A stretch of DNA of 64,000 nucleotides from Nothopassalora personata. Taxonomy: Eukaryota; Ascomycota; Dothideomycetes; Mycosphaerellales; Mycosphaerellaceae. The notes below the pieces were generated by a model, which saw only the letters and a list, made by a program, of their open reading frames with translations, did no database searches and was not told the DNA's origin. The DNA is taken from positions 806,001-870,000 of the forward strand of contig CM066291.1 in the NCBI GenBank assembly GCA_033816765.1. Direction: 5' to 3'. This document shows positions 1 to 64,000 of the stretch, one piece after another; within the stretch, counting starts at the first letter, position 1, and every line of letters begins with the position of its first letter. The position numbers were made by a program, and so were the translations under genes.

Positions 1-74
1 AAGAAAGTGCAAGAAAGCGCGCTAGTGGCTTGGCATCCAAAGAACTGCTGGGACACAGCCAGCCAGCATCAAGT
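1..74 (-). repeat. Start of the 3' LTR (partial)
   Basis: Identical over 74 bases to 5417-5490. Identity ends abruptly at 75, where the internal G-rich tract begins. The rest of this LTR lies left of the window. Confidence 0.85.
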
Positions 75-357
75 CACCCCCATGCCGAGGCTCTAGGTGC
101 TTGAAACAGGTGTATACACCCCACAGAAAGCATGCCGCCCCTCGCTCTCACCATGTCACTGTCCTCCATGTCGTCATACCGTTGGTTGCGCGGGAAGTGC
201 CGGTGTAGCAGTGCGGCTGCTGTTGCTGAATGTTGAAGGTGTTTCTCGTGCGCTAATTGGCTGCGCGGACACCGCGGTCCTCAGTAAGTAACCGCCGTTG
301 AGTTGAGTCGATTGGCGCAGTGTTGCTGTCGTCCAATGAGAGGCCTGAGAATAGGTG
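75..357. other. Internal 3' untranslated part of the retrotransposon
   Basis: Lies between the gag-pol stop and the 3' LTR. Apart from the G-rich tract beside the LTR I see no feature. Confidence 0.5.
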
Positions 358-3300
358 TCAACCAGGCTTGATAGCCGCCTCGCAGTCAGCCATATTCAGC
401 TGCTGCACGAAGTCGGCGTGCTTGTATTGATCCAGTGCCTTCGTGAAGCCGTCAGCTATCTGGTCGTTGGTGCCTATCCAGTCAACCGTGATCTTGCGCT
501 TGGCAATGGCTTCACGGATGTAGTGATAGCGCGTGTCGATGTGCTTAGTGCGACCGTCCACACCGCTGCTTCGCTTGGTGATGTCGATCGCTGGCATGTT
601 GTCCTCGTACAGGGTGATGGGGAATAGCGGTCCCTTGTAGTCCACCTCCTTGAGCAGGTTGCCAATGCTGATGGCTTCCTTCGCTCCAAGCGTTAGTTGG
701 ACATACTCAGCCTCTGTTGATGACAGTGTCACGATAGTCTGGCGGCCGGACTTCCAGGAAGTTGGTGCCCCCAGCATCGTGAAGACGAAGGCTCCTGTGG
801 ATCGCCTATCGTCAAGGTCGTCTCCCCATGAGGCATCAACGTACCCCTTCAGTTGAAGATCGTGCTCGGTGTCTGCGCCCTTGAAGCACAGTCCACGGTA
901 CTTGTGACCAACCAGATACTTCATGACCTGCATAACAGCGTCTATGTGTTCTACGGTTGGGTTGGCGAGAAAGCGGCACAGCAGACAGACTTGATAGCTG
1001 CAGTCTGGTCTGGTCATCATGACCACCCAGAGACATTCACCTGTAGCCTTCTGGTAGCGGCTCTTCAGTGTCGCGTCTGCCACGTACTCAGCCGGCGCCT
1101 TACGGTGTTGATGCTTCGCATACATTGGCACCTTCGGCGGCTTGCCAGTGATGTTGTACTCGTCAGCCAGCTTCTGTAGATAGCCGTCTTGTACGATGTA
1201 CAGCGTACGCTTCTTGCGGTCTCGTATAATGCGCATCCCCAAGTAGTGGTGGACGTCGCCGAGCTCACGCATCTTGAACTTGTCCTGCAGCGTTGCTGCG
1301 ATTGCCGCTACGCCTTGTCGATCCTTCGTGATGATAAGAAGGTCGTCCACGTAGATGACAATGATGGAGCCTGACACCTCGTGCTTGAACACGCAGATGT
1401 CGCTCATGATTGGAATGAAGCGCAGTGAGCGCAGGTATTTGCTGAGCTCCTGGTACCACAACAGTGGTGACTGCTTCAATCCATACAGAGCACGTCGCAG
1501 CTCACATACTTTGTTGCTATGTTCAAAGCCATGTGGCATTTCGACGTAGACCTTCCGGCCTGTGATGATAGCGTTGAGGAAAGCAGTCATGATATCGTAC
1601 TGCTGACACTCGAGGTCGTAGTGTGCGATCAGTGCGTATAGCATACGCAGAGTGGATGGCTTCACCACTGCTGCATACGTGTCGTCGTAGTCACCTTCAC
1701 GTTGTGTGTCACCACGGACTACCCAGCGTGCCTTGAAGCGGCTGATCTTGCCATTGGCATCAAGCTTGATAGCATAGACCCATCTGCCACGCAGCACACG
1801 TGTGCCAGTTGGCAGTGTTGTCTTGTCCTTGTACAGCCATGTCTCGTATTGCTCGAGACTGGCGAATTCAGCTTCTTCGGCTGCACGCCACTCGGCGTGT
1901 TGTGGTGTTGCCATTGCGGCCTTGTGGCTCTTCGGTATGAGCACCGTTGCTGGATCTGGCCAGTCGGTTGCTGCCATGAAAGCAGTCACAGTCGCATGTG
2001 GCATCTCAGCAAGTTGCTTGCGGGTCGTCTTGCTGAGTGAGTGACACAGGGCCCTACGCTGCTTGCGGTTGGCTTCATATTGATAGCCGTTCAATGGGTC
2101 TCGAACTTCCGCAGGAGGGCGACGATTGCGCTGTGGCCGACCTGATGGCGTAGGTGGCACAGGTTGCCGAGCTGGCTGTGCCGGAGGTGTCGTGAAGTCG
2201 TCTTCATCGTCATCCTCAACAGAAGGTCTCGGAGGTGTTGTTGGTTGCACTTCCGGAAAGTCGTCAGGCGTCTCATCTTGATAGGAGTCCACTACTTCCT
2301 GTGAAAGGTCCTCATCCGACTGCTCGAGTGGTGAGTCCGCTGGACGGTCGATGACGGTGATGTTCTTCGGTGCTGTAACACCCCCAGAATCACCACCCCC
2401 AGGAGTCACACCGCGCTCAGCACCTGCTCGCCGTAGTCCTGTCTTGCGGTTGCGCTCCACTGGAAAGATGTCTTCTCGAGTGATGAGCTCGTCGTCTTGA
2501 TCTTGCTCAGTCTCAGAGTCACCGTCTTGGGCTGCCATAGGGTCGTTGCCCTCGATGAATTGAACGTCCTTGGTTCTGAACACTCTATGCGCCTTAGCAA
2601 CATAGGCACGGTAGATGGTGCGGCTTTCGTATCCAACAAGCTTGCCCTGCAACGAGCGGGCGTCAAACTTCTCACCGCGACCGACGTTATGGTCGTACAC
2701 GAAGGCGCGGCAGCCGTATGCTTTGAGGTGTGACAGGGAAGGCTTCACTGGTTGAGTGCCCTGCCAAGCGTTGATAACTTCTAGTGGTGACAGGCCCTTG
2801 ATTGCTGCACTTGGTGTCAAGTTAAGAAGATAGACCGAAGCTTTCACTGCTTCTGGCCATAGGCTAGGTGGAAGGCCAGCGTCGATGAGCAGCTTACGTG
2901 CCATGACACAAACGATGTGGTTGCTGACTTCCGCACCACCATTCTGCTCTGAAGAATGAGGTGCTGTGACTTGAAGAGCGAAGCCCTCATCGCGTGAGAG
3001 CTGCGTGAGTGAGTGTCCTCCATATTCGCCACCCCCATCTATGCGGAAGATCACAATTGCTGTGCCATATTGTGTCTTCACATGACGGTGGACCACTCGA
3101 ATATGCTGCGCAGCACCGTCCTTCTGTGCGGAAGCGAATACTGTGCGTTGTAGGCTGGCCAGGCAGGTGAATAGCGTGAAGTAACGCTCCTTGCCAATGC
3201 CAAGGTTGCGGACCGTGACAACATCCACAGCAACAATATAGTATGGTGTTGTTGGCCGCACCATCGGAATGCGGTTGTAGACCTTGTGACCCATCCCCTT

Positions 3301-5139
3301 ACGACAGGGGATGCACTCGCGTGGGTGCTTGCTGAGGTCGCTATCACTGTTGCCAACAATGGTGATGCGCTTGTCGTTGTGAAGCTGCAGCAACTTGCGG
3401 CTGTGGATGTGTCCAAGTCGGCGGTGCCACAGGTCTCCTGTAGCAGCTGTCGATGGCTCGACCTTGGACGAAGTGAGGGCTGTCGCTGAGTCCTTCATCT
3501 TCAAGAATGGCAGTCCATTGTGGGTGTAGCAGTGTGCCACCGTACGCGCAGCAGTCCCCTTTGTGAATAGGATCTGCTCGTCGTTGCGATAATAGACACC
3601 CTTGCGGCGAAGAGCCTCTGTCGAAATCAGATTGGCTGCAAGGCCTGGTACGTACAACACCTGTGAGAAGCCAGTGATGCCGCATCCATACAGATCCAGT
3701 TGGACGATGCCACAAGCTGTAGCAGTGATGGTGCCACTGCCTGTCTTGATAAGAACAGTGCAGGGCCGGTAGTCCATCATATTGCTCAGCTTGTTTGTCA
3801 TGTGAGAAGTGCAGCCAGAGTCCACAACCCAGTCGGTGTTGCTCTTCGCTGCAAGCAGCGCTGAGGTGTCTTGAATGATGTCGTCCTGGCCCTCAGTCAT
3901 ATACATGCTGTGAGAGCCGTTGAATGGAGTCATCAAGTCCTCGAAGTTGGTAGCGCCGTGAGCCGCAAACTGTGCGGTCTCAGTGTGCTGTGCGTCAGTG
4001 GTGTTGTTGACTTGCTGACGCTGTTGTTGATTGCCCTGCTGCTTCTTCTTCCAGGTAGCAGGTGCAAGCTCAGGGTGTAGGTTCCAGCAACCAGCTGGTT
4101 GGTGAGTGGTCATGCCACAACCACTGCAGGGGTCGTATTGAGGCTTCTGCTGTTGGTTGTTGTTGCCACCACCATTCTGATTACCACCACGAGCGCCGTT
4201 GCCGTTGCCGCGGCCTCCACGACCTCCTCGTCCGCCGCGTCCGTTACCACGTGGTGCGCCGCCGCCGCGAGGGGTGTTGCCGTTGCCCTGTGGGTTGGCA
4301 GGGTTGGCGTTGTTTTGTTGCTTCACTGCGAGATTGGCTGACTCGGACTGTTGCGCAGTCGCCTCATCAAGCAGATCACTGATCACCTTGTCGAGTGTGA
4401 TAGTGGTACTGTCCTCGATCTTTCCAGTAAGCTGCCTCATCTGTTCACGCTTTGAGGACGCGAATGTTGGGAAGTATGGTGAGATCTGATACAGGAAGCG
4501 GAAGAGAGCTTGAGCCTTTGATATGGCTAACTCGGTGTTCTTGAGGTTGGCCAGCTTCGACTGATATTGCTGGCAGAACTTGTCAAGGTTGGAGCCACCA
4601 TATGTGTGTGACTCGAAGTCCAGGTACAACGAGTACTCTTCGGACTTGCCAGTTTGACCGTATGTGGACTTCAGATGGTCCCATAGGTCTTCCGGTTGTT
4701 GGTAGGCTTTGCAGTTGTCTGCAATAGACTGACTGCAGTTAGCAATAATGAGGGCGCGGGCTTGATACTTCTTTGCCTCCCATGCCTCGATACGCTCTTC
4801 GAGTTCATAGTCTTCCTCATTCTTGCGCTTCGTGGGCTTCGGCTTGAGGGCAGTCTTGTCGACAAACCCCCATAGCAGGTCACCTCGCAGGACTGACTGT
4901 AACATATCAGCCCATCTCGAGTAGTCGTCCTTGCCTTGAAGTTTGGAGACACCAGGGGTGCCGTTGTTGTTACGGCCGACCATGTTGCTAAAGCCGCGAG
5001 TTGATACAGCAGGCTTCTTGGTCTTTCGGGTAGCAGCCGACTCGGTCTGCTGTTGTTGCTGGCTCGGAGTGGCGACAGACTGCTGCGCCAGCGGTATTTC
5101 GAGTCCAGTGAGGTCAGTGTTGTTACCGTCAGTATCCAT
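358..5139 (-). CDS. Copia Gag-Pol polyprotein, 1593 aa, intact
   Basis: Single open frame. In order: a Gag region (about 60-270) with an RGG/asparagine-rich linker; a CCHC zinc knuckle of spacing C-x2-C-x4-H-x4-C at about 334-347; the aspartic protease motif DSG at about 438; a GAG-pre-integrase HHCC region at about 570-615; the integrase core with D near 641, D near 700 and E near 731; a copia-type reverse transcriptase with YVDD at about 1263; and RNase H (YVDASWG near 1433, STEAEY near 1475). All key catalytic residues are present and there is no frameshift between gag and pol, so Gag and Pol would be made as one polyprotein. Start chosen as the first ATG, about 20 bases downstream of the inferred LTR end. 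Probably still able to encode its enzymes; activity is inference. Confidence 0.93.
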   Translation of the reverse strand: MDTDGNNTDLTGLEIPLAQQSVATPSQQQQQTESAATRKTKKPAVSTRGFSNMVGRNNNGTPGVSKLQGKDDYSRWADMLQSVLRGDLLWGFVDKTALKPKPTKRKNEEDYELEERIEAWEAKKYQARALIIANCSQSIADNCKAYQQPEDLWDHLKSTYGQTGKSEEYSLYLDFESHTYGGSNLDKFCQQYQSKLANLKNTELAISKAQALFRFLYQISPYFPTFASSKREQMRQLTGKIEDSTTITLDKVISDLLDEATAQQSESANLAVKQQNNANPANPQGNGNTPRGGGAPRGNGRGGRGGRGGRGNGNGARGGNQNGGGNNNQQQKPQYDPCSGCGMTTHQPAGCWNLHPELAPATWKKKQQGNQQQRQQVNNTTDAQHTETAQFAAHGATNFEDLMTPFNGSHSMYMTEGQDDIIQDTSALLAAKSNTDWVVDSGCTSHMTNKLSNMMDYRPCTVLIKTGSGTITATACGIVQLDLYGCGITGFSQVLYVPGLAANLISTEALRRKGVYYRNDEQILFTKGTAARTVAHCYTHNGLPFLKMKDSATALTSSKVEPSTAATGDLWHRRLGHIHSRKLLQLHNDKRITIVGNSDSDLSKHPRECIPCRKGMGHKVYNRIPMVRPTTPYYIVAVDVVTVRNLGIGKERYFTLFTCLASLQRTVFASAQKDGAAQHIRVVHRHVKTQYGTAIVIFRIDGGGEYGGHSLTQLSRDEGFALQVTAPHSSEQNGGAEVSNHIVCVMARKLLIDAGLPPSLWPEAVKASVYLLNLTPSAAIKGLSPLEVINAWQGTQPVKPSLSHLKAYGCRAFVYDHNVGRGEKFDARSLQGKLVGYESRTIYRAYVAKAHRVFRTKDVQFIEGNDPMAAQDGDSETEQDQDDELITREDIFPVERNRKTGLRRAGAERGVTPGGGDSGGVTAPKNITVIDRPADSPLEQSDEDLSQEVVDSYQDETPDDFPEVQPTTPPRPSVEDDDEDDFTTPPAQPARQPVPPTPSGRPQRNRRPPAEVRDPLNGYQYEANRKQRRALCHSLSKTTRKQLAEMPHATVTAFMAATDWPDPATVLIPKSHKAAMATPQHAEWRAAEEAEFASLEQYETWLYKDKTTLPTGTRVLRGRWVYAIKLDANGKISRFKARWVVRGDTQREGDYDDTYAAVVKPSTLRMLYALIAHYDLECQQYDIMTAFLNAIITGRKVYVEMPHGFEHSNKVCELRRALYGLKQSPLLWYQELSKYLRSLRFIPIMSDICVFKHEVSGSIIVIYVDDLLIITKDRQGVAAIAATLQDKFKMRELGDVHHYLGMRIIRDRKKRTLYIVQDGYLQKLADEYNITGKPPKVPMYAKHQHRKAPAEYVADATLKSRYQKATGECLWVVMMTRPDCSYQVCLLCRFLANPTVEHIDAVMQVMKYLVGHKYRGLCFKGADTEHDLQLKGYVDASWGDDLDDRRSTGAFVFTMLGAPTSWKSGRQTIVTLSSTEAEYVQLTLGAKEAISIGNLLKEVDYKGPLFPITLYEDNMPAIDITKRSSGVDGRTKHIDTRYHYIREAIAKRKITVDWIGTNDQIADGFTKALDQYKHADFVQQLNMADCEAAIKPG

Positions 5140-5159
5140 ACACTGCAGAGCACCAACTA

Positions 5160-5490
5160 GGTGTCACTGCGATACTTGCCGCGTTGCCCACTGGGTCGCG
5201 ACTTTGTCGTTTGCTATTTGCTGCAGTCGCGTTTTGTCGCAATCACCAACCAGGCGTTGTCGACATACACGCGATCAGCAGGATCACATACACACTATCA
5301 AGTGTCTTTCGGAGGTATGCGCGCAGTTGATAAGCGCGAGGGCGTCATAACCAGATAATGTGAGTAGATTGATGTATTGAGAAGGATCTACGAGAATGCG
5401 AAGAACAGCTAGCTATAAGAAAGTGCAAGAAAGCGCGCTAGTGGCTTGGCATCCAAAGAACTGCTGGGACACAGCCAGCCAGCATCAAGT
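5160..5490 (-). repeat. 5' LTR of the copia element (inner edge approximate)
   Basis: The outer edge at 5490 is fixed by the 74-base match to the window start. The inner edge is inferred: on the minus strand a CA dinucleotide near 5162 is followed by TTGGTGCTCTGC just before the gag ATG, a plausible tRNA primer-binding site like the initiator-methionine sites of other copia elements. This gives an LTR of about 330 bp. The full second LTR would be needed to confirm it. Confidence 0.6.
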
Positions 5491-6019
5491 TTTAGGTCTG
5501 TGAGCGTGCGAGGGAGCAGAAGAGTGGTCGGTCTTGCTGTCGGCAGGTATTTGTTGGTCAGCCGGCGGGCGTGAGGGCCTGTCGTGATCCCCTGGATTGA
5601 GCGTCGATATTGCAGTGTCGGTATATGGTGGTAGTATTGGTCTAATGTAGCAGCAGAGGGATGGTCGAGAAGAAGTGCATGATGATGGATGGTACCACAA
5701 CATCCCAGCTCGCGTTCCGATCCGACACACCGACATGCACAGGATGTCTGGTGGCCACGCCCGGCAAAACAAGGTGGAAACTGAACTGCATGATAAGCAC
5801 AACAAGCAAAAGCACAAGACGGCGACGAGGACGGAGCACACGAGTAAAGCCTGGTATTGAGGAGCTATCGCAGGATGCGCAGTTTGCGTGCCCCATCGTG
5901 TCGTTACAGTCCGTGCTGTTCAAACTTGCTGTTACGCATCAAGCGCCAGCTAATGTGCTTCGCTTTCACCTCAATACTCTCTTGCTTCTCCTATTCGCAT
6001 CTTTGTCTTCCGTCAAACT
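5491..6019. other. Intergenic, retrotransposon flank to NOT2 3' end
   Basis: No gene or recognisable repeat. It should hold the NOT2 3' UTR. The element inserted about 0.5 kb beyond the NOT2 stop codon. Confidence 0.5.
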
Positions 6020-8521
6020 TTATTGGGCGTTGGCAGGACCCTGCTGACCGGCACCCGGGCCTTGCATTTGGGCCAAGCGTTGGTCGTAGAGACAGTCGTA
6101 ATCGAGCGTGAACTCCTTGCGCTCACGGCACCACTCCTGCGGATTGAAGAAGACGTAGATACCACGCTCGACCTTGTCACCGAGCTGGACGGGCTGGATG
6201 TTGGCGGGAGCGCCGTTGGTGTGGTCATAGCCGTTGACGAGACCACCTGGGCCACAGTCTTTTTGGATCCACTGGCGTATGACCTTGTGCCAGCGCCAGT
6301 CGCGATTTGCAAGCTCGATGGCAGCCAGCTCTTGCTTTACGTCGCGGGTTTCTGTGTAGAAGATGGTGAAGAGGGTGTCTACGGCGTCGTGTTAGTGGAT
6401 CAATCACTGCGTGAAGCACGTAGTGTCTCGACTTACCATCAGAAAATGCTGGCATTCGGGTTGCGGCGTCTGGGACGTTGCTGACGTAGTACGCTGGCGG
6501 GACCGAGAAGTCGGGGACTGGGTTACGACGCGAGCTGTCGAAAGCGCCGCCGGATGTCATGTCTGGAAAGGGATGGAAGTTCTTGTGTATTGGCTCAGTC
6601 GATTCGAGGTTGAGACCGAGACTGTTGATATCCTGACCCATCATCAACACGGCTGCGTTGCGTTCCATGGCCGGGAGAGTCGGATCCAAAGGTTGACCAG
6701 CGGCGAGAGCGCGTGCAGCCTCCATTCTGGCAACAAATCCTGGCATGCCGTAGCGCTCCTGTTGAGTCATGTCGCCCCATCTCTTGACGGTAGCGTTCGG
6801 TTGACTGGATGGTGTGTTGGCGCTCTGTGATGGTAGCGATGCTGGTGATGCCGATGGAATGTTTGATCCTATCGGAGCCTGCGGCATCGAAGAGTATGAG
6901 GTCTGAAGTCGGGAGTTAGTGTCAGAGTACCAAGACGGTGGGAAAGGGTCGATGGAAGGGTCACGAGACTCACGTCACGGCTTGCCATCGGATGGCTCTG
7001 CTGGCCATTTGGCTGTGGGTGCGCGTCTTCAGGCGAGCCGACGCTGCTAGCGAGGCCGCCATTTGTCTGAGTCAGTCCGTTGCTGTTGCTGTTACCATTC
7101 ATGAGGTTGCTGGGCATAAGATAATCGTCACCGCTGCTGCGCTCCATAGACTGCTGCTGCGAGCGCTGGCCATCGAATTGGTCGATGGACTGATGGGATG
7201 GCGCAGTGGATGGAGCTCGTGGCTGCTGTGGTGGAGCTTGCTGAATTGGTGGCTGGCGTATGGCATTGTTGTTGTTGCCGCCCCAATTGTTATTGCTGTT
7301 GGGTGATTGACGTGGGCCGCCGGCGAGGGAGGGGAAGTCACTGTTGTAATCAATGTCAGCCATATCCATGCCTTGCTGCTGCACCGGCGGCCGCGATGGT
7401 GCCGGAGGATGCCATGGAGCGTAGGTAAGTCGCATATCCACAGGGAGGCGAGCAGCAGACGGTCCGTGGAAGCTGGACTTCTTGCGGCGATGTCCAGACG
7501 GAGCCATGTTGTGGTGAGTCCAGTCTTTAGTCCAGTCCAGAAGTGTACTGGTGGCAATGGTGTTGGTAGCAGCAGCGGGGTTGGTCAGTGTTTGGTGTTT
7601 GGTGGTGTTTTTGACAAGTCGAAGCTGGTCGTGGGGTTGAGAAAATGACTGTTTGCAGGCACCGAGCTTCAAAACATCACATCGCGAAAGTGATGGTCGC
7701 GTGAGGTTGCTAGCGTCAACGGCCTGTTTCGGAACACTCGCGCAGAGCTGTGAATCAAGGTTGCCATCACTAGCACTCTTTGGCTCGAAAATATCGTGGC
7801 CGTGATTGTCAGGTCTTCAAGGCTGGGCGATGCAGGTGTCCGTAGGAGCGTCGTGGTCCAGAGTCCGAAATTGCCAGCGCCAATCGTCCATCTCTCACCT
7901 CTCACTCCGCAGGTCCGGCACCACTACCCTGCAATAATCTCTCTGAGACATTCCTTGGCCCGACAGAAGGATGGATCGTGTTCATCAGCCAGGAATCTGT
8001 AGCGACGTGATCGTCCAGGATGTATCGATCCAGGTGTCCAGGTGCCCGATTGCTGCCGCTGCCGCTGCCGCCGCCGCCCCTGCGTCCGACATGTCACGTA
8101 TGTCACGTATGCACTGCACTCACCTCATATCGATCGGTCCCTGCCCTCCTCCACCGCCCATCACCTGCGCAAACCCTGACAGCTGTCCTGGCCTTGCCTG
8201 CCCCAGGCCCGGCGCACCTCCCAGACTGCCAAACGCACTCCCCAATGGCGCACCGAATGCCCATCCTGCGCCTGCATTGCCGTTGCCCAATCCCGTCTTT
8301 TGCGTGTTTTGTAGCCGTGGCGCCTGCCTCGAGTTCTGCTGGGTACCGTATGTGTTCATGTTCATGGATCGAAGGGACTGCGCTTGGCTCCCTGCTTCAT
8401 CGATACCGCTGTCAGTGGCTGTGTCATTTATGTTGGGTTGAAGCAAATCGAGGGGAGCGTCGACGAAGCGCTTCTTTCTGCCGCGCTGTCGGCGCCGTTG
8501 TGGCTGCATCTCGCGTGCCAT
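6020..8521 (-). CDS. NOT2: CCR4-NOT complex subunit NOT2 (CNOT2/Cdc36)
   Basis: Exons 8521-8124, 7340-6974, 6902-6437 and 6378-6020 join in phase to 529 aa. The C-terminal exon carries the NOT2/NOT3/NOT5 box (TLFTIFYTETRDVKQ, followed by the ANRDWRWH and FFNPQEW segments), which binds NOT1 and NOT3/5 in the deadenylase and transcription complex. The N-terminal part has the family segments RPGQLSGFAQ and SDFPSL; the latter is formed only when 8124 is spliced to 7340. The first intron is 783 nt, long for a fungus; the other two are 71 and 58 nt with CTAAC branch sites. The start is the least certain part: ATG 8521 is the longest option, and an upstream exon or a later Met near 8360 is possible. 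The long glutamine/asparagine-rich middle is usual for the family. Confidence 0.88.
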
Positions 8522-9100
8522 CTGAACGGCGCGATTCTGATGCTGCGCTGCAACGGCGGGGGTGTGGGTGTTGTGTGCAGTGCCCTACCCCTCCAACACG
8601 CAGGGCGGCACTAGGGAACGCGATGATATCTATCACTGCCACCTACCGGAGCGCGCATTCATTTCTGTGTGTCCTTCACTTGCTCCTGCACCCCCGCGGC
8701 CACTTCCTGCTTGCTTCACTTCACTGTCGCATGCGCCGCCTCCCTCTTGCGCTCCAATTCGGATGCTTGATTCGCGCTTCGATTGATAGTGGCTCGCTAG
8801 GTCATGTGTGTTCGCGCCTGTATACGTGGTACACTCGTAGACGCGAGTATGAACGATAGACTCGATAGTGGAAATGTTCCTCCAGCGACACATTATTCGA
8901 GATAGCTCGCATGAGGTGCGCTAGTGCGCCATATTAAAGTTGGGACCCATGCACGAAGCTTTGGCCAGCAGCTCCACCTGCGTCTACCTATAGTCTCATC
9001 CTTCACTTCACGCTGAGCATACGACAAAGGGGGCAATCTGCGGTTATCACGTGGTGTACGATTTCAGGCAACATGTGTCTACCTCATTCGCTCGAGTGGA
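8522..9100. other. Intergenic between oxidase 3' end and NOT2 5' end
   Basis: Should hold the NOT2 promoter and 5' UTR. CT-rich on the NOT2-proximal side; no other feature recognised. Confidence 0.4.
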
Positions 9101-10592
9101 TCACAACTTCGCCTGAACGCTCTCCAGATCTTTCAATTCCACTTTCGCCACAGCTCTCCCGCTCAACAGCCCAAACTCCCTGACATCGTTCCAATCCGTC
9201 GCCTTCTTCCAGCCCCACGCCTTGTCCTTCTCGGCGCCATTACTCTCACCATGCAAGATGTTCAGCATGTACTTGCCCAAGACAGGCATGAATCTATCGT
9301 CACGTTAGTACAGGGCCGAATACTGTTGCGGACTTCACTCACTTGTAGCTATGGAAGCTACCACCAAGCGCCAGGTACAGATTGCTCAGCTTCGGATGAG
9401 GATGTTTGCACATCAGCAGATCTTCCGTTGGAGTTTGCGTGTCGTAGCATATCCTCCAGTAGTCAGGCTTCTTGCCCCGCACGTACTCTGGTAGAACTTT
9501 GTTAGACATGATAGCTTCGGTCTCACGCTTGATCGATTCTGGAACATTGTATTGGTCAACCCTCGGAACAGAGATCTTGCGACCGGACTTCGTTGTAATG
9601 GTATTGGTGAAAGTCGTGATTGAGTTGGAGACCTTGAGCAGCTGGTTCTCTTTCGATGGCGGGAAAATCTCTCCATTGCCGCCATACACAATGACAGGCA
9701 TCTTCGCCTTGATCAGCTTGGCGGTCTCGGCGACTGACAGTCTGTAGTATGCTGAGACGGTGCCAGTCGCTCTTGCTTGTGTCTCGATGCGATCTTCATC
9801 TGTAATATCCAGTGCATCCTCAACCGGTGACATGAGAAGACTCGTCCAGGCGCCACTGGCCAATATGACTTTATCGGCAGAATAAGTCTGCCCATCTGCA
9901 GTGCGTACACCTTTGACACGACCTGCACTAGAGTCGAAGAGAAGCTCCGTTGCATCGGCCGTCACGCGCTTCACTCCACGTTTTTCGGCTGCCGTAATAA
10001 AGTTGTGCGTGGCCACAGCAGCATTGACCCAGCCGGCTTCCGGGTTGAAGTATGCATGCGAGAAACCTTTGGTCTCTGCCTGGCTGAGGATGCCATCGAA
10101 TCTCTGACCTAGCTCGTTCAGCTGAACATCCTCCGCCCAGTTCGAGCCTCGTTCTGTGAAAGTGTTGCATATCCTGTTAGCGATGTCACTACCTTTCTCG
10201 TTGAACATGAACCAGCCAACTTTGTTAAAGGTTGGACCTAGCTCGCCAGACCAGAACCAAGGGTGTATAGACTCATGAGCCAAATCGCAGTAGAGCTGAT
10301 TGGGATAGTCCGTTCGTACAACTCGGTTGATATCGATGGCTGCAGCTGGGTTTGGAGGTGAAGGTGAGCGGTCTATGACCGTCACCTTTGAGGGATCTTG
10401 GTAGACATGAGCCAGATGATAGGCCGTGGAGACTCCAAATGTGCCTCCACCAATTATTAGAACAGTCGGTTCATCCTTGCCTTCGAATGGATTATCTCTT
10501 TCTATACGCTTGATGCGTGGAGCGGTACCGCTGGGTTGGACACGGCCGTCCGGATACTTGTTGCGCTGGTTGATGACCGTGTTGGTACTCAT
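9101..10592 (-). CDS. FAD-dependent fructosyl amino acid (amadoriase)-type oxidase
   Basis: Exons 10592-9343 and 9293-9101, with a 49-nt intron, give 480 aa. An N-terminal Rossmann FAD motif, GGGTFG, sits near residues 47-52. The C-terminal motif GGSFHSYKFMPVLGKYM is formed across the splice and is typical of fructosyl amino acid oxidases and related sarcosine/saccharopine oxidases. Cys382, in the CYDTQTPTEDLL segment, matches the Cys that holds FAD covalently in this family. Such enzymes oxidise glycated amino acids or N-alkylated amino acids, giving H2O2. No peroxisomal C-terminal signal is evident (ends AKL reversed in context as VQAKL, which does end in AKL and so could serve as a PTS1). 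The exact substrate cannot be read from sequence. Confidence 0.87.
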
Positions 10593-11909
10593 GATATATA
10601 GCCTGTCCTCAACGCTTTTCCTCGATATGCGCGCTCAGTCAAAGATGTAATGATGCGCGGGATGGCAAGATCAAGATCACACAATGCGGATGAAAGGAGG
10701 TACTTCTCCACTCTTCACGCTGGTTGCAGACTTGAAGCCGTTGACATCGAGCGATTCCGTGCGACATGGTTGTTAAAGCAGCAATTGTTCGGTGGTGCCT
10801 AGCCATTCGAAGGACATCGCGTGAGGGGTTTAGCAGGCATGAGAGGAGAAGCTGTCAGCTTGCGCAGCTCATATTCCTTGTCACTGAAAGCATTGCTATG
10901 CCTCGTACATCAAGCTCAGCAGGATGCAGGGTCCGCGACTGGATGGAACTGTCGACGTCTCATTCTACCGATGCAGCGGTCGCCGTGACGATCCGACTCT
11001 CCGCAATACCGAACAAGGATATCGCGGAGATCTCTGATGTTGCGGCTGATGGTTGTTATTGATAAAATTGACACGAAATGGCTTTGCGCAACCATGATTG
11101 TGGACATGATGTAGTACTAGTGGTACAGATGGGATGAGAAAGGAGAACGCAGGAGCCTACAGAAAGAGCCGCTCGAGTCACGTGGATGATGCCAAGACGC
11201 ATTAAGGCTTTCGACATTGAACCGCGCTTACTGCCTGCGCGTAAAAGATCTCACACTACGAGTTACTCCAAAAAAATCGAGCTTCGTCCGAAGTCTTATT
11301 AGACCTATTCAGCTTTCGACCAGATATGGAACCCGTTCGGCTCCTGCGTTTGATACAGAGGCTGAGGTCAAGCTCTCCTGACACCAGTCTAGAAAACGAC
11401 ATACCTAACTTTGGGGGCAAGATCCATTGTCAGGCGTCGACCGGTATGCGCTTGGACCCCGTTCATCTACCGCCGGCATTCTGTACGCCCAGCTTCGCCT
11501 TTTGAAATAGTACTTGGACTGCACTGGTGGCACAGTCTCTCATGTGATCTTGTCAAAGCAATGGTTCTCTACTGTCGAATCTCTTCAACGCGCATAGCCT
11601 CTCGTGGCAGCGCCATTCCGCGTGGCCAGGCTGGGCCCGCGCACGGCTCAGACATCGAATGATAATTTGGTCGCTCGTAGCGCCGTAAGCTGAACGCTGG
11701 TGGATGTGTTAGCACTGCCGTTGTGGAGCTGTATAGATTTATACGGCATTCGCAACCTCGCCTTCTTCAATGGTCTGTCTGGTCAAAGAACGTTGCCGAT
11801 CATTGCATACCATGAAGCCAGATCTCCATCACAAGCAGATAAGCTAGGCGCGAAAGATCGAGCAGCTCGAACATCCAGCACGACGCAAATCTTTGGTGTC
11901 ATCTCCCTT
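10593..11909. other. Intergenic, oxidase promoter side
   Basis: About 1.3 kb without a convincing gene. The proximal part upstream of 10592 should be the oxidase promoter. Short open frames here have no family features. Confidence 0.4.
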
Positions 11910-13499
11910 ATGCAGCATAGAAAGCCGACCGTTTGCAGGTCAGCAGTCACCCCTTCCAGGCGTCTACAACTACGAGCCTCCGTGTCTACGATTAAAGTGT
12001 TACTACCTGTTATCCTATTAGCACCTACTTTGGTTGGACTTCTCGAATACGCAGTCCTCCGGCTTCCCGTTAGTCGGACCAGAGGTGGGAATCTGACTGC
12101 GGGAGCGGCATCGCAAAAAGGAGAAATAGGTGGTGATGTTGTACTCGTTGTCTGCAGCATCCCGATGACAGATGAGGTCGAGAGCGATGTCTCGCCTGTG
12201 TTGCCCGTTCACGAGGAAATGAAAAACATGGAGCCACGGCAAAGCCCGCAAACTGGTTGGTCTTACCCAAAAGTGGTTTCTGTATCCAGAACAAAGGTAA
12301 CACCTGCTCAGTAGCTGCTACTAGACCCGCTAACACGATACAGGTCCTGGTGCATGTGATAGATGAATCATTCACGGCGACTCGACCTGAGCAACCTCGC
12401 TTGGACACCGGACGAGTCATGTAAGTCACGAGCGCCTTGTCCGGGCATTTGTCGCCTTCCCTTAGCCACCTCAAGGACGCAAATTGCTCAACGTACGAGT
12501 GCAATCCAAGATGTGCTCACCCGTGCCGTCATGCTTCGACGGATGTCACCATATCAACGATTGACCACGATTGAGCGGACGTCACACAGCTGTCTGGACA
12601 ATCCGCATCGAACATATTCCCAGCCAGCCCAACCTTGACCGCGCTGCCGGAGCGTCAGGTAGACGGCGAAGCTCGTCAAATGGAAAATGTCAAAATAGTT
12701 TATAACATTCTTGGCTGAACCAAAAATAGTAGAGTCATGATAATAGGCGAGAACAGTTTGCTCGCACCAGGTGGAAGCGGCTGGCGACTGTTGGCCCTGA
12801 TACCGTGACAGCACTTGAAGGAGCGACGATGACTCCCTCATGGGGTACAACACGCGCTTCGTGCCCAGCCAGATCCACGATAGCCGCTGAGGCAGGTCTA
12901 TACGTGCGAGCTACATCGCCCACGGAGGAAGTTGCTTCGCCATCTTCAGAGCCAGAGCCAGAGCCAGACAGCCTCGACATGGAGCAAGATCAGCCCCCAG
13001 ATGTGCGCTACGACTGGACTGAAGGAGAAATATTCGTGGGTAGTTACCTGGCTGTTTTAGTTGCCGTGATCTGCCGCGTGGTTGTCTCCGCCATAGCCAA
13101 CAGTCTCAGCCTCACCGATTCCTTTCTCCATCTGGCTGAAGGATGCGGAGCGCCCGCGGACAAGGTACTGTTCTCGTCATAGCACGAACAGTCGAGCATC
13201 CTAAGCACCGTCCAGGCAATATCGGATCGTCGATGTGCTTTGGCTTCCATATCAATCGCCTCGTTGGCTGCTGCCTTGCCACCGGCTCTGGCCTCCGAAT
13301 CTGTCATGGCCGACACAAATTGGGTCCCTCGTAGTCATCGCTCTCATCATCTTCAGAGTCATCCCACTCTATCTCCTCATCAAGAATCGCAGACAACTCG
13401 GGTAGCATGTGCTCAGGACACGATCTTCGCGAGCTGTACACACACCGTACGAGTAGTCAGGACATCTGCGGCGCCGAGGAAGCCGAAGATGTGATGTAA
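11910..13499 (+). pseudogene. Decayed DUF3433-type fungal membrane protein gene
   Basis: Scattered pieces resemble the large DUF3433 membrane proteins of filamentous fungi. 11910-12296 encodes a basic start, then a membrane segment (VLLPVILLAPTLVGLLEYAV) of the type found at the first repeat. Plausible introns at 12297-12343 and 12421-12465 join to a cysteine-containing segment that stops near 12576. A second block at 12745-13182 contains GSYLAVLVAVICRVVVSAIA and a following LHLAEGCGAPADK piece, matching the typical order of the second repeat; the same frame has a stop at 13180-13182 and resumes with a hydrophobic stretch near 13240-13300. A further membrane helix near 13330-13390 lies in another frame. 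Family proteins usually exceed 1000 aa; nothing continuous of that size exists here. Family assignment is from pattern recall, so moderate. Confidence 0.5.
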
Positions 13500-14188
13500 G
13501 GGCTCTGCTTGCAGCCTTAGCATCGCTGGAAGATGCTACTCAGATGGGTTTGAGTCAATGTCCATGACCTTACTGATTCTGCGACCCGGATGTCTGGTGT
13601 CGATAAAGAGACGGACGAACGTCAGACAGCGTAAAGTGGAAAACACGAATGCGACAAGATACATATTTTAGCGGTCTCCTCTAGAACAGATAGTCGACTC
13701 GAAAAGAGGAGACTGAGATCGTGACACAACCCATGGAACATAGCCTGACCTCATGGCGCTTGCGTGCCAGAACGATTCTGCTTTCAACACTCCGCCTCTC
13801 CAAGTGCATAGGTATAAACCGTGGCTCAATCCTCCAACGCCTCGCTAAAATGCTGGCCCTGATCAAAATACACCGCGCTCCACTCAGATTTCACATGTCC
13901 AACTCCTTGCGATATCAATACAGCACGCCCATAATCCCTGTCCCACCGGACCTCCCTCGCAATCACCGACACCAGTACCCCCCATTTCAGCTTGAACTTC
14001 AATTGCGGCGGCGGAGGTGGACTCTATCCTGGCGAGCTCTCACAGCTGCTTGTCCGCTCGGCATCAGACAGGGGATCACATTCTGGCGGACGCCACTGGC
14101 TGCCACTAATGCGGTGGCACCTCCTTTGTTCGGATCTCAGGTTCAATTTCGACTTTGGCCGCTCAGTCCCGGCAGGCGGACTCGGACT
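13500..14188. other. Intergenic with degenerate repeats copied from the TAF2 3' end
   Basis: 13991-14188 consists of degenerate tandem copies of the last part of the TAF2 gene (see repeat entry). The remainder, 13500-13990, shows nothing recognisable. Confidence 0.5.
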
Positions 14189-14330
14189 CTATCCCGGCGG
14201 ACTTCCCTGGCCACCACTGACACTATTCTGCCTGCTCCCTCCTAATTTGAGCTTCAACTTCGGCTTCGGCTGTGCTTGCATCGCGCTTTCAGCTGCAGCA
14301 GGCGGGCTCGCACTTTTAGCAGACAAGCTC
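13991..14330. repeat. Degenerate tandem repeat at the TAF2 3' end
   Basis: Three diverged units start at 13991 (about 150 bp), 14141 (about 111 bp) and 14252 (partial, inside the TAF2 coding region). Matching landmarks are a CTTCAACTTCGGC-like block at each unit start, GGCGGACxxCCCTGGC-like blocks at 14085 and 14196, and ACTCTATCC at 14021 and 14186. The last includes the TAF2 stop codon, so the stop has been duplicated too. Confidence 0.65.
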
Positions 14331-17300
14331 GAGAGGCTCGTGATACCTCCACCAGTCAGACTCGTCACAGGAGGTGGCGGAGGAGAGCCGGCAAAACTGC
14401 TTGCTGGCGCGGGTGAAATCACGTCACCTGAGGAACCGAATGGGTTCGCAGCCGCCGAGTCGAAAGAGCGGAAGCCTCCCACGTTAAGGTTAAGAGGAGC
14501 GGCTGCGGATGTTGGAGTCGTCGCGGAGAAGCTGGCTTGCGGACTCAGGCTGGTAGGATGTGGAAGGATTTGAGAAGCTTGAGGTGTCATCGAGCGCGAT
14601 GGCACCGTCATGCCAGGTGGGTATCTTCCTGGCGTTGCTGGGGACGTGACGATCTGTTGCGCTTTGCGTGAAGCAGTAATTCCCAGGTTGAATACGACCG
14701 ACCTGCCCTTCCCAGATGCAGAAGGCTTGCGCGAAGGGGCGCTTCCGGGTGTCGATACCTTCGAAATCTTGATGGCCTTCGGAGATGACTCTCGTACGTC
14801 CACACTTTGCTTTCGCTTTGGACCACCGAGACTTAGCTTGAAGCCCGACTTTTCAGCATTTGGCGTAGGTATCGCAGCAGGCGGCGGCATCGACACAGAA
14901 GCGGCTTGCGCCTGGGCGCTTGCCATCTGTTGTGCCGCAGTGTTGATACGAATCTTCAGTGCTGCAGCGGCCTCGTCGGCTTGCCTAGCTATAGCTCGCT
15001 TGGTGTCCTCACCAAGGGGACCGCTATACTTCAGACCATAGCCCTGCAGGCTCTCATAGTCCTCGTAAGGAAGTCCTTTCACCGGCTTCGTCCTGTATGG
15101 ACCGTCTTGGAAGAAACGTACCTTCCCTTTTCCCTCGCGGACACATTTGTACGGGCGAGGCAGCTTCAGCATGACAACAAGAGACGTCACAGCGTCATAA
15201 ATAAGCGCTGCAATCTCGCAGAAGCCTGCGATCTCGTCCAAGGAAATGTCAGGCGATGTAGCAGCATACCATAACGCCTGCTTGAAGACCTCGCTATCCT
15301 GCAGCGATAGTTTCAGGGCAGCCAGCGCGCCTTCTGTCGTTGTCTTTCGAGTTGCTTCGATGCGTTTGGCTTCATTGCTGGCACCTTCTTCCACGATCAA
15401 GCCGTCGGCTGGTGCAGCCGCCGCTTCGATCTTCTCCATGGGATCATCTCCAAGCGCGATGTGCCCAAGCGCTTCACCAAGAAGCATCATCAGACGGTCT
15501 CGAAGGTATGGCGAGCGGTCCTCGACTATGTTGAAGATGAGATGTTTCATCACAGGCAAGCGGCGCGTCAGACCAATCTCGTTTAAGCAGCGGAACGCCA
15601 CGAGGCGCACATTATCTGCTGTGCTTGGCCTCGTATACTGCAACAGTTCCTTTGTCTTATCCTTGACAATGCCGGCTTTGGTGAGCTTTTGCAAGCACTC
15701 GATGGCAGTCGTGGAGTAAATGTTCTGATGCGTGACGATCCACTCGTCGATGCGACGATAGCGTTCGATCTCATTGACTGCCATCTGCTCAAAGTCTGCG
15801 TCGGGGTTGAATTCTTCCTGCTCTTCCTCCTCAGGCGGCTCTTCATCGCCAAAGCTGAACTGATACGTCGGTGCCGCGGCCGGCTTGACGATGCGGTGTG
15901 ACACCACAAGTGAATCAGCCAGACATGTCATGAGAGTCGAGACGTAGTGACAGTCTGAATAAGGATTGTCAGAGTTGTCGTTAAACTTGAGCTTGTCCAC
16001 GAAGAATTGCTCAATCGCTTTAGGAACCTTGCCGTCATCATCCCTCAGCTTGGACATGGCGCGAGGAATTGCACATTGCATGATGAAAGCCACCCGGCTT
16101 GTGAAGTCGTTCGGGCGTGGCATGACACCGTCTTCCTCGCAGAACATCTCGGCAAAGGCTTTCGTGAGGTGCATTTGACCCACTTCAAGGAGTTGACCTT
16201 TAGCCAGCGAGGCAAGCCCCTCAGCCGCCAGAATGCGAATGCCGTAGAAGTATCGCTCGTCCATAAGCGTACGCAGTAGGATGGACATCGATACGTGATG
16301 GGACGCTGCTCCAGAGAGATGTCGTAGCGATTCATGCTGTGCCACGATATCCCGATCTTGCTGCAGCTGAGAGATGTACATGTATAGAGGCTGCACAAGA
16401 TGGATCCTGCCCAACCACTCAAAGTCAGCGTCCATGCGGATCCATTCATAGCTTTCGCCTCCCATCTTGTCCTCGTCTTCTTTGCTCCAGTCCACGAGGT
16501 TCCACTCTTGCATGTCTTCAGGCCGATCGAGTACATCGCCCAAGCAATATAGAAGCGCTTCGTCTGTGTTTTCGCCTGCCTGCCCTTCGGCGGCCGCGCG
16601 TTCTCTCTGTCTCCTTGACCGCTTTAAACGCTTATACTTTGTGTTGTATGGAATTTCCAGTTTCGTGATTGCGTCTTTGATCTCCACGATATGCTCATAA
16701 GGAGTGCCATCAGCTTCGTGGATTCTGATCGTCATTGGACCGGTGAACACAGGTTGGAGCTCGCCTGCGTATACTTCTCGCACATGCTCCTTGACTTCTC
16801 TCATGAAGTTGTTGGGCGCAAATGGTGGCTTAGTCTGCCTATCTGCCTGCCGCTGTCGGATGTCCATTTCGACGACCAGCTTCTTCTTGTTGAATTTCTG
16901 CGTCACGAAGAAGATAGGACATCCTGCGCCTACGACCCACTGCTTAAAGAAGTGCTCCAGCTTGTTATGGCCAAGCTTCTCGCATGTGCGCTGGAATTCG
17001 GCTGTAGACAGGGCACTGTTGTGCAAAGTACCAGTCTTTGCGTTGAGGAAGATTTTGCTGATGATTCGCAACACTCCAGTGGAGCCAGAAGATTTGATTA
17101 GGCGGCGATCAAGTATGCTGAGCACCAATGCCGATTTTAGATTGAGAAACTCAGGGATCGAGGGATCCAGGTGCAGGATATAGCCATGGGCCTGTAATGA
17201 TGGTCTGTCCACGTCAAGCTCGTACACCTTCTCTGAAGCCACTTTCTGTTCCCATCGATATTGGTTGTTACCAGATAGTTTCTTCATGAAGACGTCCGTC

Positions 17301-18685
17301 AGATAGCCGGCTATTCCAGCGACGGCCCAGGCGTCCGAAGGTTCCTTAGGGATGATATTGACTCCACTCCACTGATCTGCCACAGCTCGAACAAGTATGC
17401 GAGTGTTTTTGTCGATCGGCTCAATGATCTCCTCGGGAAATAGCAGGCGGGTGCTGCAGATCGAGAGACCTGCTGCGGCAGAAGTGTCGTGGACCGCATC
17501 GTCGACAAAGAGCATCTGGTAGCTTGAGAAAGGGAATCTACCACAATTTACGCTCAGGTGATCAACAGCTTGGCAGATGGGGAAGCATGTGTTTTGCACC
17601 TCGTCTGACCTGCCGGGCAGACAAAACGCCTCGACTTTGACGGCAGTCGCAGCAAGCTTTTCTTCCTCGTCTGCAGTCCTGGTGCTCGTTAAGTCCACTG
17701 ACTCGAATGGTCCAACAGCGAACCCCACATGACGAGCGCTCACTGCATCGTTGAGGCTGTAAGTGACTGTGTGATGGCTGTCGTCATCTGTGTCCGCAAC
17801 ATCCTCCAGAACGGTACCAACGCAAAGGATTGTCAGTTCCAAGGCGGCGTCTTCTTCACTGAGATCAATCAAGAAGTCATCAACGGCATGCGTTGCATTC
17901 GTCTTGACATATGCGTCGGTACTGTTGACCATCTCCACATCACCGCCAGTCGCCGCGACACCGTCGCTCTTTTCTAACGCTTCGGCGGCCTTCGAATTCC
18001 TGAAAGCGTCACCTAAAGTGCGCGGGCAGCGGATCGCTATCTCCCACTGCGAGCGTGTGGTGGCATCGTCGACGCACGGGAATATGCAGGACGTGTTGCC
18101 AGCCCACGGCTCGAGTTTGGTGTAGAGATGCGGGTAGCGCTTGTCCGCCTCGTCGCAGCCAATCCAGTGTATGCCGTCGCGGAATTTGCCCACCTCGAAT
18201 TCAATGGTAAGCTTGATGGGCGCGAACGTCGGTGCCAGTGGCTGCGCCTTCTCCAGCATCGGCGTCTCTGCTGTCTCACTCTCTTGCTGCACCGCCGCTG
18301 CGCTGTCGCCCTGGAGCTCCTGGATCTTCAGCTTCGGCGGCAGCGTCACCGTCAGCTCCGGCAGCCGGACGGGGAGCGTCGAGTTGTCCACCTTCGCCTT
18401 CAGCATCGCATGCTGGTGGACCGTGGACTTGGCCGACACATGCGCTCGGTATGGGTCGTCGTAGTCCCATTTCGCGGTGATCCCTCCGACCTGCACCTGC
18501 GTGACTCTCGCCTGCCGGCATTGCAGTTGGATCACGCGCAGTTCTTTGGTGGTCGGCTGGACGGTGATTTCGGTGCTGCCTCTGACTGCGCGCGCTGGGA
18601 AGTCGACGTCGAGGTCCACGCGCTGCTTGAGGATCTCATATCCGCGGAATGCTTCGCCTTCGTCTAGGGAGGGGTAAGGCGCCAT
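14189..18685 (-). CDS. TAF2: TFIID subunit TAF2
   Basis: One intronless frame of 1498 aa. The first ~680 residues have the M1 aminopeptidase-like fold of TAF2 (FRGYEILKQRVDLDVDF at the start, then FRDGIHWIGCDE and YPHLYTKLEPWAGNTSCIFP) but I find no HExxH zinc motif, as expected for TAF2, which is a scaffold that contacts initiator DNA and TAF1 in TFIID rather than a peptidase. A HEAT-like helical region follows to about 1150. The last ~300 residues are low-complexity, rich in S/P/A/G, and end in a basic KPKLKLKLGG motif. The C terminus falls inside a tandem DNA repeat, so its exact end may vary between strains. Confidence 0.93.
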   Translation of the reverse strand: MAPYPSLDEGEAFRGYEILKQRVDLDVDFPARAVRGSTEITVQPTTKELRVIQLQCRQARVTQVQVGGITAKWDYDDPYRAHVSAKSTVHQHAMLKAKVDNSTLPVRLPELTVTLPPKLKIQELQGDSAAAVQQESETAETPMLEKAQPLAPTFAPIKLTIEFEVGKFRDGIHWIGCDEADKRYPHLYTKLEPWAGNTSCIFPCVDDATTRSQWEIAIRCPRTLGDAFRNSKAAEALEKSDGVAATGGDVEMVNSTDAYVKTNATHAVDDFLIDLSEEDAALELTILCVGTVLEDVADTDDDSHHTVTYSLNDAVSARHVGFAVGPFESVDLTSTRTADEEEKLAATAVKVEAFCLPGRSDEVQNTCFPICQAVDHLSVNCGRFPFSSYQMLFVDDAVHDTSAAAGLSICSTRLLFPEEIIEPIDKNTRILVRAVADQWSGVNIIPKEPSDAWAVAGIAGYLTDVFMKKLSGNNQYRWEQKVASEKVYELDVDRPSLQAHGYILHLDPSIPEFLNLKSALVLSILDRRLIKSSGSTGVLRIISKIFLNAKTGTLHNSALSTAEFQRTCEKLGHNKLEHFFKQWVVGAGCPIFFVTQKFNKKKLVVEMDIRQRQADRQTKPPFAPNNFMREVKEHVREVYAGELQPVFTGPMTIRIHEADGTPYEHIVEIKDAITKLEIPYNTKYKRLKRSRRQRERAAAEGQAGENTDEALLYCLGDVLDRPEDMQEWNLVDWSKEDEDKMGGESYEWIRMDADFEWLGRIHLVQPLYMYISQLQQDRDIVAQHESLRHLSGAASHHVSMSILLRTLMDERYFYGIRILAAEGLASLAKGQLLEVGQMHLTKAFAEMFCEEDGVMPRPNDFTSRVAFIMQCAIPRAMSKLRDDDGKVPKAIEQFFVDKLKFNDNSDNPYSDCHYVSTLMTCLADSLVVSHRIVKPAAAPTYQFSFGDEEPPEEEEQEEFNPDADFEQMAVNEIERYRRIDEWIVTHQNIYSTTAIECLQKLTKAGIVKDKTKELLQYTRPSTADNVRLVAFRCLNEIGLTRRLPVMKHLIFNIVEDRSPYLRDRLMMLLGEALGHIALGDDPMEKIEAAAAPADGLIVEEGASNEAKRIEATRKTTTEGALAALKLSLQDSEVFKQALWYAATSPDISLDEIAGFCEIAALIYDAVTSLVVMLKLPRPYKCVREGKGKVRFFQDGPYRTKPVKGLPYEDYESLQGYGLKYSGPLGEDTKRAIARQADEAAAALKIRINTAAQQMASAQAQAASVSMPPPAAIPTPNAEKSGFKLSLGGPKRKQSVDVRESSPKAIKISKVSTPGSAPSRKPSASGKGRSVVFNLGITASRKAQQIVTSPATPGRYPPGMTVPSRSMTPQASQILPHPTSLSPQASFSATTPTSAAAPLNLNVGGFRSFDSAAANPFGSSGDVISPAPASSFAGSPPPPPVTSLTGGGITSLSSLSAKSASPPAAAESAMQAQPKPKLKLKLGGSRQNSVSGGQGSPPG

Positions 18686-19069
18686 GGCCCTATCGATATC
18701 GCAAGAGCGCTCATGGAGTGCGTCGCGGGTGATTATTTGATGTTGTCGCGGTCATGTCTTGTGCGCATGCGAACGAGGGAAGCTTAAACCACTTCGGCAA
18801 AAGATGAGCCGAGAAGTTTAAAGCACGATGCGCCCCTCGGCCCGTCACTTGGATTACAGTAGCAACACCACGTATTCACTGACGTGCAGAAACTTATGGT
18901 CGAGGACAATTTGATCGTGCACATACTAAGACCCAACCCGTTCGCTATCGACTCTCTATGCTCACTGCACAACAATCACCGAAAGGCTGACAGCAGCCTG
19001 CCATGACACCGGAAATGCTTTCCACGCCTCATCAGTCCGTGGTCATGCCAACCCCACGCCTCAAATCAT
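18686..19069. promoter_or_regulatory. TAF2 upstream region / HPPD 3' flank
   Basis: 384 bp between the TAF2 start and the HPPD stop, both genes on the minus strand. It must contain the TAF2 promoter and the HPPD terminator. No specific site identified. Confidence 0.4.
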
Positions 19070-20377
<1,308 letters not shown>

Positions 20378-20786
20378 TTCGACTCTGGTTGGAAAAGCTA
20401 ATGTCCGAAAAGTGGTTGTACGACGATGCTTAATGCGAAAAGAAGACAGTAGCTCCTCATATCACTTACGTTCTTCCATATTACTTCGGACGTCGGCATA
20501 ATCGTCGAGCACCGTCAGCTCGGTCATCGTTGCTCGCTTGACCCTGATCACTTAGTGGAAGTGGTTGAGCCGCGGTCACGTGCGGCGGAAAACAGAGGCA
20601 AGCTGGAGATCTGCCGAGAGGAAGCGCGCGGCTTAGCGAATAAGCCGCGCTGACACGGGTTTGTCCTCTGAGCATGGCCGGAGAATGCGTGAACACCGCG
20701 ATGCAGAGATCTTGATATTGGTCAGTCCTCCGTGTCTGACTGTCGCAGTGCTCCCTCCCTACAGACACGCCTCTTTGCTTGTGATC
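20378..20786. promoter_or_regulatory. Shared HPPD/TTC36-like divergent promoter
   Basis: 409 bp between two start codons facing away from each other, so both promoters lie here. I did not identify specific factor sites. Confidence 0.6.
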
Positions 20787-21539
20787 ATGCAATCCAAGAC
20801 ACTATCGAAAGCCGATTCGAAAGTCCTAGCACAAGTGTTCGATCCTGAAAGTGGCCCAACAAAGGCAGAAGTTCTAGTGGACCCAGATCTTCCAAGTGAT
20901 CGTGCTATATCGAATCCGGATGTCCTCTTATATCTCAAGTCAAGAGAGAAAGAAGCGATTTCGTTCATAGAACAATATGAAGCTTCCAACCAAGGACCTC
21001 AGCATAAAGATGCAGCATTCCTCACAGCGCTAGCCATACTGGACGACATGATCCAAAAACATCCAGATTATGCATCAGCACGAAACAATCGAGCTCAGCT
21101 TCGAAGATGGCGGTTCGGCGATCGCAGCACGCTATGTCAAAGAAAGGCATGCTTCGACCACAGCCGAAGCTCAAGCGCTGCAGCTGTAGTCGAAGATCTT
21201 AAATCAGCGATTGTGCTTGCGTCGCCAGGCCGGCCGCAGGATGCTGTGCATCCAGCGCAAGGCAAATTACTCGCCCAAGCGCACACCCAGCTCGGCGCTA
21301 CCTACTACGCAGCTTTCAAGGACCTGGAGGAGGATCCGGAGTTGGAGGTCGCCGAGCTGGAGAATGTTGTGTGGACCAAGGAGAGATTCGAAGATGAGGC
21401 TTCCAGGCTGTTCTACCTAGGCGGCCTCTATGGCAATGAGGTGGCGAAAGCATTAGCAGTGCACACCAATCCTCATGCGAAGCTATGTGGTAGCATTGTG
21501 AAAGAAGCCATGCGGAAGGAGCTCTCTGGTGCTGCATGA
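20787..21539 (+). CDS. TTC36-like tetratricopeptide repeat protein
   Basis: 250 aa, no intron needed. The start SKTLSKADSKVLAQVFDPES resembles the N terminus of TTC36 proteins; then come TPR-type helices (ASARNNRAQLRRW, LAQAHTQLGATYYAAF) and the family's C-terminal block VAKALAVHTNPHAKLC, which corresponds to the NPYAxLCN end of animal TTC36. ATG 20787 was chosen because the conserved region starts there, although the frame is open further upstream without an ATG that fits. The protein would be a soluble adaptor. Its neighbour HPPD is the enzyme whose stability depends on TTC36 in mammals (established for mouse), which suggests the same job here (inference). Confidence 0.8.
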   Translation: MQSKTLSKADSKVLAQVFDPESGPTKAEVLVDPDLPSDRAISNPDVLLYLKSREKEAISFIEQYEASNQGPQHKDAAFLTALAILDDMIQKHPDYASARNNRAQLRRWRFGDRSTLCQRKACFDHSRSSSAAAVVEDLKSAIVLASPGRPQDAVHPAQGKLLAQAHTQLGATYYAAFKDLEEDPELEVAELENVVWTKERFEDEASRLFYLGGLYGNEVAKALAVHTNPHAKLCGSIVKEAMRKELSGAA

Positions 21540-21681
21540 TGGTTGCAGAGAAGCTATCGGAGTTAGGCCGTTGCAGCGCGTTACTTCGCTTGCACACAAG
21601 TGTGTGGTTTCGGATCCGGTGGTCGAGATTGAGCCTTGCTGTGCCAATACCGAGAGGGACTGGACCTCGGCATATATATTA

Positions 21682-22404
21682 TCATCGGTTCCAGTGCACG
21701 CCGAACATCTTGCCACCTTTCTGTTTCAGCTTCCACGAGTTGGCGTCCTCGAGGTAATACCTTTGCTGCCCTGGCACGTCTAATGCAAGCATCTCGTACT
21801 TGAACTCCTCTCCCTCCTTTCTCGTCATGTGTAGGTTCACAGTGCCCTTGGCGGCTGGGCCTTCGACGTAGAAGTGCATGTGCAGATGTTCCACTCCCGC
21901 TCTATCTTTCTCAAATCGACTAGCGATTGTCCTGTTGCGCGCCCATCGGCTCCAACTGGGCTCTCCGTACGCGTTGATTTCTCTCTTGCTACTACTTCCT
22001 GATCCAGCAAGCATTTCGCGGCACTTCGGGTCTGATCGCACACGGTCGGCGGCGCTGTTGAAATACGCCGTCTTGCTACCTGGTGAGAATACTTCCAAGT
22101 ACAAGACAGTCGCGATGCCTCCAGTCAGTACCACACCCAACGCGACCAAGCCGAAGTTGAATGTCTGTTGGGTTGCCCGTGCAGCCTTCTCTCCGCTTGT
22201 CAGCTTCTCCCATGGTATGCTGCCCGTGTCGTTGATGACTGTCACTGCCTTTCTCTTGCTCGTCGCGGAGCTGTTCGGTAGTGATGAGGTCGTGGCATGG
22301 CGGAGCTGTAATGCGACAACGATCGATGCCCTGGTTCCAGATCGGAGGCTGTAAATTGGTGCTGCAGGTCGCGCAAGCGGTAGTCTCGCCACCCGCTTGA
22401 GCAT
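21682..22404 (-). CDS. TIM21: TIM21, mitochondrial inner-membrane import subunit
   Basis: 240 aa, single exon. A basic, serine-rich, acid-free N terminus fits a mitochondrial presequence. A membrane segment at about 93-113 (FGLVALGVVLTGGIATVLYL) is followed by the intermembrane-space domain with AYFNSAADRVRSDPKC and a C-terminal region ending MFGVHWNR. TIM21 tethers the TIM23 presequence translocase to TOM and to respiratory complexes. ATG 22404 was chosen over longer in-frame options because the presequence begins there and the length then equals that of orthologues. It is divergent from the coiled-coil gene at 22568, with only 163 bp between the start codons. Confidence 0.92.
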   Translation of the reverse strand: MLKRVARLPLARPAAPIYSLRSGTRASIVVALQLRHATTSSLPNSSATSKRKAVTVINDTGSIPWEKLTSGEKAARATQQTFNFGLVALGVVLTGGIATVLYLEVFSPGSKTAYFNSAADRVRSDPKCREMLAGSGSSSKREINAYGEPSWSRWARNRTIASRFEKDRAGVEHLHMHFYVEGPAAKGTVNLHMTRKEGEEFKYEMLALDVPGQQRYYLEDANSWKLKQKGGKMFGVHWNR

Positions 22405-22567
22405 CTTGCCTGCTGTAAGTGAATGTGTCGCGTGAGAGAGGACGCAGGACCGGAAGATGCAAAGCTCGGACGGGGTAACGCCACAAATCGTTTCGAGCGT
22501 TCCGATTTTGAGGACAAACAACCACAACAACACCACAACCTCGGCGACAACATGTCCGGCTGCCACA

Positions 22568-24183
22568 ATGGCACCTACAGAGCTCGAGACGCTCCTACAT
22601 GCACTGCGTGATCGGGACATTGGGCTTGGCGCGGATGATGTGGCGTGGGCATTCGAAGACAAGGCAGCCAAGGAAAGTGCCTCAGCTTGGGTCCATCAAT
22701 ATTTGCAGCCGTCGACGTTGCTTACGAAAGACGAGCTCGCGTAGTAAGTCATTCTGATCCAGTATGGACCACTTCGGCTGATCAGTATGTCAGCGACCAA
22801 AAGCATAAAGTACAGGCGACTTCTGCTCCGCTCGATGCTGGGCGGCCGATATCTGACGCGGAATATGAGGCGGCGATCGTGTCCCTTGAAGCCAGCACAG
22901 CAGCGATCGATAAGCAATGCAAGATACTAGAGTCCCAGAAGCGTGTACTCCAAGAAATCAAAACTCGCAATGCCGTCTCTGGAACAACGGCCTCGGTCCA
23001 GGAGAACAGACACAAGAAAGTAGGCCACCAGCGGGCACGGCTAGACTTTGACGTTGATGAGCTAGCTCAAGCACTCCAAGCAAGTGTTCGATCCTCGCTG
23101 AAGCAAGGCGATGTCGCCACTGCCGGACTTCCATCGTCGGTGGAGCGACTGTTGGAGAAGGACGACCGTCTCCTAAATGGCCTCCAGAAACTACTCCCAA
23201 AGCTGACAGGCAGCTCTCAAGGTGAGGATGAAGCGGCTGATGTGGAGTACTTGTGCTCGACTTTGGCTACGCTCTCTGTGCAAGAAATTCACGCTCGCCT
23301 AGACAAGGCCTATCGTGATTGTGTTCCGGGTCATAACCTGCTGCAGAATGGTTCCGGAGATAAGGAATTGTCTGCCCAGCAGCTGAAGCAGCGCAAGAAT
23401 CTTCGGATTGAGCTTGAAGAACTTAGTGGTGAAGTTGACGGCTTGGTGGGCATAGTGGTCGACCACCAGTACCGCAAGCCCCTGAAAGATGGCATGCTTT
23501 CTTCGTTGGCCAGCGCACAGGCCCAGAAGTCCACATGGTCTGAATACACCATCTCTACTCTAGCATACCTGACTGCCCGCCTGGATGCTCTTGCTGATCA
23601 CGTCGAGCAAGTACACTCTCAAGGAAGTGCATTGCGAGCCGTCTCCAGCGCTCTGAACGACACGCTCGCCACCCAAGAGCCGAAGCCTGCCGCGTCTCAG
23701 AATGGAGTGTCACCCACGATGGCTACACCTACTGCGAAGGGTCTCAAACCGCTGCGTCTAGTGCAAGCCAACCTATCAGAATCACAGGACCCCGCCGCGC
23801 CCTTTTTCCGACAACATGAGATTCGTTTACCTGAAGGAGGCAGTGAGTACAAGCTGCGCAACATGTTGGCCTCTGCAATCCGTGATCGTAAGCAGCGACT
23901 AGACCACCTATCGAGATCCACAGAGGACACCATTTCCGCCGCTACATCGAAGTCTGTGTCGCAAATGGATGCGGATGTGCAAGACATTCTAGGCGCTGTG
24001 TACGCGCAGTCTCGTTACGGCAACGCTCGACTGGTCGACAATAGCTCGCAGTCTCAGCTCGATGGTCTCGAGCACAGAACACAGGCGCTTGGCGATGAGA
24101 TGCGAGACGTCGACGTTGGTGCAATTGCGAGTGTAGTTCGACAGAGACATGAGGACGCATTGCGGAAGCTGGATGAAAAGTAG
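22568..24183 (+). CDS. Coiled-coil protein, possible HAUS3-type augmin subunit
   Basis: Exons 22568-22743 and 22794-24183 give 521 aa. The 50-nt intron has a GTAAGT donor and TCAG acceptor; this acceptor is the one that keeps phase. The N terminus (LETLLHALRDRDIGLGADDV, then a Trp-rich helix and an LTKDELAY end) has the layout of the HAUS3 N-terminal domain. After it come long heptad-rich helices (about 80-200, 270-420). HAUS3 is a subunit of augmin, which recruits gamma-tubulin to spindle microtubules; augmin has been described in Aspergillus nidulans. The assignment rests on layout and weak similarity only; any other spindle or tethering coiled coil remains possible. Confidence 0.8.
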
Positions 24184-26706
24184 GGATCTGCCAGTCGCCA
24201 GAATTTAGCAGAGCTGCATGGTCACATGGATACCGTAGCTACAATCATTCCTTCCAGCTTTACATCGCGGTAATGGCAAGGATCGGTTCGCAATGTAGCA
24301 GAGAGCTTCCCAACGGCGACATCATTCAGCCGACCCGACGTGAGTGCGACACTGCCATTGTTAACGACTCGCCCAGTGTCAAGAGCGTCAACTACGAGAA
24401 CTACACCTTAGTCGCATCTACGAAATACGATCGTGCTCAAGACCCTGACGTCGATGGGATTGACGATCCCAGCATTAAATGAGCAATTTCGGCAGAGCGT
24501 TGCGAAGTGATGGCTTGAACACTTTTCGCTGACATGGGAATTCCAGGAGTCTGATAAAGCTCCCAGAATCAAGTGGGCAGCATGTACACTGTACATCTAC
24601 ACAGGGAGCCCGAGACTCAGACCGACGAGTGTCGCAGCCAATGGAGACTTCCATCCCGTCATCGCACTATTTCTCAACTTCTCTGGGCGACTGGGCATTG
24701 CGTAGTAATACGCAAAAACAACCAACCACATCACAGCGGGATCCTCTGCGCCGCCAACGGTCTGGGCAAATCAGAAGTAGTCGAACGATGGTATATATAC
24801 TCTACTACTGTAATTGCATTCGACAGCAGAGCACGCGAGCACGATCTACTACGTCTGGCGAAGGAGCGCTCCCCTGCATCATCGAAGAAGCGTTGTTGTG
24901 ACTTGCGGTGTTCAAGCATATGGTAGGTCCACCCTCAATCGTTGGTACGGTACTTGGCGGCTGCTTTCGAACTGTTGAGCCTTATTGCAGCAATAGATGC
25001 ACTAACAGCATTTCATGGTATTCAAGGTTCTGGTTCAGGCTGTCGTTCTCGCTGGCCATGAGCGTCCTCTCTCTGCGTGCCTCGACCTTTCATCAATCGA
25101 GCAGGGTGCGAGCAGCTGCCACATATGTGTAGCGAGGTCGCCGAGCCTCGAGATACCGGTGATATATTGGCATTCACGAAGTAGTGCAGTCGTTCTACAG
25201 CGACTCAGGCCTATAGGCTATGATATGCGACGATGCCTTACGTAATAACACGCTCCAGCGGAAGGCGTTCAGCCTCAGGCGCCTCGCAATCCCCGCATTA
25301 TTTCAAATTGCAGCAGGACAGCCTGTCCCCCTGGCACGCTAGCGATATCAGTCAATTCTGGCGAACCTCTCTTTTCATCGCCAGCACGCCAACTGCAGCG
25401 CAAAAAGCGAGGTTGACCGGAATCTACGCTCCGCACAAGCCGTACAATAATTGTCGACCGAGTCATCGGAGGTCACAGAGAGCGAGTTGAACAGCTCTAG
25501 AGTCGGCACCAGCATTGGCAGCGCATCACGCCGTCTGGTGACGACTTTTATCTCCGGGCCAGTGCCGTGTTTGCCATAATGTGCAGCTTGACCCAACTGC
25601 AGGCTCGTCTGCGAGCATTGGCCCGTTGGAACTGATTAAAATTCCACAATCTCGCATTGACAGTCCATCATCACGCATGCCGAGGCTGGTCCTAGCCGCC
25701 ATGCTATGCGTATAGAGGGGCATAGAGTGGAAACAAAGGGAACACATGGCTGTTCAGTGCGGACTAACGTGGGCAATCGAGTAAGTCGCATGTTCTCCTT
25801 TCGCGGCAAAATTGAGTTGGAGCGCGACTACCGGGATATCCATTGCATCGAGCGGAGCTTTTGTGCAGTCTTGCCAGGACCAGGGCCGAGATTTGTGCTC
25901 ATGATCTTGTCCAGACTGCTGGAACGTGCCTGTACTAGCTGTCCCCGCAAAGATCGACGCGCCCGCCACGCGCTAACCGTGGGAGGATCTAGTGAGCAAA
26001 ACAGCTGGTGCCTCCGGTCGACCGCGAGGAGAGGCTCCGGGCTGCTTACAACTTTCACCTGCGGGCGCGTGAACGTTTGCAACGCTGCATCGTCTGCCAG
26101 ACGGAGCTCAGCATCCGCGCGCAGACGAGATCGGCATCGCCTGATTGTTTCCCTCGAAGCGAAAGCTGCTGCCTCGGTGCTGCACAATGCAATGCCTCAT
26201 GAGCCCCAGAGGCACGCACAGTTCATCATCAGTGTCCTGTTCGGCCTGCCAACCATCCAGAGCACCGCTGGTCCTGGCCTGAATCTAAAGGCTCAGCGGC
26301 AGCCGTCCAACCGCAATAAAGTTGTTGTTTGCGGAGAGCATCAGTCCTCTTCTGGATAGCTCTCTGCGAGCTGTACGCAGAGTGGACAAGGCGTCAGACG
26401 ATGCGCGACTTGTGAGCTGCGATTGCGGCATTGCCGCTCGATGATCGCGATGGCGCCGCTGTTCTTCCTCTCTTTTGGGTGCACCTGTCCCAGGACAGGG
26501 CCAAAGCGCGGGTGCATCTGCAGTCCGGCCTAGGTTGTAAACCTTCTGGCACACATGCGGAGCTGCGATCGGAGCCCATAGAAACAATAAGACAGCTCCC
26601 TTGCCCGTTTCGGTGGCCCTGTTGTTCCATCGCTTGACTGCTGCATCGAGTTGTGGGCAGAATCAATCCGTTCCTGACCAGCAAAGACCCCGACAACACC
26701 TCCAAG
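24184..26706. other. 2.5-kb intergenic region upstream of the acetate permease
   Basis: I see no convincing gene. A 217-codon open frame near 25.7-26.4 kb has no family features and no splice or codon support. A TATATATA stretch occurs near 24793. The 3' part probably contains the permease promoter and 5' UTR. Confidence 0.4.
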
Positions 26707-28021
26707 ATGTCGGACACATACAACGCGACGCAGAACAACGCCAACCTGACTGCTCCAGGGCCACAGCGTAACGGTCCACTTGAGAAGGACTATGGAAATG
26801 GTGAGTTCCAGCTTGCCGGTGGGCTGTGGAGCTTTCTGAAGTTTTGACATCCACCATCGCACGACGTCTCGCATGGCGCATGTAGCCATTGTGCGACCAA
26901 TGCTGAAATGCACAAATTGCGGAGAATTCGGACTTCAACTGACCACTTGTCAAAGGCTACCACCTTGATAACAACATGGACGCAGACACTGCACTGAGGA
27001 AGATCCAGACATCTGGCTCGATCTCCATCAGCCCAGAGCTGTTCGAGAAGATCTACCTCTCTCCACAGAACAAGGTCGCTGGTGATCTTCGCAAGACATT
27101 CGGTAACCCAACTCCTTTGTAAGTTTTGGTCTCCTGCCAAAGCGACGTGTGAGCTGGCTGCCGACAGCGTACAACGCTTCGCAATTGACAGCAGCAGCAT
27201 CGTCCGCGGCTCGTTATGTAACGAACAACCCGTTCTAATTCGTTCCATAGGGCTCTCGTCGGTTTCCTGCTCTCCCTCACTCCACTATCGTGTGATTTGA
27301 TGGGATGGCGAGGCGCCGGTGGAAATGGCGCCGCTAGCACTGGTGTATACTTCTTCTTCGGTGGTCTGCTCATGATCTTGGGGTCGCTCGGCGAGGTAAG
27401 AAGTGATCGTTGTGCTGGCAAAGGGCATGGAACTGACAGCGCAACAGTTCATTTTGGGCAATACCTTTCCATTCGTCGTCTTTGGCTCCTTCGGCGCCTT
27501 CTGGCTCTCGTATGCCGCAACTCTCCAGCCATTTTACAATGCATACGGCGCATATGTTACCGACTCATCCATGCCAGTCTCCTCTGGACTTGAGACTCGT
27601 GGCTTCAACGCATCGTTCGGTAAGTACTGATCAAACCGCCACCTCAGCCTCCAACCCTGACCACACCATAGGTTTCTTCCTCGTCTTCATGGGATTCCTC
27701 TGCTTCCTCTACATGATCCTCGCCCTTCGCACGAACCTGGTCTTCTTCTTGATCTTCTTGTTCCTCGTGCCGTCATTCGGTCTCCTCGCTGCCGCCTTCT
27801 GGTGTCTCGCCGACGACCGAGAGGCTCGAGCCGCCGAGGCAAATACCTACATCTTGACCGCTGGTGCCTTGACCTTCGTCGTCGACATGCTCGGCTGGTG
27901 GATCTTCTTTGCTATCCTGTTGGCATCGCTCGACTTCCCATTTCAGCTTCCAGTCGTCGATCTTTCGAGGTTCGTCAAAGGTGCATCGGACAAGAAGAAG
28001 AAGGAGGAGTACTCTGCTTAA
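26707..28021 (+). CDS. GPR1/FUN34/YaaH-family acetate permease
   Basis: Exons 26707-26800, 26956-27118, 27251-27395, 27448-27619 and 27672-28021 join in phase to 307 aa; the four introns (155, 132, 52, 52 nt) all have GT-AG ends. The family signature NPTPLALVGF (NPxPLxL) appears across the exon 2/3 junction, followed by six hydrophobic segments, the first containing LVGFLLSLTPLSCDLMGW and a glycine-rich YFFFGGLLMILGSLGEF loop. The cytosolic tail is lysine-rich (SDKKKKEEYSA). Relatives are the plasma-membrane acetate carriers Ady2/Ato1 and AcpA. Transport of acetate or ammonium-linked export is the family role; the precise substrate is inference. Confidence 0.93.
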
Positions 28022-28840
28022 ATGCAAGCTGGGATGTGATATGATACCTGAATGAGATGCCTACTTAATCGATGAAATGAAACTACTCTTCAGAAGAACG
28101 TGAATGTAGAATTCCTCCGTGGATGCGGTGGCGACTGCTCTTGACATGAGCATTGATCTCGTAAGATTGCTGAAGGCCGTCTCACCCCGTGCTTACGATG
28201 GTAACCATTTTCCGGTACAAGAGTGTTGTTCCGCCGAATATGCCATCGATCTAGTCAATCGGACTTATTTGACGAGTTGGACAAACGTTGTTGACACCAT
28301 CGTCGTTACCCCTGTCGCTTGGTCAATGCACAAAACCAAAACCCCGGATCTCGGTGTGTTCTTGATGTCAGCTTCTTCCTTTCCTTCACAAACATCGCAC
28401 TACCTTCGCCGTTCATTACACCGCATATTTCAATAACACAACATCAGCATCACCGAGCAACCACCTCGCTTGCGCGGACCCGATCCTCGCTCTGGAGAAA
28501 CACACGTGGGAGAGCTCTTATCTTGCCCCGCGTGGTCGGTCTACCTTCATGTTCGAGCTCATCCTCTTGCCCCTCGTCAAAAGGTACCTGAGGCCGAGAT
28601 GACACTTAGCAGTGGGTACAATGCTTGACCCTCCCACGGTTCACAGGAAGCAGTTCGTCCGACGTGCACCCCACCTCGAGCTTTCGACGTCATGCTCTGG
28701 GAGACTGCAATGGTCTTGTTCCTTGATAGTCCTGAGAGATGGAACCGCGGTTATAGTATAGGAAGTAAGGTACAGTCGTCTGTCTTTCCAGTGTTTTCGC
28801 CCCATTGCATTTGTCGTAAGAAGACCAAGAATCACGCAAC
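28022..28840. other. Intergenic between permease and glutathione transferase
   Basis: About 0.8 kb with no recognisable gene or repeat; should contain the permease terminator and the transferase promoter. Confidence 0.4.
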
Positions 28841-29536
28841 ATGGGCATCAAACTCCACTTTCTCCAAGCATCCCGCTGCATTCGCACAGCATGGCAACTA
28901 GACGAGCTGGGTCTGGAATATGAAGTCAACTTCTCTCCTCGCGAGAATGGTGTGGCACCGGCAGATTTCAAGAAGCAGGCAGGCGGGCTGGGAAAATTCC
29001 CAACCTTGGAAGACAATGGAGAGATGATCTATGAGAGCGGTAATATCTGCGAGTATGTAGATGCTCAAGTCCGGGAGGGGCGGTTGTAAGGTCTAACTAT
29101 GAACAGATACCTGTGCGACAAATACGACAAGCAACACAAGCTCCTCCCAGCTCCAGGCGACGCTCAGCGCTACACAGTCCTGCAATGGGTTCATGCCTCA
29201 GAGGGAACTTTCATGCTTCATGGCCTTGCAGTGTTGTACGCAAAGTGGTTCCAGAAAGGCGGCGATGTTGAGGCGACAGTCGCTGGATTGGGGAGGAATG
29301 TCCAGAAAGATTTGGACTACCTCGAAGCGACGCTTGGGCAGAGCAAGGGGAAATTTCTGTTTGGTGATGAGCCTACTGCTGCGGACATCATGATGCACTT
29401 TTCTGCTGAGTTTATTTTGGTAAGAGAGTTGGGAACTGGAGGAAAGTCGTGGCCGAAAATCAGCCAGTGGATCAAGAACTGTGAGGAGAGGCCGGCGTAT
29501 AAGAAGGCTGTGCAGCACACTGGGCATAAGTTGTAG
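28841..29536 (+). CDS. Glutathione S-transferase
   Basis: Exons 28841-29052 and 29107-29536 give 213 aa, the normal length. An N-terminal thioredoxin-fold domain runs to about residue 80; the PTLEDNGEMIYESGNICEYL block, which contains the glutathione-binding Glu-Ser pair, is completed across the 54-nt intron. The helical C-terminal domain follows, with the usual FLFGDEPTAADIMM capping motif. It conjugates glutathione to electrophiles in the cytosol. The class cannot be fixed from sequence alone; it is not a translation-factor EF1Bγ because the domain ends at 213 aa. Confidence 0.92.
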
Positions 29537-29719
29537 GATGCGGCTCTTTGTTGCGATAAAGCCTCACAGCAGTCCGTGATTGGTGCCACAATACAGATTT
29601 GTTCGCCCACGCTCGGGTTGAGCGATCAAATCAAGGAATATTTCTTCATCGGCAATTTTGGTGCCTCTCGTATGAAGTCGGCGCTCCCGATCGTAGGACA
29701 ACAACACCACGCTCAACGA

Positions 29720-29850
29720 GGATGCATCCAAAGACTGCTGCCGATGTTTTCGCCATCTCACAAATTCTCCTGGAAGCTTTCCCCTACTTCGACGTGCAGG
29801 ATTATCTTCCGGTTCAGGTGCAGGATGCGAAGGCTGAGCTCTGGACTTGA
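29720..29850 (+). pseudogene. Truncated F-box relic (copy 1)
   Basis: The frame encodes VFAISQILLEAFPYFDVQDY, which matches the first helices of the F-box found in large Dothideomycete families (VFxIxELLExILxxL). The frame then drifts and stops 10 codons later. A second, longer copy starts 0.3 kb downstream. No rest of the protein is visible. Confidence 0.5.
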
Positions 29851-30025
29851 AGCTGACCAGGTCCTGGGACTGGATTGGCAGTTTGAAGGTGAGCGAAAGT
29901 CGCCGGGACCAAAATCTCGCAACCTACATCCAGTATCAGCACACGTCGCACTAGCGCTGCACAACAAGATCGGCTTGCTCAGCATCTACTGCAGAAGGCT
30001 CTACCATCAGAAAGCTTCAGAGAAT

Positions 30026-30414
30026 ATGAAGATGTCTCCATCTACCCCTATTCCAGATGTTTTCGCCATCGCAGAGCTCCAGGAGAAAATTATGTCCTAC
30101 CTGGACGAATGGGACCTGATCTTATCTCAACGGGCCAGCAAAACCTTCGAAGCCACGTTCGACGCTTGCTCACACTTTCAACAACTGGCCATGCTCAAGC
30201 CAGCTAACGTGCACCCCAGAAAAATACGCCCACGCCGCTTGCAGGATCCCGTCCTGGCAGAGATGAGCTACCCACAGCCAGCTGGTGGGATCACATCCAG
30301 ATGCAACGCCGTGGTCCATATACAGCCAGCGTATCGAGGGCCACTGGTATATCCCCACGCCCTCGGAATCTGCACCTAACGTTTATGAAGGGCGAATTAC
30401 CCATAGGCCCGTGA
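30026..30414 (+). pseudogene. F-box protein gene with a frameshift (copy 2)
   Basis: The first ~90 codons give a good F-box: VFAIAELQEKIMSYLDEWDL, then LSQRASKTFEATFDAC and a LKPANVHPRK segment. At about 30280 the frame is lost: the original frame continues to a stop at 30379, but a shifted frame at 30286-30414 encodes WWDHIQMQRRGPYTAS and ends with HLTFMKGELPIGP, the normal C-terminal part of this family. No intron can join the two, so a 1- or 2-base indel has broken the gene. F-box proteins recruit targets to SCF ubiquitin ligases. Confidence 0.7.
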
Positions 30415-31778
30415 AGTCGGGGCATTCTGACTGCTGGCTCCGGTTGGCGCCGTGCTTGCTTGGTCGACCCAGGCAGGTCCTCCACTCTCTGCTCTCTGTT
30501 GAAGCACACGTCTGCAATCGGTGCTGGGTGATTGGCGGATTAAAAGACGAGTTTACATTGGTGAGCTGGTAGATTGGCTGGACGCTTGGGCAGGTGGTCG
30601 AATTGAGAGCAGAAGAAATGCCGGATGGACGAATTGAGCGGCTTCCAGCTTGGAATGTTGCACAACATCGACATCGAGGAGGCCCGGTCTGCTGTGTACC
30701 TACGTAGTGGTCCTCATAGAATCGGTAATCCAGATGTGGGATGCAGCTGGTCGCACAGCAGTCGCGGATGCGTTTAGCGTCCAATCGTCGTGCAGGGAAT
30801 ACCATCGACTCCAGGCGAGGATGGCCATCTTGTAACGGTTCATGCAATCTTGATGCGAACGGAGCCACACGTCCGATCGTAACCCGCTTTGATCCTTGGC
30901 AAGGCCCAAAGCAGGCAAAAGGGACGACGACAGGAATACCGTAAAAGCACTCTATAACCTAGCTAAGCGCGGGTTTATACCTCTGGCAAAGCGTTTTGAC
31001 ACTATTAACGCTAGTTGTGCTTCTCTCTCGACCCTGCACAAGCTAGTCAAATTGGTGGGTTAGGATCGGACGTCGGAAGAGACACTGCCAAGACTGCGTC
31101 TCCCCAATATCGACTACGGACAGCCCCCTCATCTTAGTCTAACTCAAAATTCGATTAGCTCTCTAGCACTTTAAAGGCGCATGCCCGCCCGGCGAGGCTG
31201 ATAGCATCTATGTTTCCTATAGACGCAGCAGACTTGGGAGGGCCTACGGTAGGAGGAGCCCCGGAGGAAGGGAGGATCTCGTACTTTATAAGAGGTGCCA
31301 AGTGTAGCGGAGGGCTAGGGGCAAGGTATTCGCAATTCAACAGGATTTGATCAATTAGTCAGATTGGGGTCTGCTGGTAGACACGAAAACATGATGCCCA
31401 CCGGCATGTGGAGGAGCGACTTGGTGCCGATGTGGACATCTTTCACGAGCCGAGCATGAATGTTGACTTCCTCCAATCACTTGCACGGGACACTACCCGA
31501 GAAGGCCAGCAGAGGAGAGTCGATTCAACCAACACTTCGCGCCAGCACCCACCGAGCACAGATAAATACTTGCTGCACCCACCATCGATGAGACCCCTTA
31601 GCACGTGTCAGGCAGCAAGCTGTAGTAGGGATAAATAGCTCAGCTTGTTAGTACCTCGACTCCTACTCTTTCACTTGTAGTCATGCACCAGATTATGCAA
31701 CGCTCTGCCAACGACTATCCTGACACTGCTCCCAGGACTGCGGCAGCTGCAAGATCAGATTCTCCCATGGGCTCCACC
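30415..31778. other. Intergenic with an unusual AT-richer segment near 30940-31400
   Basis: No intact gene. Around 30930-31070 the plus strand encodes a short piece (ALYNLAKRGFIPLAKRFDTI) with CTA/TAT-rich codons unlike neighbouring genes, suggesting a relic of foreign or mobile DNA. The end next to 31779 should hold the GALT promoter. Confidence 0.35.
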
Positions 31779-33090
<1,312 letters not shown>

Positions 33091-33793
33091 GTGAGCAAAG
33101 TAAGCGGGTTGCATGCATTTGAGCGGCGTTTTGATGGGGACCAGGCATATGGCCTAGACACGGGGCACAGACCAATACCCTAGGAGTATCAGGTCCAATA
33201 GATGAAAGTGTGATCAAGGTGCCAACGGCACGAGTGAGGAGAGGAAACAGCATATCCAAGCTACACCCACCTCTTTGACCACAATGTTGATTGCAGACCA
33301 CGTGTACTGTCAAGGCCCTGAAACACCACCGGGTAGTGCTTCTTCAGACCTCCGGTTGGCTACAACAAGGAATAGATTGAATTACGATCGAAGCTAAAGG
33401 TTGAGTTTACAAGCAGGATGTGTCGGTGTGAAGTGTGATCCCCCTGGGCTTTGTTCGGAACCCGTTCGCCTGTTCTGACCACGCTGATGGTGTATGGAAC
33501 ATAGCGAATCCTCATACGCGCACTGCAATCCTTGCAAGGCGACGCGAACCGTGGCAGGGTTGTTGCCCTCGGCACGCTAGCCATTGCACTTCACTTCGAC
33601 TTTTAAGCTCCGACGGCAAGATCTGGCCATACATTGACAACTCGATATGCACAATCATCTTGAACAATCCTGATGCGTTCATAGCGGCTTATTGTCCGCC
33701 GTCACGTCGAACCCCCATCCCCTGTTTCCCTCCTAACGTACGCGTCATGCTACATCACAGCGAGCTGAGGTAAAAGTCCTCTGACTAGCGGGC
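33091..33793. other. Intergenic upstream of the Zn2Cys6 regulator
   Basis: 703 bp, no gene or repeat seen; presumably the GALT 3' flank and the promoter of the regulator. Confidence 0.4.
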
Positions 33794-35719
33794 ATGGAAG
33801 GCTCGCCTTCAGACTCAGCCGCGGTGCTCGCGCTCCGCGAACAATTCGGAGATCGAAAGCCTCCAGATATCACGCGCAAGATCACCGCCTGCGTAGCATG
33901 TCGTAAGCAAAAGATCAAGTGCCACATGGGCCCTCACGGCCAGCCGCCCTGCACACGCTGCAAGAAGCGCGGCTTGTCGTGTACGGTCAATAAGAGCTTA
34001 CAAATGATCCTGGAGAGTGATGCGAGCTGGAAGCACACTGTCGATCGCAAGATCCGAATTCTGGAGACGGCGCTGGGGAAAGTGGCGAATCATTTCAGTC
34101 TGCCGGATCTTATTGACGAGGCTATTGAGCAGGATGAGGAGATTGGAGAGGATGTGGAGCAGGGTGCTGTGCCCACGCCGCCGATGAGAACGGGGACTGC
34201 GCAGATTTCACCGCAGGCGGAGAAGCATACGCCGCTGAATTTTGAGGTTGTGATGGACCCGGATTCTGGCCCTGCTGCGATTCCGGGGTCTGTAGTGTCG
34301 CCTATTGCGATTCCCGGGCTGGAAACGAATAGAGCTGATCAGGACATCATTACAAGGGGAGTGATCAGTCTGGAGGCTGCGCAGAGATACCTTGACATCT
34401 ACCAGAACCGCCTCGACCACTTCCTCTACAGAATAATAGGCGATCGGCGGGACATGGCGGAGGTTCGCACGGCATCACCACTGCTACTGGCTGCTATCTG
34501 TACAGTCGGTGCGCTACATCTGGCTACATCCGACTTCGAGAAGTGCTACCAAGAGTTCGCTTCAATCGCCGCTTCCCAAACTTTCTCCCGCCGCAACACC
34601 GTGGACGACATTAGAGGTCTTTGCGTCGCGGCTTTCTGGTTGAGCGGTATCTCGTGGACTTGTGTTGGGGCTGCAGTCCGTATAGCAACCGAGATCCAGC
34701 TGCACAGGAGTATCTTCCAGGCTCTTAAGGGTGACAGAACTCACTACCAGCGCACAAGACTGTACTACTTGGTCTTCGTGTGTGACCATCACTTCTCTGT
34801 TGCATACGGTAGACCGCCAATGACGAGAAGAGACGATGCCATCCGGGCGTGTATGCAGTTCCTGGAGACCGCCAACGCGGTAGAAGATGATCAGCGACTG
34901 ATCTCCCAGGTTCAATTCTGGTCGGTAGGGTCTGATGTCTATGAAACCTTCGGCATCGACGTGGAACGTCCGCTTGACTCGACCATGATAGAGCCGCTTA
35001 GACGATTCAGCATTTCTCTCGACTCGATTCGCAACGAGTGGACGAGACGGTTTCGACTTAACAAGTACGTCGGTGACTATCCAAGGAAAGGGGTTGGATT
35101 GCACTATCATTTCGCCAAGCTCTACTTGTTCTCAATGGCCTTCCGCGGTATAGGCAAACCTGGGTTCAAAGCACCAGATGTTGCACTTGATATTGATGAA
35201 AGTGCGAACACTGCTGTACTGTCAGCGACTGCCATCCTGCGAGCTGTCAATGATGACGAAGAAATCCAAGGCTTCCTCAACGGCCTGCCATCATACTTCG
35301 ACCTCATGATCGCCTTCGCCGTAGTCTTCGTGTTGAAGGTGGCGACCAAGTACGCGGCCTCAGTCCGTGTCGACACAAGTGAGATCGAAAGTCTCGTCGA
35401 GGAGCTGGTCGTCGTCCTCAAGAGGATCACTTCCAACATGCACCCTCGCCACCTGCTGGTGAGCGTAGCCAAGGGTGCAGAGAACCTGCTCGAACGATGC
35501 TGTCCGCAAGAAGTCCACGGGCCAGTCCCAGCGAATGCTCATGTTACCATGAATGAGCCCAACTTTGACCAGAATCTGTTCGATATGTCCGTCGATGACT
35601 GGAACGGGACGTCGTTCAACAACTTCTTCATGCATGAGTTTGACTTCCTGACAAACCAGGGTCAGATGAATGGTTTCCAGCCTGATCTCAATTGGGCCAA
35701 TATGCAGCAGATGCAGTAG
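33794..35719 (+). CDS. Zn2Cys6 fungal transcription factor
   Basis: 641 aa, intronless. The binuclear cluster is CVACRKQKIKC, then CTRC and a final Cys (residues about 33-65). A short coiled-coil linker (SWKHTVDRKIRILETAL) and an acidic stretch follow, then the fungal-specific regulatory domain (about 190-450), containing CDHHFSVAYGRPPMTRRDDA. This segment and the VNKSLQMILE linker are reminiscent of the Leu3/PrtT group, an inference from memory. The C terminus is rich in N/Q/M and may activate transcription. It lies next to the PhnZ/PhnY-like pair (convergent with the first gene) and is the only local candidate regulator. Confidence 0.93.
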   Translation: MEGSPSDSAAVLALREQFGDRKPPDITRKITACVACRKQKIKCHMGPHGQPPCTRCKKRGLSCTVNKSLQMILESDASWKHTVDRKIRILETALGKVANHFSLPDLIDEAIEQDEEIGEDVEQGAVPTPPMRTGTAQISPQAEKHTPLNFEVVMDPDSGPAAIPGSVVSPIAIPGLETNRADQDIITRGVISLEAAQRYLDIYQNRLDHFLYRIIGDRRDMAEVRTASPLLLAAICTVGALHLATSDFEKCYQEFASIAASQTFSRRNTVDDIRGLCVAAFWLSGISWTCVGAAVRIATEIQLHRSIFQALKGDRTHYQRTRLYYLVFVCDHHFSVAYGRPPMTRRDDAIRACMQFLETANAVEDDQRLISQVQFWSVGSDVYETFGIDVERPLDSTMIEPLRRFSISLDSIRNEWTRRFRLNKYVGDYPRKGVGLHYHFAKLYLFSMAFRGIGKPGFKAPDVALDIDESANTAVLSATAILRAVNDDEEIQGFLNGLPSYFDLMIAFAVVFVLKVATKYAASVRVDTSEIESLVEELVVVLKRITSNMHPRHLLVSVAKGAENLLERCCPQEVHGPVPANAHVTMNEPNFDQNLFDMSVDDWNGTSFNNFFMHEFDFLTNQGQMNGFQPDLNWANMQQMQ

Positions 35720-36001
35720 AGTCTTGCGTGATTGGCGAGATACAGCGACGACTTTCATCTCTCTGTGCAACAGGTGAAAGGCTGGTAAGCCCAAAACATT
35801 GGAGGGTAATGTTTATGGTTGGTGGCTACATCTTGTAGATTTTATAAACGGGGCGCTGTGAAGCAATCAGTAGTCTCTTCTCGGACAACGGTAACAAAAC
35901 ATAGAGATGCTTAACGACGTGCACGCTCTACATGCACCTTTACTTGAGCTTACCTGTCAGTACCACACCACCACAGGACCACAGCGCTCTCGTCAATTCT
36001 C
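35720..36001. other. Convergent 3' region, regulator and HD oxygenase
   Basis: 282 bp between two stop codons; likely the two terminators. No specific element seen. Confidence 0.4.
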
Positions 36002-36692
36002 CTACGCGTCCAAACTCCGCGACCGTACCAACGAGCTCACAGCCGTATCTTTAAACCCCTCGAGATCCGACGTGACCATGTCCGGATCCTTCGCCAAACC
36101 ATCAAACTTCCTGACCGCCAACTTCTCGTCCAACAGCGGATCTTTCTCCGCCTTCAGAACTTCCTCCGCCGTGAACGGTCCGCCCTGAAACTTCAAGGTC
36201 GTCTTCGAAGTCTGGCTTAATCCATCGCAGTAAGCCCGATCCACGGGTGTGAGATAGCGCTTGACCATGACGTGGGCTCCGACCAACTGGCAGATTTTGT
36301 CGCTGAAGCCGAGCGTGCGGAGGTAGTGTTCGCCGACGATCTGAATGGTTAGTGAAGAGTCATCCATCTCTCGGGCGACTACGAAGGCGGGGAAGAAAAG
36401 TACCTCCCTCGTGGCTTGCCTTTCCGACGTATGTGCCGTCTTCATCGACCATGGAGTCCATGTTATCGGATGCTGGGATGAAGCGGCCGACATCGTGGAG
36501 GAGAGCGCCGAGGATTGTGTCTTCGTCGCATCCGGCTTGCTGGGCTAGGGTCGCTGCTTGGAGGGAGTGTTGGAGCTGGGAGACGTTTTCGCCTAGGTAG
36601 TCGCTGTTGCCTTGTTTTGTGATGAAGGTGAAGAGGTAGGTCACTGTCTTTCTAGCTTCTGCTTCCGTGGATGACTGTGCTTGGATGGCCAT
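36002..36692 (-). CDS. PhnZ/TmpB-type HD-domain diiron oxygenase, frame possibly broken at the splice site
   Basis: Exon 1 is 36692 to about 36404 and exon 2 is 36340-36002, giving about 207 aa if joined at the conserved point. Residues that build the mixed-valence diiron site of bacterial PhnZ are all present: His42 (QLQHSLQ), His66-Asp67 (LLHDVG), His94 (ASHE), His118 (GAHVMVKRYL) and Asp175 (RKFD). The substrate-lid pair Tyr32 and Glu35 (DYLGE) and Lys122 are also kept. PhnZ and TmpB cleave the C-P bond of hydroxylated aminoethylphosphonates. The gene is divergent from a PhyH-type oxygenase (37100), as expected for a two-step pathway. Oddity: with the only GT donor (36403) and the clear CTAAC...CAG acceptor (36341), the frame is off; a GAGG duplication at the donor explains this. 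MIOX is excluded by size and motifs. Confidence 0.85.
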
Positions 36693-37099
36693 GGTGACTG
36701 TCGTTCCCGAGTACTGAAATGTTGATGGTCATGACAGGCTTGTGCGTGGCGTCAGTGCGGTGGTACATCCAAGACGACAAGTCAAGAGACGATAGAGTTC
36801 AAGTCTCTCAAATCCTCGACGATCTCAGCAGCCCGGCCATTCTGATGTCGCGGAGAGAATGCCGCACGTCGTGCAGTCACAACTCGATATCAAGTTCCCA
36901 GCATTTGTAACATCGGTCTTCTTCCCGACCACGACCCAGTCGATCACTTCTCCAGAAATCGACAACCCTCGGAGAAGTACCCGGGTCCTCCAGGTTGAGT
37001 AGTGAGGGCAGGGAATAAAAGTGGTTGGTATGCACACCATCCAAGACATGGACAGCGAGTGCAGTGCAGTGCAGTGCAGCAACCTCCAGGACGACCACA
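36693..37099. promoter_or_regulatory. Shared promoter of the PhnZ-like/PhnY-like pair
   Basis: 407 bp between divergent start codons. It contains four copies of AGTGC in tandem at 37058-37077, 20 bases before the oxygenase start, probably within its 5' leader. Confidence 0.55.
37058..37080 (+). repeat. (AGTGC)4 microsatellite
   Basis: Four perfect AGTGC units followed by AGC, in the leader of the PhyH-type oxygenase gene. Confidence 0.9.
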
Positions 37100-37999
37100 A
37101 TGTCCCACCTCACCCTGACCCCCTCGCAAATATCCCACTTCGACACCCAAGGCTACCTCATCCTCCGCCGCCACGAACACAACCTCGTCAACCCCTCCCA
37201 ACTCCAACAATGGACGCGCGAAGTCCGCTCCCTCCCCCGCGAGCACGGAAAATGGATGCCCTACGACGAAGTGACAGCCACCGGCGAACGCCAACTCATG
37301 CGCATCGAGAATTTCGTCGACTACCACCCCAACTTCTCCTCCCTTCTCCACGGCGAAGCCCTCGCCGCAATCTTGAAGCAACTCACCCGCCACGACATGC
37401 TCCTCTTCAAAGACAAGATAAACTACAAGCTCCCCGGAGGAAACGGCTTCCGCCCCCACCTCGACGCCCCAGCCTACGACCACATCGGCTCTTCCAAACT
37501 CGAACACACCACCGCCAACCTCGCCGTCGACGCCGCAACGCTGGCGAACGGATGTGTACAAGTGGTCCCCGGCTCGCACCGCATGTGCGTATCCCTCTCG
37601 CAGGGCGGCGCAATCTCCTCCGACTGGGAAGAATCCCACACCTGGGTCCCTGTAGAGCTGGAAGCAGGAGACTTACTAATTTTCGGGTCGCACTTGGCGC
37701 ATAGATCAGCCAGGAATGGGACGAAGGAGGCGAGGGCGAGTGTGTATGCGACGTATTATCGGAAGGAGGACGGAGAGGGGTTGAGGGAGAGGTATTATGA
37801 GGATCGACGGGAGAATTTTCCGCCGGATCACGGTGAGTTCTTTTCTCTTTTTTGCCCCGTCGATGCTCTCGTGGGGCGGTTCGGCTGACGGTGCTGGTTT
37901 CTCTTAGAGAGGGTTCCTGGGAAAGATTATGGTGCTGGCGTGGCGCGGTATGCGTTTGCTGCGCCGTTTACGAAGATTGAGGAGGCGAAGGTGGTGTAG
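37100..37999 (+). CDS. PhyH-family Fe(II)/2-oxoglutarate oxygenase, PhnY-like
   Basis: Exons 37100-37832 and 37908-37999, with a 75-nt intron, give 274 aa, matching bacterial PhnY-type 2-aminoethylphosphonate hydroxylases. The start LTPSQISHFDTQGYLILRR is the usual PhyH opening. The facial triad is His120 and Asp122 (RPHLDAP) with distal His201 (AHRSARN); a conserved Arg for 2-oxoglutarate follows near 210. VVPGSHRM is the typical loop before the distal His. PhyH enzymes hydroxylate many substrates (phytanoyl-CoA, secondary metabolites); the phosphonate role is inferred from its divergent PhnZ-like partner. The ATG at 37100 is preferred over 37025 because homology begins there. Confidence 0.92.
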
Positions 38000-38600
38000 C
38001 TAGTCTGGGGCGGCGAAGTCTCGGCTCGTGATACAGTGCTGCTGCAATTTCGTGTCACTTCCTTGTCTCAAGAACCAACATTGCTCGCCATACCATATCC
38101 CGTCCCAGACTTCGAGTAGATGTGTGGAAAATTGCCTGAACAGAAGAGGTCCGGGTATCAAACTCCTCTTCACTTCACTTCTCGCTATCTCGCAAGAATA
38201 GATGTTGGATATCGTAACGCCATCTTATCGTCCAGCGAACAAACCACCACATACCCCCTCAGACACAAAGCCGCCAGTAGTTATATCCATAAGCATTGCC
38301 TTAGAAGAATAAGAATAAATCGATCGCAACAATCACAAAGCTCTGCTCTTGCTCATTGCCATTCCCTGTGCGCCAGCACTTCAAAGCAACCCGTTTCTCC
38401 AGCTTCGCAAAGCCAACTCAGTCATTTCGCCGTGTTCCGTCGTTCGCCATGAGCTCCATAGTCGTCGTAAAGCCAGCGTAACCAAGATTCCAAGAAGAAG
38501 GGGACATGTCGCTCCCAAGCGGCTGCAAGCAATCCATCCAATACTGCCTTTTGGGGGTATCTCAACTCGCGAATTGCAGCATCGTGTTCGGTCTGCAGCT
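38000..38600. other. Convergent intergenic region, oxygenase and Bem1
   Basis: About 0.6 kb between two stop codons. No gene or repeat recognised. Confidence 0.4.
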
Positions 38601-40567
38601 TCAAGCGTTCGCCGCTCGCACCGCCAGCGTCAGTTTCTCATTCCGTTCGACCGCGATATCGAGGTCTTCGTCGCCTTCGAGGCGGTAGTACTCTCCGTCT
38701 TTCTCATCTCGATACTCTATATCGAGGGCTTCATCATTTTGATCTTGTCCATTGTATTCCAGTCTCCTCCGTTCCACAATCTTTCGGTATAGCTCATCGT
38801 GCGTGAATTGTCCTCGTGGTGGCATACGGATGACCACACATGTGTCTCGATCAAACCACGCCTTGACCTTGACTGGCTGGGCGTTGGCCGCCGGTGGCTG
38901 CCGTTGAGCAGGCATCCCGGCTGCATTAGGTGGTGGTTGCGATGTGAAGCTTGCGCTAGCCTGCGATGGCTGTGGCCGGTGCCCATGTTGCCCATTCGAG
39001 CTCTGCGACTGAGTGTACTGATGTGACGGCGCAGACTGATACGATCCTTGCGATGAAGGTGGCGGTGGATGTCCGCGTGGCTGTCCGGGCTGCTGGAGAG
39101 GCGTAGTGTTGGGAGAGTTTTGCGATGCTGCCGAGTGCCTATCCTTAGCTACCATTGGTTTCGCGTGCTCGTTCAGATCCACAGCGCTTTGATCGACTTC
39201 ATAGTCACCCTCGCGCGGCGCGAAGAAGTTCCTGACAAGTGACGAAGTGACGATATGCTGTGGTAACCTCAACAAATCCCGCAGGTACTCGTCCAGGTTC
39301 GCCCTTCGTCCCTCGCTGATGTTGTCAGTAACAAACTTCACGGGCCCAGGCATATATGGCAGTATCCGCTGCTTGCCGGGCACTTGTCCAGCCTCTTCCG
39401 GGAATGTATTTATCAGGTTAATCTGCAGCTCGTAAAAGTCCTCGTAGATGCGGGATAGATCCCAGTGTGTTCCATTGGTAAGCCGGCACTCGACCACGAA
39501 ATGGAACTTCTCATCGGCAAAGATATAACGCGGCACAGACGCTCGCACTGGCGCGAAGAGGTTCTGCTGCTGCTGTGTCTGGTATGAGTTGCTTGCTCCT
39601 CGTGGGTGGCCCATCCCGTTGTGCTGTCCGTTCTGCAAGCTCATGCGGTCCATCCCTTGTGTCATGCTGCCCACGGTAGTCCCCGAAACAGTGCCTAGTG
39701 GTATGCTTGTGTTTTTGTATTCAGCGGCCATCTTCTTCCACTCTTCGACTCGTGGTATGCCAGCTTTCTGCACCGCGTCTACCGGATCTTCCACCGCCTT
39801 GCCCGTTGTCATGTCCCGTATCTCAATGAACGACACGGGTATCAGACCAGGTCCACCAAGTCGCGTGATCGGCTTCGCAACGAACCATTCTGGATTCGAC
39901 TGCGCAATGACTATGATGGCCTCGCCCTCTTTCGCATCCAGCTCGTCCGGCCGCTCGGCGTGAAAGTCGAAGCAGACAATACCATAAATGCCTCCCGGCG
40001 CCCTGCTGATGGACGCCGTCGGTCTGTGGGTAGGGCCGGGCCTCATGGGCACAGTAGTCGAACCGCTCGTGCGCGGCGCAGATGTAGCGTTCGGCGGTGT
40101 CGATCTCTCGGCGTACCCGCTGTCGTGCGTCGTGCTTGTTATCGATCTGCTCGAGTCCCCGCTGTCGCGCACCGTCTTGCCCACGTTCTCGAAGTACTTG
40201 ACGGGCACCAGTCCGCGCTCATTCCGCAAGGGATTGCAGGCTTCGTACCAATCCGGGTCGTTTTCGCGCGCTACCACGTGGAGGAAGTCGCCGGCTGAGA
40301 AGGAGAGGTACATGTCGGAGTCGGCGGGCGCGACATAGTCGTATATCGCTTTGATGACCTGTTGAGTGCGACCATCGTGTAAGCAGCGGTGTCACCTCCG
40401 GCCTGCGGGCCGAGGCATTCTCGCGTGATTGCATGCATACATACCTTCTTTGGGGGCTCAATGGCAACGGCGTCCTTTTGCGGTATCGACACTTGGACGG
40501 GCTTGGCGGAGTCGTGCTTGTCGCTCTTGATGGAGCGGCGGAACTTGGAGAGGGTCAGCTTGTTCAT
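38601..40567 (-). CDS. bemA: Polarity scaffold Bem1
   Basis: Exons 40567-40445 and 40358-38601 give 626 aa. In order: a basic N terminus; SH3-1 (about 42-98, IKAIYDYVAPADSD...LVPVKYFE); SH3-2 (about 163-225, IYGIVCFDFHAERPDELDA); a PX domain (about 314-423, ASVPRYIFADEKFHFVVECR); a Q/P-rich linker; and a C-terminal PB1 domain (about 538-625). This exact order defines Bem1/BemA, which holds Cdc42, its exchange factor Cdc24 (through PB1) and PAK kinases at growth sites, and in filamentous fungi also links to NADPH oxidase. The 86-nt intron falls inside SH3-1. The start at 40567 (MNKLTLSKFRRSIKSDK) is the most likely, though an upstream exon cannot be ruled out. Confidence 0.94.
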
Positions 40568-42324
40568 CCTGCTACCAGACGTTTCCCACGTTGTGCTTGT
40601 GCTGCGGGACGCGCACGCTGCCACGGACCTTCATGATGACTGTGGGAGCGCCGGGCTGTGCGGCCTCGTTGTCCTGATTATTATGCTGTCCGCACGTGGC
40701 GACGTGGCTTGCCCACACTACAATGAAACTCGCCGGCGGTGGCGTTGAATCCACGTGCGAAAGACGAAGCGAGCGAGGCCGCGTGAAAGAAGAGGTGTGT
40801 GCCTGTGTAGCGTAGTGTAGATGCTACAGTGCTGGAGCTGGAGGCTGCGCCTTGTCGGCCAGGGATCGTCGGCGGCGGGCGTGCGAGTCGGTGGCTGCAC
40901 CTGGTCGAGGTGCGAGAGGAACTTGGGAAGTGGCTATCGCGTCGCACGTGCTCCTAACGTGTTCTCGTCGTGATATCGTCGTGGCTGCACCATGCACTTT
41001 GCGACGTGAAAGCTGCGTGGTCGGTCGCGCTGCAACGTTTCCCGATGCACACAATGTCGCTGCCCGCAGATCTGGATACCCCGTGGGAAAACGAAACAGT
41101 GAAAACGCTTTGGCGGATTGAGGCTGTGGCCGATGCCGAGCCACAGCACCATGTCCTGGTACGATCGTCCGACTCTTGCTTTGATCGCAAACTGCCGCCC
41201 AACGCCGACGAAGGCACGCAAGGTACAGTATTCTCAGCGCAAGGTATTCACGCTGCTGAACGAACGTCAAGGTGCAGCGTGGTTGGCAGCGGATTCTGCA
41301 ACAGCACCAGAAGCCAAAAATAGACGAGTAAAGTAGAACTACAGCGGTCCGTGAACCATGAGTAGGAAGAGGAAAAGAAAGAAAAGAAAAAGTCTACCGC
41401 CCAGCAGTAGTCACGCAAAGCACTACGAACACACCCGAATTGCTCCCGCAGCTGGACTCGACATGCACGGCTGCAGGCAGAATGATGCCGAGTGGGGAAC
41501 CAACGACAAACAAGCAAGCGGTCGCATGAGGCTGCATGATCGTGAGCAACAACTCGTCCACTCACCTCCGAGCAATTATAGGCGAGCCTGGCCGTCGTAG
41601 GTGGTCAGCCTTTCTCGTATATGTTACACCCATCCAGGCCGTTCCTGACTACGCCTCGATATATTTCAAACCCTGTACAGTATGTGCACTAGGACGGTGG
41701 ATTCTTTCTCCACTTCTCGCGAGGCCTATCGAGACGAAGCCGTCGCGTTATAAGTGGTCACAATATCGCTTAGATTCGCCACGGGCTTTGGCCGGATCAG
41801 ACCCACTTTAGATGTTGACAACAGCCCCGCTACTGTGCGGTCTCCGAATGCATCGCTTAGCCGTTGTCATTGATGAGGGCCGACCCACAGTGTTGTCGTT
41901 CCATCATGTCGAATCTGCAGAAACGCTGGGATCATGCACATGGACGACCCAGCGCCGTGTTTCACGCTCGTCAGGCACAAAAGCTCCGAATGGTCATACA
42001 GCCACGTCCCTGATGATCCCCTGCGAACTCTTTGCAACAAGCACGTGTGTCCGGACTTCCGTACCTTACATGCTACAATCGTTCATTGAGTGACACGTCA
42101 CAAGCTGCAGCAACAGTTCCTGAACAAAGCGCCACGAGGTGATTAGAACTGATTATTACACAATCCGATTGTGACCAATGCGATCTTTTGACATGATGAG
42201 TCACTCGCGAGCGTGTGATGTGTAACATTCGTGTGACAACTTCTCCTGGTTCTGAGATTGGCAATGTCAGAGCTCACGTCATTGAAAGCGCAATTGCGTA
42301 GACGTACAGCTGTGTAGGTAAGCG
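40568..42324. other. Gene-free 1.75 kb upstream of Bem1
   Basis: Should contain the Bem1 promoter and a long 5' UTR. A purine-rich tract lies near 41360-41395. Short open frames here show no family features. Confidence 0.4.
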
Positions 42325-42420
42325 ATGCAGACCATCATTCCCCCAGTATACCATCCCAGTGAGATCCTCCTTGATATCTTCCATAAGCTCCACGCTACAG
42401 TAGATGCCTCGCCGCGCTAA
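42325..42420 (+). pseudogene. F-box-like N-terminal stub
   Basis: A 31-codon frame encodes PPVYHPSEILLDIFHKL, which matches the start of an F-box (LPxEILxxIFxxL). It stops soon afterwards and nothing further of an F-box protein follows. It may be a relic or a chance match. Confidence 0.25.
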
Positions 42421-42661
42421 CGCCACTCAATGGACGATGATACAGTGCAATCCCGCCGCCGTCCACTCCCGAAAATTACGCTCCGAACGCAACAAGGTGA
42501 GGAAAGAATGCCGAAAGATGCGCTCCTCAAGGCTCGGTCCCAAGTCTGCCGCCCCGACTCTCCTTCTTCACACCACTCCACGCCCCGTGAGGTAAGGTCA
42601 GTGTCTGCTTGCAGGCATAGGGGATTCTCGTAGCTAGGGAACAAAGACACGGGCAGGCCGT

Positions 42662-44289
42662 CTATATCTGGCCTTTGATGTCCACTCTCCCGAAAGCCGC
42701 TTGTTTTGCTTGTTCGAAGACATGCCCGGCTTTGCCAGTCAATACTCGAATATCGCCATCGCCCTTATCTTCGAAGAGACCATCACCGCTGTAACGTTGA
42801 ATGAACTCAAGGCATTTGCGTTGGTTATGCGCCGGAATGTCGTCCTCGTTGGCGGGCGTTTCGTCATCGTGATTGTCAAAGGCAAGCTCTCTGACAAGAA
42901 AGGTGCTGCGTACATCGGGTTTGAATCTAGTGTAGCGTAAGCATGAGTCTCAAATACAATCTAATGCGGAATAACTTACGCTCTGCACATGACCGCGAGT
43001 GCCGCCAGCCGTTCCCGATCGACGAACATGTCCATGAGATACGGGAACATGGCCATGTCTTGACTGTCCCGGTAGAGCTGGAAGAATTTGTGGTAGTTGC
43101 CTGATGCTAGTGCTGCACGCACCTGCAATGCCAGCCGCACGTATCGGCCTTGTTTGTCTGCTGTGGTTAGATCCGCCAACATGTTACTCATGTCGGTCCG
43201 GTTGCGCGTGTAAATCAAGTACAGAATGCGATAAGCTGTGAACTCATCTTCTTTCCCTCCGCTGGTGCCGTTGTCACCCAACTTCGACTTATACAATGCA
43301 CGAAGCTGCGTCTGACACTGATTGTACTCACCCAAATCCTTCACCTGTAACGCGATCCGGGCGTGCGTTTCATAGACCCTGATAGTAAAAGGCGTCTTGA
43401 TGCGCTGAACTGTGATGTCTTGTCGTAGCGACTTCATCTGGTCACACAGCCAATTGTAGTTATGATCGCTCTTCCACTTGCCGACCAGATGATCAAGAGC
43501 CTTCTTAAGGACATGAAGCGGCCGTACGGTGCTTGGGTTAGGCGGAGCAGTCAGTCTGAAATAGTTCTTCTCGATGACCTCGCAAGTTCCCACAATTGGC
43601 CCAGTGTTGGCGTCAAGCGAGGGAGAGTCATCACGGGACGAGATATATGGAGATGCATCAGGTGATACGTCGCCGAAACGCTGTCGCCGGGCCGCGAGGG
43701 CAGCATCGCTATTATCAAACCAGTTCGGCTGGGCTTTGTTCTTCTGCTTCTTCTCCTGATTCTTGCTCTTGCCAGTGATACGCTCGGCTAGGCTTTTAGT
43801 ATGGGTCTTCTTCCATGGTGGAGTCACGGCCTGTCCATTCGAGTCGGCGACTTCCTGATCTGGCGACTTCCTCTTCTTGTTGTTTGTGGCTGGCTCCGGT
43901 GCCCAGATTGCAGGCGGCTGTGCACAGGTGGGATTCATGTTAGCTAGAGGTAAGTATGGCATGGGAGCCGCCATAGTTGCTGCTTGTCGCCGCTCTTGCA
44001 ACACGAATTCGTGTGGCAAGGGGTACGTCGACCAATCTCTTATGTTGGTCTCGCCATCCGCAGTCGCCTGGTTGACGATGGAGGACAGCTTGGCGCGGAT
44101 GTCCTTATCGGTGATACCCACAAACAAGGGCGTGTCCTTTTGTCTATTGAACTCGAAGAAGGCACGTTGCACGTAATCGACGACGGCAGAGGAGAAGTTG
44201 GTGGTTGCTTTGGGCGTCGCTGTCGGGGGCGGGTCTTTGGCGAGTGTCCGCCTCGCCGCGACCGGCGTGAAGGCGGGCTGCGCTGTCAT
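42662..44289 (-). CDS. THP3: SAC3/GANP-domain protein THP3/LENG8 homologue
   Basis: Exons 44289-42980 and 42926-42662 give 524 aa. The 53-nt intron was recognised because the first frame stops right after a GTAAGT donor (42979) and the C terminus RSTFLVRELAFDNHDD...RVLTGKAG continues after the CACTAG acceptor. The SAC3/GANP-type PCI region (about 230-510) has VGTCEVIEKNYFRLTAPPNP, then STVRPLHVLKKAL, YETHARIALQVKDLGEYNQC and TAYRILYLIYTRN. The N terminus is disordered, with lysine-rich nuclear-targeting stretches. THP3 works with Csn12 in transcription elongation and mRNA maturation in yeast; LENG8 is the human counterpart. Confidence 0.9.
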
Positions 44290-44807
44290 CGTTGGCAGCG
44301 TCTCCGGATTCTTGCGACGGCAGATGTCGAGTGCCTCTCGTAAGTGCTCGAGATCGCTTGCGCGCCGGCGGGGTGATGTATTATGAGAGGGAGAGTGTGT
44401 AGGAGGGTAGAGGCGGTGTTAGACGTCTTTATTATGTGGCGGCGGCGGTGTGGTCAAAATGTTACGCTGCCTTGTGTGTCATGCAGGGGGGAAAGCGGTC
44501 GGGGAGGAGGAGGAGGAGGATCAAGGTGATCTACAGAAAGTGCGGTCACGTGTGACGCTAGAACTCACCCATAGCAGTTCGACGCTTGCCTCGATAATGA
44601 CTGTTCACACCAGGCTGCCGTTCACTGGTGCTTACGATCGACTCAAGGGCAGGCTATCGAGTTCCGCGGATACCAAGGCTTCACGTGGAAATATACAATC
44701 TTGCTTGTGAGTGAGCACCTGGTCACACAGCAATCCAGGGCGACACGAACCGCATTACCAAAACCCGGACTGTATCTCGCACAACTACATCAGCTCCATG
44801 TCTGCGA
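44290..44807. promoter_or_regulatory. Divergent promoter of THP3-like gene and VPS36
   Basis: 518 bp between divergent starts. A GGAGGA tract lies near 44500-44520; otherwise nothing specific. Confidence 0.4.
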
Positions 44808-46649
44808 ATGTTCCTTCGCCAGCTTGACTTGACGACCGCGCTTCGTCCTTCATTGTACGATGATGAGACGTTGCTCTTCGTTCAAGATGGCGTTGGTCTA
44901 TACGAGGGCGAAGGCAAGATCGCGAACTACCAAAATGGCCACGCCTACCTGACCTCGCACCGTGCTTGCTATATCGACAATGTCGAGCCTCGGAAGTACT
45001 CCGTGGCTGTCGACCTCCGGGAGATAGACCGAATCGAGTTCTATCGTGGATTCATGAAATCTTCCCCAAAGGTCACACTCTTTCCCAAAGCAGTGAAGAA
45101 GACATTACAGGGCATCAGGAGTCCAGTACCAAAGTACGCTAATCCTAGCGATGCTCTGGTGAGCCGCACCTCTGCGTCTCCACGACGAGTCTCGCAATCG
45201 CCTGCACCGCCACGGGACATCAATGCCACCTGGGTCTGCCCGATATGCGGCCTATCGAACAAAGTGCCGGCCAACTTCGATCCATCGACTGCAAATCAGC
45301 ATACCATTCTACAACCTTGCCAAGCTTGTGGTGTCAAGCCTCCATTGGTGCTATTGACGAAAGCTGCCATTGCCGCAATGTCCAACCGTGCCGGCGTTAG
45401 TTCTCTGCCCGCCACACCAACATCACCACGCGGTTCTATGGGCAGCTCCCATCCTGGGGCAGGGCATGATTCTATGTCTGTATCTACAGTTGCTGGTCGG
45501 TGTCCTCGATGCACGTTCCAGAATCATCCCTCCCTTACATCATGCGAAGTTTGTGGTGCCTCTCTCAAAGGTGCCACGGATCAACGCCTGCAGCACTTTG
45601 CGGACGATTCAGATAGGAGCAGTTCCCCCGGGCCTACTGTCAACATCTCGACCATCGCTGGAGATGAGACAATCGAAACAATCAAGTTCTCCTTTCGAGC
45701 GGGTGGCGAGAAGACATTCCATGAAAGACTGCAGAACGCTCTCGTCCAGCGCAAGTGGCTGCTGCAGAGTGCGCCGCCAGTACCGCAATCTTCAGAGACT
45801 CCGCCAAACGGAAATGGCTACCACCTAGCATCCAATGGCAGTCCTCTGGCAAAGGCAACTCCACATCGTGTGGTCGGCATCGCTGGTCTCGAGCAGAGAG
45901 GTGCTCTACTACGTCAAAACAATCAGACTGTCATAGGGTCAGCCTTCGAGGACCTGGAAGCATTGATGACCTCGGCCAAAGAAGTGATCGAGATGGCAGA
46001 ACAGTTTGCGAAGCGAAGCAACGGCAGCACAGATGGTGACACGGACGCCAGGCGAATTTTATCAGACTCTGCATCAGCCCTTGGTCTTATGACAACAAAA
46101 GACATGCTTGGTTCTGGATCGTCAGCAGAGCAGCTCTACATTACTGAACTGTCTCGAGATCTCGCCGAATTCCTCACAGATGATCGCAAAGGCGTTCTCA
46201 GGAAAGAAGGCGGTATCATATCGCTCGTGGACCTGTGGCAGGTTTTCAACCGCACACGTAACGGCATTGAGCTGATCTCGCCGCTTGACTTCCAGAAAGC
46301 GGCAGAGCAGTGGGATAATCTTCACCTACCGGTCCGCTTGCGTCACTTCAAGAGTGGCCTTCGAGTTGTGCAAGAAAGGAGTCGCACCGACGAGAAGACT
46401 ATCGCCAGCTTGTTGAGCTGGCTTCGCGAGCCTCAATATGCATTTCCGCCAGTCGAGAGTGACTCCGCCAGTCAAGCATATGGCCGTGGAGTTACTGCAC
46501 AGGAGACCGCAGAGCGCTTTGGGTGGAGCATCGGCGTTGCTACAGAAGAATTAGAGATGGCTGAAGAGACTGGCGCTGTTTGCCGAGATCAATGCCTCGA
46601 TGGTATGCGGTTCTGGGAGAATCATCTACGATTGGAAGTAGGTACCTGA
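44808..46649 (+). CDS. VPS36: ESCRT-II subunit VPS36
   Basis: 613 aa, intronless. An N-terminal GLUE domain (about 1-105, with LLFVQDGVGLYEGEGKI and the RDRIEFYRG-like block IDRIEFYRGF) is interrupted, as in yeast Vps36, by Npl4-type zinc fingers: one atypical pair CPIC...CQAC (about 145-175) and a classical CPRC...CEVC (about 230-248). The EAP30 winged-helix region occupies about 400-610. VPS36 binds PI3P and ubiquitinated cargo and recruits ESCRT-II to endosomes for multivesicular-body sorting. A short linker rich in Ser/Pro joins the fingers. Start 44808 is the first ATG matching the GLUE start. Confidence 0.95.
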   Translation: MFLRQLDLTTALRPSLYDDETLLFVQDGVGLYEGEGKIANYQNGHAYLTSHRACYIDNVEPRKYSVAVDLREIDRIEFYRGFMKSSPKVTLFPKAVKKTLQGIRSPVPKYANPSDALVSRTSASPRRVSQSPAPPRDINATWVCPICGLSNKVPANFDPSTANQHTILQPCQACGVKPPLVLLTKAAIAAMSNRAGVSSLPATPTSPRGSMGSSHPGAGHDSMSVSTVAGRCPRCTFQNHPSLTSCEVCGASLKGATDQRLQHFADDSDRSSSPGPTVNISTIAGDETIETIKFSFRAGGEKTFHERLQNALVQRKWLLQSAPPVPQSSETPPNGNGYHLASNGSPLAKATPHRVVGIAGLEQRGALLRQNNQTVIGSAFEDLEALMTSAKEVIEMAEQFAKRSNGSTDGDTDARRILSDSASALGLMTTKDMLGSGSSAEQLYITELSRDLAEFLTDDRKGVLRKEGGIISLVDLWQVFNRTRNGIELISPLDFQKAAEQWDNLHLPVRLRHFKSGLRVVQERSRTDEKTIASLLSWLREPQYAFPPVESDSASQAYGRGVTAQETAERFGWSIGVATEELEMAEETGAVCRDQCLDGMRFWENHLRLEVGT

Positions 46650-47894
46650 CCTCCAATTTGACCCCACGGCTCACGGCCGCTCTGCGCAGGTAACTCAACG
46701 ATGGCGCTACTGTACACAGATCGGACAAAAGGACCGCTCCTCGAATATACCAGGCCCAGGATCTCACAGAAATCGATACGGTTGGCCAGATTGACATCAA
46801 TCCCGGGTCATTCTGATCACTGAAATCACAACGATCTGTTCCTACCACAAGTCATTGAAGGTACAAAATCACGATGCATTCGTGACCGGCAGAGACTTTG
46901 CCTAGCAACATCAATCAGATCGCTATTATGAGAGCGTACCTACGAAGCCTACCACAGAACGTTATTGCGGCTTCGAAGGCTGCTTCATGTGCCTAGCCAC
47001 CGGCAATGAAGCGCGTGCTATTTGACCGCGCGCTGCACACAAAAAGCTTGTGCCAGTGATCTAGGCACCGCAAATGACCCCAGCATCGCGGCGAGCTGGT
47101 ACTTGAGCAAATTTCCCCCAATGTTGGTCAAGGAACAGGGGGCAATTGACGGATATAAGTCTTTCATGCTACTACCGTACGTACTGCCATCCCTGGACCT
47201 GAGCATGGAACGACCCAAGTTCGTGAGTACTAGACTTAAATGGCTCCTTAACCATGAGTAAGTGTGGCAACAGAGCAATGACCCGACGTCTTCGTGGGTG
47301 ATGATGAGTCGGGGAAGCTCAAGATAGCCTTGTTTAGACTTTTGAAACACAGCCGTCAGTGCCTGTCGCAGGTCGCAGCAGTCGTAACATCACGCGTGAT
47401 CTCCGGGTCGGCCCTGGTCGGCCCTGGTCGGTGTTGTCTCGCTCTCCAGGCTCCGTTGGTTTAGTCGTTGCCGCCTAGCTTTTTGACCCTCGACTGTGAG
47501 CAGTGTTTCACAACCCTATAACGATCATACAATCTTGAAACTGATATCATAGAAAAGAGCGTAGTCTCTTCTCTCTGCCAATCGCCCTTCTCTGTTGTCG
47601 AGAACATAATGCGGTACTAACAGGTATTCAAAGATGGAGACTTTATCGAGGGCGGCGATGATTAAACCGACCGCGCCTCGTCCCGGCGAGCCATTGGGAG
47701 ATCGTCCCCAGATCCCAACCTGGCGGCTTCCATTCATCTACGTGGATCATCTTGCCATCGCATACCTTGCCCGGGACTACGGTACGACATCGCAATATGT
47801 GGCAACACCAGCAACAGCTGTTTATAGCCGCTGGGTTACACTCGATTCTTAAGTAACTACTTGTCGGGCGTTTACAACCCAACAGTCATTCATC
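46650..47894. other. Intergenic between VPS36 and the MOSC gene
   Basis: 1.2 kb, no gene. A short direct repeat GGTCGGCCCT occurs twice near 47405-47430. The distal part should hold the MOSC-gene promoter. Confidence 0.4.
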
Positions 47895-49232
47895 ATGGAG
47901 TGGCTGGCTGTGGCATTTCTGGAGCACTATTGGACATACTTACATTCGATCAAAGGATCTTTGGCGCTTGTGTTGTTGGCAATACTGGTTATTGTTCTGC
48001 GAAGAAGACGAGCTGCCGAGCAGTCGAACAGTCCAACGACAGAGTACATACCAGGTTGTTTTCGAGCTGGTCTGCGAAGAAGTCGACTCGATGAAGAACC
48101 TTACACAAGACAAGTAGAACGACGTGATTCGAAGCAAGCTGGTTCGGCATACGTCGAAGCAATCTTCGCTTACCCTGTCAAATCCTGTCGAGGTATAGAG
48201 CTCCCTGCCACAGAGATATCAGGCGCAGGCTTGACTTACGATCGCCTTTTTTCGTTCGCACAACTAGTTCGAAAGGATGATGCTGCCTCGCAGAGCAGTA
48301 CAGAAGTCACACCTCAATGGCGATTCATCACGCAGCGAGAGTATCCAAAGCTTGCCCTTGTGGAAACACAACTCTGGCTTCCAGACCCTCACAACCAACA
48401 ACAGATACCAGGTGCGAACGCCAGTAACGAGTGGGTCGAGAACGGAGGTTGCCTGGTTATCAAGTTCCCAGATGAACGGAACACAATATTGGAGTCGCAG
48501 AGGCATCCCACTTATATCACGATCAAGCTGCCTCTCGAACCTACGGCGCAACGCGCCAAAGCTCAGCAGTATACCCTCGAGAATATGACTGTATGGCTCG
48601 ACAGTCCGTGGTGCATCAACATGACCAACGAGATTAACGAGGAGTCGCTTGCGAAGCTTAGCTCATTCCTGGGCCTGAACGGCACTCTTGGTCTTTTCAG
48701 AAGTAACCCTCGCGACCTACGAAACATTCGGCGGAGTCTTCCTTCGGATCGTCGAGACGAGAAGTTCCAAGTCGGCTTCGTGGACGCCTTCCCAGTACAC
48801 CTTTTGAACATCCACAGCGTGCAAGCCTTGAGCGCTGAAGTCCCATTCGAGCACAAATTGGACCTGTGCCGGTTCAGAGCCAATATCGTCGTAGCAGGAA
48901 TATCGGCATATGACGAAGACAGATGGAAGCGGGTTGTGTTCGGCGAAACGGTCGACGCAGACACAAACACAATCGTACCGGCATCGCATCATGTTGCTTG
49001 CAGGACGGCCAGATGTGTTCTTGTCAACGTAGATCAGGACACCGGTGTGCAAGACAGGAAGGAGCCTTTCAAGACACTCAAGAGAACACGGCAGGTGGAC
49101 GAAGGAGCGAAGCCGCATCCATGTTTCGGGTTGTCGATGATGCCGCTTTTCCAGCGCGGCGTGGTGCGAGTTGGAGATCGGATAGAGATCATCGAGACCG
49201 GTGAGCATTTCTACGAGAAGATGTTCAGCTAG
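47895..49232 (+). CDS. Membrane-anchored MOSC-domain protein (mARC-like)
   Basis: 445 aa, intronless. An N-terminal membrane anchor (about 20-37, GSLALVLLAILVIVL, followed by Arg-rich residues) precedes a MOSC N-terminal beta-barrel (about 85-180, AIFAYPVKSCRGIELPAT) and the catalytic MOSC domain (about 290-440). Cys374, in TARCVLVNVDQDTG, aligns with the Cys that binds molybdenum cofactor in mARC proteins. mARC enzymes sit on the outer mitochondrial membrane and, with cytochrome b5 and its reductase, reduce N-hydroxylated compounds. The anchor layout matches mARC; the location and activity are inference. Confidence 0.9.
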   Translation: MEWLAVAFLEHYWTYLHSIKGSLALVLLAILVIVLRRRRAAEQSNSPTTEYIPGCFRAGLRRSRLDEEPYTRQVERRDSKQAGSAYVEAIFAYPVKSCRGIELPATEISGAGLTYDRLFSFAQLVRKDDAASQSSTEVTPQWRFITQREYPKLALVETQLWLPDPHNQQQIPGANASNEWVENGGCLVIKFPDERNTILESQRHPTYITIKLPLEPTAQRAKAQQYTLENMTVWLDSPWCINMTNEINEESLAKLSSFLGLNGTLGLFRSNPRDLRNIRRSLPSDRRDEKFQVGFVDAFPVHLLNIHSVQALSAEVPFEHKLDLCRFRANIVVAGISAYDEDRWKRVVFGETVDADTNTIVPASHHVACRTARCVLVNVDQDTGVQDRKEPFKTLKRTRQVDEGAKPHPCFGLSMMPLFQRGVVRVGDRIEIIETGEHFYEKMFS

Positions 49233-49529
49233 AGGATTCAGCCACAAGACAACATTACTCCTGCCTATGTGCATCCGGGCATTCCCACAGTATGGCTAAC
49301 TCCGATTGAGGCAATGTCGACAACTTTTCGAGGTATTGATTGGTCGCTTAGTCGAGGACCGCTGTGCGGTGTGCAGAAGTACCAGATGGGTTTGAGCCGC
49401 CGAGCCGTGCCATCTCTTCACTTTCAGATTTGGTTTGTGGCACTAGTGCTATTGAAGCTCAACGCGCTTGACAGCACCTCTCCTCTCGAGCTAGAGCTCC
49501 ACCGCACGAGGCTGTAGATATCATCCAAC

Positions 49530-51248
49530 AGCAAGTGCGATAGACACGGCCCTCAGATATGCATCGAGAGCTCTTAGCTACATCACCCCTGGTGTCAAAC
49601 TTCCGCCCAACCTGGAAAAGCGCACTGTCAAGAGACATGAGAAGCAGCATGACCATGGATGAAAAGGTCACAAAGGAGCGAAGCTGTACAAACCACAACC
49701 GCCGCCTCGTAAGCCATCGTAGAAGCCTCCACGTGCCCACGATCTACCTCATGAGCTGCAGAACTGTACGATGACCATCACCTCAGCTTGCCAACGAGCA
49801 CTATACGGCGTGTTATTTTTGATGATCAATGACTCCGTGAACGCAGTCGTACTCTTTGAGCAAGTTGACCTTTTCGCCCAACTATATTTCAGCAGCTACC
49901 TTGCTGCTTTCGCGCCAAATGTGCCACCAGACACAGCGCCGATCGTTCTCAGTATCGGGGTCGCCCAGACTTCAGTCGCCGTGGACGATCCCAATAACCA
50001 GGGAGGAACCACTACCGATATTGCTTTCACTAAAGCGCTGGTGTATCCGCAGGACGTGGTCAACTATCAAGTCGACTACCAGTCGAAGGCACGGACGTCC
50101 TTGAGCCCAGCAACACTTTCAATACGTTCCTGGATGCTATTGATGGCTCTTAATGGAGCTACACGGCCTTCGGGATCAATCCAGTATATCTCGATCCTAG
50201 CCAGGATGGGTACCAAAGACAACTGCAGTGCGGCATATACCAGCCCACGCGCGTGATCAGGATCGGATACTCGCGAATCGAGACGGGTCCACCGGCGAAC
50301 TACTTTCGCATCAATGCAACGAGTTCATGAAGCCGGGCCTGCAGGGACACACCATTTTGATATCGTTTGATCCCTATGGTGTCGCATCGGCTCCTGGTGA
50401 ATACCACGAGGCTTTACAGACGAACTATATTGACAGCAATACAGGTGATCCAACTGAGAGCGGTTGTCTGTCAGACAACGGACAGAATGAGACAATCTAC
50501 AACCCTTCTACCAAGGAGGCTGCCCATGGTATGCACAGTACCTCCGTTTCCGTACTTACATGGCTGCCTTGCTGCAGGTTTACCCCGGTAGGAGGCACCC
50601 AGCTCCCTGACAATGCTATCGTGTACGACCATGAAGTCGGTTTACGAAAATAAAACGACGGACTTCACCCGACGACCCTCCTGCGATCGCATTCTTCATA
50701 TGTGGCGGCGGCTTCTCGAACGTCTTCAGCGTGCCGAGATATCAAAAGTCGGCCATCAAGTCATATCTAGGGAAGCATGACCTGAAAGTCGCATCTTACG
50801 TCGTGAATAATAATGGCTCCCAATGCCTCCAATATCGGCGAGAACGGGGGCGTCTACACCAGAGCCGGCCGAGGATTGCCAGATGTATCTGCCGATGGGG
50901 CTAATATGGCCAACTTCTTCAATGGTACTGCAGGCCTCAACGACGGACCTCAGATATCTACCACGATATGGGCAGCTGTTGTGACATTGATCAACCAACA
51001 ACGCACGAAGGCTGGCAAGTGCCTTGTCGGATTCATCAACACAGCCCTTTACGCGAATTCAGGGATGCTGAATGATATTGTTGGCAACTCAAACCCGAAC
51101 TGTGTCAGCTCTGGCTTCACGGCGCAGCCAGGATGGGTAAGTTACTTCACCATACACGCAAAAGCACCATCTAATCATCACCCATTCATAGGATCCCGCC
51201 ACCGGCCTTGAAACGCCCAACTATTCGAAGTTGTCAAGTATTTCCTGA
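49530..51248 (+). pseudogene. Sedolisin (peptidase S53) pseudogene
   Basis: Pieces of a secreted tripeptidyl-peptidase-type sedolisin appear in order but in changing frames. They are: a prodomain end (LSYITPGVKLPP) with two internal stops before LPHELQNC; the domain start SACQRALYGV; ALVYPQDVVNYQV; TFNTFLDAIDGS followed by a stop; CGIYQPTRVIRIGYS; LQGHTILISFDPYGV; a GGGFSNVFSVPRYQKSAI block; GRGLPDVSADGANMANFF; and a C-terminal VGFINTALYANSGMLNDI region, with a still recognisable last intron (about 51138-51191). The catalytic Glu of the ExxxD motif is replaced (GTTTDIAF) and the GTSxSTP serine motif is degraded to GPQISTT. It is clearly dead as a protease. Confidence 0.88.
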
Positions 51249-51501
51249 GCTGCCAGTAATTGCTAGACCGAAGAAGGCTTTCCCATACTTGGAGGCATAG
51301 ACACGCTGCCATTTCGAAATAACGACTGCACGACAAAGGGTCAAGAAGCCTCTGCAGCAGGAATCACTGCACCTTGCCAGTGTTGCAGTAACTTTCACAG
51401 CTTAAGATTTAAATCTAAAACCCGTCACTACCTTGACTATATCCTATCCAGACCCTCCCTCGTCCACTCGGGAAACACTTCGTCTTTATGCGGCACACCC
51501 A

Positions 51502-51879
51502 TCAATACTCCTTCACCGAGATGCTCTCAAATTGACTACGATTTCCAATCCTCACTCCCTCAGCCTGCACATCTCTCGCATACTCCATCGTCGGCTTGAC
51601 AAAGTGCTTCCTATCGATATTCCTATCCAGCCAGTTCACGAGACTCATCACGTCGAACGCAGCCGGACTTTTCGAAGCCACAGTATGGGGCCTGAATCCA
51701 GCCAGAGCGTCTCCTACCAGCGCCACGTTATCGTCCATGTACAAATTCTTCGGCGAGACATAGTCCACGATCAATTCCCGCCAAACGTACGAGCAGTGGC
51801 TGCTCAGCCATTGCCACAGTCTGGGGGACACGATTGTTATGTAGCTTGCTCCGAACCGACGCGACTCAACAGAACTCAT
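51502..51879 (-). pseudogene. C-terminal fragment of an FAD-binding monooxygenase
   Basis: 125 codons encode NLYMDDNVALVGDALAGFRP followed by HTVASKSPAAFD, the GD-motif region that contacts FAD ribityl in aromatic-ring hydroxylases of the salicylate/2,6-dihydroxypyridine type, and the normal C-terminal continuation (EYARDVQAEGVRIGNRSQF). The N-terminal two thirds, including the GxGxxG dinucleotide motif, is missing; the bases upstream (51880-52160) contain stops in all useful frames. Truncated, probably non-functional. Confidence 0.6.
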
Positions 51880-52163
51880 TCAGTGGGTTCGGCGCGACTG
51901 CACGTGGATCCCACTCCCAAGGCGGCAATACGTCAGAAAGTTTCTCTCATTGGAGGTCCGCGAAGCAAGGGACCTAATCTCGGTGGTGGAAGAAGAGGGC
52001 AGAAAGCTGTGATATAGGCGGCAATGACTTCTGAGATCACTTCCTCAGGCGATGTATCAATTCAGCAATTCTGTCTAGCTGACAGAGCAGCAATATGCGG
52101 AACGCGAAGAATACAAATCGTGGGCATGCCGTATACATCCATGGACGAACATCAGTGCCTCTC

Positions 52164-54152
52164 TCATCTCCAATCTTGACTTGAGCTCCGATGATGTTCA
52201 TTGCTCATGCTTTCGAACTCCATATCGAACTCATCCACCTCAGCGAACTTTTTCTTAGCGTCTTCGAGCTCTTTGCTGAGTGAAGCATCTTGCATCGAGA
52301 CCGAGACTTCTGGTAAGATCGAGTCTTCAGCTTCATCAGCCGATTCATAGTCTTCGTTCTCCTTGTCGGATGTTGCGACTCTGCCGTAAGTCTTGGCTGC
52401 CTTCTTCGTTTTCGATGCAGCCGTGGGCTTGCGGGTTGGAGCCTTCGACGAGCCTCGAACAGTAGCGCCTTTACCTTGCCGTCCTTTCTTCGCGTTCTTG
52501 AGCGGCGTGGCTTTCTTCCGTCGCATCGCGCCACCGAGCTCATCTTCGTCATCTTCCAGGTGGCTGGTGTCAAGTTGGCTGCCTTCCCCATCAGAATCAG
52601 ACTCGAGGTCATATTCCGTCTTCCTGCGGCGAGGCTTCTCGGGAGCTCGTCTCTTTGGCAACAGCGACTGCAGGACAGAAGTAGTCAATGGCTTGACTTT
52701 CTTCCTGGTTTGAGGTTTAGCGGGTTGTGGCGAAATCTGTGTTATTGGCTCGGCAAAGCTATCCATGATCTTCGGATCTTGAGACGCTGGGCTGCTGCTC
52801 AGAGGCTCGGCCAAGGTGATGCTGGGTATGGGATCATCTGCCTGATCTTCCAGCTCTGGCGTGGGCGAGGACAGCACCAGAGGCTCCTCTCGTTCTGTTG
52901 ATGGTATAGCAAACTCATCTTCTTTGTCTGAACCGCGGTGGCGTGTCGACGATGGCTCCGTGGGTGGGGTGGAGGTAGACGGGGAATTGATGACCTGAAC
53001 GTCGGAAGTCTGCGCTGGTAGTGGAGTCGCAGCTCGCGCCGAAGACGACGGTGGTGCTGCGACGTCCTTGCTCGCAGCAGGAAAAACTTCCTCGACAACT
53101 TCCTCGTCGCGTGTTGACTTCCGTCTTTTCGATCGCGAAGAACTCAAAGATACCATGGAGGAAACATTATCGGTAGACTTCCTCTTCTTCGCGCTTGGCT
53201 TCGACTTGTACTCCTCGTCGGCATCGGGCAGCTTGGTCTTTGTGGATGACCTCCGCTGTGCCTTTGTCACTTTAAGTGGCGTGCCTTCGGCTTCAGGAGC
53301 AAAGTCGTCCTCGTTGTCGCTGATGTCAAGATCAAACACACTTGTGTTTTCGATAGTAGTCTCGGCAGCTGCCGTGTTGGCTAGAGAAGGTCTAGCACTG
53401 GCTGTTCGTTGTTGGACCATCTGCAGCATACTGGGCTGTCTCGGCCTTCGCTTGAAGTTCTTCAATGCTAGCATGCTCGCCTCGACGGCGGGTGTGTTCT
53501 GTAGTTTCAACGCAGATCCTGACTGCACAACAGAAGGACGCCTGGCAGTGGTGAGCTTGCCGGGTGGCGGTGGAGATGGCGATAACGAGAAATCCGATCG
53601 CTCCACCGTCTGCTCAGCGGCCTTGTCGGAAGACTTGTGCGCCACCACCATTGTGTCTGAAGATGGCGCTGCGGTCTCTACCACTGCCTTCGGGGCTGTA
53701 TTTGCGCGCTGGCCCTTGGCTGTCGCTTCCATGCGCTGTTTCAGTCCTTCCAGGACTTTGCTCTGCTGCTCATTGTGCACTACCTTCCTGCCTGAACGAG
53801 CGGATCGTCTATTTGGCTTCGCGATCGCCACAGGAGCATCATCACCTTTCGCCAGCTCATCTGTAGTCGTCGGTGCCTCGCTGTCCTGATTGGCGACAGC
53901 GCCGTCCTTGAGCCCCAGGCCACTAGTCATGAGCAACTCGTCAGACGGCTGCTGCCTCTTCTTCGGTCGTCCTCTCCTCGGCTTTGCGTCTTTGATCAAG
54001 TCTTCGGTGTTGCCATCATCTTCATAGACTGGCGCCGTCGATGGTCGCGTCGTGTTGGTCTTCTCCTTCAGCGCGGGTCGGCCTCTGGTCGCTCGAGTCG
54101 CAGGCGCGGGTGCAGGCGCCTGAGTGGACGGCGCGTTGCGCAGTCGTGCCAT
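52164..54152 (-). CDS. AT-hook, low-complexity nuclear protein of unknown function
   Basis: 662 aa from ATG 54152, intronless. Two AT-hook motifs (RGRPALK near residue 24 and RRGRPKKR near 60) imply binding to the minor groove of AT-rich DNA. The rest is largely disordered: many S/T-P sites, basic nuclear-targeting clusters (KKRKSTD, RSKRRKS), and a more structured C terminus with acidic helices (ELEDAKKKFAEVDEFDMEFE). I do not recognise a family. A longer in-frame start at 54272 exists; 54152 fits better because it directly precedes the first AT-hook. It is divergent from the CoA ligase at 54491. Confidence 0.8.
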   Translation of the reverse strand: MARLRNAPSTQAPAPAPATRATRGRPALKEKTNTTRPSTAPVYEDDGNTEDLIKDAKPRRGRPKKRQQPSDELLMTSGLGLKDGAVANQDSEAPTTTDELAKGDDAPVAIAKPNRRSARSGRKVVHNEQQSKVLEGLKQRMEATAKGQRANTAPKAVVETAAPSSDTMVVAHKSSDKAAEQTVERSDFSLSPSPPPPGKLTTARRPSVVQSGSALKLQNTPAVEASMLALKNFKRRPRQPSMLQMVQQRTASARPSLANTAAAETTIENTSVFDLDISDNEDDFAPEAEGTPLKVTKAQRRSSTKTKLPDADEEYKSKPSAKKRKSTDNVSSMVSLSSSRSKRRKSTRDEEVVEEVFPAASKDVAAPPSSSARAATPLPAQTSDVQVINSPSTSTPPTEPSSTRHRGSDKEDEFAIPSTEREEPLVLSSPTPELEDQADDPIPSITLAEPLSSSPASQDPKIMDSFAEPITQISPQPAKPQTRKKVKPLTTSVLQSLLPKRRAPEKPRRRKTEYDLESDSDGEGSQLDTSHLEDDEDELGGAMRRKKATPLKNAKKGRQGKGATVRGSSKAPTRKPTAASKTKKAAKTYGRVATSDKENEDYESADEAEDSILPEVSVSMQDASLSKELEDAKKKFAEVDEFDMEFESMSNEHHRSSSQDWR

Positions 54153-54490
54153 TGCGGATGGTGCGCAGTCGCAATAATGGTCGGTGAATGGTGGTGAATG
54201 TTGGCAGGATGTCGATGACCATGTCAAGTCGCGTCGATTTGCTAGCGCCTGGATCAAAACATGCGAGGTCAAGCCTTTTCGCGCTAACTCCCCAACCCAC
54301 GTGCCTGTGCAAAACCATCACGACCTCGGTACGAACTTCTCCGCCTCTTCACAAACATCAGCAGCTCCGGATAATACTCCATCGACAATGTAGGTCACGC
54401 AACTGAAAAGTCGTGTATAGTAAGTGTTTTCTTCCACCTTCGTGGCATATCGTTTTTCCTTGTCTCCGTCCGCTGCGAAAAGTCAAAAAG
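54153..54490. promoter_or_regulatory. Divergent promoter, AT-hook gene and CoA ligase
   Basis: 338 bp between divergent start codons; no specific sites recognised. Confidence 0.4.
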
Positions 54491-56237
54491 ATGGTTGTGT
54501 GGAAATCTGACCATCCAAACCTGGACAGTAGGTCAACTGGGGACAGCCACCCACTCACGCTCATGCATTGCAGTTCCGACCAATATCACGACTTGGCAAT
54601 GGGTTTTCGAGAGCAATGAGTACTCACCTGTAATCTATGCACCAAAGAACCATGGCTACTACGAAAATGCCATCTCAGAGGAGAGGCTCTACTACTCAAA
54701 AGTCAAAGAAAAAGCCACCCAGCTGAGCTCTGCCCTGATACGAGAGTATGGTCTAAAAGCTGGTGACACAGCCTCGATCTTTGCCGGCAATTCCATCTGG
54801 TATCCCGTTGCATTGTGGTCCATCATACGAGCTGGCGGACGCATCAATGGGGCCTCTCCAGCTTACAATGTAGATGAGATGACTGACGCACTCACGACTG
54901 CGAAGACGAAATTCCTGTTTACGCTCCCTGGCTCTCTAGATGTTGCCCTGGCTGCAGCTGAGAATGTCGGGATGGACAGGACGCATATCTTTCTTCTTGA
55001 GGGCGAACGACGTGGCTTCACCACCATCCACCAGCTGATTGAGACTGGCAGGTGGGATAATGCTGAGCCGCCATATAGTATACCACCAGGAAAGACCAAT
55101 AAGGAAGTCTGTGGATACCTCAACTTCTCCAGCGGCACAACTGGCTTTCCCAAGGCGGTCATGCTCAGTCACCACAACATCATCGCCCCATGCCATCAGC
55201 TACGCCAACTGCAAATTATTGATCCTGGAGAAAGATATTGCTGCTTGGCAGTGACTCCCCTATTCCACATCACAGGGCTGGTACGCTACATACACTACCC
55301 TGTCTTTATGGACGGCAATTGTATCATGCTCCCATCTTTCAACATGGAGTCTATGCTGCAAGCGATTGTTTCATACCGCATACCCGAGCTGATACTGGTG
55401 CCACCGATCGTCATTCGTATCGTTCGAGACCCTGTCGTTGAGAAGTACATGCCCGACCTACTACGGATCGTCAAGCGGTGGTCTTCTGGATCAGCACCAA
55501 CATCACCAGAGATCATACAACTCCTACACAAGAAATTCCCTGATACCGGCTTTCGACAAGGCTACGGAGCCACCGAGTCAACTGCGTGCATCTCATGCCA
55601 TCCGCCCACACATTTCGACTACAAGTACGTCACCACCGCAGGCAAGCTATGTGCCAACACCATCGCCAAAGTCCTCGACCTCAACGACCCCAACAAAGAG
55701 CTTGGCCCGGGCCAGACTGGCGAGATCTGCGCCAGAGGTCCGCAGATTGCTATGGGCTATTTAGATAACCCTACAGCCACAGCAGAAACCTTCGACAAGG
55801 AAGGCTTCTTCCACACCGGCGACGTTGGCCACATCGACGACGAAGGTCTCATCCACATCGAAGACAGGATCAAAGAAATGATCAAAGTCCGAGGGCAGCA
55901 AGTCGCTCCAGCCGAACTTGAAGATGTATTGCAAGGTCACCGAGACGTTGAGGATTGTGCTGTGCTGGGTATTCCGGATGGCTACTCGGGCGAGAAACCG
56001 AAGGCCCATGTGGTCGTTCGCAGGGGAGTCGAGCCGAGTGAAGCCCTTGGACGGCGATTGTTGAAGTCTGTGGTAGAGAAGAAGTCGTCGTATAAGAGGT
56101 TGTTGGAGATTGAGTTCACGGATAGTATACCGAAGTCGCCGACGGGGAAGTTATTGAGACGGATCTTGAAGGCAAATGATAGGAACGCGGGCCGGGTGCG
56201 GGGGTTGACGGTGAGGGAGGAGAGGGCTAAGCTATGA
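54491..56237 (+). CDS. Peroxisomal 4-coumarate/acyl-CoA ligase-like enzyme
   Basis: Exons 54491-54527 and 54574-56237, with a 46-nt intron, give 566 aa. The short first exon (MVVWKSDHPNLD) is needed to give the normal family start KSxxPDxxIP. Adenylation motifs are all present: FSSGTTGFPKAVMLSHHN (P-loop-like), YGATEST, TGDVGHIDDEG, RIKEMIKVRGQQV, and the catalytic Lys in PKSPTGKLLRR. The last three residues are AKL, a type-1 peroxisomal targeting signal. Such enzymes activate fatty, aromatic or other carboxylic acids to CoA esters; the substrate cannot be read. The CTF1/FarA-type regulator of fatty-acid genes lies 1.7 kb downstream. Confidence 0.94.
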
Positions 56238-57834
56238 GGCTTGGTGGTGGGCAATTTTGATGATGATGATTATGATGATGATGGTAGGGTTTTAGACACG
56301 ATAATTTCCAGGTCTAGATGCTGTGGCGTATATGGTACTGTAGAAGCGCAAAGTCATAGTTAGAACTAGGCGCTGTGGCGTGGGGGCGAATACGAGGCTT
56401 GACTGTCAAATGTGAACAGGCTAAGCTATGCGGCTTACGTATGCGCACCAACTTTGGTGACTGATACATGAGCTTTAGGAAGGATCTTACCGATTCTAGG
56501 TTGCAGGTGGCTTTTACGGGTGAAGCGAGACTGCACGCACACTATTTTGACAGATCGTGCCCACGACTTTCCTGAAGTGGCAAGATGAGCCATGACAAGA
56601 GCAATAGATACGGCCATGGCTTTCATCAATTTAAGAGGAGAGCATGATACAGGGATATAAGACAGGCCGATGTAGAGTGCCTTCTCATCAGCAATATATT
56701 AAAGCTTAGGCCAGGAGTTCCCCGTAACATACACTCCACACAAAAGACAGCAGCCTGTTCTGCGTTCTGTGCATGTGAATGTCTGGGGAAGTCTCCTCGG
56801 CACAGCTTGCTGTATGACCTCTGACGCTACTGGAATTGGTGGGTTTGCAATGTGATGTGAAATGTGTGAACCCCCTGCAAGAAGAAGAGACAGTTTGCCC
56901 AAGGACGACGAATTGTGTTGGCAGCGGCGCTTATACGGAGCAAAGAGCTTCATGCTGTTTTGGGGATCAGGGCAGCGAGTTCCATGGATGTGAAGACGAT
57001 CTGCCGTTCATGCCGGTGTACCTCTTAGCGAGGAAATGCTTGGCATGCGATCCGGTGGAGATCATACCATCGAGAAACCACGTTGAAGGCGGTGCTGGTG
57101 AGGAGGATTTTCGCAGGCAGCCAACATGTACGGATGATGGGATGGCAGACATCACCAAGGGTTGGTCATGGCATTTCCTTCCTGCTGGAGATGCAATGCT
57201 ATACACCGCCGGGCGATGTAGGAAAGCTGGAATCGAGGCCACTGATCAATGACCTAATAGCAGGTAAGATGCAGCTATAGGAGAGCGTAAGGAAAGACGA
57301 GAACGATGCATATTGTCATGCTGTTCAACATGATGGCGTTTGGGAGGTGGCCGGGCAACGGGCAGGCTAGCAAGTTGTTCAAAATACCGAGGCATATCGA
57401 GCTTGGGTGAGCAGCGGCAGGCAGCTCGATACGGCAGGATAGGTGCAAGGCACATCGGTCCGCGCCCGACGGCCAGCACTGCACCCCAGCTTCTGTGAAG
57501 ACGGAGATGCAGAATGGTCAGAGTATGGGCGCGGAGTAGTAGTCCACTGTGCGTGCAACGTGAGGCGCAGACCAACCACATCTTCCCCGCATGCTTCCAG
57601 CCCTTGACCAGGCCCTCGACGGGCATCTCACACACTTGTCACGCTGCCAACGACCACTGCCACAGAGTCTTGCTTGCTTGCGCTCCACCTTGAAGTCCAT
57701 ATCCGCGTGTCACAGCTGCTGCCACGAAATACTAATAAGCTGGTGTTGATGAAGGGCGACATCGATATGAGCGACGTGGATGCTATCCCATACGCCTGAG
57801 ACCTGAAACACATACACACACCGACCGCCACCAG
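56238..57834. other. Intergenic upstream of the CTF1/FarA regulator
   Basis: 1.6 kb with a GAT-rich microsatellite near 56258-56284. Only weak coding candidates occur (see 56435-56629). The end nearest 57975 should be the regulator's promoter and leader. Confidence 0.4.
56435..56629 (-). CDS. Possible small secreted protein (64 aa), doubtful
   Basis: The frame begins with MKAMAVSIALVMAHLATSG, which looks like a signal peptide with an SWA-type cleavage site, and continues as a basic tail with a single Cys. A TATAT stretch lies 60-80 bases upstream on the minus strand. No family is recognised and chance is a real alternative. Confidence 0.2.
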   Translation of the reverse strand: MMKAMAVSIALVMAHLATSGKSWARSVKIVCVQSRFTRKSHLQPRIGKILPKAHVSVTKVGAHT

Positions 57835-57966
57835 CAGCACCAGCACCAGCACCAGCACCAGCACCAGCACCAGCACCAGCACCAGCACCAGCACCAGCAC
57901 CAGCACCAGCACCAGCACCAGCACCAGCACCAGCACCAGCACCAGCACCAGCACCAGCACCAGCAC
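57835..57966 (+). repeat. Perfect (CAGCAC)22 hexanucleotide microsatellite
   Basis: 22 uninterrupted copies, 132 bp, ending 8 bases before the ATG of the CTF1/FarA regulator. In that gene's frame it would read Pro-Ala repeats, but an in-frame TGA precedes it without an ATG between, so it lies in the 5' leader. Confidence 0.97.
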
Positions 57967-57974
57967 TTCCCACC

Positions 57975-60900
57975 ATGGCCACGCTGGCCCCCAACCCGAA
58001 TCCGCACCCGCCCAACGCGAGCGAGACTCCCCCGAACTCTGCGACCAGCATTGCACCAGGCGGCTCCTCCTCCGCGCCTTCTTCACAGCTCCCAGGACAT
58101 CCATCCTTTAGGCGGCAGAGGGCCAGTCGCGCGTGCGAAACCTGTCATGGTATGGAGGCCCAGCGCAGGAAGCGGCGGTCAGGTGCTGACCATATTGCTA
58201 CAGCTAGGAAAGTGCGATGCGATGCAGCATCTCTAGGAGTGCCATGGTACGGATATCCGATGTGGAACATGCCTGGTGGTGTGGGCAGATGCTAACGTGG
58301 TGGCTGCGCCGTACAGTACGAACTGCGTTGCCTTCAGCATAGAGTGCAAGATCCCCACACCGAAGCGCAAGAAGACGGCAGGCAAGAAAGAGGATAGCAG
58401 CGAGCGCGCCGAGTCATCGAAGGATGGGATTAGCCCGGCAGGTGCAGAGACCCTCTCGGCGCCGCCGCCGGACAGTTTTACGCCAGACAAGGTCGGCATG
58501 AACACAACTGCGGCCATCCCGAAAAGCGAGGGCAGCGACCAATACTATACCAACCAACAGCTGTCGAACGGCACATATGCGCAATTCGTGCGTTCTATAC
58601 CCATCGCCGGGTGCAGGGAAAGCGCTAACAGTGCAACAGATGAAGCCGAAATTCGCACGGGCACCGATCAAGGAGGCTGGACGTGTCGCATATCTGGGAG
58701 AATCATCGAACTTGTCCCTCCTGGTCCAGGATCGCCACGGCTCTTCAGATGTCGTGCATTACCCGCTGCCCGAGAACGTTCGTGGCGCCCGTGCGCGCAT
58801 CAACGAACTTGATAATGTTGAGATCGATATTCTGCACCAGCGTGGCGCTTTTCTGTTGCCACCGCGCCAGCTCTGCGATGAGCTCGTTGACGCTTACTTC
58901 ACTTGGATTGCTCCAGTGGTGCCGGTCATTAACCGCAGCAAGTTCATGAGACGCTATCGCGACTCCAAGAACCCTCCTTCATTACTTCTTCTGCAGGCCA
59001 TTCTCCTGGCAGGTTCCCGGGTATGTAACAACCCGCAACTCATGGACGCGAATGGGTCGACGACTCCAGCGGCAATGACGTTCTACAAGCGCGCAAAGGC
59101 TCTATACGATGCCAACTACGAGGATGACCGTGTCACTATTGTGCAAGCCCTCATCCTGATGGGATGGTATTGGGAAGGTCCAGAGGGTAAGAACCACGAA
59201 AGAGCAGATATTGTCACGTACGCTCAGTCTGACCTGGCTGCAGACGTGACAAAGAATGTATTTTACTGGAGCAGAGTAGCCGTCATTGTCGCACAAGGAT
59301 CTGGCATGCACCGAAGGTAAGTACTATAGAGCACGCAACGCTTGCATTGATGGTCAAAGCGCTCAACCTTTCGTCACAGTGTCGAAGGCTCCCAGCTCAG
59401 CAAGGCAGACAAGCGGCTATGGAAACGAATCTGGTGGACCTTGTTCACTCGCGATCGTTCTGTCGCTGTCGCGCTGGGGCGTCCCGTCTCCATCAACATT
59501 GAAGACTCCGACGTTGAGATGGTCTCCGAAGACGACTTCATCGACGACGAGCCTGATCGACCTGCGGAATACCCTGCGGACCCGATTCACGTCCAATTCT
59601 TCCTCAACTACGTGAAGCTGTGCGAGATTATGGGCTTAGTTCTGTCCCAGCAATACTCGGTGGCCTCGAAGCTTCGGCGAAACAATGCTCTTGACCTAAC
59701 ACATAGCGATATGGCGCTCGCGGATTGGTTGCAGAACTGCCCACCTGAAGTCAGATGGGAGCCACAACGGCATCACTTCTGGTCTGCCTTGCTTCATGCC
59801 AACTACTAGTAAGTGATGGCGACTGCATTGCTGCGTTGGACTGAAGCTAAAATACTGCAGCACCACGCTGTGTCTTCTTCATAGAGCGCACATGCCTCCT
59901 GCGGGGTCACCGAGCTCGCGCGACACTCAAGGATACCCTGAGGAAACAGCCTACCCCTCAAGGTCCATAGCCTATCAAGCTGCTGGCATGATCACATCGA
60001 TCATTGATGCACTGCAACTACACGATCAACTTCGTTACGCACCAGCCTTCATGTGAGGATCCGTCTTGCCGGCATGCGAAATGTTACTGACAGCGGGTGC
60101 AGTGTTTACAGTCTGTTCTCCGCATTGATCATGCACGTCTACCAGATGCGCTCTTCCAATCAATCGGTTGTTACCGCTACACAAACGCGGCTGACTTCCT
60201 GCATGAACGCGCTCAAGGACGTCTCGAAAGTCTGGTTGGTCGCGAAGATGGTCCACACATTATTCGAGTCCATCCTTGGCAATAAGGTTCTGGAGGACAG
60301 ACTCCAGAAGGCAGCAGGTAGGCAACATCGCAAGCCCAAACATGGCGCAAGCGATAAAGCTAGCAAAGAGACACCCACTCTCGATCCATCGTCCGAGGCC
60401 CAGAAGCGCAAGTTTGACGATATGGAGATGGGCTACACGAACGGACCACCTGCGCCGCAAATGTCGTACGAACGGTCGCGGCCGCAGTCGCCGGCGATAA
60501 CGCCCTCACGCGAGCTACCACAGTCTACTCAGGCATCGCAACAACCGCAAATACCACACATCACCGCCGGCAGCCCGACAGTACGACAGGGAACGGATGC
60601 GTTCATGGGCATGTCACGCACCAACACACGACCGACCACACCTTTCAACAACTTCTCCTACCCTGGAACCCCACCGGATCTCTTCTTACATACGCGGAAC
60701 TCACCAAAGATCTCCGAGGACTTGTGGCAGAACTACCAGCCGGAGCAACTCTTCCCACCAGAGGCCAGCCAGCTGTTTCCCCTCAGCACGAGTCCCAACC
60801 AGATGGTGGATCCTGCGTTACGAAATCCTGCGCACCCACCGCAGATGCATCAGCAACAGTTTGCGCCTCAGCAGCCAAATATGCAGCAACAAGACCCACC

Positions 60901-61168
60901 GCTGCAGCACAATCAGCAGCACACACCAACCCTGTCGGACGGTCATTCCATGCCATCGATGGACTATCAACACGACCCTAATGCTTGGGCACATATCAAC
61001 ATGCAGAACCAGCATCGACCTGACGACCAGTGGAGCAACTCCGCTTCAAGCACCCAAGGAGGTCCGATAGTGCCGACGACCCTCAATGTTGGTGACTGGT
61101 TCGAGTTCTTTGGCATCCCGGCTGGATCCGATCTTGGCGCCTTCCACAACTCCGCTGGCTATGGTTGA
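57975..61168 (+). CDS. farA: CTF1/FarA-type Zn2Cys6 transcription factor
   Basis: Seven exons: 57975-58149, 58204-58246, 58317-58587, 58640-59316, 59380-59808, 59861-60052 and 60103-61168. They join in phase to 950 aa; the introns (54, 70, 52, 63, 52, 50 nt) mostly show CTAAC/CTGAC branch sites. The zinc cluster is assembled from three exons: RASRACETCHARKVRC, then AASLGVPCTNC and VAFSIECK (about 49-88). This is the signature of cutinase transcription factor 1 and FarA/FarB, which bind CCTCGG-type sites and turn on fatty-acid, cutin and lipid breakdown genes. The fungal-specific domain spans about 220-530; the C terminus is Q/P-rich. FarA versus FarB cannot be decided here. The start follows directly after the hexanucleotide repeat. 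Confidence 0.93.
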
Positions 61169-61671
61169 AGCGGCTCAGGCTAGACCAAACACCTGACTTG
61201 ATACCTCCAGATCAACCAAGCTAGTGCGACGAGCACTCGTCAGCGCAATATGCCGCGCGTTGCAAGCCGCAGGCGGCAATTCGAAGCTTCAAGCTTGCAC
61301 TATCTGGCTTCACCTTGTATTCCCATCGACCTCGACAGAACCCTGTACGATCGCAACCCATACACAAATATTGCTTGGCATGGCCTTTTGGCGTTTTCAG
61401 CATATTCGTGCACAGTATTTAGCACGTTTGTTATTGTTAAGATGGCTACAGAACAGGCATAGTGCAGTAGAGCTCAAAGTATACACAGTGGACTCACGCA
61501 CGAACGTGGTGGTGCCGAAAAAGAAGGAACGAGGCAGTCAGGGTGTCACTGCTGATAAGCTTGAACATTTTGTAGCTGATGTGAAGTACGAAGTATGATC
61601 TCTGCCTTCCGTGTCATGCAGGCTCCTGAAGGTCGAGACACCTACTTCAACGCTACCCCTCCCCCCTCGCA
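61169..61671. other. Convergent region between CTF1/FarA and TenA-like genes
   Basis: About 0.5 kb between two stop codons; no feature recognised. Confidence 0.4.
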
Positions 61672-62576
61672 TCATACATCCGGCCAGAACTCTCCCTCAA
61701 CCCACACAACCTGCCGCCACGCCGCTTCACATTCTCTCCATACCCACCCTCCCTCCTCCACGCCCCACTCCAAACACATCTTATTCACCAGCCCTCCCAA
61801 CCTCCTCACAAAAGCCTCAAATTCCGGAGACGTCCATTTCGGGATGAAAACTCGTTGCATCACGTCCTTTTCCTTGGGACGTAGGCTGTGGTCCAAGTGG
61901 GAGAGGGAGTGTTTCCACGCGCGAAGGTAGCATTCTTCCGTCGCCCAAAGAATCACGAGACCGATTAGCAAGGGACGACCGTTGGCGAGGGCGCCGGCGA
62001 AGAGGTCCTGGAGAGAGGTGTAGGTTAGGAGGTAGGTGGTGGTGAGATGAAGGTCAGGAGAAGGAGAAGGAGAAGGAGCAGTACCTGATAGCATCGCGTT
62101 GGACGCTCCACTTGGACGTTGCAGATTTCTTCGAGGAAATCTTCGGCGGCGGCCGAGTCTTCGAAGAGGTTGAGCTGATTGATGATAAGGGATTAGCTAA
62201 ACCCTAGTAGTAAACACTAAATCATATTTCTCATCTTGCGAGTAGCGAGTAATGTCGCCATCTTACGACGGACGGCTGTGGCCATTTGGACTTATACCTC
62301 TGTGCGGATATTCGTCAAGCACTCAATCAAACAATCTGCAATTCGCCATTCGATTGTTGAAGTCCTGTCTGAGCCCGTAGGGATTGAGATTTGGGAGAGG
62401 AGCGTTCCGATAAAGTTGGTGTAGCTCAAGGCATAGAGGCGGTCTTGAGCTAGCCAGTGCTTGAGCTTGGGGAGTGGAAGTGAGGATGTAGCGGCTGCTT
62501 GGAGGAATGGATGGGTCGTTGCCTTCTGTAGTGATGCTTCGTCTAGCTTCAGTAGGTGAGAGGTGAGTGAAGGCAT
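61672..62576 (-). CDS. TenA/THI-4-like heme-oxygenase-fold protein
   Basis: Exons 62576-62298, 62174-62085 and 62007-61672 give 234 aa (introns 123 and 77 nt, with CTAAT and CTAAC branch sites). The PLPKLKHWLAQDRLYALSYT helix near the start, with its family-typical Gln-Asp and Tyr residues, and the later LLIGLVILWATEECYLRAW helix, fit the TenA/THI-4 fold of thiamine-salvage aminopyrimidine hydrolases (thiaminase II). Many fungal members lack proven activity, and I cannot place a catalytic Cys with certainty; a related non-thiamine role is possible. ATG 62576 was chosen because the helical homology begins shortly after it. Confidence 0.82.
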
Positions 62577-62891
62577 GCTTGCTAGTGTGTTGTTGCCGCG
62601 ACGTTGTGAGTGATTTTTAGTGTGCAAAGTACAATCCAAGCCAAGTTGATGATGTCAAATAGTGGGATGCCTAACAAATGAAAAGAAAAAGAGAGACTGT
62701 AACATAGAAGGTCCATCGGCACCAGCTCCAAGCATGAAGCAGGATCTTGAAATGACGTCGGCATAATAGCGGCTGCGTGTGTCCCAAGCGGAAAGCTAAT
62801 GACACTGACAAAAGAGGGCTGGGGGATGGTATGAACTAGGGCACTTCTCATGCGGGTATCATTACAACATCTATTCTTTACATGGAGTCTT
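62577..62891. promoter_or_regulatory. TenA-like promoter / BRR2 3' flank
   Basis: 315 bp between the BRR2 stop and the TenA-like start, both on the minus strand. No site recognised. Confidence 0.4.
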
Positions 62892-64000
62892 TTACTCTTC
62901 CTCTTCTTCCTCCTCATCCTCCTCCATGCCCTCAGCGGCATCGACCTCAAATGTCGGAGCTTGATCCACTCCGACGTAGCTATCGCTCATCAAAAACAAC
63001 GTCAGGTTGTGCTTCCCAGGAGTTGGGAGCACAATTTCCAGCTTGGCATTGAGCTGCTTGACGATTGTGACCCTCTTGATAGCCAGCAATGTCCGCGTGC
63101 TCTCCTCTCCAACAACGAGCCACCAGTTCTCGGTCTTCTCAGCCGGGTAAAACGGAGCGTGTACCTGGAGGTTCGGCTCCTCATCCTCTTCCAATTGGCG
63201 CTGAATCGAGACGTTGACGTAGCTTGGCTGACCAGAAGCAACGTTCTCCGCATCGTCGAGCTCGAAATCCATCTCGACGTTAGGATATCTCTCATTGATG
63301 AAGCCAGCCGCATCGGCCAACTGCTTGTTGCCAAACTGTAGGCCTTCCATGAGGTTCTTGTAGTTCGGATTCTCATCAGGGTCCATGGCATCCTGGAACT
63401 CGAAGACGTCCTTGATCGAGTACTTGCCGCAGACATCGATCTTGTCGTCGTCGAAGTGAGGAATTTGCTTGAGTGGTGAGTCGCGATCCCACATGGCTTG
63501 GACAACCATCTGACTGATTTCCATGGCGCTCATGGCGTTGAGGTGACCTTCTGACGACAAGACGTCAACACAGGCACTGAGCAAGTTGAGCACTTTGCGC
63601 AATATGACTTCCTGGTCTTTGGCGAGATCTGTCGGCAGCTGCATGCGTGAGAAGTGCGCCTGCAGGAGCACGAATGCCTTGAAATGAGGCGACTCGAAGT
63701 TGACCTCAGATAGCTTGACAGGACACCTATCGTAGATGCGCTGTAGGGCGTGCTCTTCGTGCCGGCGGATCTGGATGTCTTCAAACTCGGTCGCAGCAGT
63801 CACAATCTCGAGGATGCCCTTGAGCTTCGTGCCGCGCTTGAGGGAAAGCAGAAGGGTCTGCATCGTGATGAATGAAATGTTGTAGTACGCTGCAATCATT
63901 GCTGCATTCAGAGGCGTGATCGTGTCTTCGTCCTCATCGAGCTCGATGATCTTGGCGTCATTGAGGTCCTTCAGTGTGCTTTCGACCTGCTCCGACAGAT
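62892..64000 (-). CDS. BRR2: BRR2 spliceosomal RNA helicase, C-terminal part
   Basis: The frame runs from the window edge to a stop at 62892 (about 369 residues seen). It covers the second Sec63 cassette: SEQVESTLKDLNDAKIIELD, then LNAAMIAAYYNISFITMQTL, PHFKAFVLLQAHFSRMQLP and the HLNAMSAMEISQMVVQAMWD helices, followed by the beta-sandwich end and a run of Glu. BRR2 is the Ski2-like U5 snRNP helicase that unwinds U4/U6. MER3/HFM1, SLH1 and Sec63 have similar cassettes; the KDQEVILRKVLNLLSACVDV and C-terminal acidic run favour BRR2. The helicase cores lie outside the window. Confidence 0.88.
   Translation of the reverse strand, partial: LSEQVESTLKDLNDAKIIELDEDEDTITPLNAAMIAAYYNISFITMQTLLLSLKRGTKLKGILEIVTAATEFEDIQIRRHEEHALQRIYDRCPVKLSEVNFESPHFKAFVLLQAHFSRMQLPTDLAKDQEVILRKVLNLLSACVDVLSSEGHLNAMSAMEISQMVVQAMWDRDSPLKQIPHFDDDKIDVCGKYSIKDVFEFQDAMDPDENPNYKNLMEGLQFGNKQLADAAGFINERYPNVEMDFELDDAENVASGQPSYVNVSIQRQLEEDEEPNLQVHAPFYPAEKTENWWLVVGEESTRTLLAIKRVTIVKQLNAKLEIVLPTPGKHNLTLFLMSDSYVGVDQAPTFEVDAAEGMEEDEEEEEEE

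Follow-up and report, generated by a model that had tools for sequence, protein, structure and literature searches.

A probable phosphonate-utilization cluster of a Zn2Cys6 regulator and divergent PhnZ-like and PhnY-like genes in the fungus Nothopassalora personata

The window—the whole stretch of 64,000 nucleotides of Nothopassalora personata DNA analyzed here—contains a locus that we consider, with good confidence, to be a small fungal phosphonate-utilization cluster composed of a regulator, a PhnZ-like HD oxygenase, and a PhnY-like hydroxylase. Gene content, metal ligands, the fold of relatives, conserved linkage including the regulator, and a repeated promoter motif were observed, and from these we infer the function; the substrate, activity, catabolic direction, and regulation of the cluster are predictions. 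In the proposed mechanism, the PhyH enzyme would act first, with Fe(II), 2-oxoglutarate, and O2, and place a hydroxyl group on the carbon bonded to phosphorus in an aminophosphonate, which is most likely 2-aminoethylphosphonate (AEP) or an N-methyl form. The HD enzyme would then split the C–P bond with a mixed-valent di-iron center and a second O2, the predicted products being phosphate and glycine or a betaine. Both genes are probably controlled by the neighboring Zn2Cys6 protein via candidate CGG-N8-CCG sites. An earlier note on this DNA had proposed a two-step oxidative pair, for which family matches and linkage speak, but the unit comprises more than two genes, and in this assembly the HD frame appears broken; its functional guess is likely correct in kind. 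The features of the locus are as follows.

33685..33698, no strand: CGG-N8-CCG repeat, ~100 bp upstream of the regulator ATG
33794..35719, plus strand: Zn2Cys6 regulator, 641 aa; convergent with the HD gene; adjoins the pair in two other fungi
36692-36002, minus strand: HD (PhnZ-like) gene, 407 bp away from the PhyH gene
36404..36692, minus strand: HD gene exon 1, 289 nt, ATG at 36692; encodes Y32, E35, H42, H66-D67, and H94
36341..36403, minus strand: HD gene intron, 63-nt GT-AG, exons joined out of frame
36002..36340, minus strand: HD gene exon 2, 339 nt with stop; encodes the fourth His ligand and the last Asp ligand
36693..37099, no strand: shared divergent promoter, 407 bp
36851..36864, no strand: CGG-N8-CCG repeat 1, predicted regulator site
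36914..36927, no strand: CGG-N8-CCG repeat 2, predicted regulator site
36970..36983, no strand: CGG-N8-CCG repeat 3, predicted regulator site
37100-37999, plus strand: PhyH gene, intact, one intron, 274 aa
37100..37832, plus strand: PhyH gene exon 1
37833..37907, plus strand: PhyH gene intron, 75-nt GT-AG, in frame
37908..37999, plus strand: PhyH gene exon 2, with stop

The HD and PhyH proteins match their families far above chance. The HD protein scores 157.6 bits for Phn-HD (TIGR03276; cut-off 214.6), 117.1 for TmpB (NF049941; cut-off 300), and 113.1 for PhnZ1 (NF052439; cut-off 300), and since all NCBIfam scores lie below the curated cut-offs, no equivalog is claimed. A sequence search of the PDB returned PhnZ (1.8e-29) and TmpB (6npa, 6.4e-28) and no other match at E ≤ 1e-3. 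All six residues of the ligand set H...HD...H...H...D are encoded in the gene. Among the best 120 of 294 HD relatives, H42 is kept in 118, H66 in 120, D67 in 119, H94 in 120, and the fourth His in 119, and the last Asp is present in 51 of the 51 covered by the alignment. The YxxE lid (Y32, E35), the Glu of which is described in the accessible text of PMC8177086 as touching the substrate amino group, is invariant in these 120 relatives. The fold was assessed on a model of the Baudoinia relative P0002 (mean pLDDT 87.9), which stood in for the window protein. At E ≤ 1e-3 this model has 10 PDB matches, each of them to PhnZ or TmpB; human and mouse MIOX follow at E 0.49 and 0.72. NCBIfam, the PDB sequence search, and the modeled fold of this relative support a placement of the HD protein with PhnZ/TmpB and not with other, non-phosphonate HD families, a grouping that the earlier note had set up as a test.

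The HD gene consists of two open exons of 289 and 339 nt, which are out of phase across the 63-nt GT...AG intron. The earlier note had credited the protein with every PhnZ diiron ligand and with the lid residues Tyr32 and Glu35; all of these are encoded, but the reading frame is discontinuous, and the numbers given for His118 and Asp175 fit the relatives and not the canonical splice of the N. personata DNA. With exons of these lengths, the canonical product runs off frame after His-Glu-Gly and would be devoid of its last two metal ligands. The His-Glu codons are separated from the intron GT by four nucleotides that belong to a tandem GAGG-GAGG, and the bridged reading has one residue more at the exon junction than 23 of 23 aligned relatives. 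Alternative splices were enumerated for GT-AG, GC-AG, and AT-AC pairs. Among them, the GT-AG combinations that keep the frame either delete conserved residues or require introns of 25–34 nt, a length that to our knowledge is hardly met in fungi, and the 63-nt GT-AG intron is the only plausible one for this gene in the assembly. An introner-type repeat as the source of this intron was rejected, as the 74-bp stretch around it matches the genome once, namely at itself. The frame break may represent an assembly error in the short tandem, a real lesion, or unusual splicing. Because the exons are out of frame, the HD copy in this assembly may not work.

In at least 39 listed relatives, the HD domain is fused to a C-terminal phosphonoacetate hydrolase (PhnA). 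The composite query behind this count was long enough to exclude single-domain proteins; it favors long proteins and is uninformative on fusion frequency. It yielded 56 proteins, 39 with HD plus PF01663 and seven with PhyH plus HD according to precomputed Pfam assignments. The sole fusion examined, P0248 of Zasmidium cellare, reaches 572.9 bits for TIGR02335 (cut-off 407.55) and matches PDB 1ei6 at 1.9e-113. The tree shows fused HD proteins scattered among solo ones, a pattern consistent with repeated loss or gain, or with split gene models; several of the "solo" entries from metagenomes resemble calls of a single exon. A PhnA is found neither in the window (best E 0.61), where the HD gene stops at 36002 and is followed by the regulator, nor in the N. 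personata genome of 54.5 Mb and 40 contigs (best 35.9 bits; cut-off 407.55). The same genome, whose fungal character shows in its introns, the Zn2Cys6 regulator, and the closest relatives, contains six PhyH matches and yielded no second PhnZ, no PhoF-type fused gene elsewhere, and no PhnX over the cut-off (30.6 versus 220 bits). Fusions of HD and PhyH in the order opposite to that of the PhoF-like protein P0241 were also encountered (L036, L043, L054, P0242, P0244, P0245, P0269, P0277, and P0293); their sources are bacteria and, for P0245 (mmetsp), a eukaryotic transcriptome. The published Penicillium phosphonoacetate hydrolase, a 43-kDa metal-independent monomer according to the accessible text of PMC4133637, is unlikely to be an HD–PhnA fusion, which comprises ~610 aa.

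Both phylogenetic trees were quick reconstructions with SH-aLRT support only and contain long branches for P0241 and the actinobacterial rows. The HD tree comprises 81 hand-chosen rows, among them 29 of the 74 bacterial HD loci in which no PhyH was detected, and the PhyH tree took in 26 of the 120 listed PhyH relatives. The window protein and that of Dothistroma septosporum form a pair in each tree (support 92 and 92), within a fungal clade supported at 95 (HD) or 97 (PhyH), and P0241, a PhyH–HD fusion like PhoF, is located just outside this clade. The end branches of the window proteins are longer than those of Dothistroma (HD 0.29 versus 0.13; PhyH 0.23 versus 0.16), as would be seen if the pathway were dead or dying in N. 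personata, with PhnA absent, the HD gene truly frameshifted, and hydroxylase and regulator alone intact. We regard such a decay as a serious possibility, although somewhat less probable than its opposite. The out-of-phase exons without a good alternative splice and the lack of a PhnA in the genome point in the same direction, as does the HD protein P0081 of Fulvia fulva, which has the first His ligand replaced by Pro and the fourth by Arg, ends early, and, judged by these changes, is apparently a decayed PhnZ in a close relative. Decay is opposed by both HD exons being otherwise fully open with all ligands kept, by the short tandem repeat being a possible spot for an assembly error too, and by the intact PhyH gene and regulator.

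The PhyH protein carries the iron triad H120, D122, and H201, so that the HxD...H motif described earlier as intact is indeed present, as well as the 2-oxoglutarate Arg R212; triad and Arg are invariant in all of the best 120 of 436 PhyH relatives. Among curated families, the PhyH protein scores highest with the PhnY methylphosphonate hydroxylase NF052437 (3.2e-44, 151.3 bits; cut-off 500), a match that is compatible with the PhnY-like label of the earlier note; all NCBIfam matches lie below the curated cut-offs. A model of the relative P0121 (mean pLDDT 90.8) matches many 2-oxoglutarate oxygenases about equally; hence, the PhyH fold leaves the substrate unfixed. That the best match is a methylphosphonate hydroxylase, PhnY of Gimesia maris, would suit a pair acting on an amino-free phosphonate, for instance methylphosphonate to phosphate and formate. 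This we consider unlikely: no TmpA or AEP-PhnY model was among the matches, so PhnY may be merely the nearest model, the lid Glu reported to contact the substrate amino group (PMC8177086, accessible text) is invariant among the relatives, and some relatives are automatically named AEP enzymes.

The HD and PhyH genes diverge from the shared promoter with 407 bp between their ATGs, just as had been described. Linkage in other genomes was approached by a proxy, that is, PhyH and HD relatives on contigs of exactly equal size. The lists comprised the best 120 of 294 HD and the best 120 of 436 PhyH proteins; one HD and three PhyH entries without a contig size were left out, as were 11 of the 56 composite-query matches (seven PhyH–HD fusions and four without HD). 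Herein, 27 of 117 PhyH relatives share their exact contig size with a listed HD relative (n = 164), compared with a mean of 0.63 and a maximum of 4 in a control with sizes shifted by 1–200 either way; seven of these 27 contigs are merely 2.8–6.3 kb in size. In addition, PhyH and HD locus tags are consecutive in seven species, namely Zasmidium cellare, Fonsecaea multimorphosa, Recurvomyces mirabilis, Cladophialophora immunda, C. psammophila, Capronia epimyces, and Penicillium verhagenii. Penicillium flavigenum speaks against linkage, with equal contig sizes yet tags far apart. Co-occurrence and linkage of both genes in related fungi, which the earlier note had asked for, are by these counts found in many ascomycetes. 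For bacteria, a PhyH gene was found in 6 of 79 HD loci in fetched DNA, some loci being shortened, and HD proteins of the PhnZ-like family therefore also occur without PhnY. Two actinobacterial plasmids exhibit PhyH–HD operons (L091 and L092, from Rhodococcus and Dietzia), the tandem genes lying beside a methionine-synthase-II-like gene, with another 2-oxoglutarate oxygenase and a GPR1/FUN34/YaaH transporter as further neighbors. On a Rhizobium rhizogenes plasmid (L093), the PhyH gene is situated between phosphocholine cytidylyltransferase and LicD genes.

Biosynthesis or non-phosphonate chemistry, with the PhnYZ likeness stemming from large superfamilies alone, is very improbable, for despite the size of the HD and PhyH superfamilies, the six PhyH matches in the genome, and PEP-mutase-like matches far under the cut-off (80.1 versus 319.55 bits), it is countered by the exclusive PhnZ/TmpB fold match of P0002, the conserved YxxE lid, HD–PhyH linkage above control, and the fusion of the HD domain to phosphonoacetate hydrolase in relatives.

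The probable phosphonate cluster extends to the Zn2Cys6 regulator, which is kept in place in Exophiala sideris and in a locus (L009) that is 64% identical. The Exophiala sideris annotation merges PhyH with the regulator in one gene model, which is 40% identical over 578 aa to the window regulator; the best regulator paralog in the N. personata genome reaches 32% over residues 18–421. Of 53 residues aligned by hand in the DNA-binding regions, 39 are identical between the window regulator and that of L009. In L009, PhyH and HD are likewise divergent; PhnA comes after the HD exon, and next are the Zn2Cys6 regulator and a PHO84-like transporter, an order that in reverse corresponds to the window order of regulator, HD, and PhyH. 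The PhnA exon of L009 (569.1 bits) lies above the phosphonoacetate hydrolase cut-off, and its transporter matches TIGR00887 on two exons (3.8e-20 and 9.1e-14), below the full-length cut-off. No transporter gene of this kind is present beside the window regulator among the listed open reading frames. A bacterial origin of L009 was rejected: its genes are split, it carries a Zn2Cys6 regulator, and it shares the gene order of the window. L009 (1-10645) is apparently a fungal contig binned as contamination in a Deltaproteobacteria metagenome-assembled genome (NYXK01000012.1). Another contig of the same assembled genome, L113:1175-2092, contains a PhyH gene 45–52% identical to the PhyH part of P0241, and the 4 kb of its sequence covered gave no HD match.

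The candidate operator was noticed post hoc. Across 5000 shuffles of the 407-bp promoter, three copies of the CGG-N8-CCG form arise in 0.02% and three copies of any tested arrangement or spacing in 1.1%. In L009, the 14-mer CGGACTTCCCACCG is located in the promoter of the pair, with an identical copy 245 bp upstream of the regulator ATG. The motif is unenriched across the whole window (20 versus 14.95 expected), and a second three-copy group at 40202-40412 spans the start of an unrelated SH3/PX gene. No CACGTG (PHO-type) site occurs in the promoter of the pair in the window or L009, and no CGG-N8-CCG occurs in the 3.4-kb locus of the clear PHO84-like gene of N. personata. The minus-strand translation of promoter positions 36864-36893 contains CDCTTCGIL, which is shared with the annotated N terminus of P0081 and suggests that this promoter DNA is conserved. 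The near-palindrome GCACGTCGTGC lies at 36864 within this stretch.

A broader reading, to which we give even chances, is that of a dedicated ascomycete phosphonate regulon consisting of a Zn2Cys6 activator with its CGG-N8-CCG sites, a PHO84-like transporter, PhnY, and a PhnZ–PhnA polypeptide, of which the window would hold a reduced form with a decaying PhnZ, without PhnA, and without a nearby transporter. If true, a single polypeptide would cleave C–P bonds in two unrelated ways, oxidatively through its PhnZ part and hydrolytically through its PhnA part.

Among known systems, the accessible text of PMC10574752 counts four oxidative phosphonate versions, including the fungal PhoF of Fonsecaea multimorphosa (AEP and APP), which is a precedent where the earlier note knew of no characterized fungal example. 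PhoF likewise combines PhnY and PhnZ, fused in a single protein in contrast to the two divergent genes of the window; the PhoF-architecture protein P0241 shares 44% identity with the window proteins in its PhyH part and 40% in its HD part. The locus is best read as an unfused variant of PhnYZ/PhoF, one that may be decaying here. The PhnY*/PhnZ pair of the marine bacterium HF130_AEPn_1, which converts AEP to glycine and phosphate, consists of the same two enzyme types, and its PhnZ has the same six ligands and YxxE lid and is the top PDB match by both sequence and fold. The window pair differs in being fungal, intron-bearing, divergent instead of in the bacterial arrangement, and equipped with its own regulator, and the sequence is distant from PhnZ (~38% in the fold match of P0002). 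TmpA/TmpB of Leisingera caerulea (trimethyl-AEP) share the predicted chemistry and the HD fold, the window HD protein remaining well below the TmpB cut-off, and GmPhnY/GmPhnZ1 of Gimesia maris (methylphosphonate), which include the best curated family of the window PhyH, have cut-offs (500 and 300) that the window proteins stay far under. The fungal HD–PhnA fusions such as P0248 have their HD domain in the same clade as that of the window, which lacks the C-terminal phosphonoacetate hydrolase; the Zasmidium cellare fusion adjoins the same PhyH gene (PRZ48_009811/009812). PhnZ is shown with different fusion partners, PhnY in PhoF and PhnA in the present relatives.

Growth of fungi on phosphonates and some of the activities have been reported (accessible text of PMC4133637 and PMC3905195), and beyond PhoF, no gene set assigned to them was found in the open-licence literature. 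Phosphonoacetate hydrolase is described in Penicillium and was undetectable in Geomyces extracts (PMC4133637, accessible text), and Geomyces uses AEP and exhibits phosphonatase activity, which is hydrolytic and not oxidative (PMC3905195, accessible text). In the open-licence literature, no account of a fungal HD–PhnA fusion or of the present cluster was found; in automatic annotation, the name 2-aminoethylphosphonate dioxygenase or phosphonoacetate hydrolase is already attached to some relatives. The locus and its relatives offer a defined and testable set of genes by which many fungi may use phosphonates oxidatively, together with a candidate regulator and operator. Elsewhere in the window, an open 1593-aa reading frame of a copia-type retrotransposon polyprotein is located at 358-5139.
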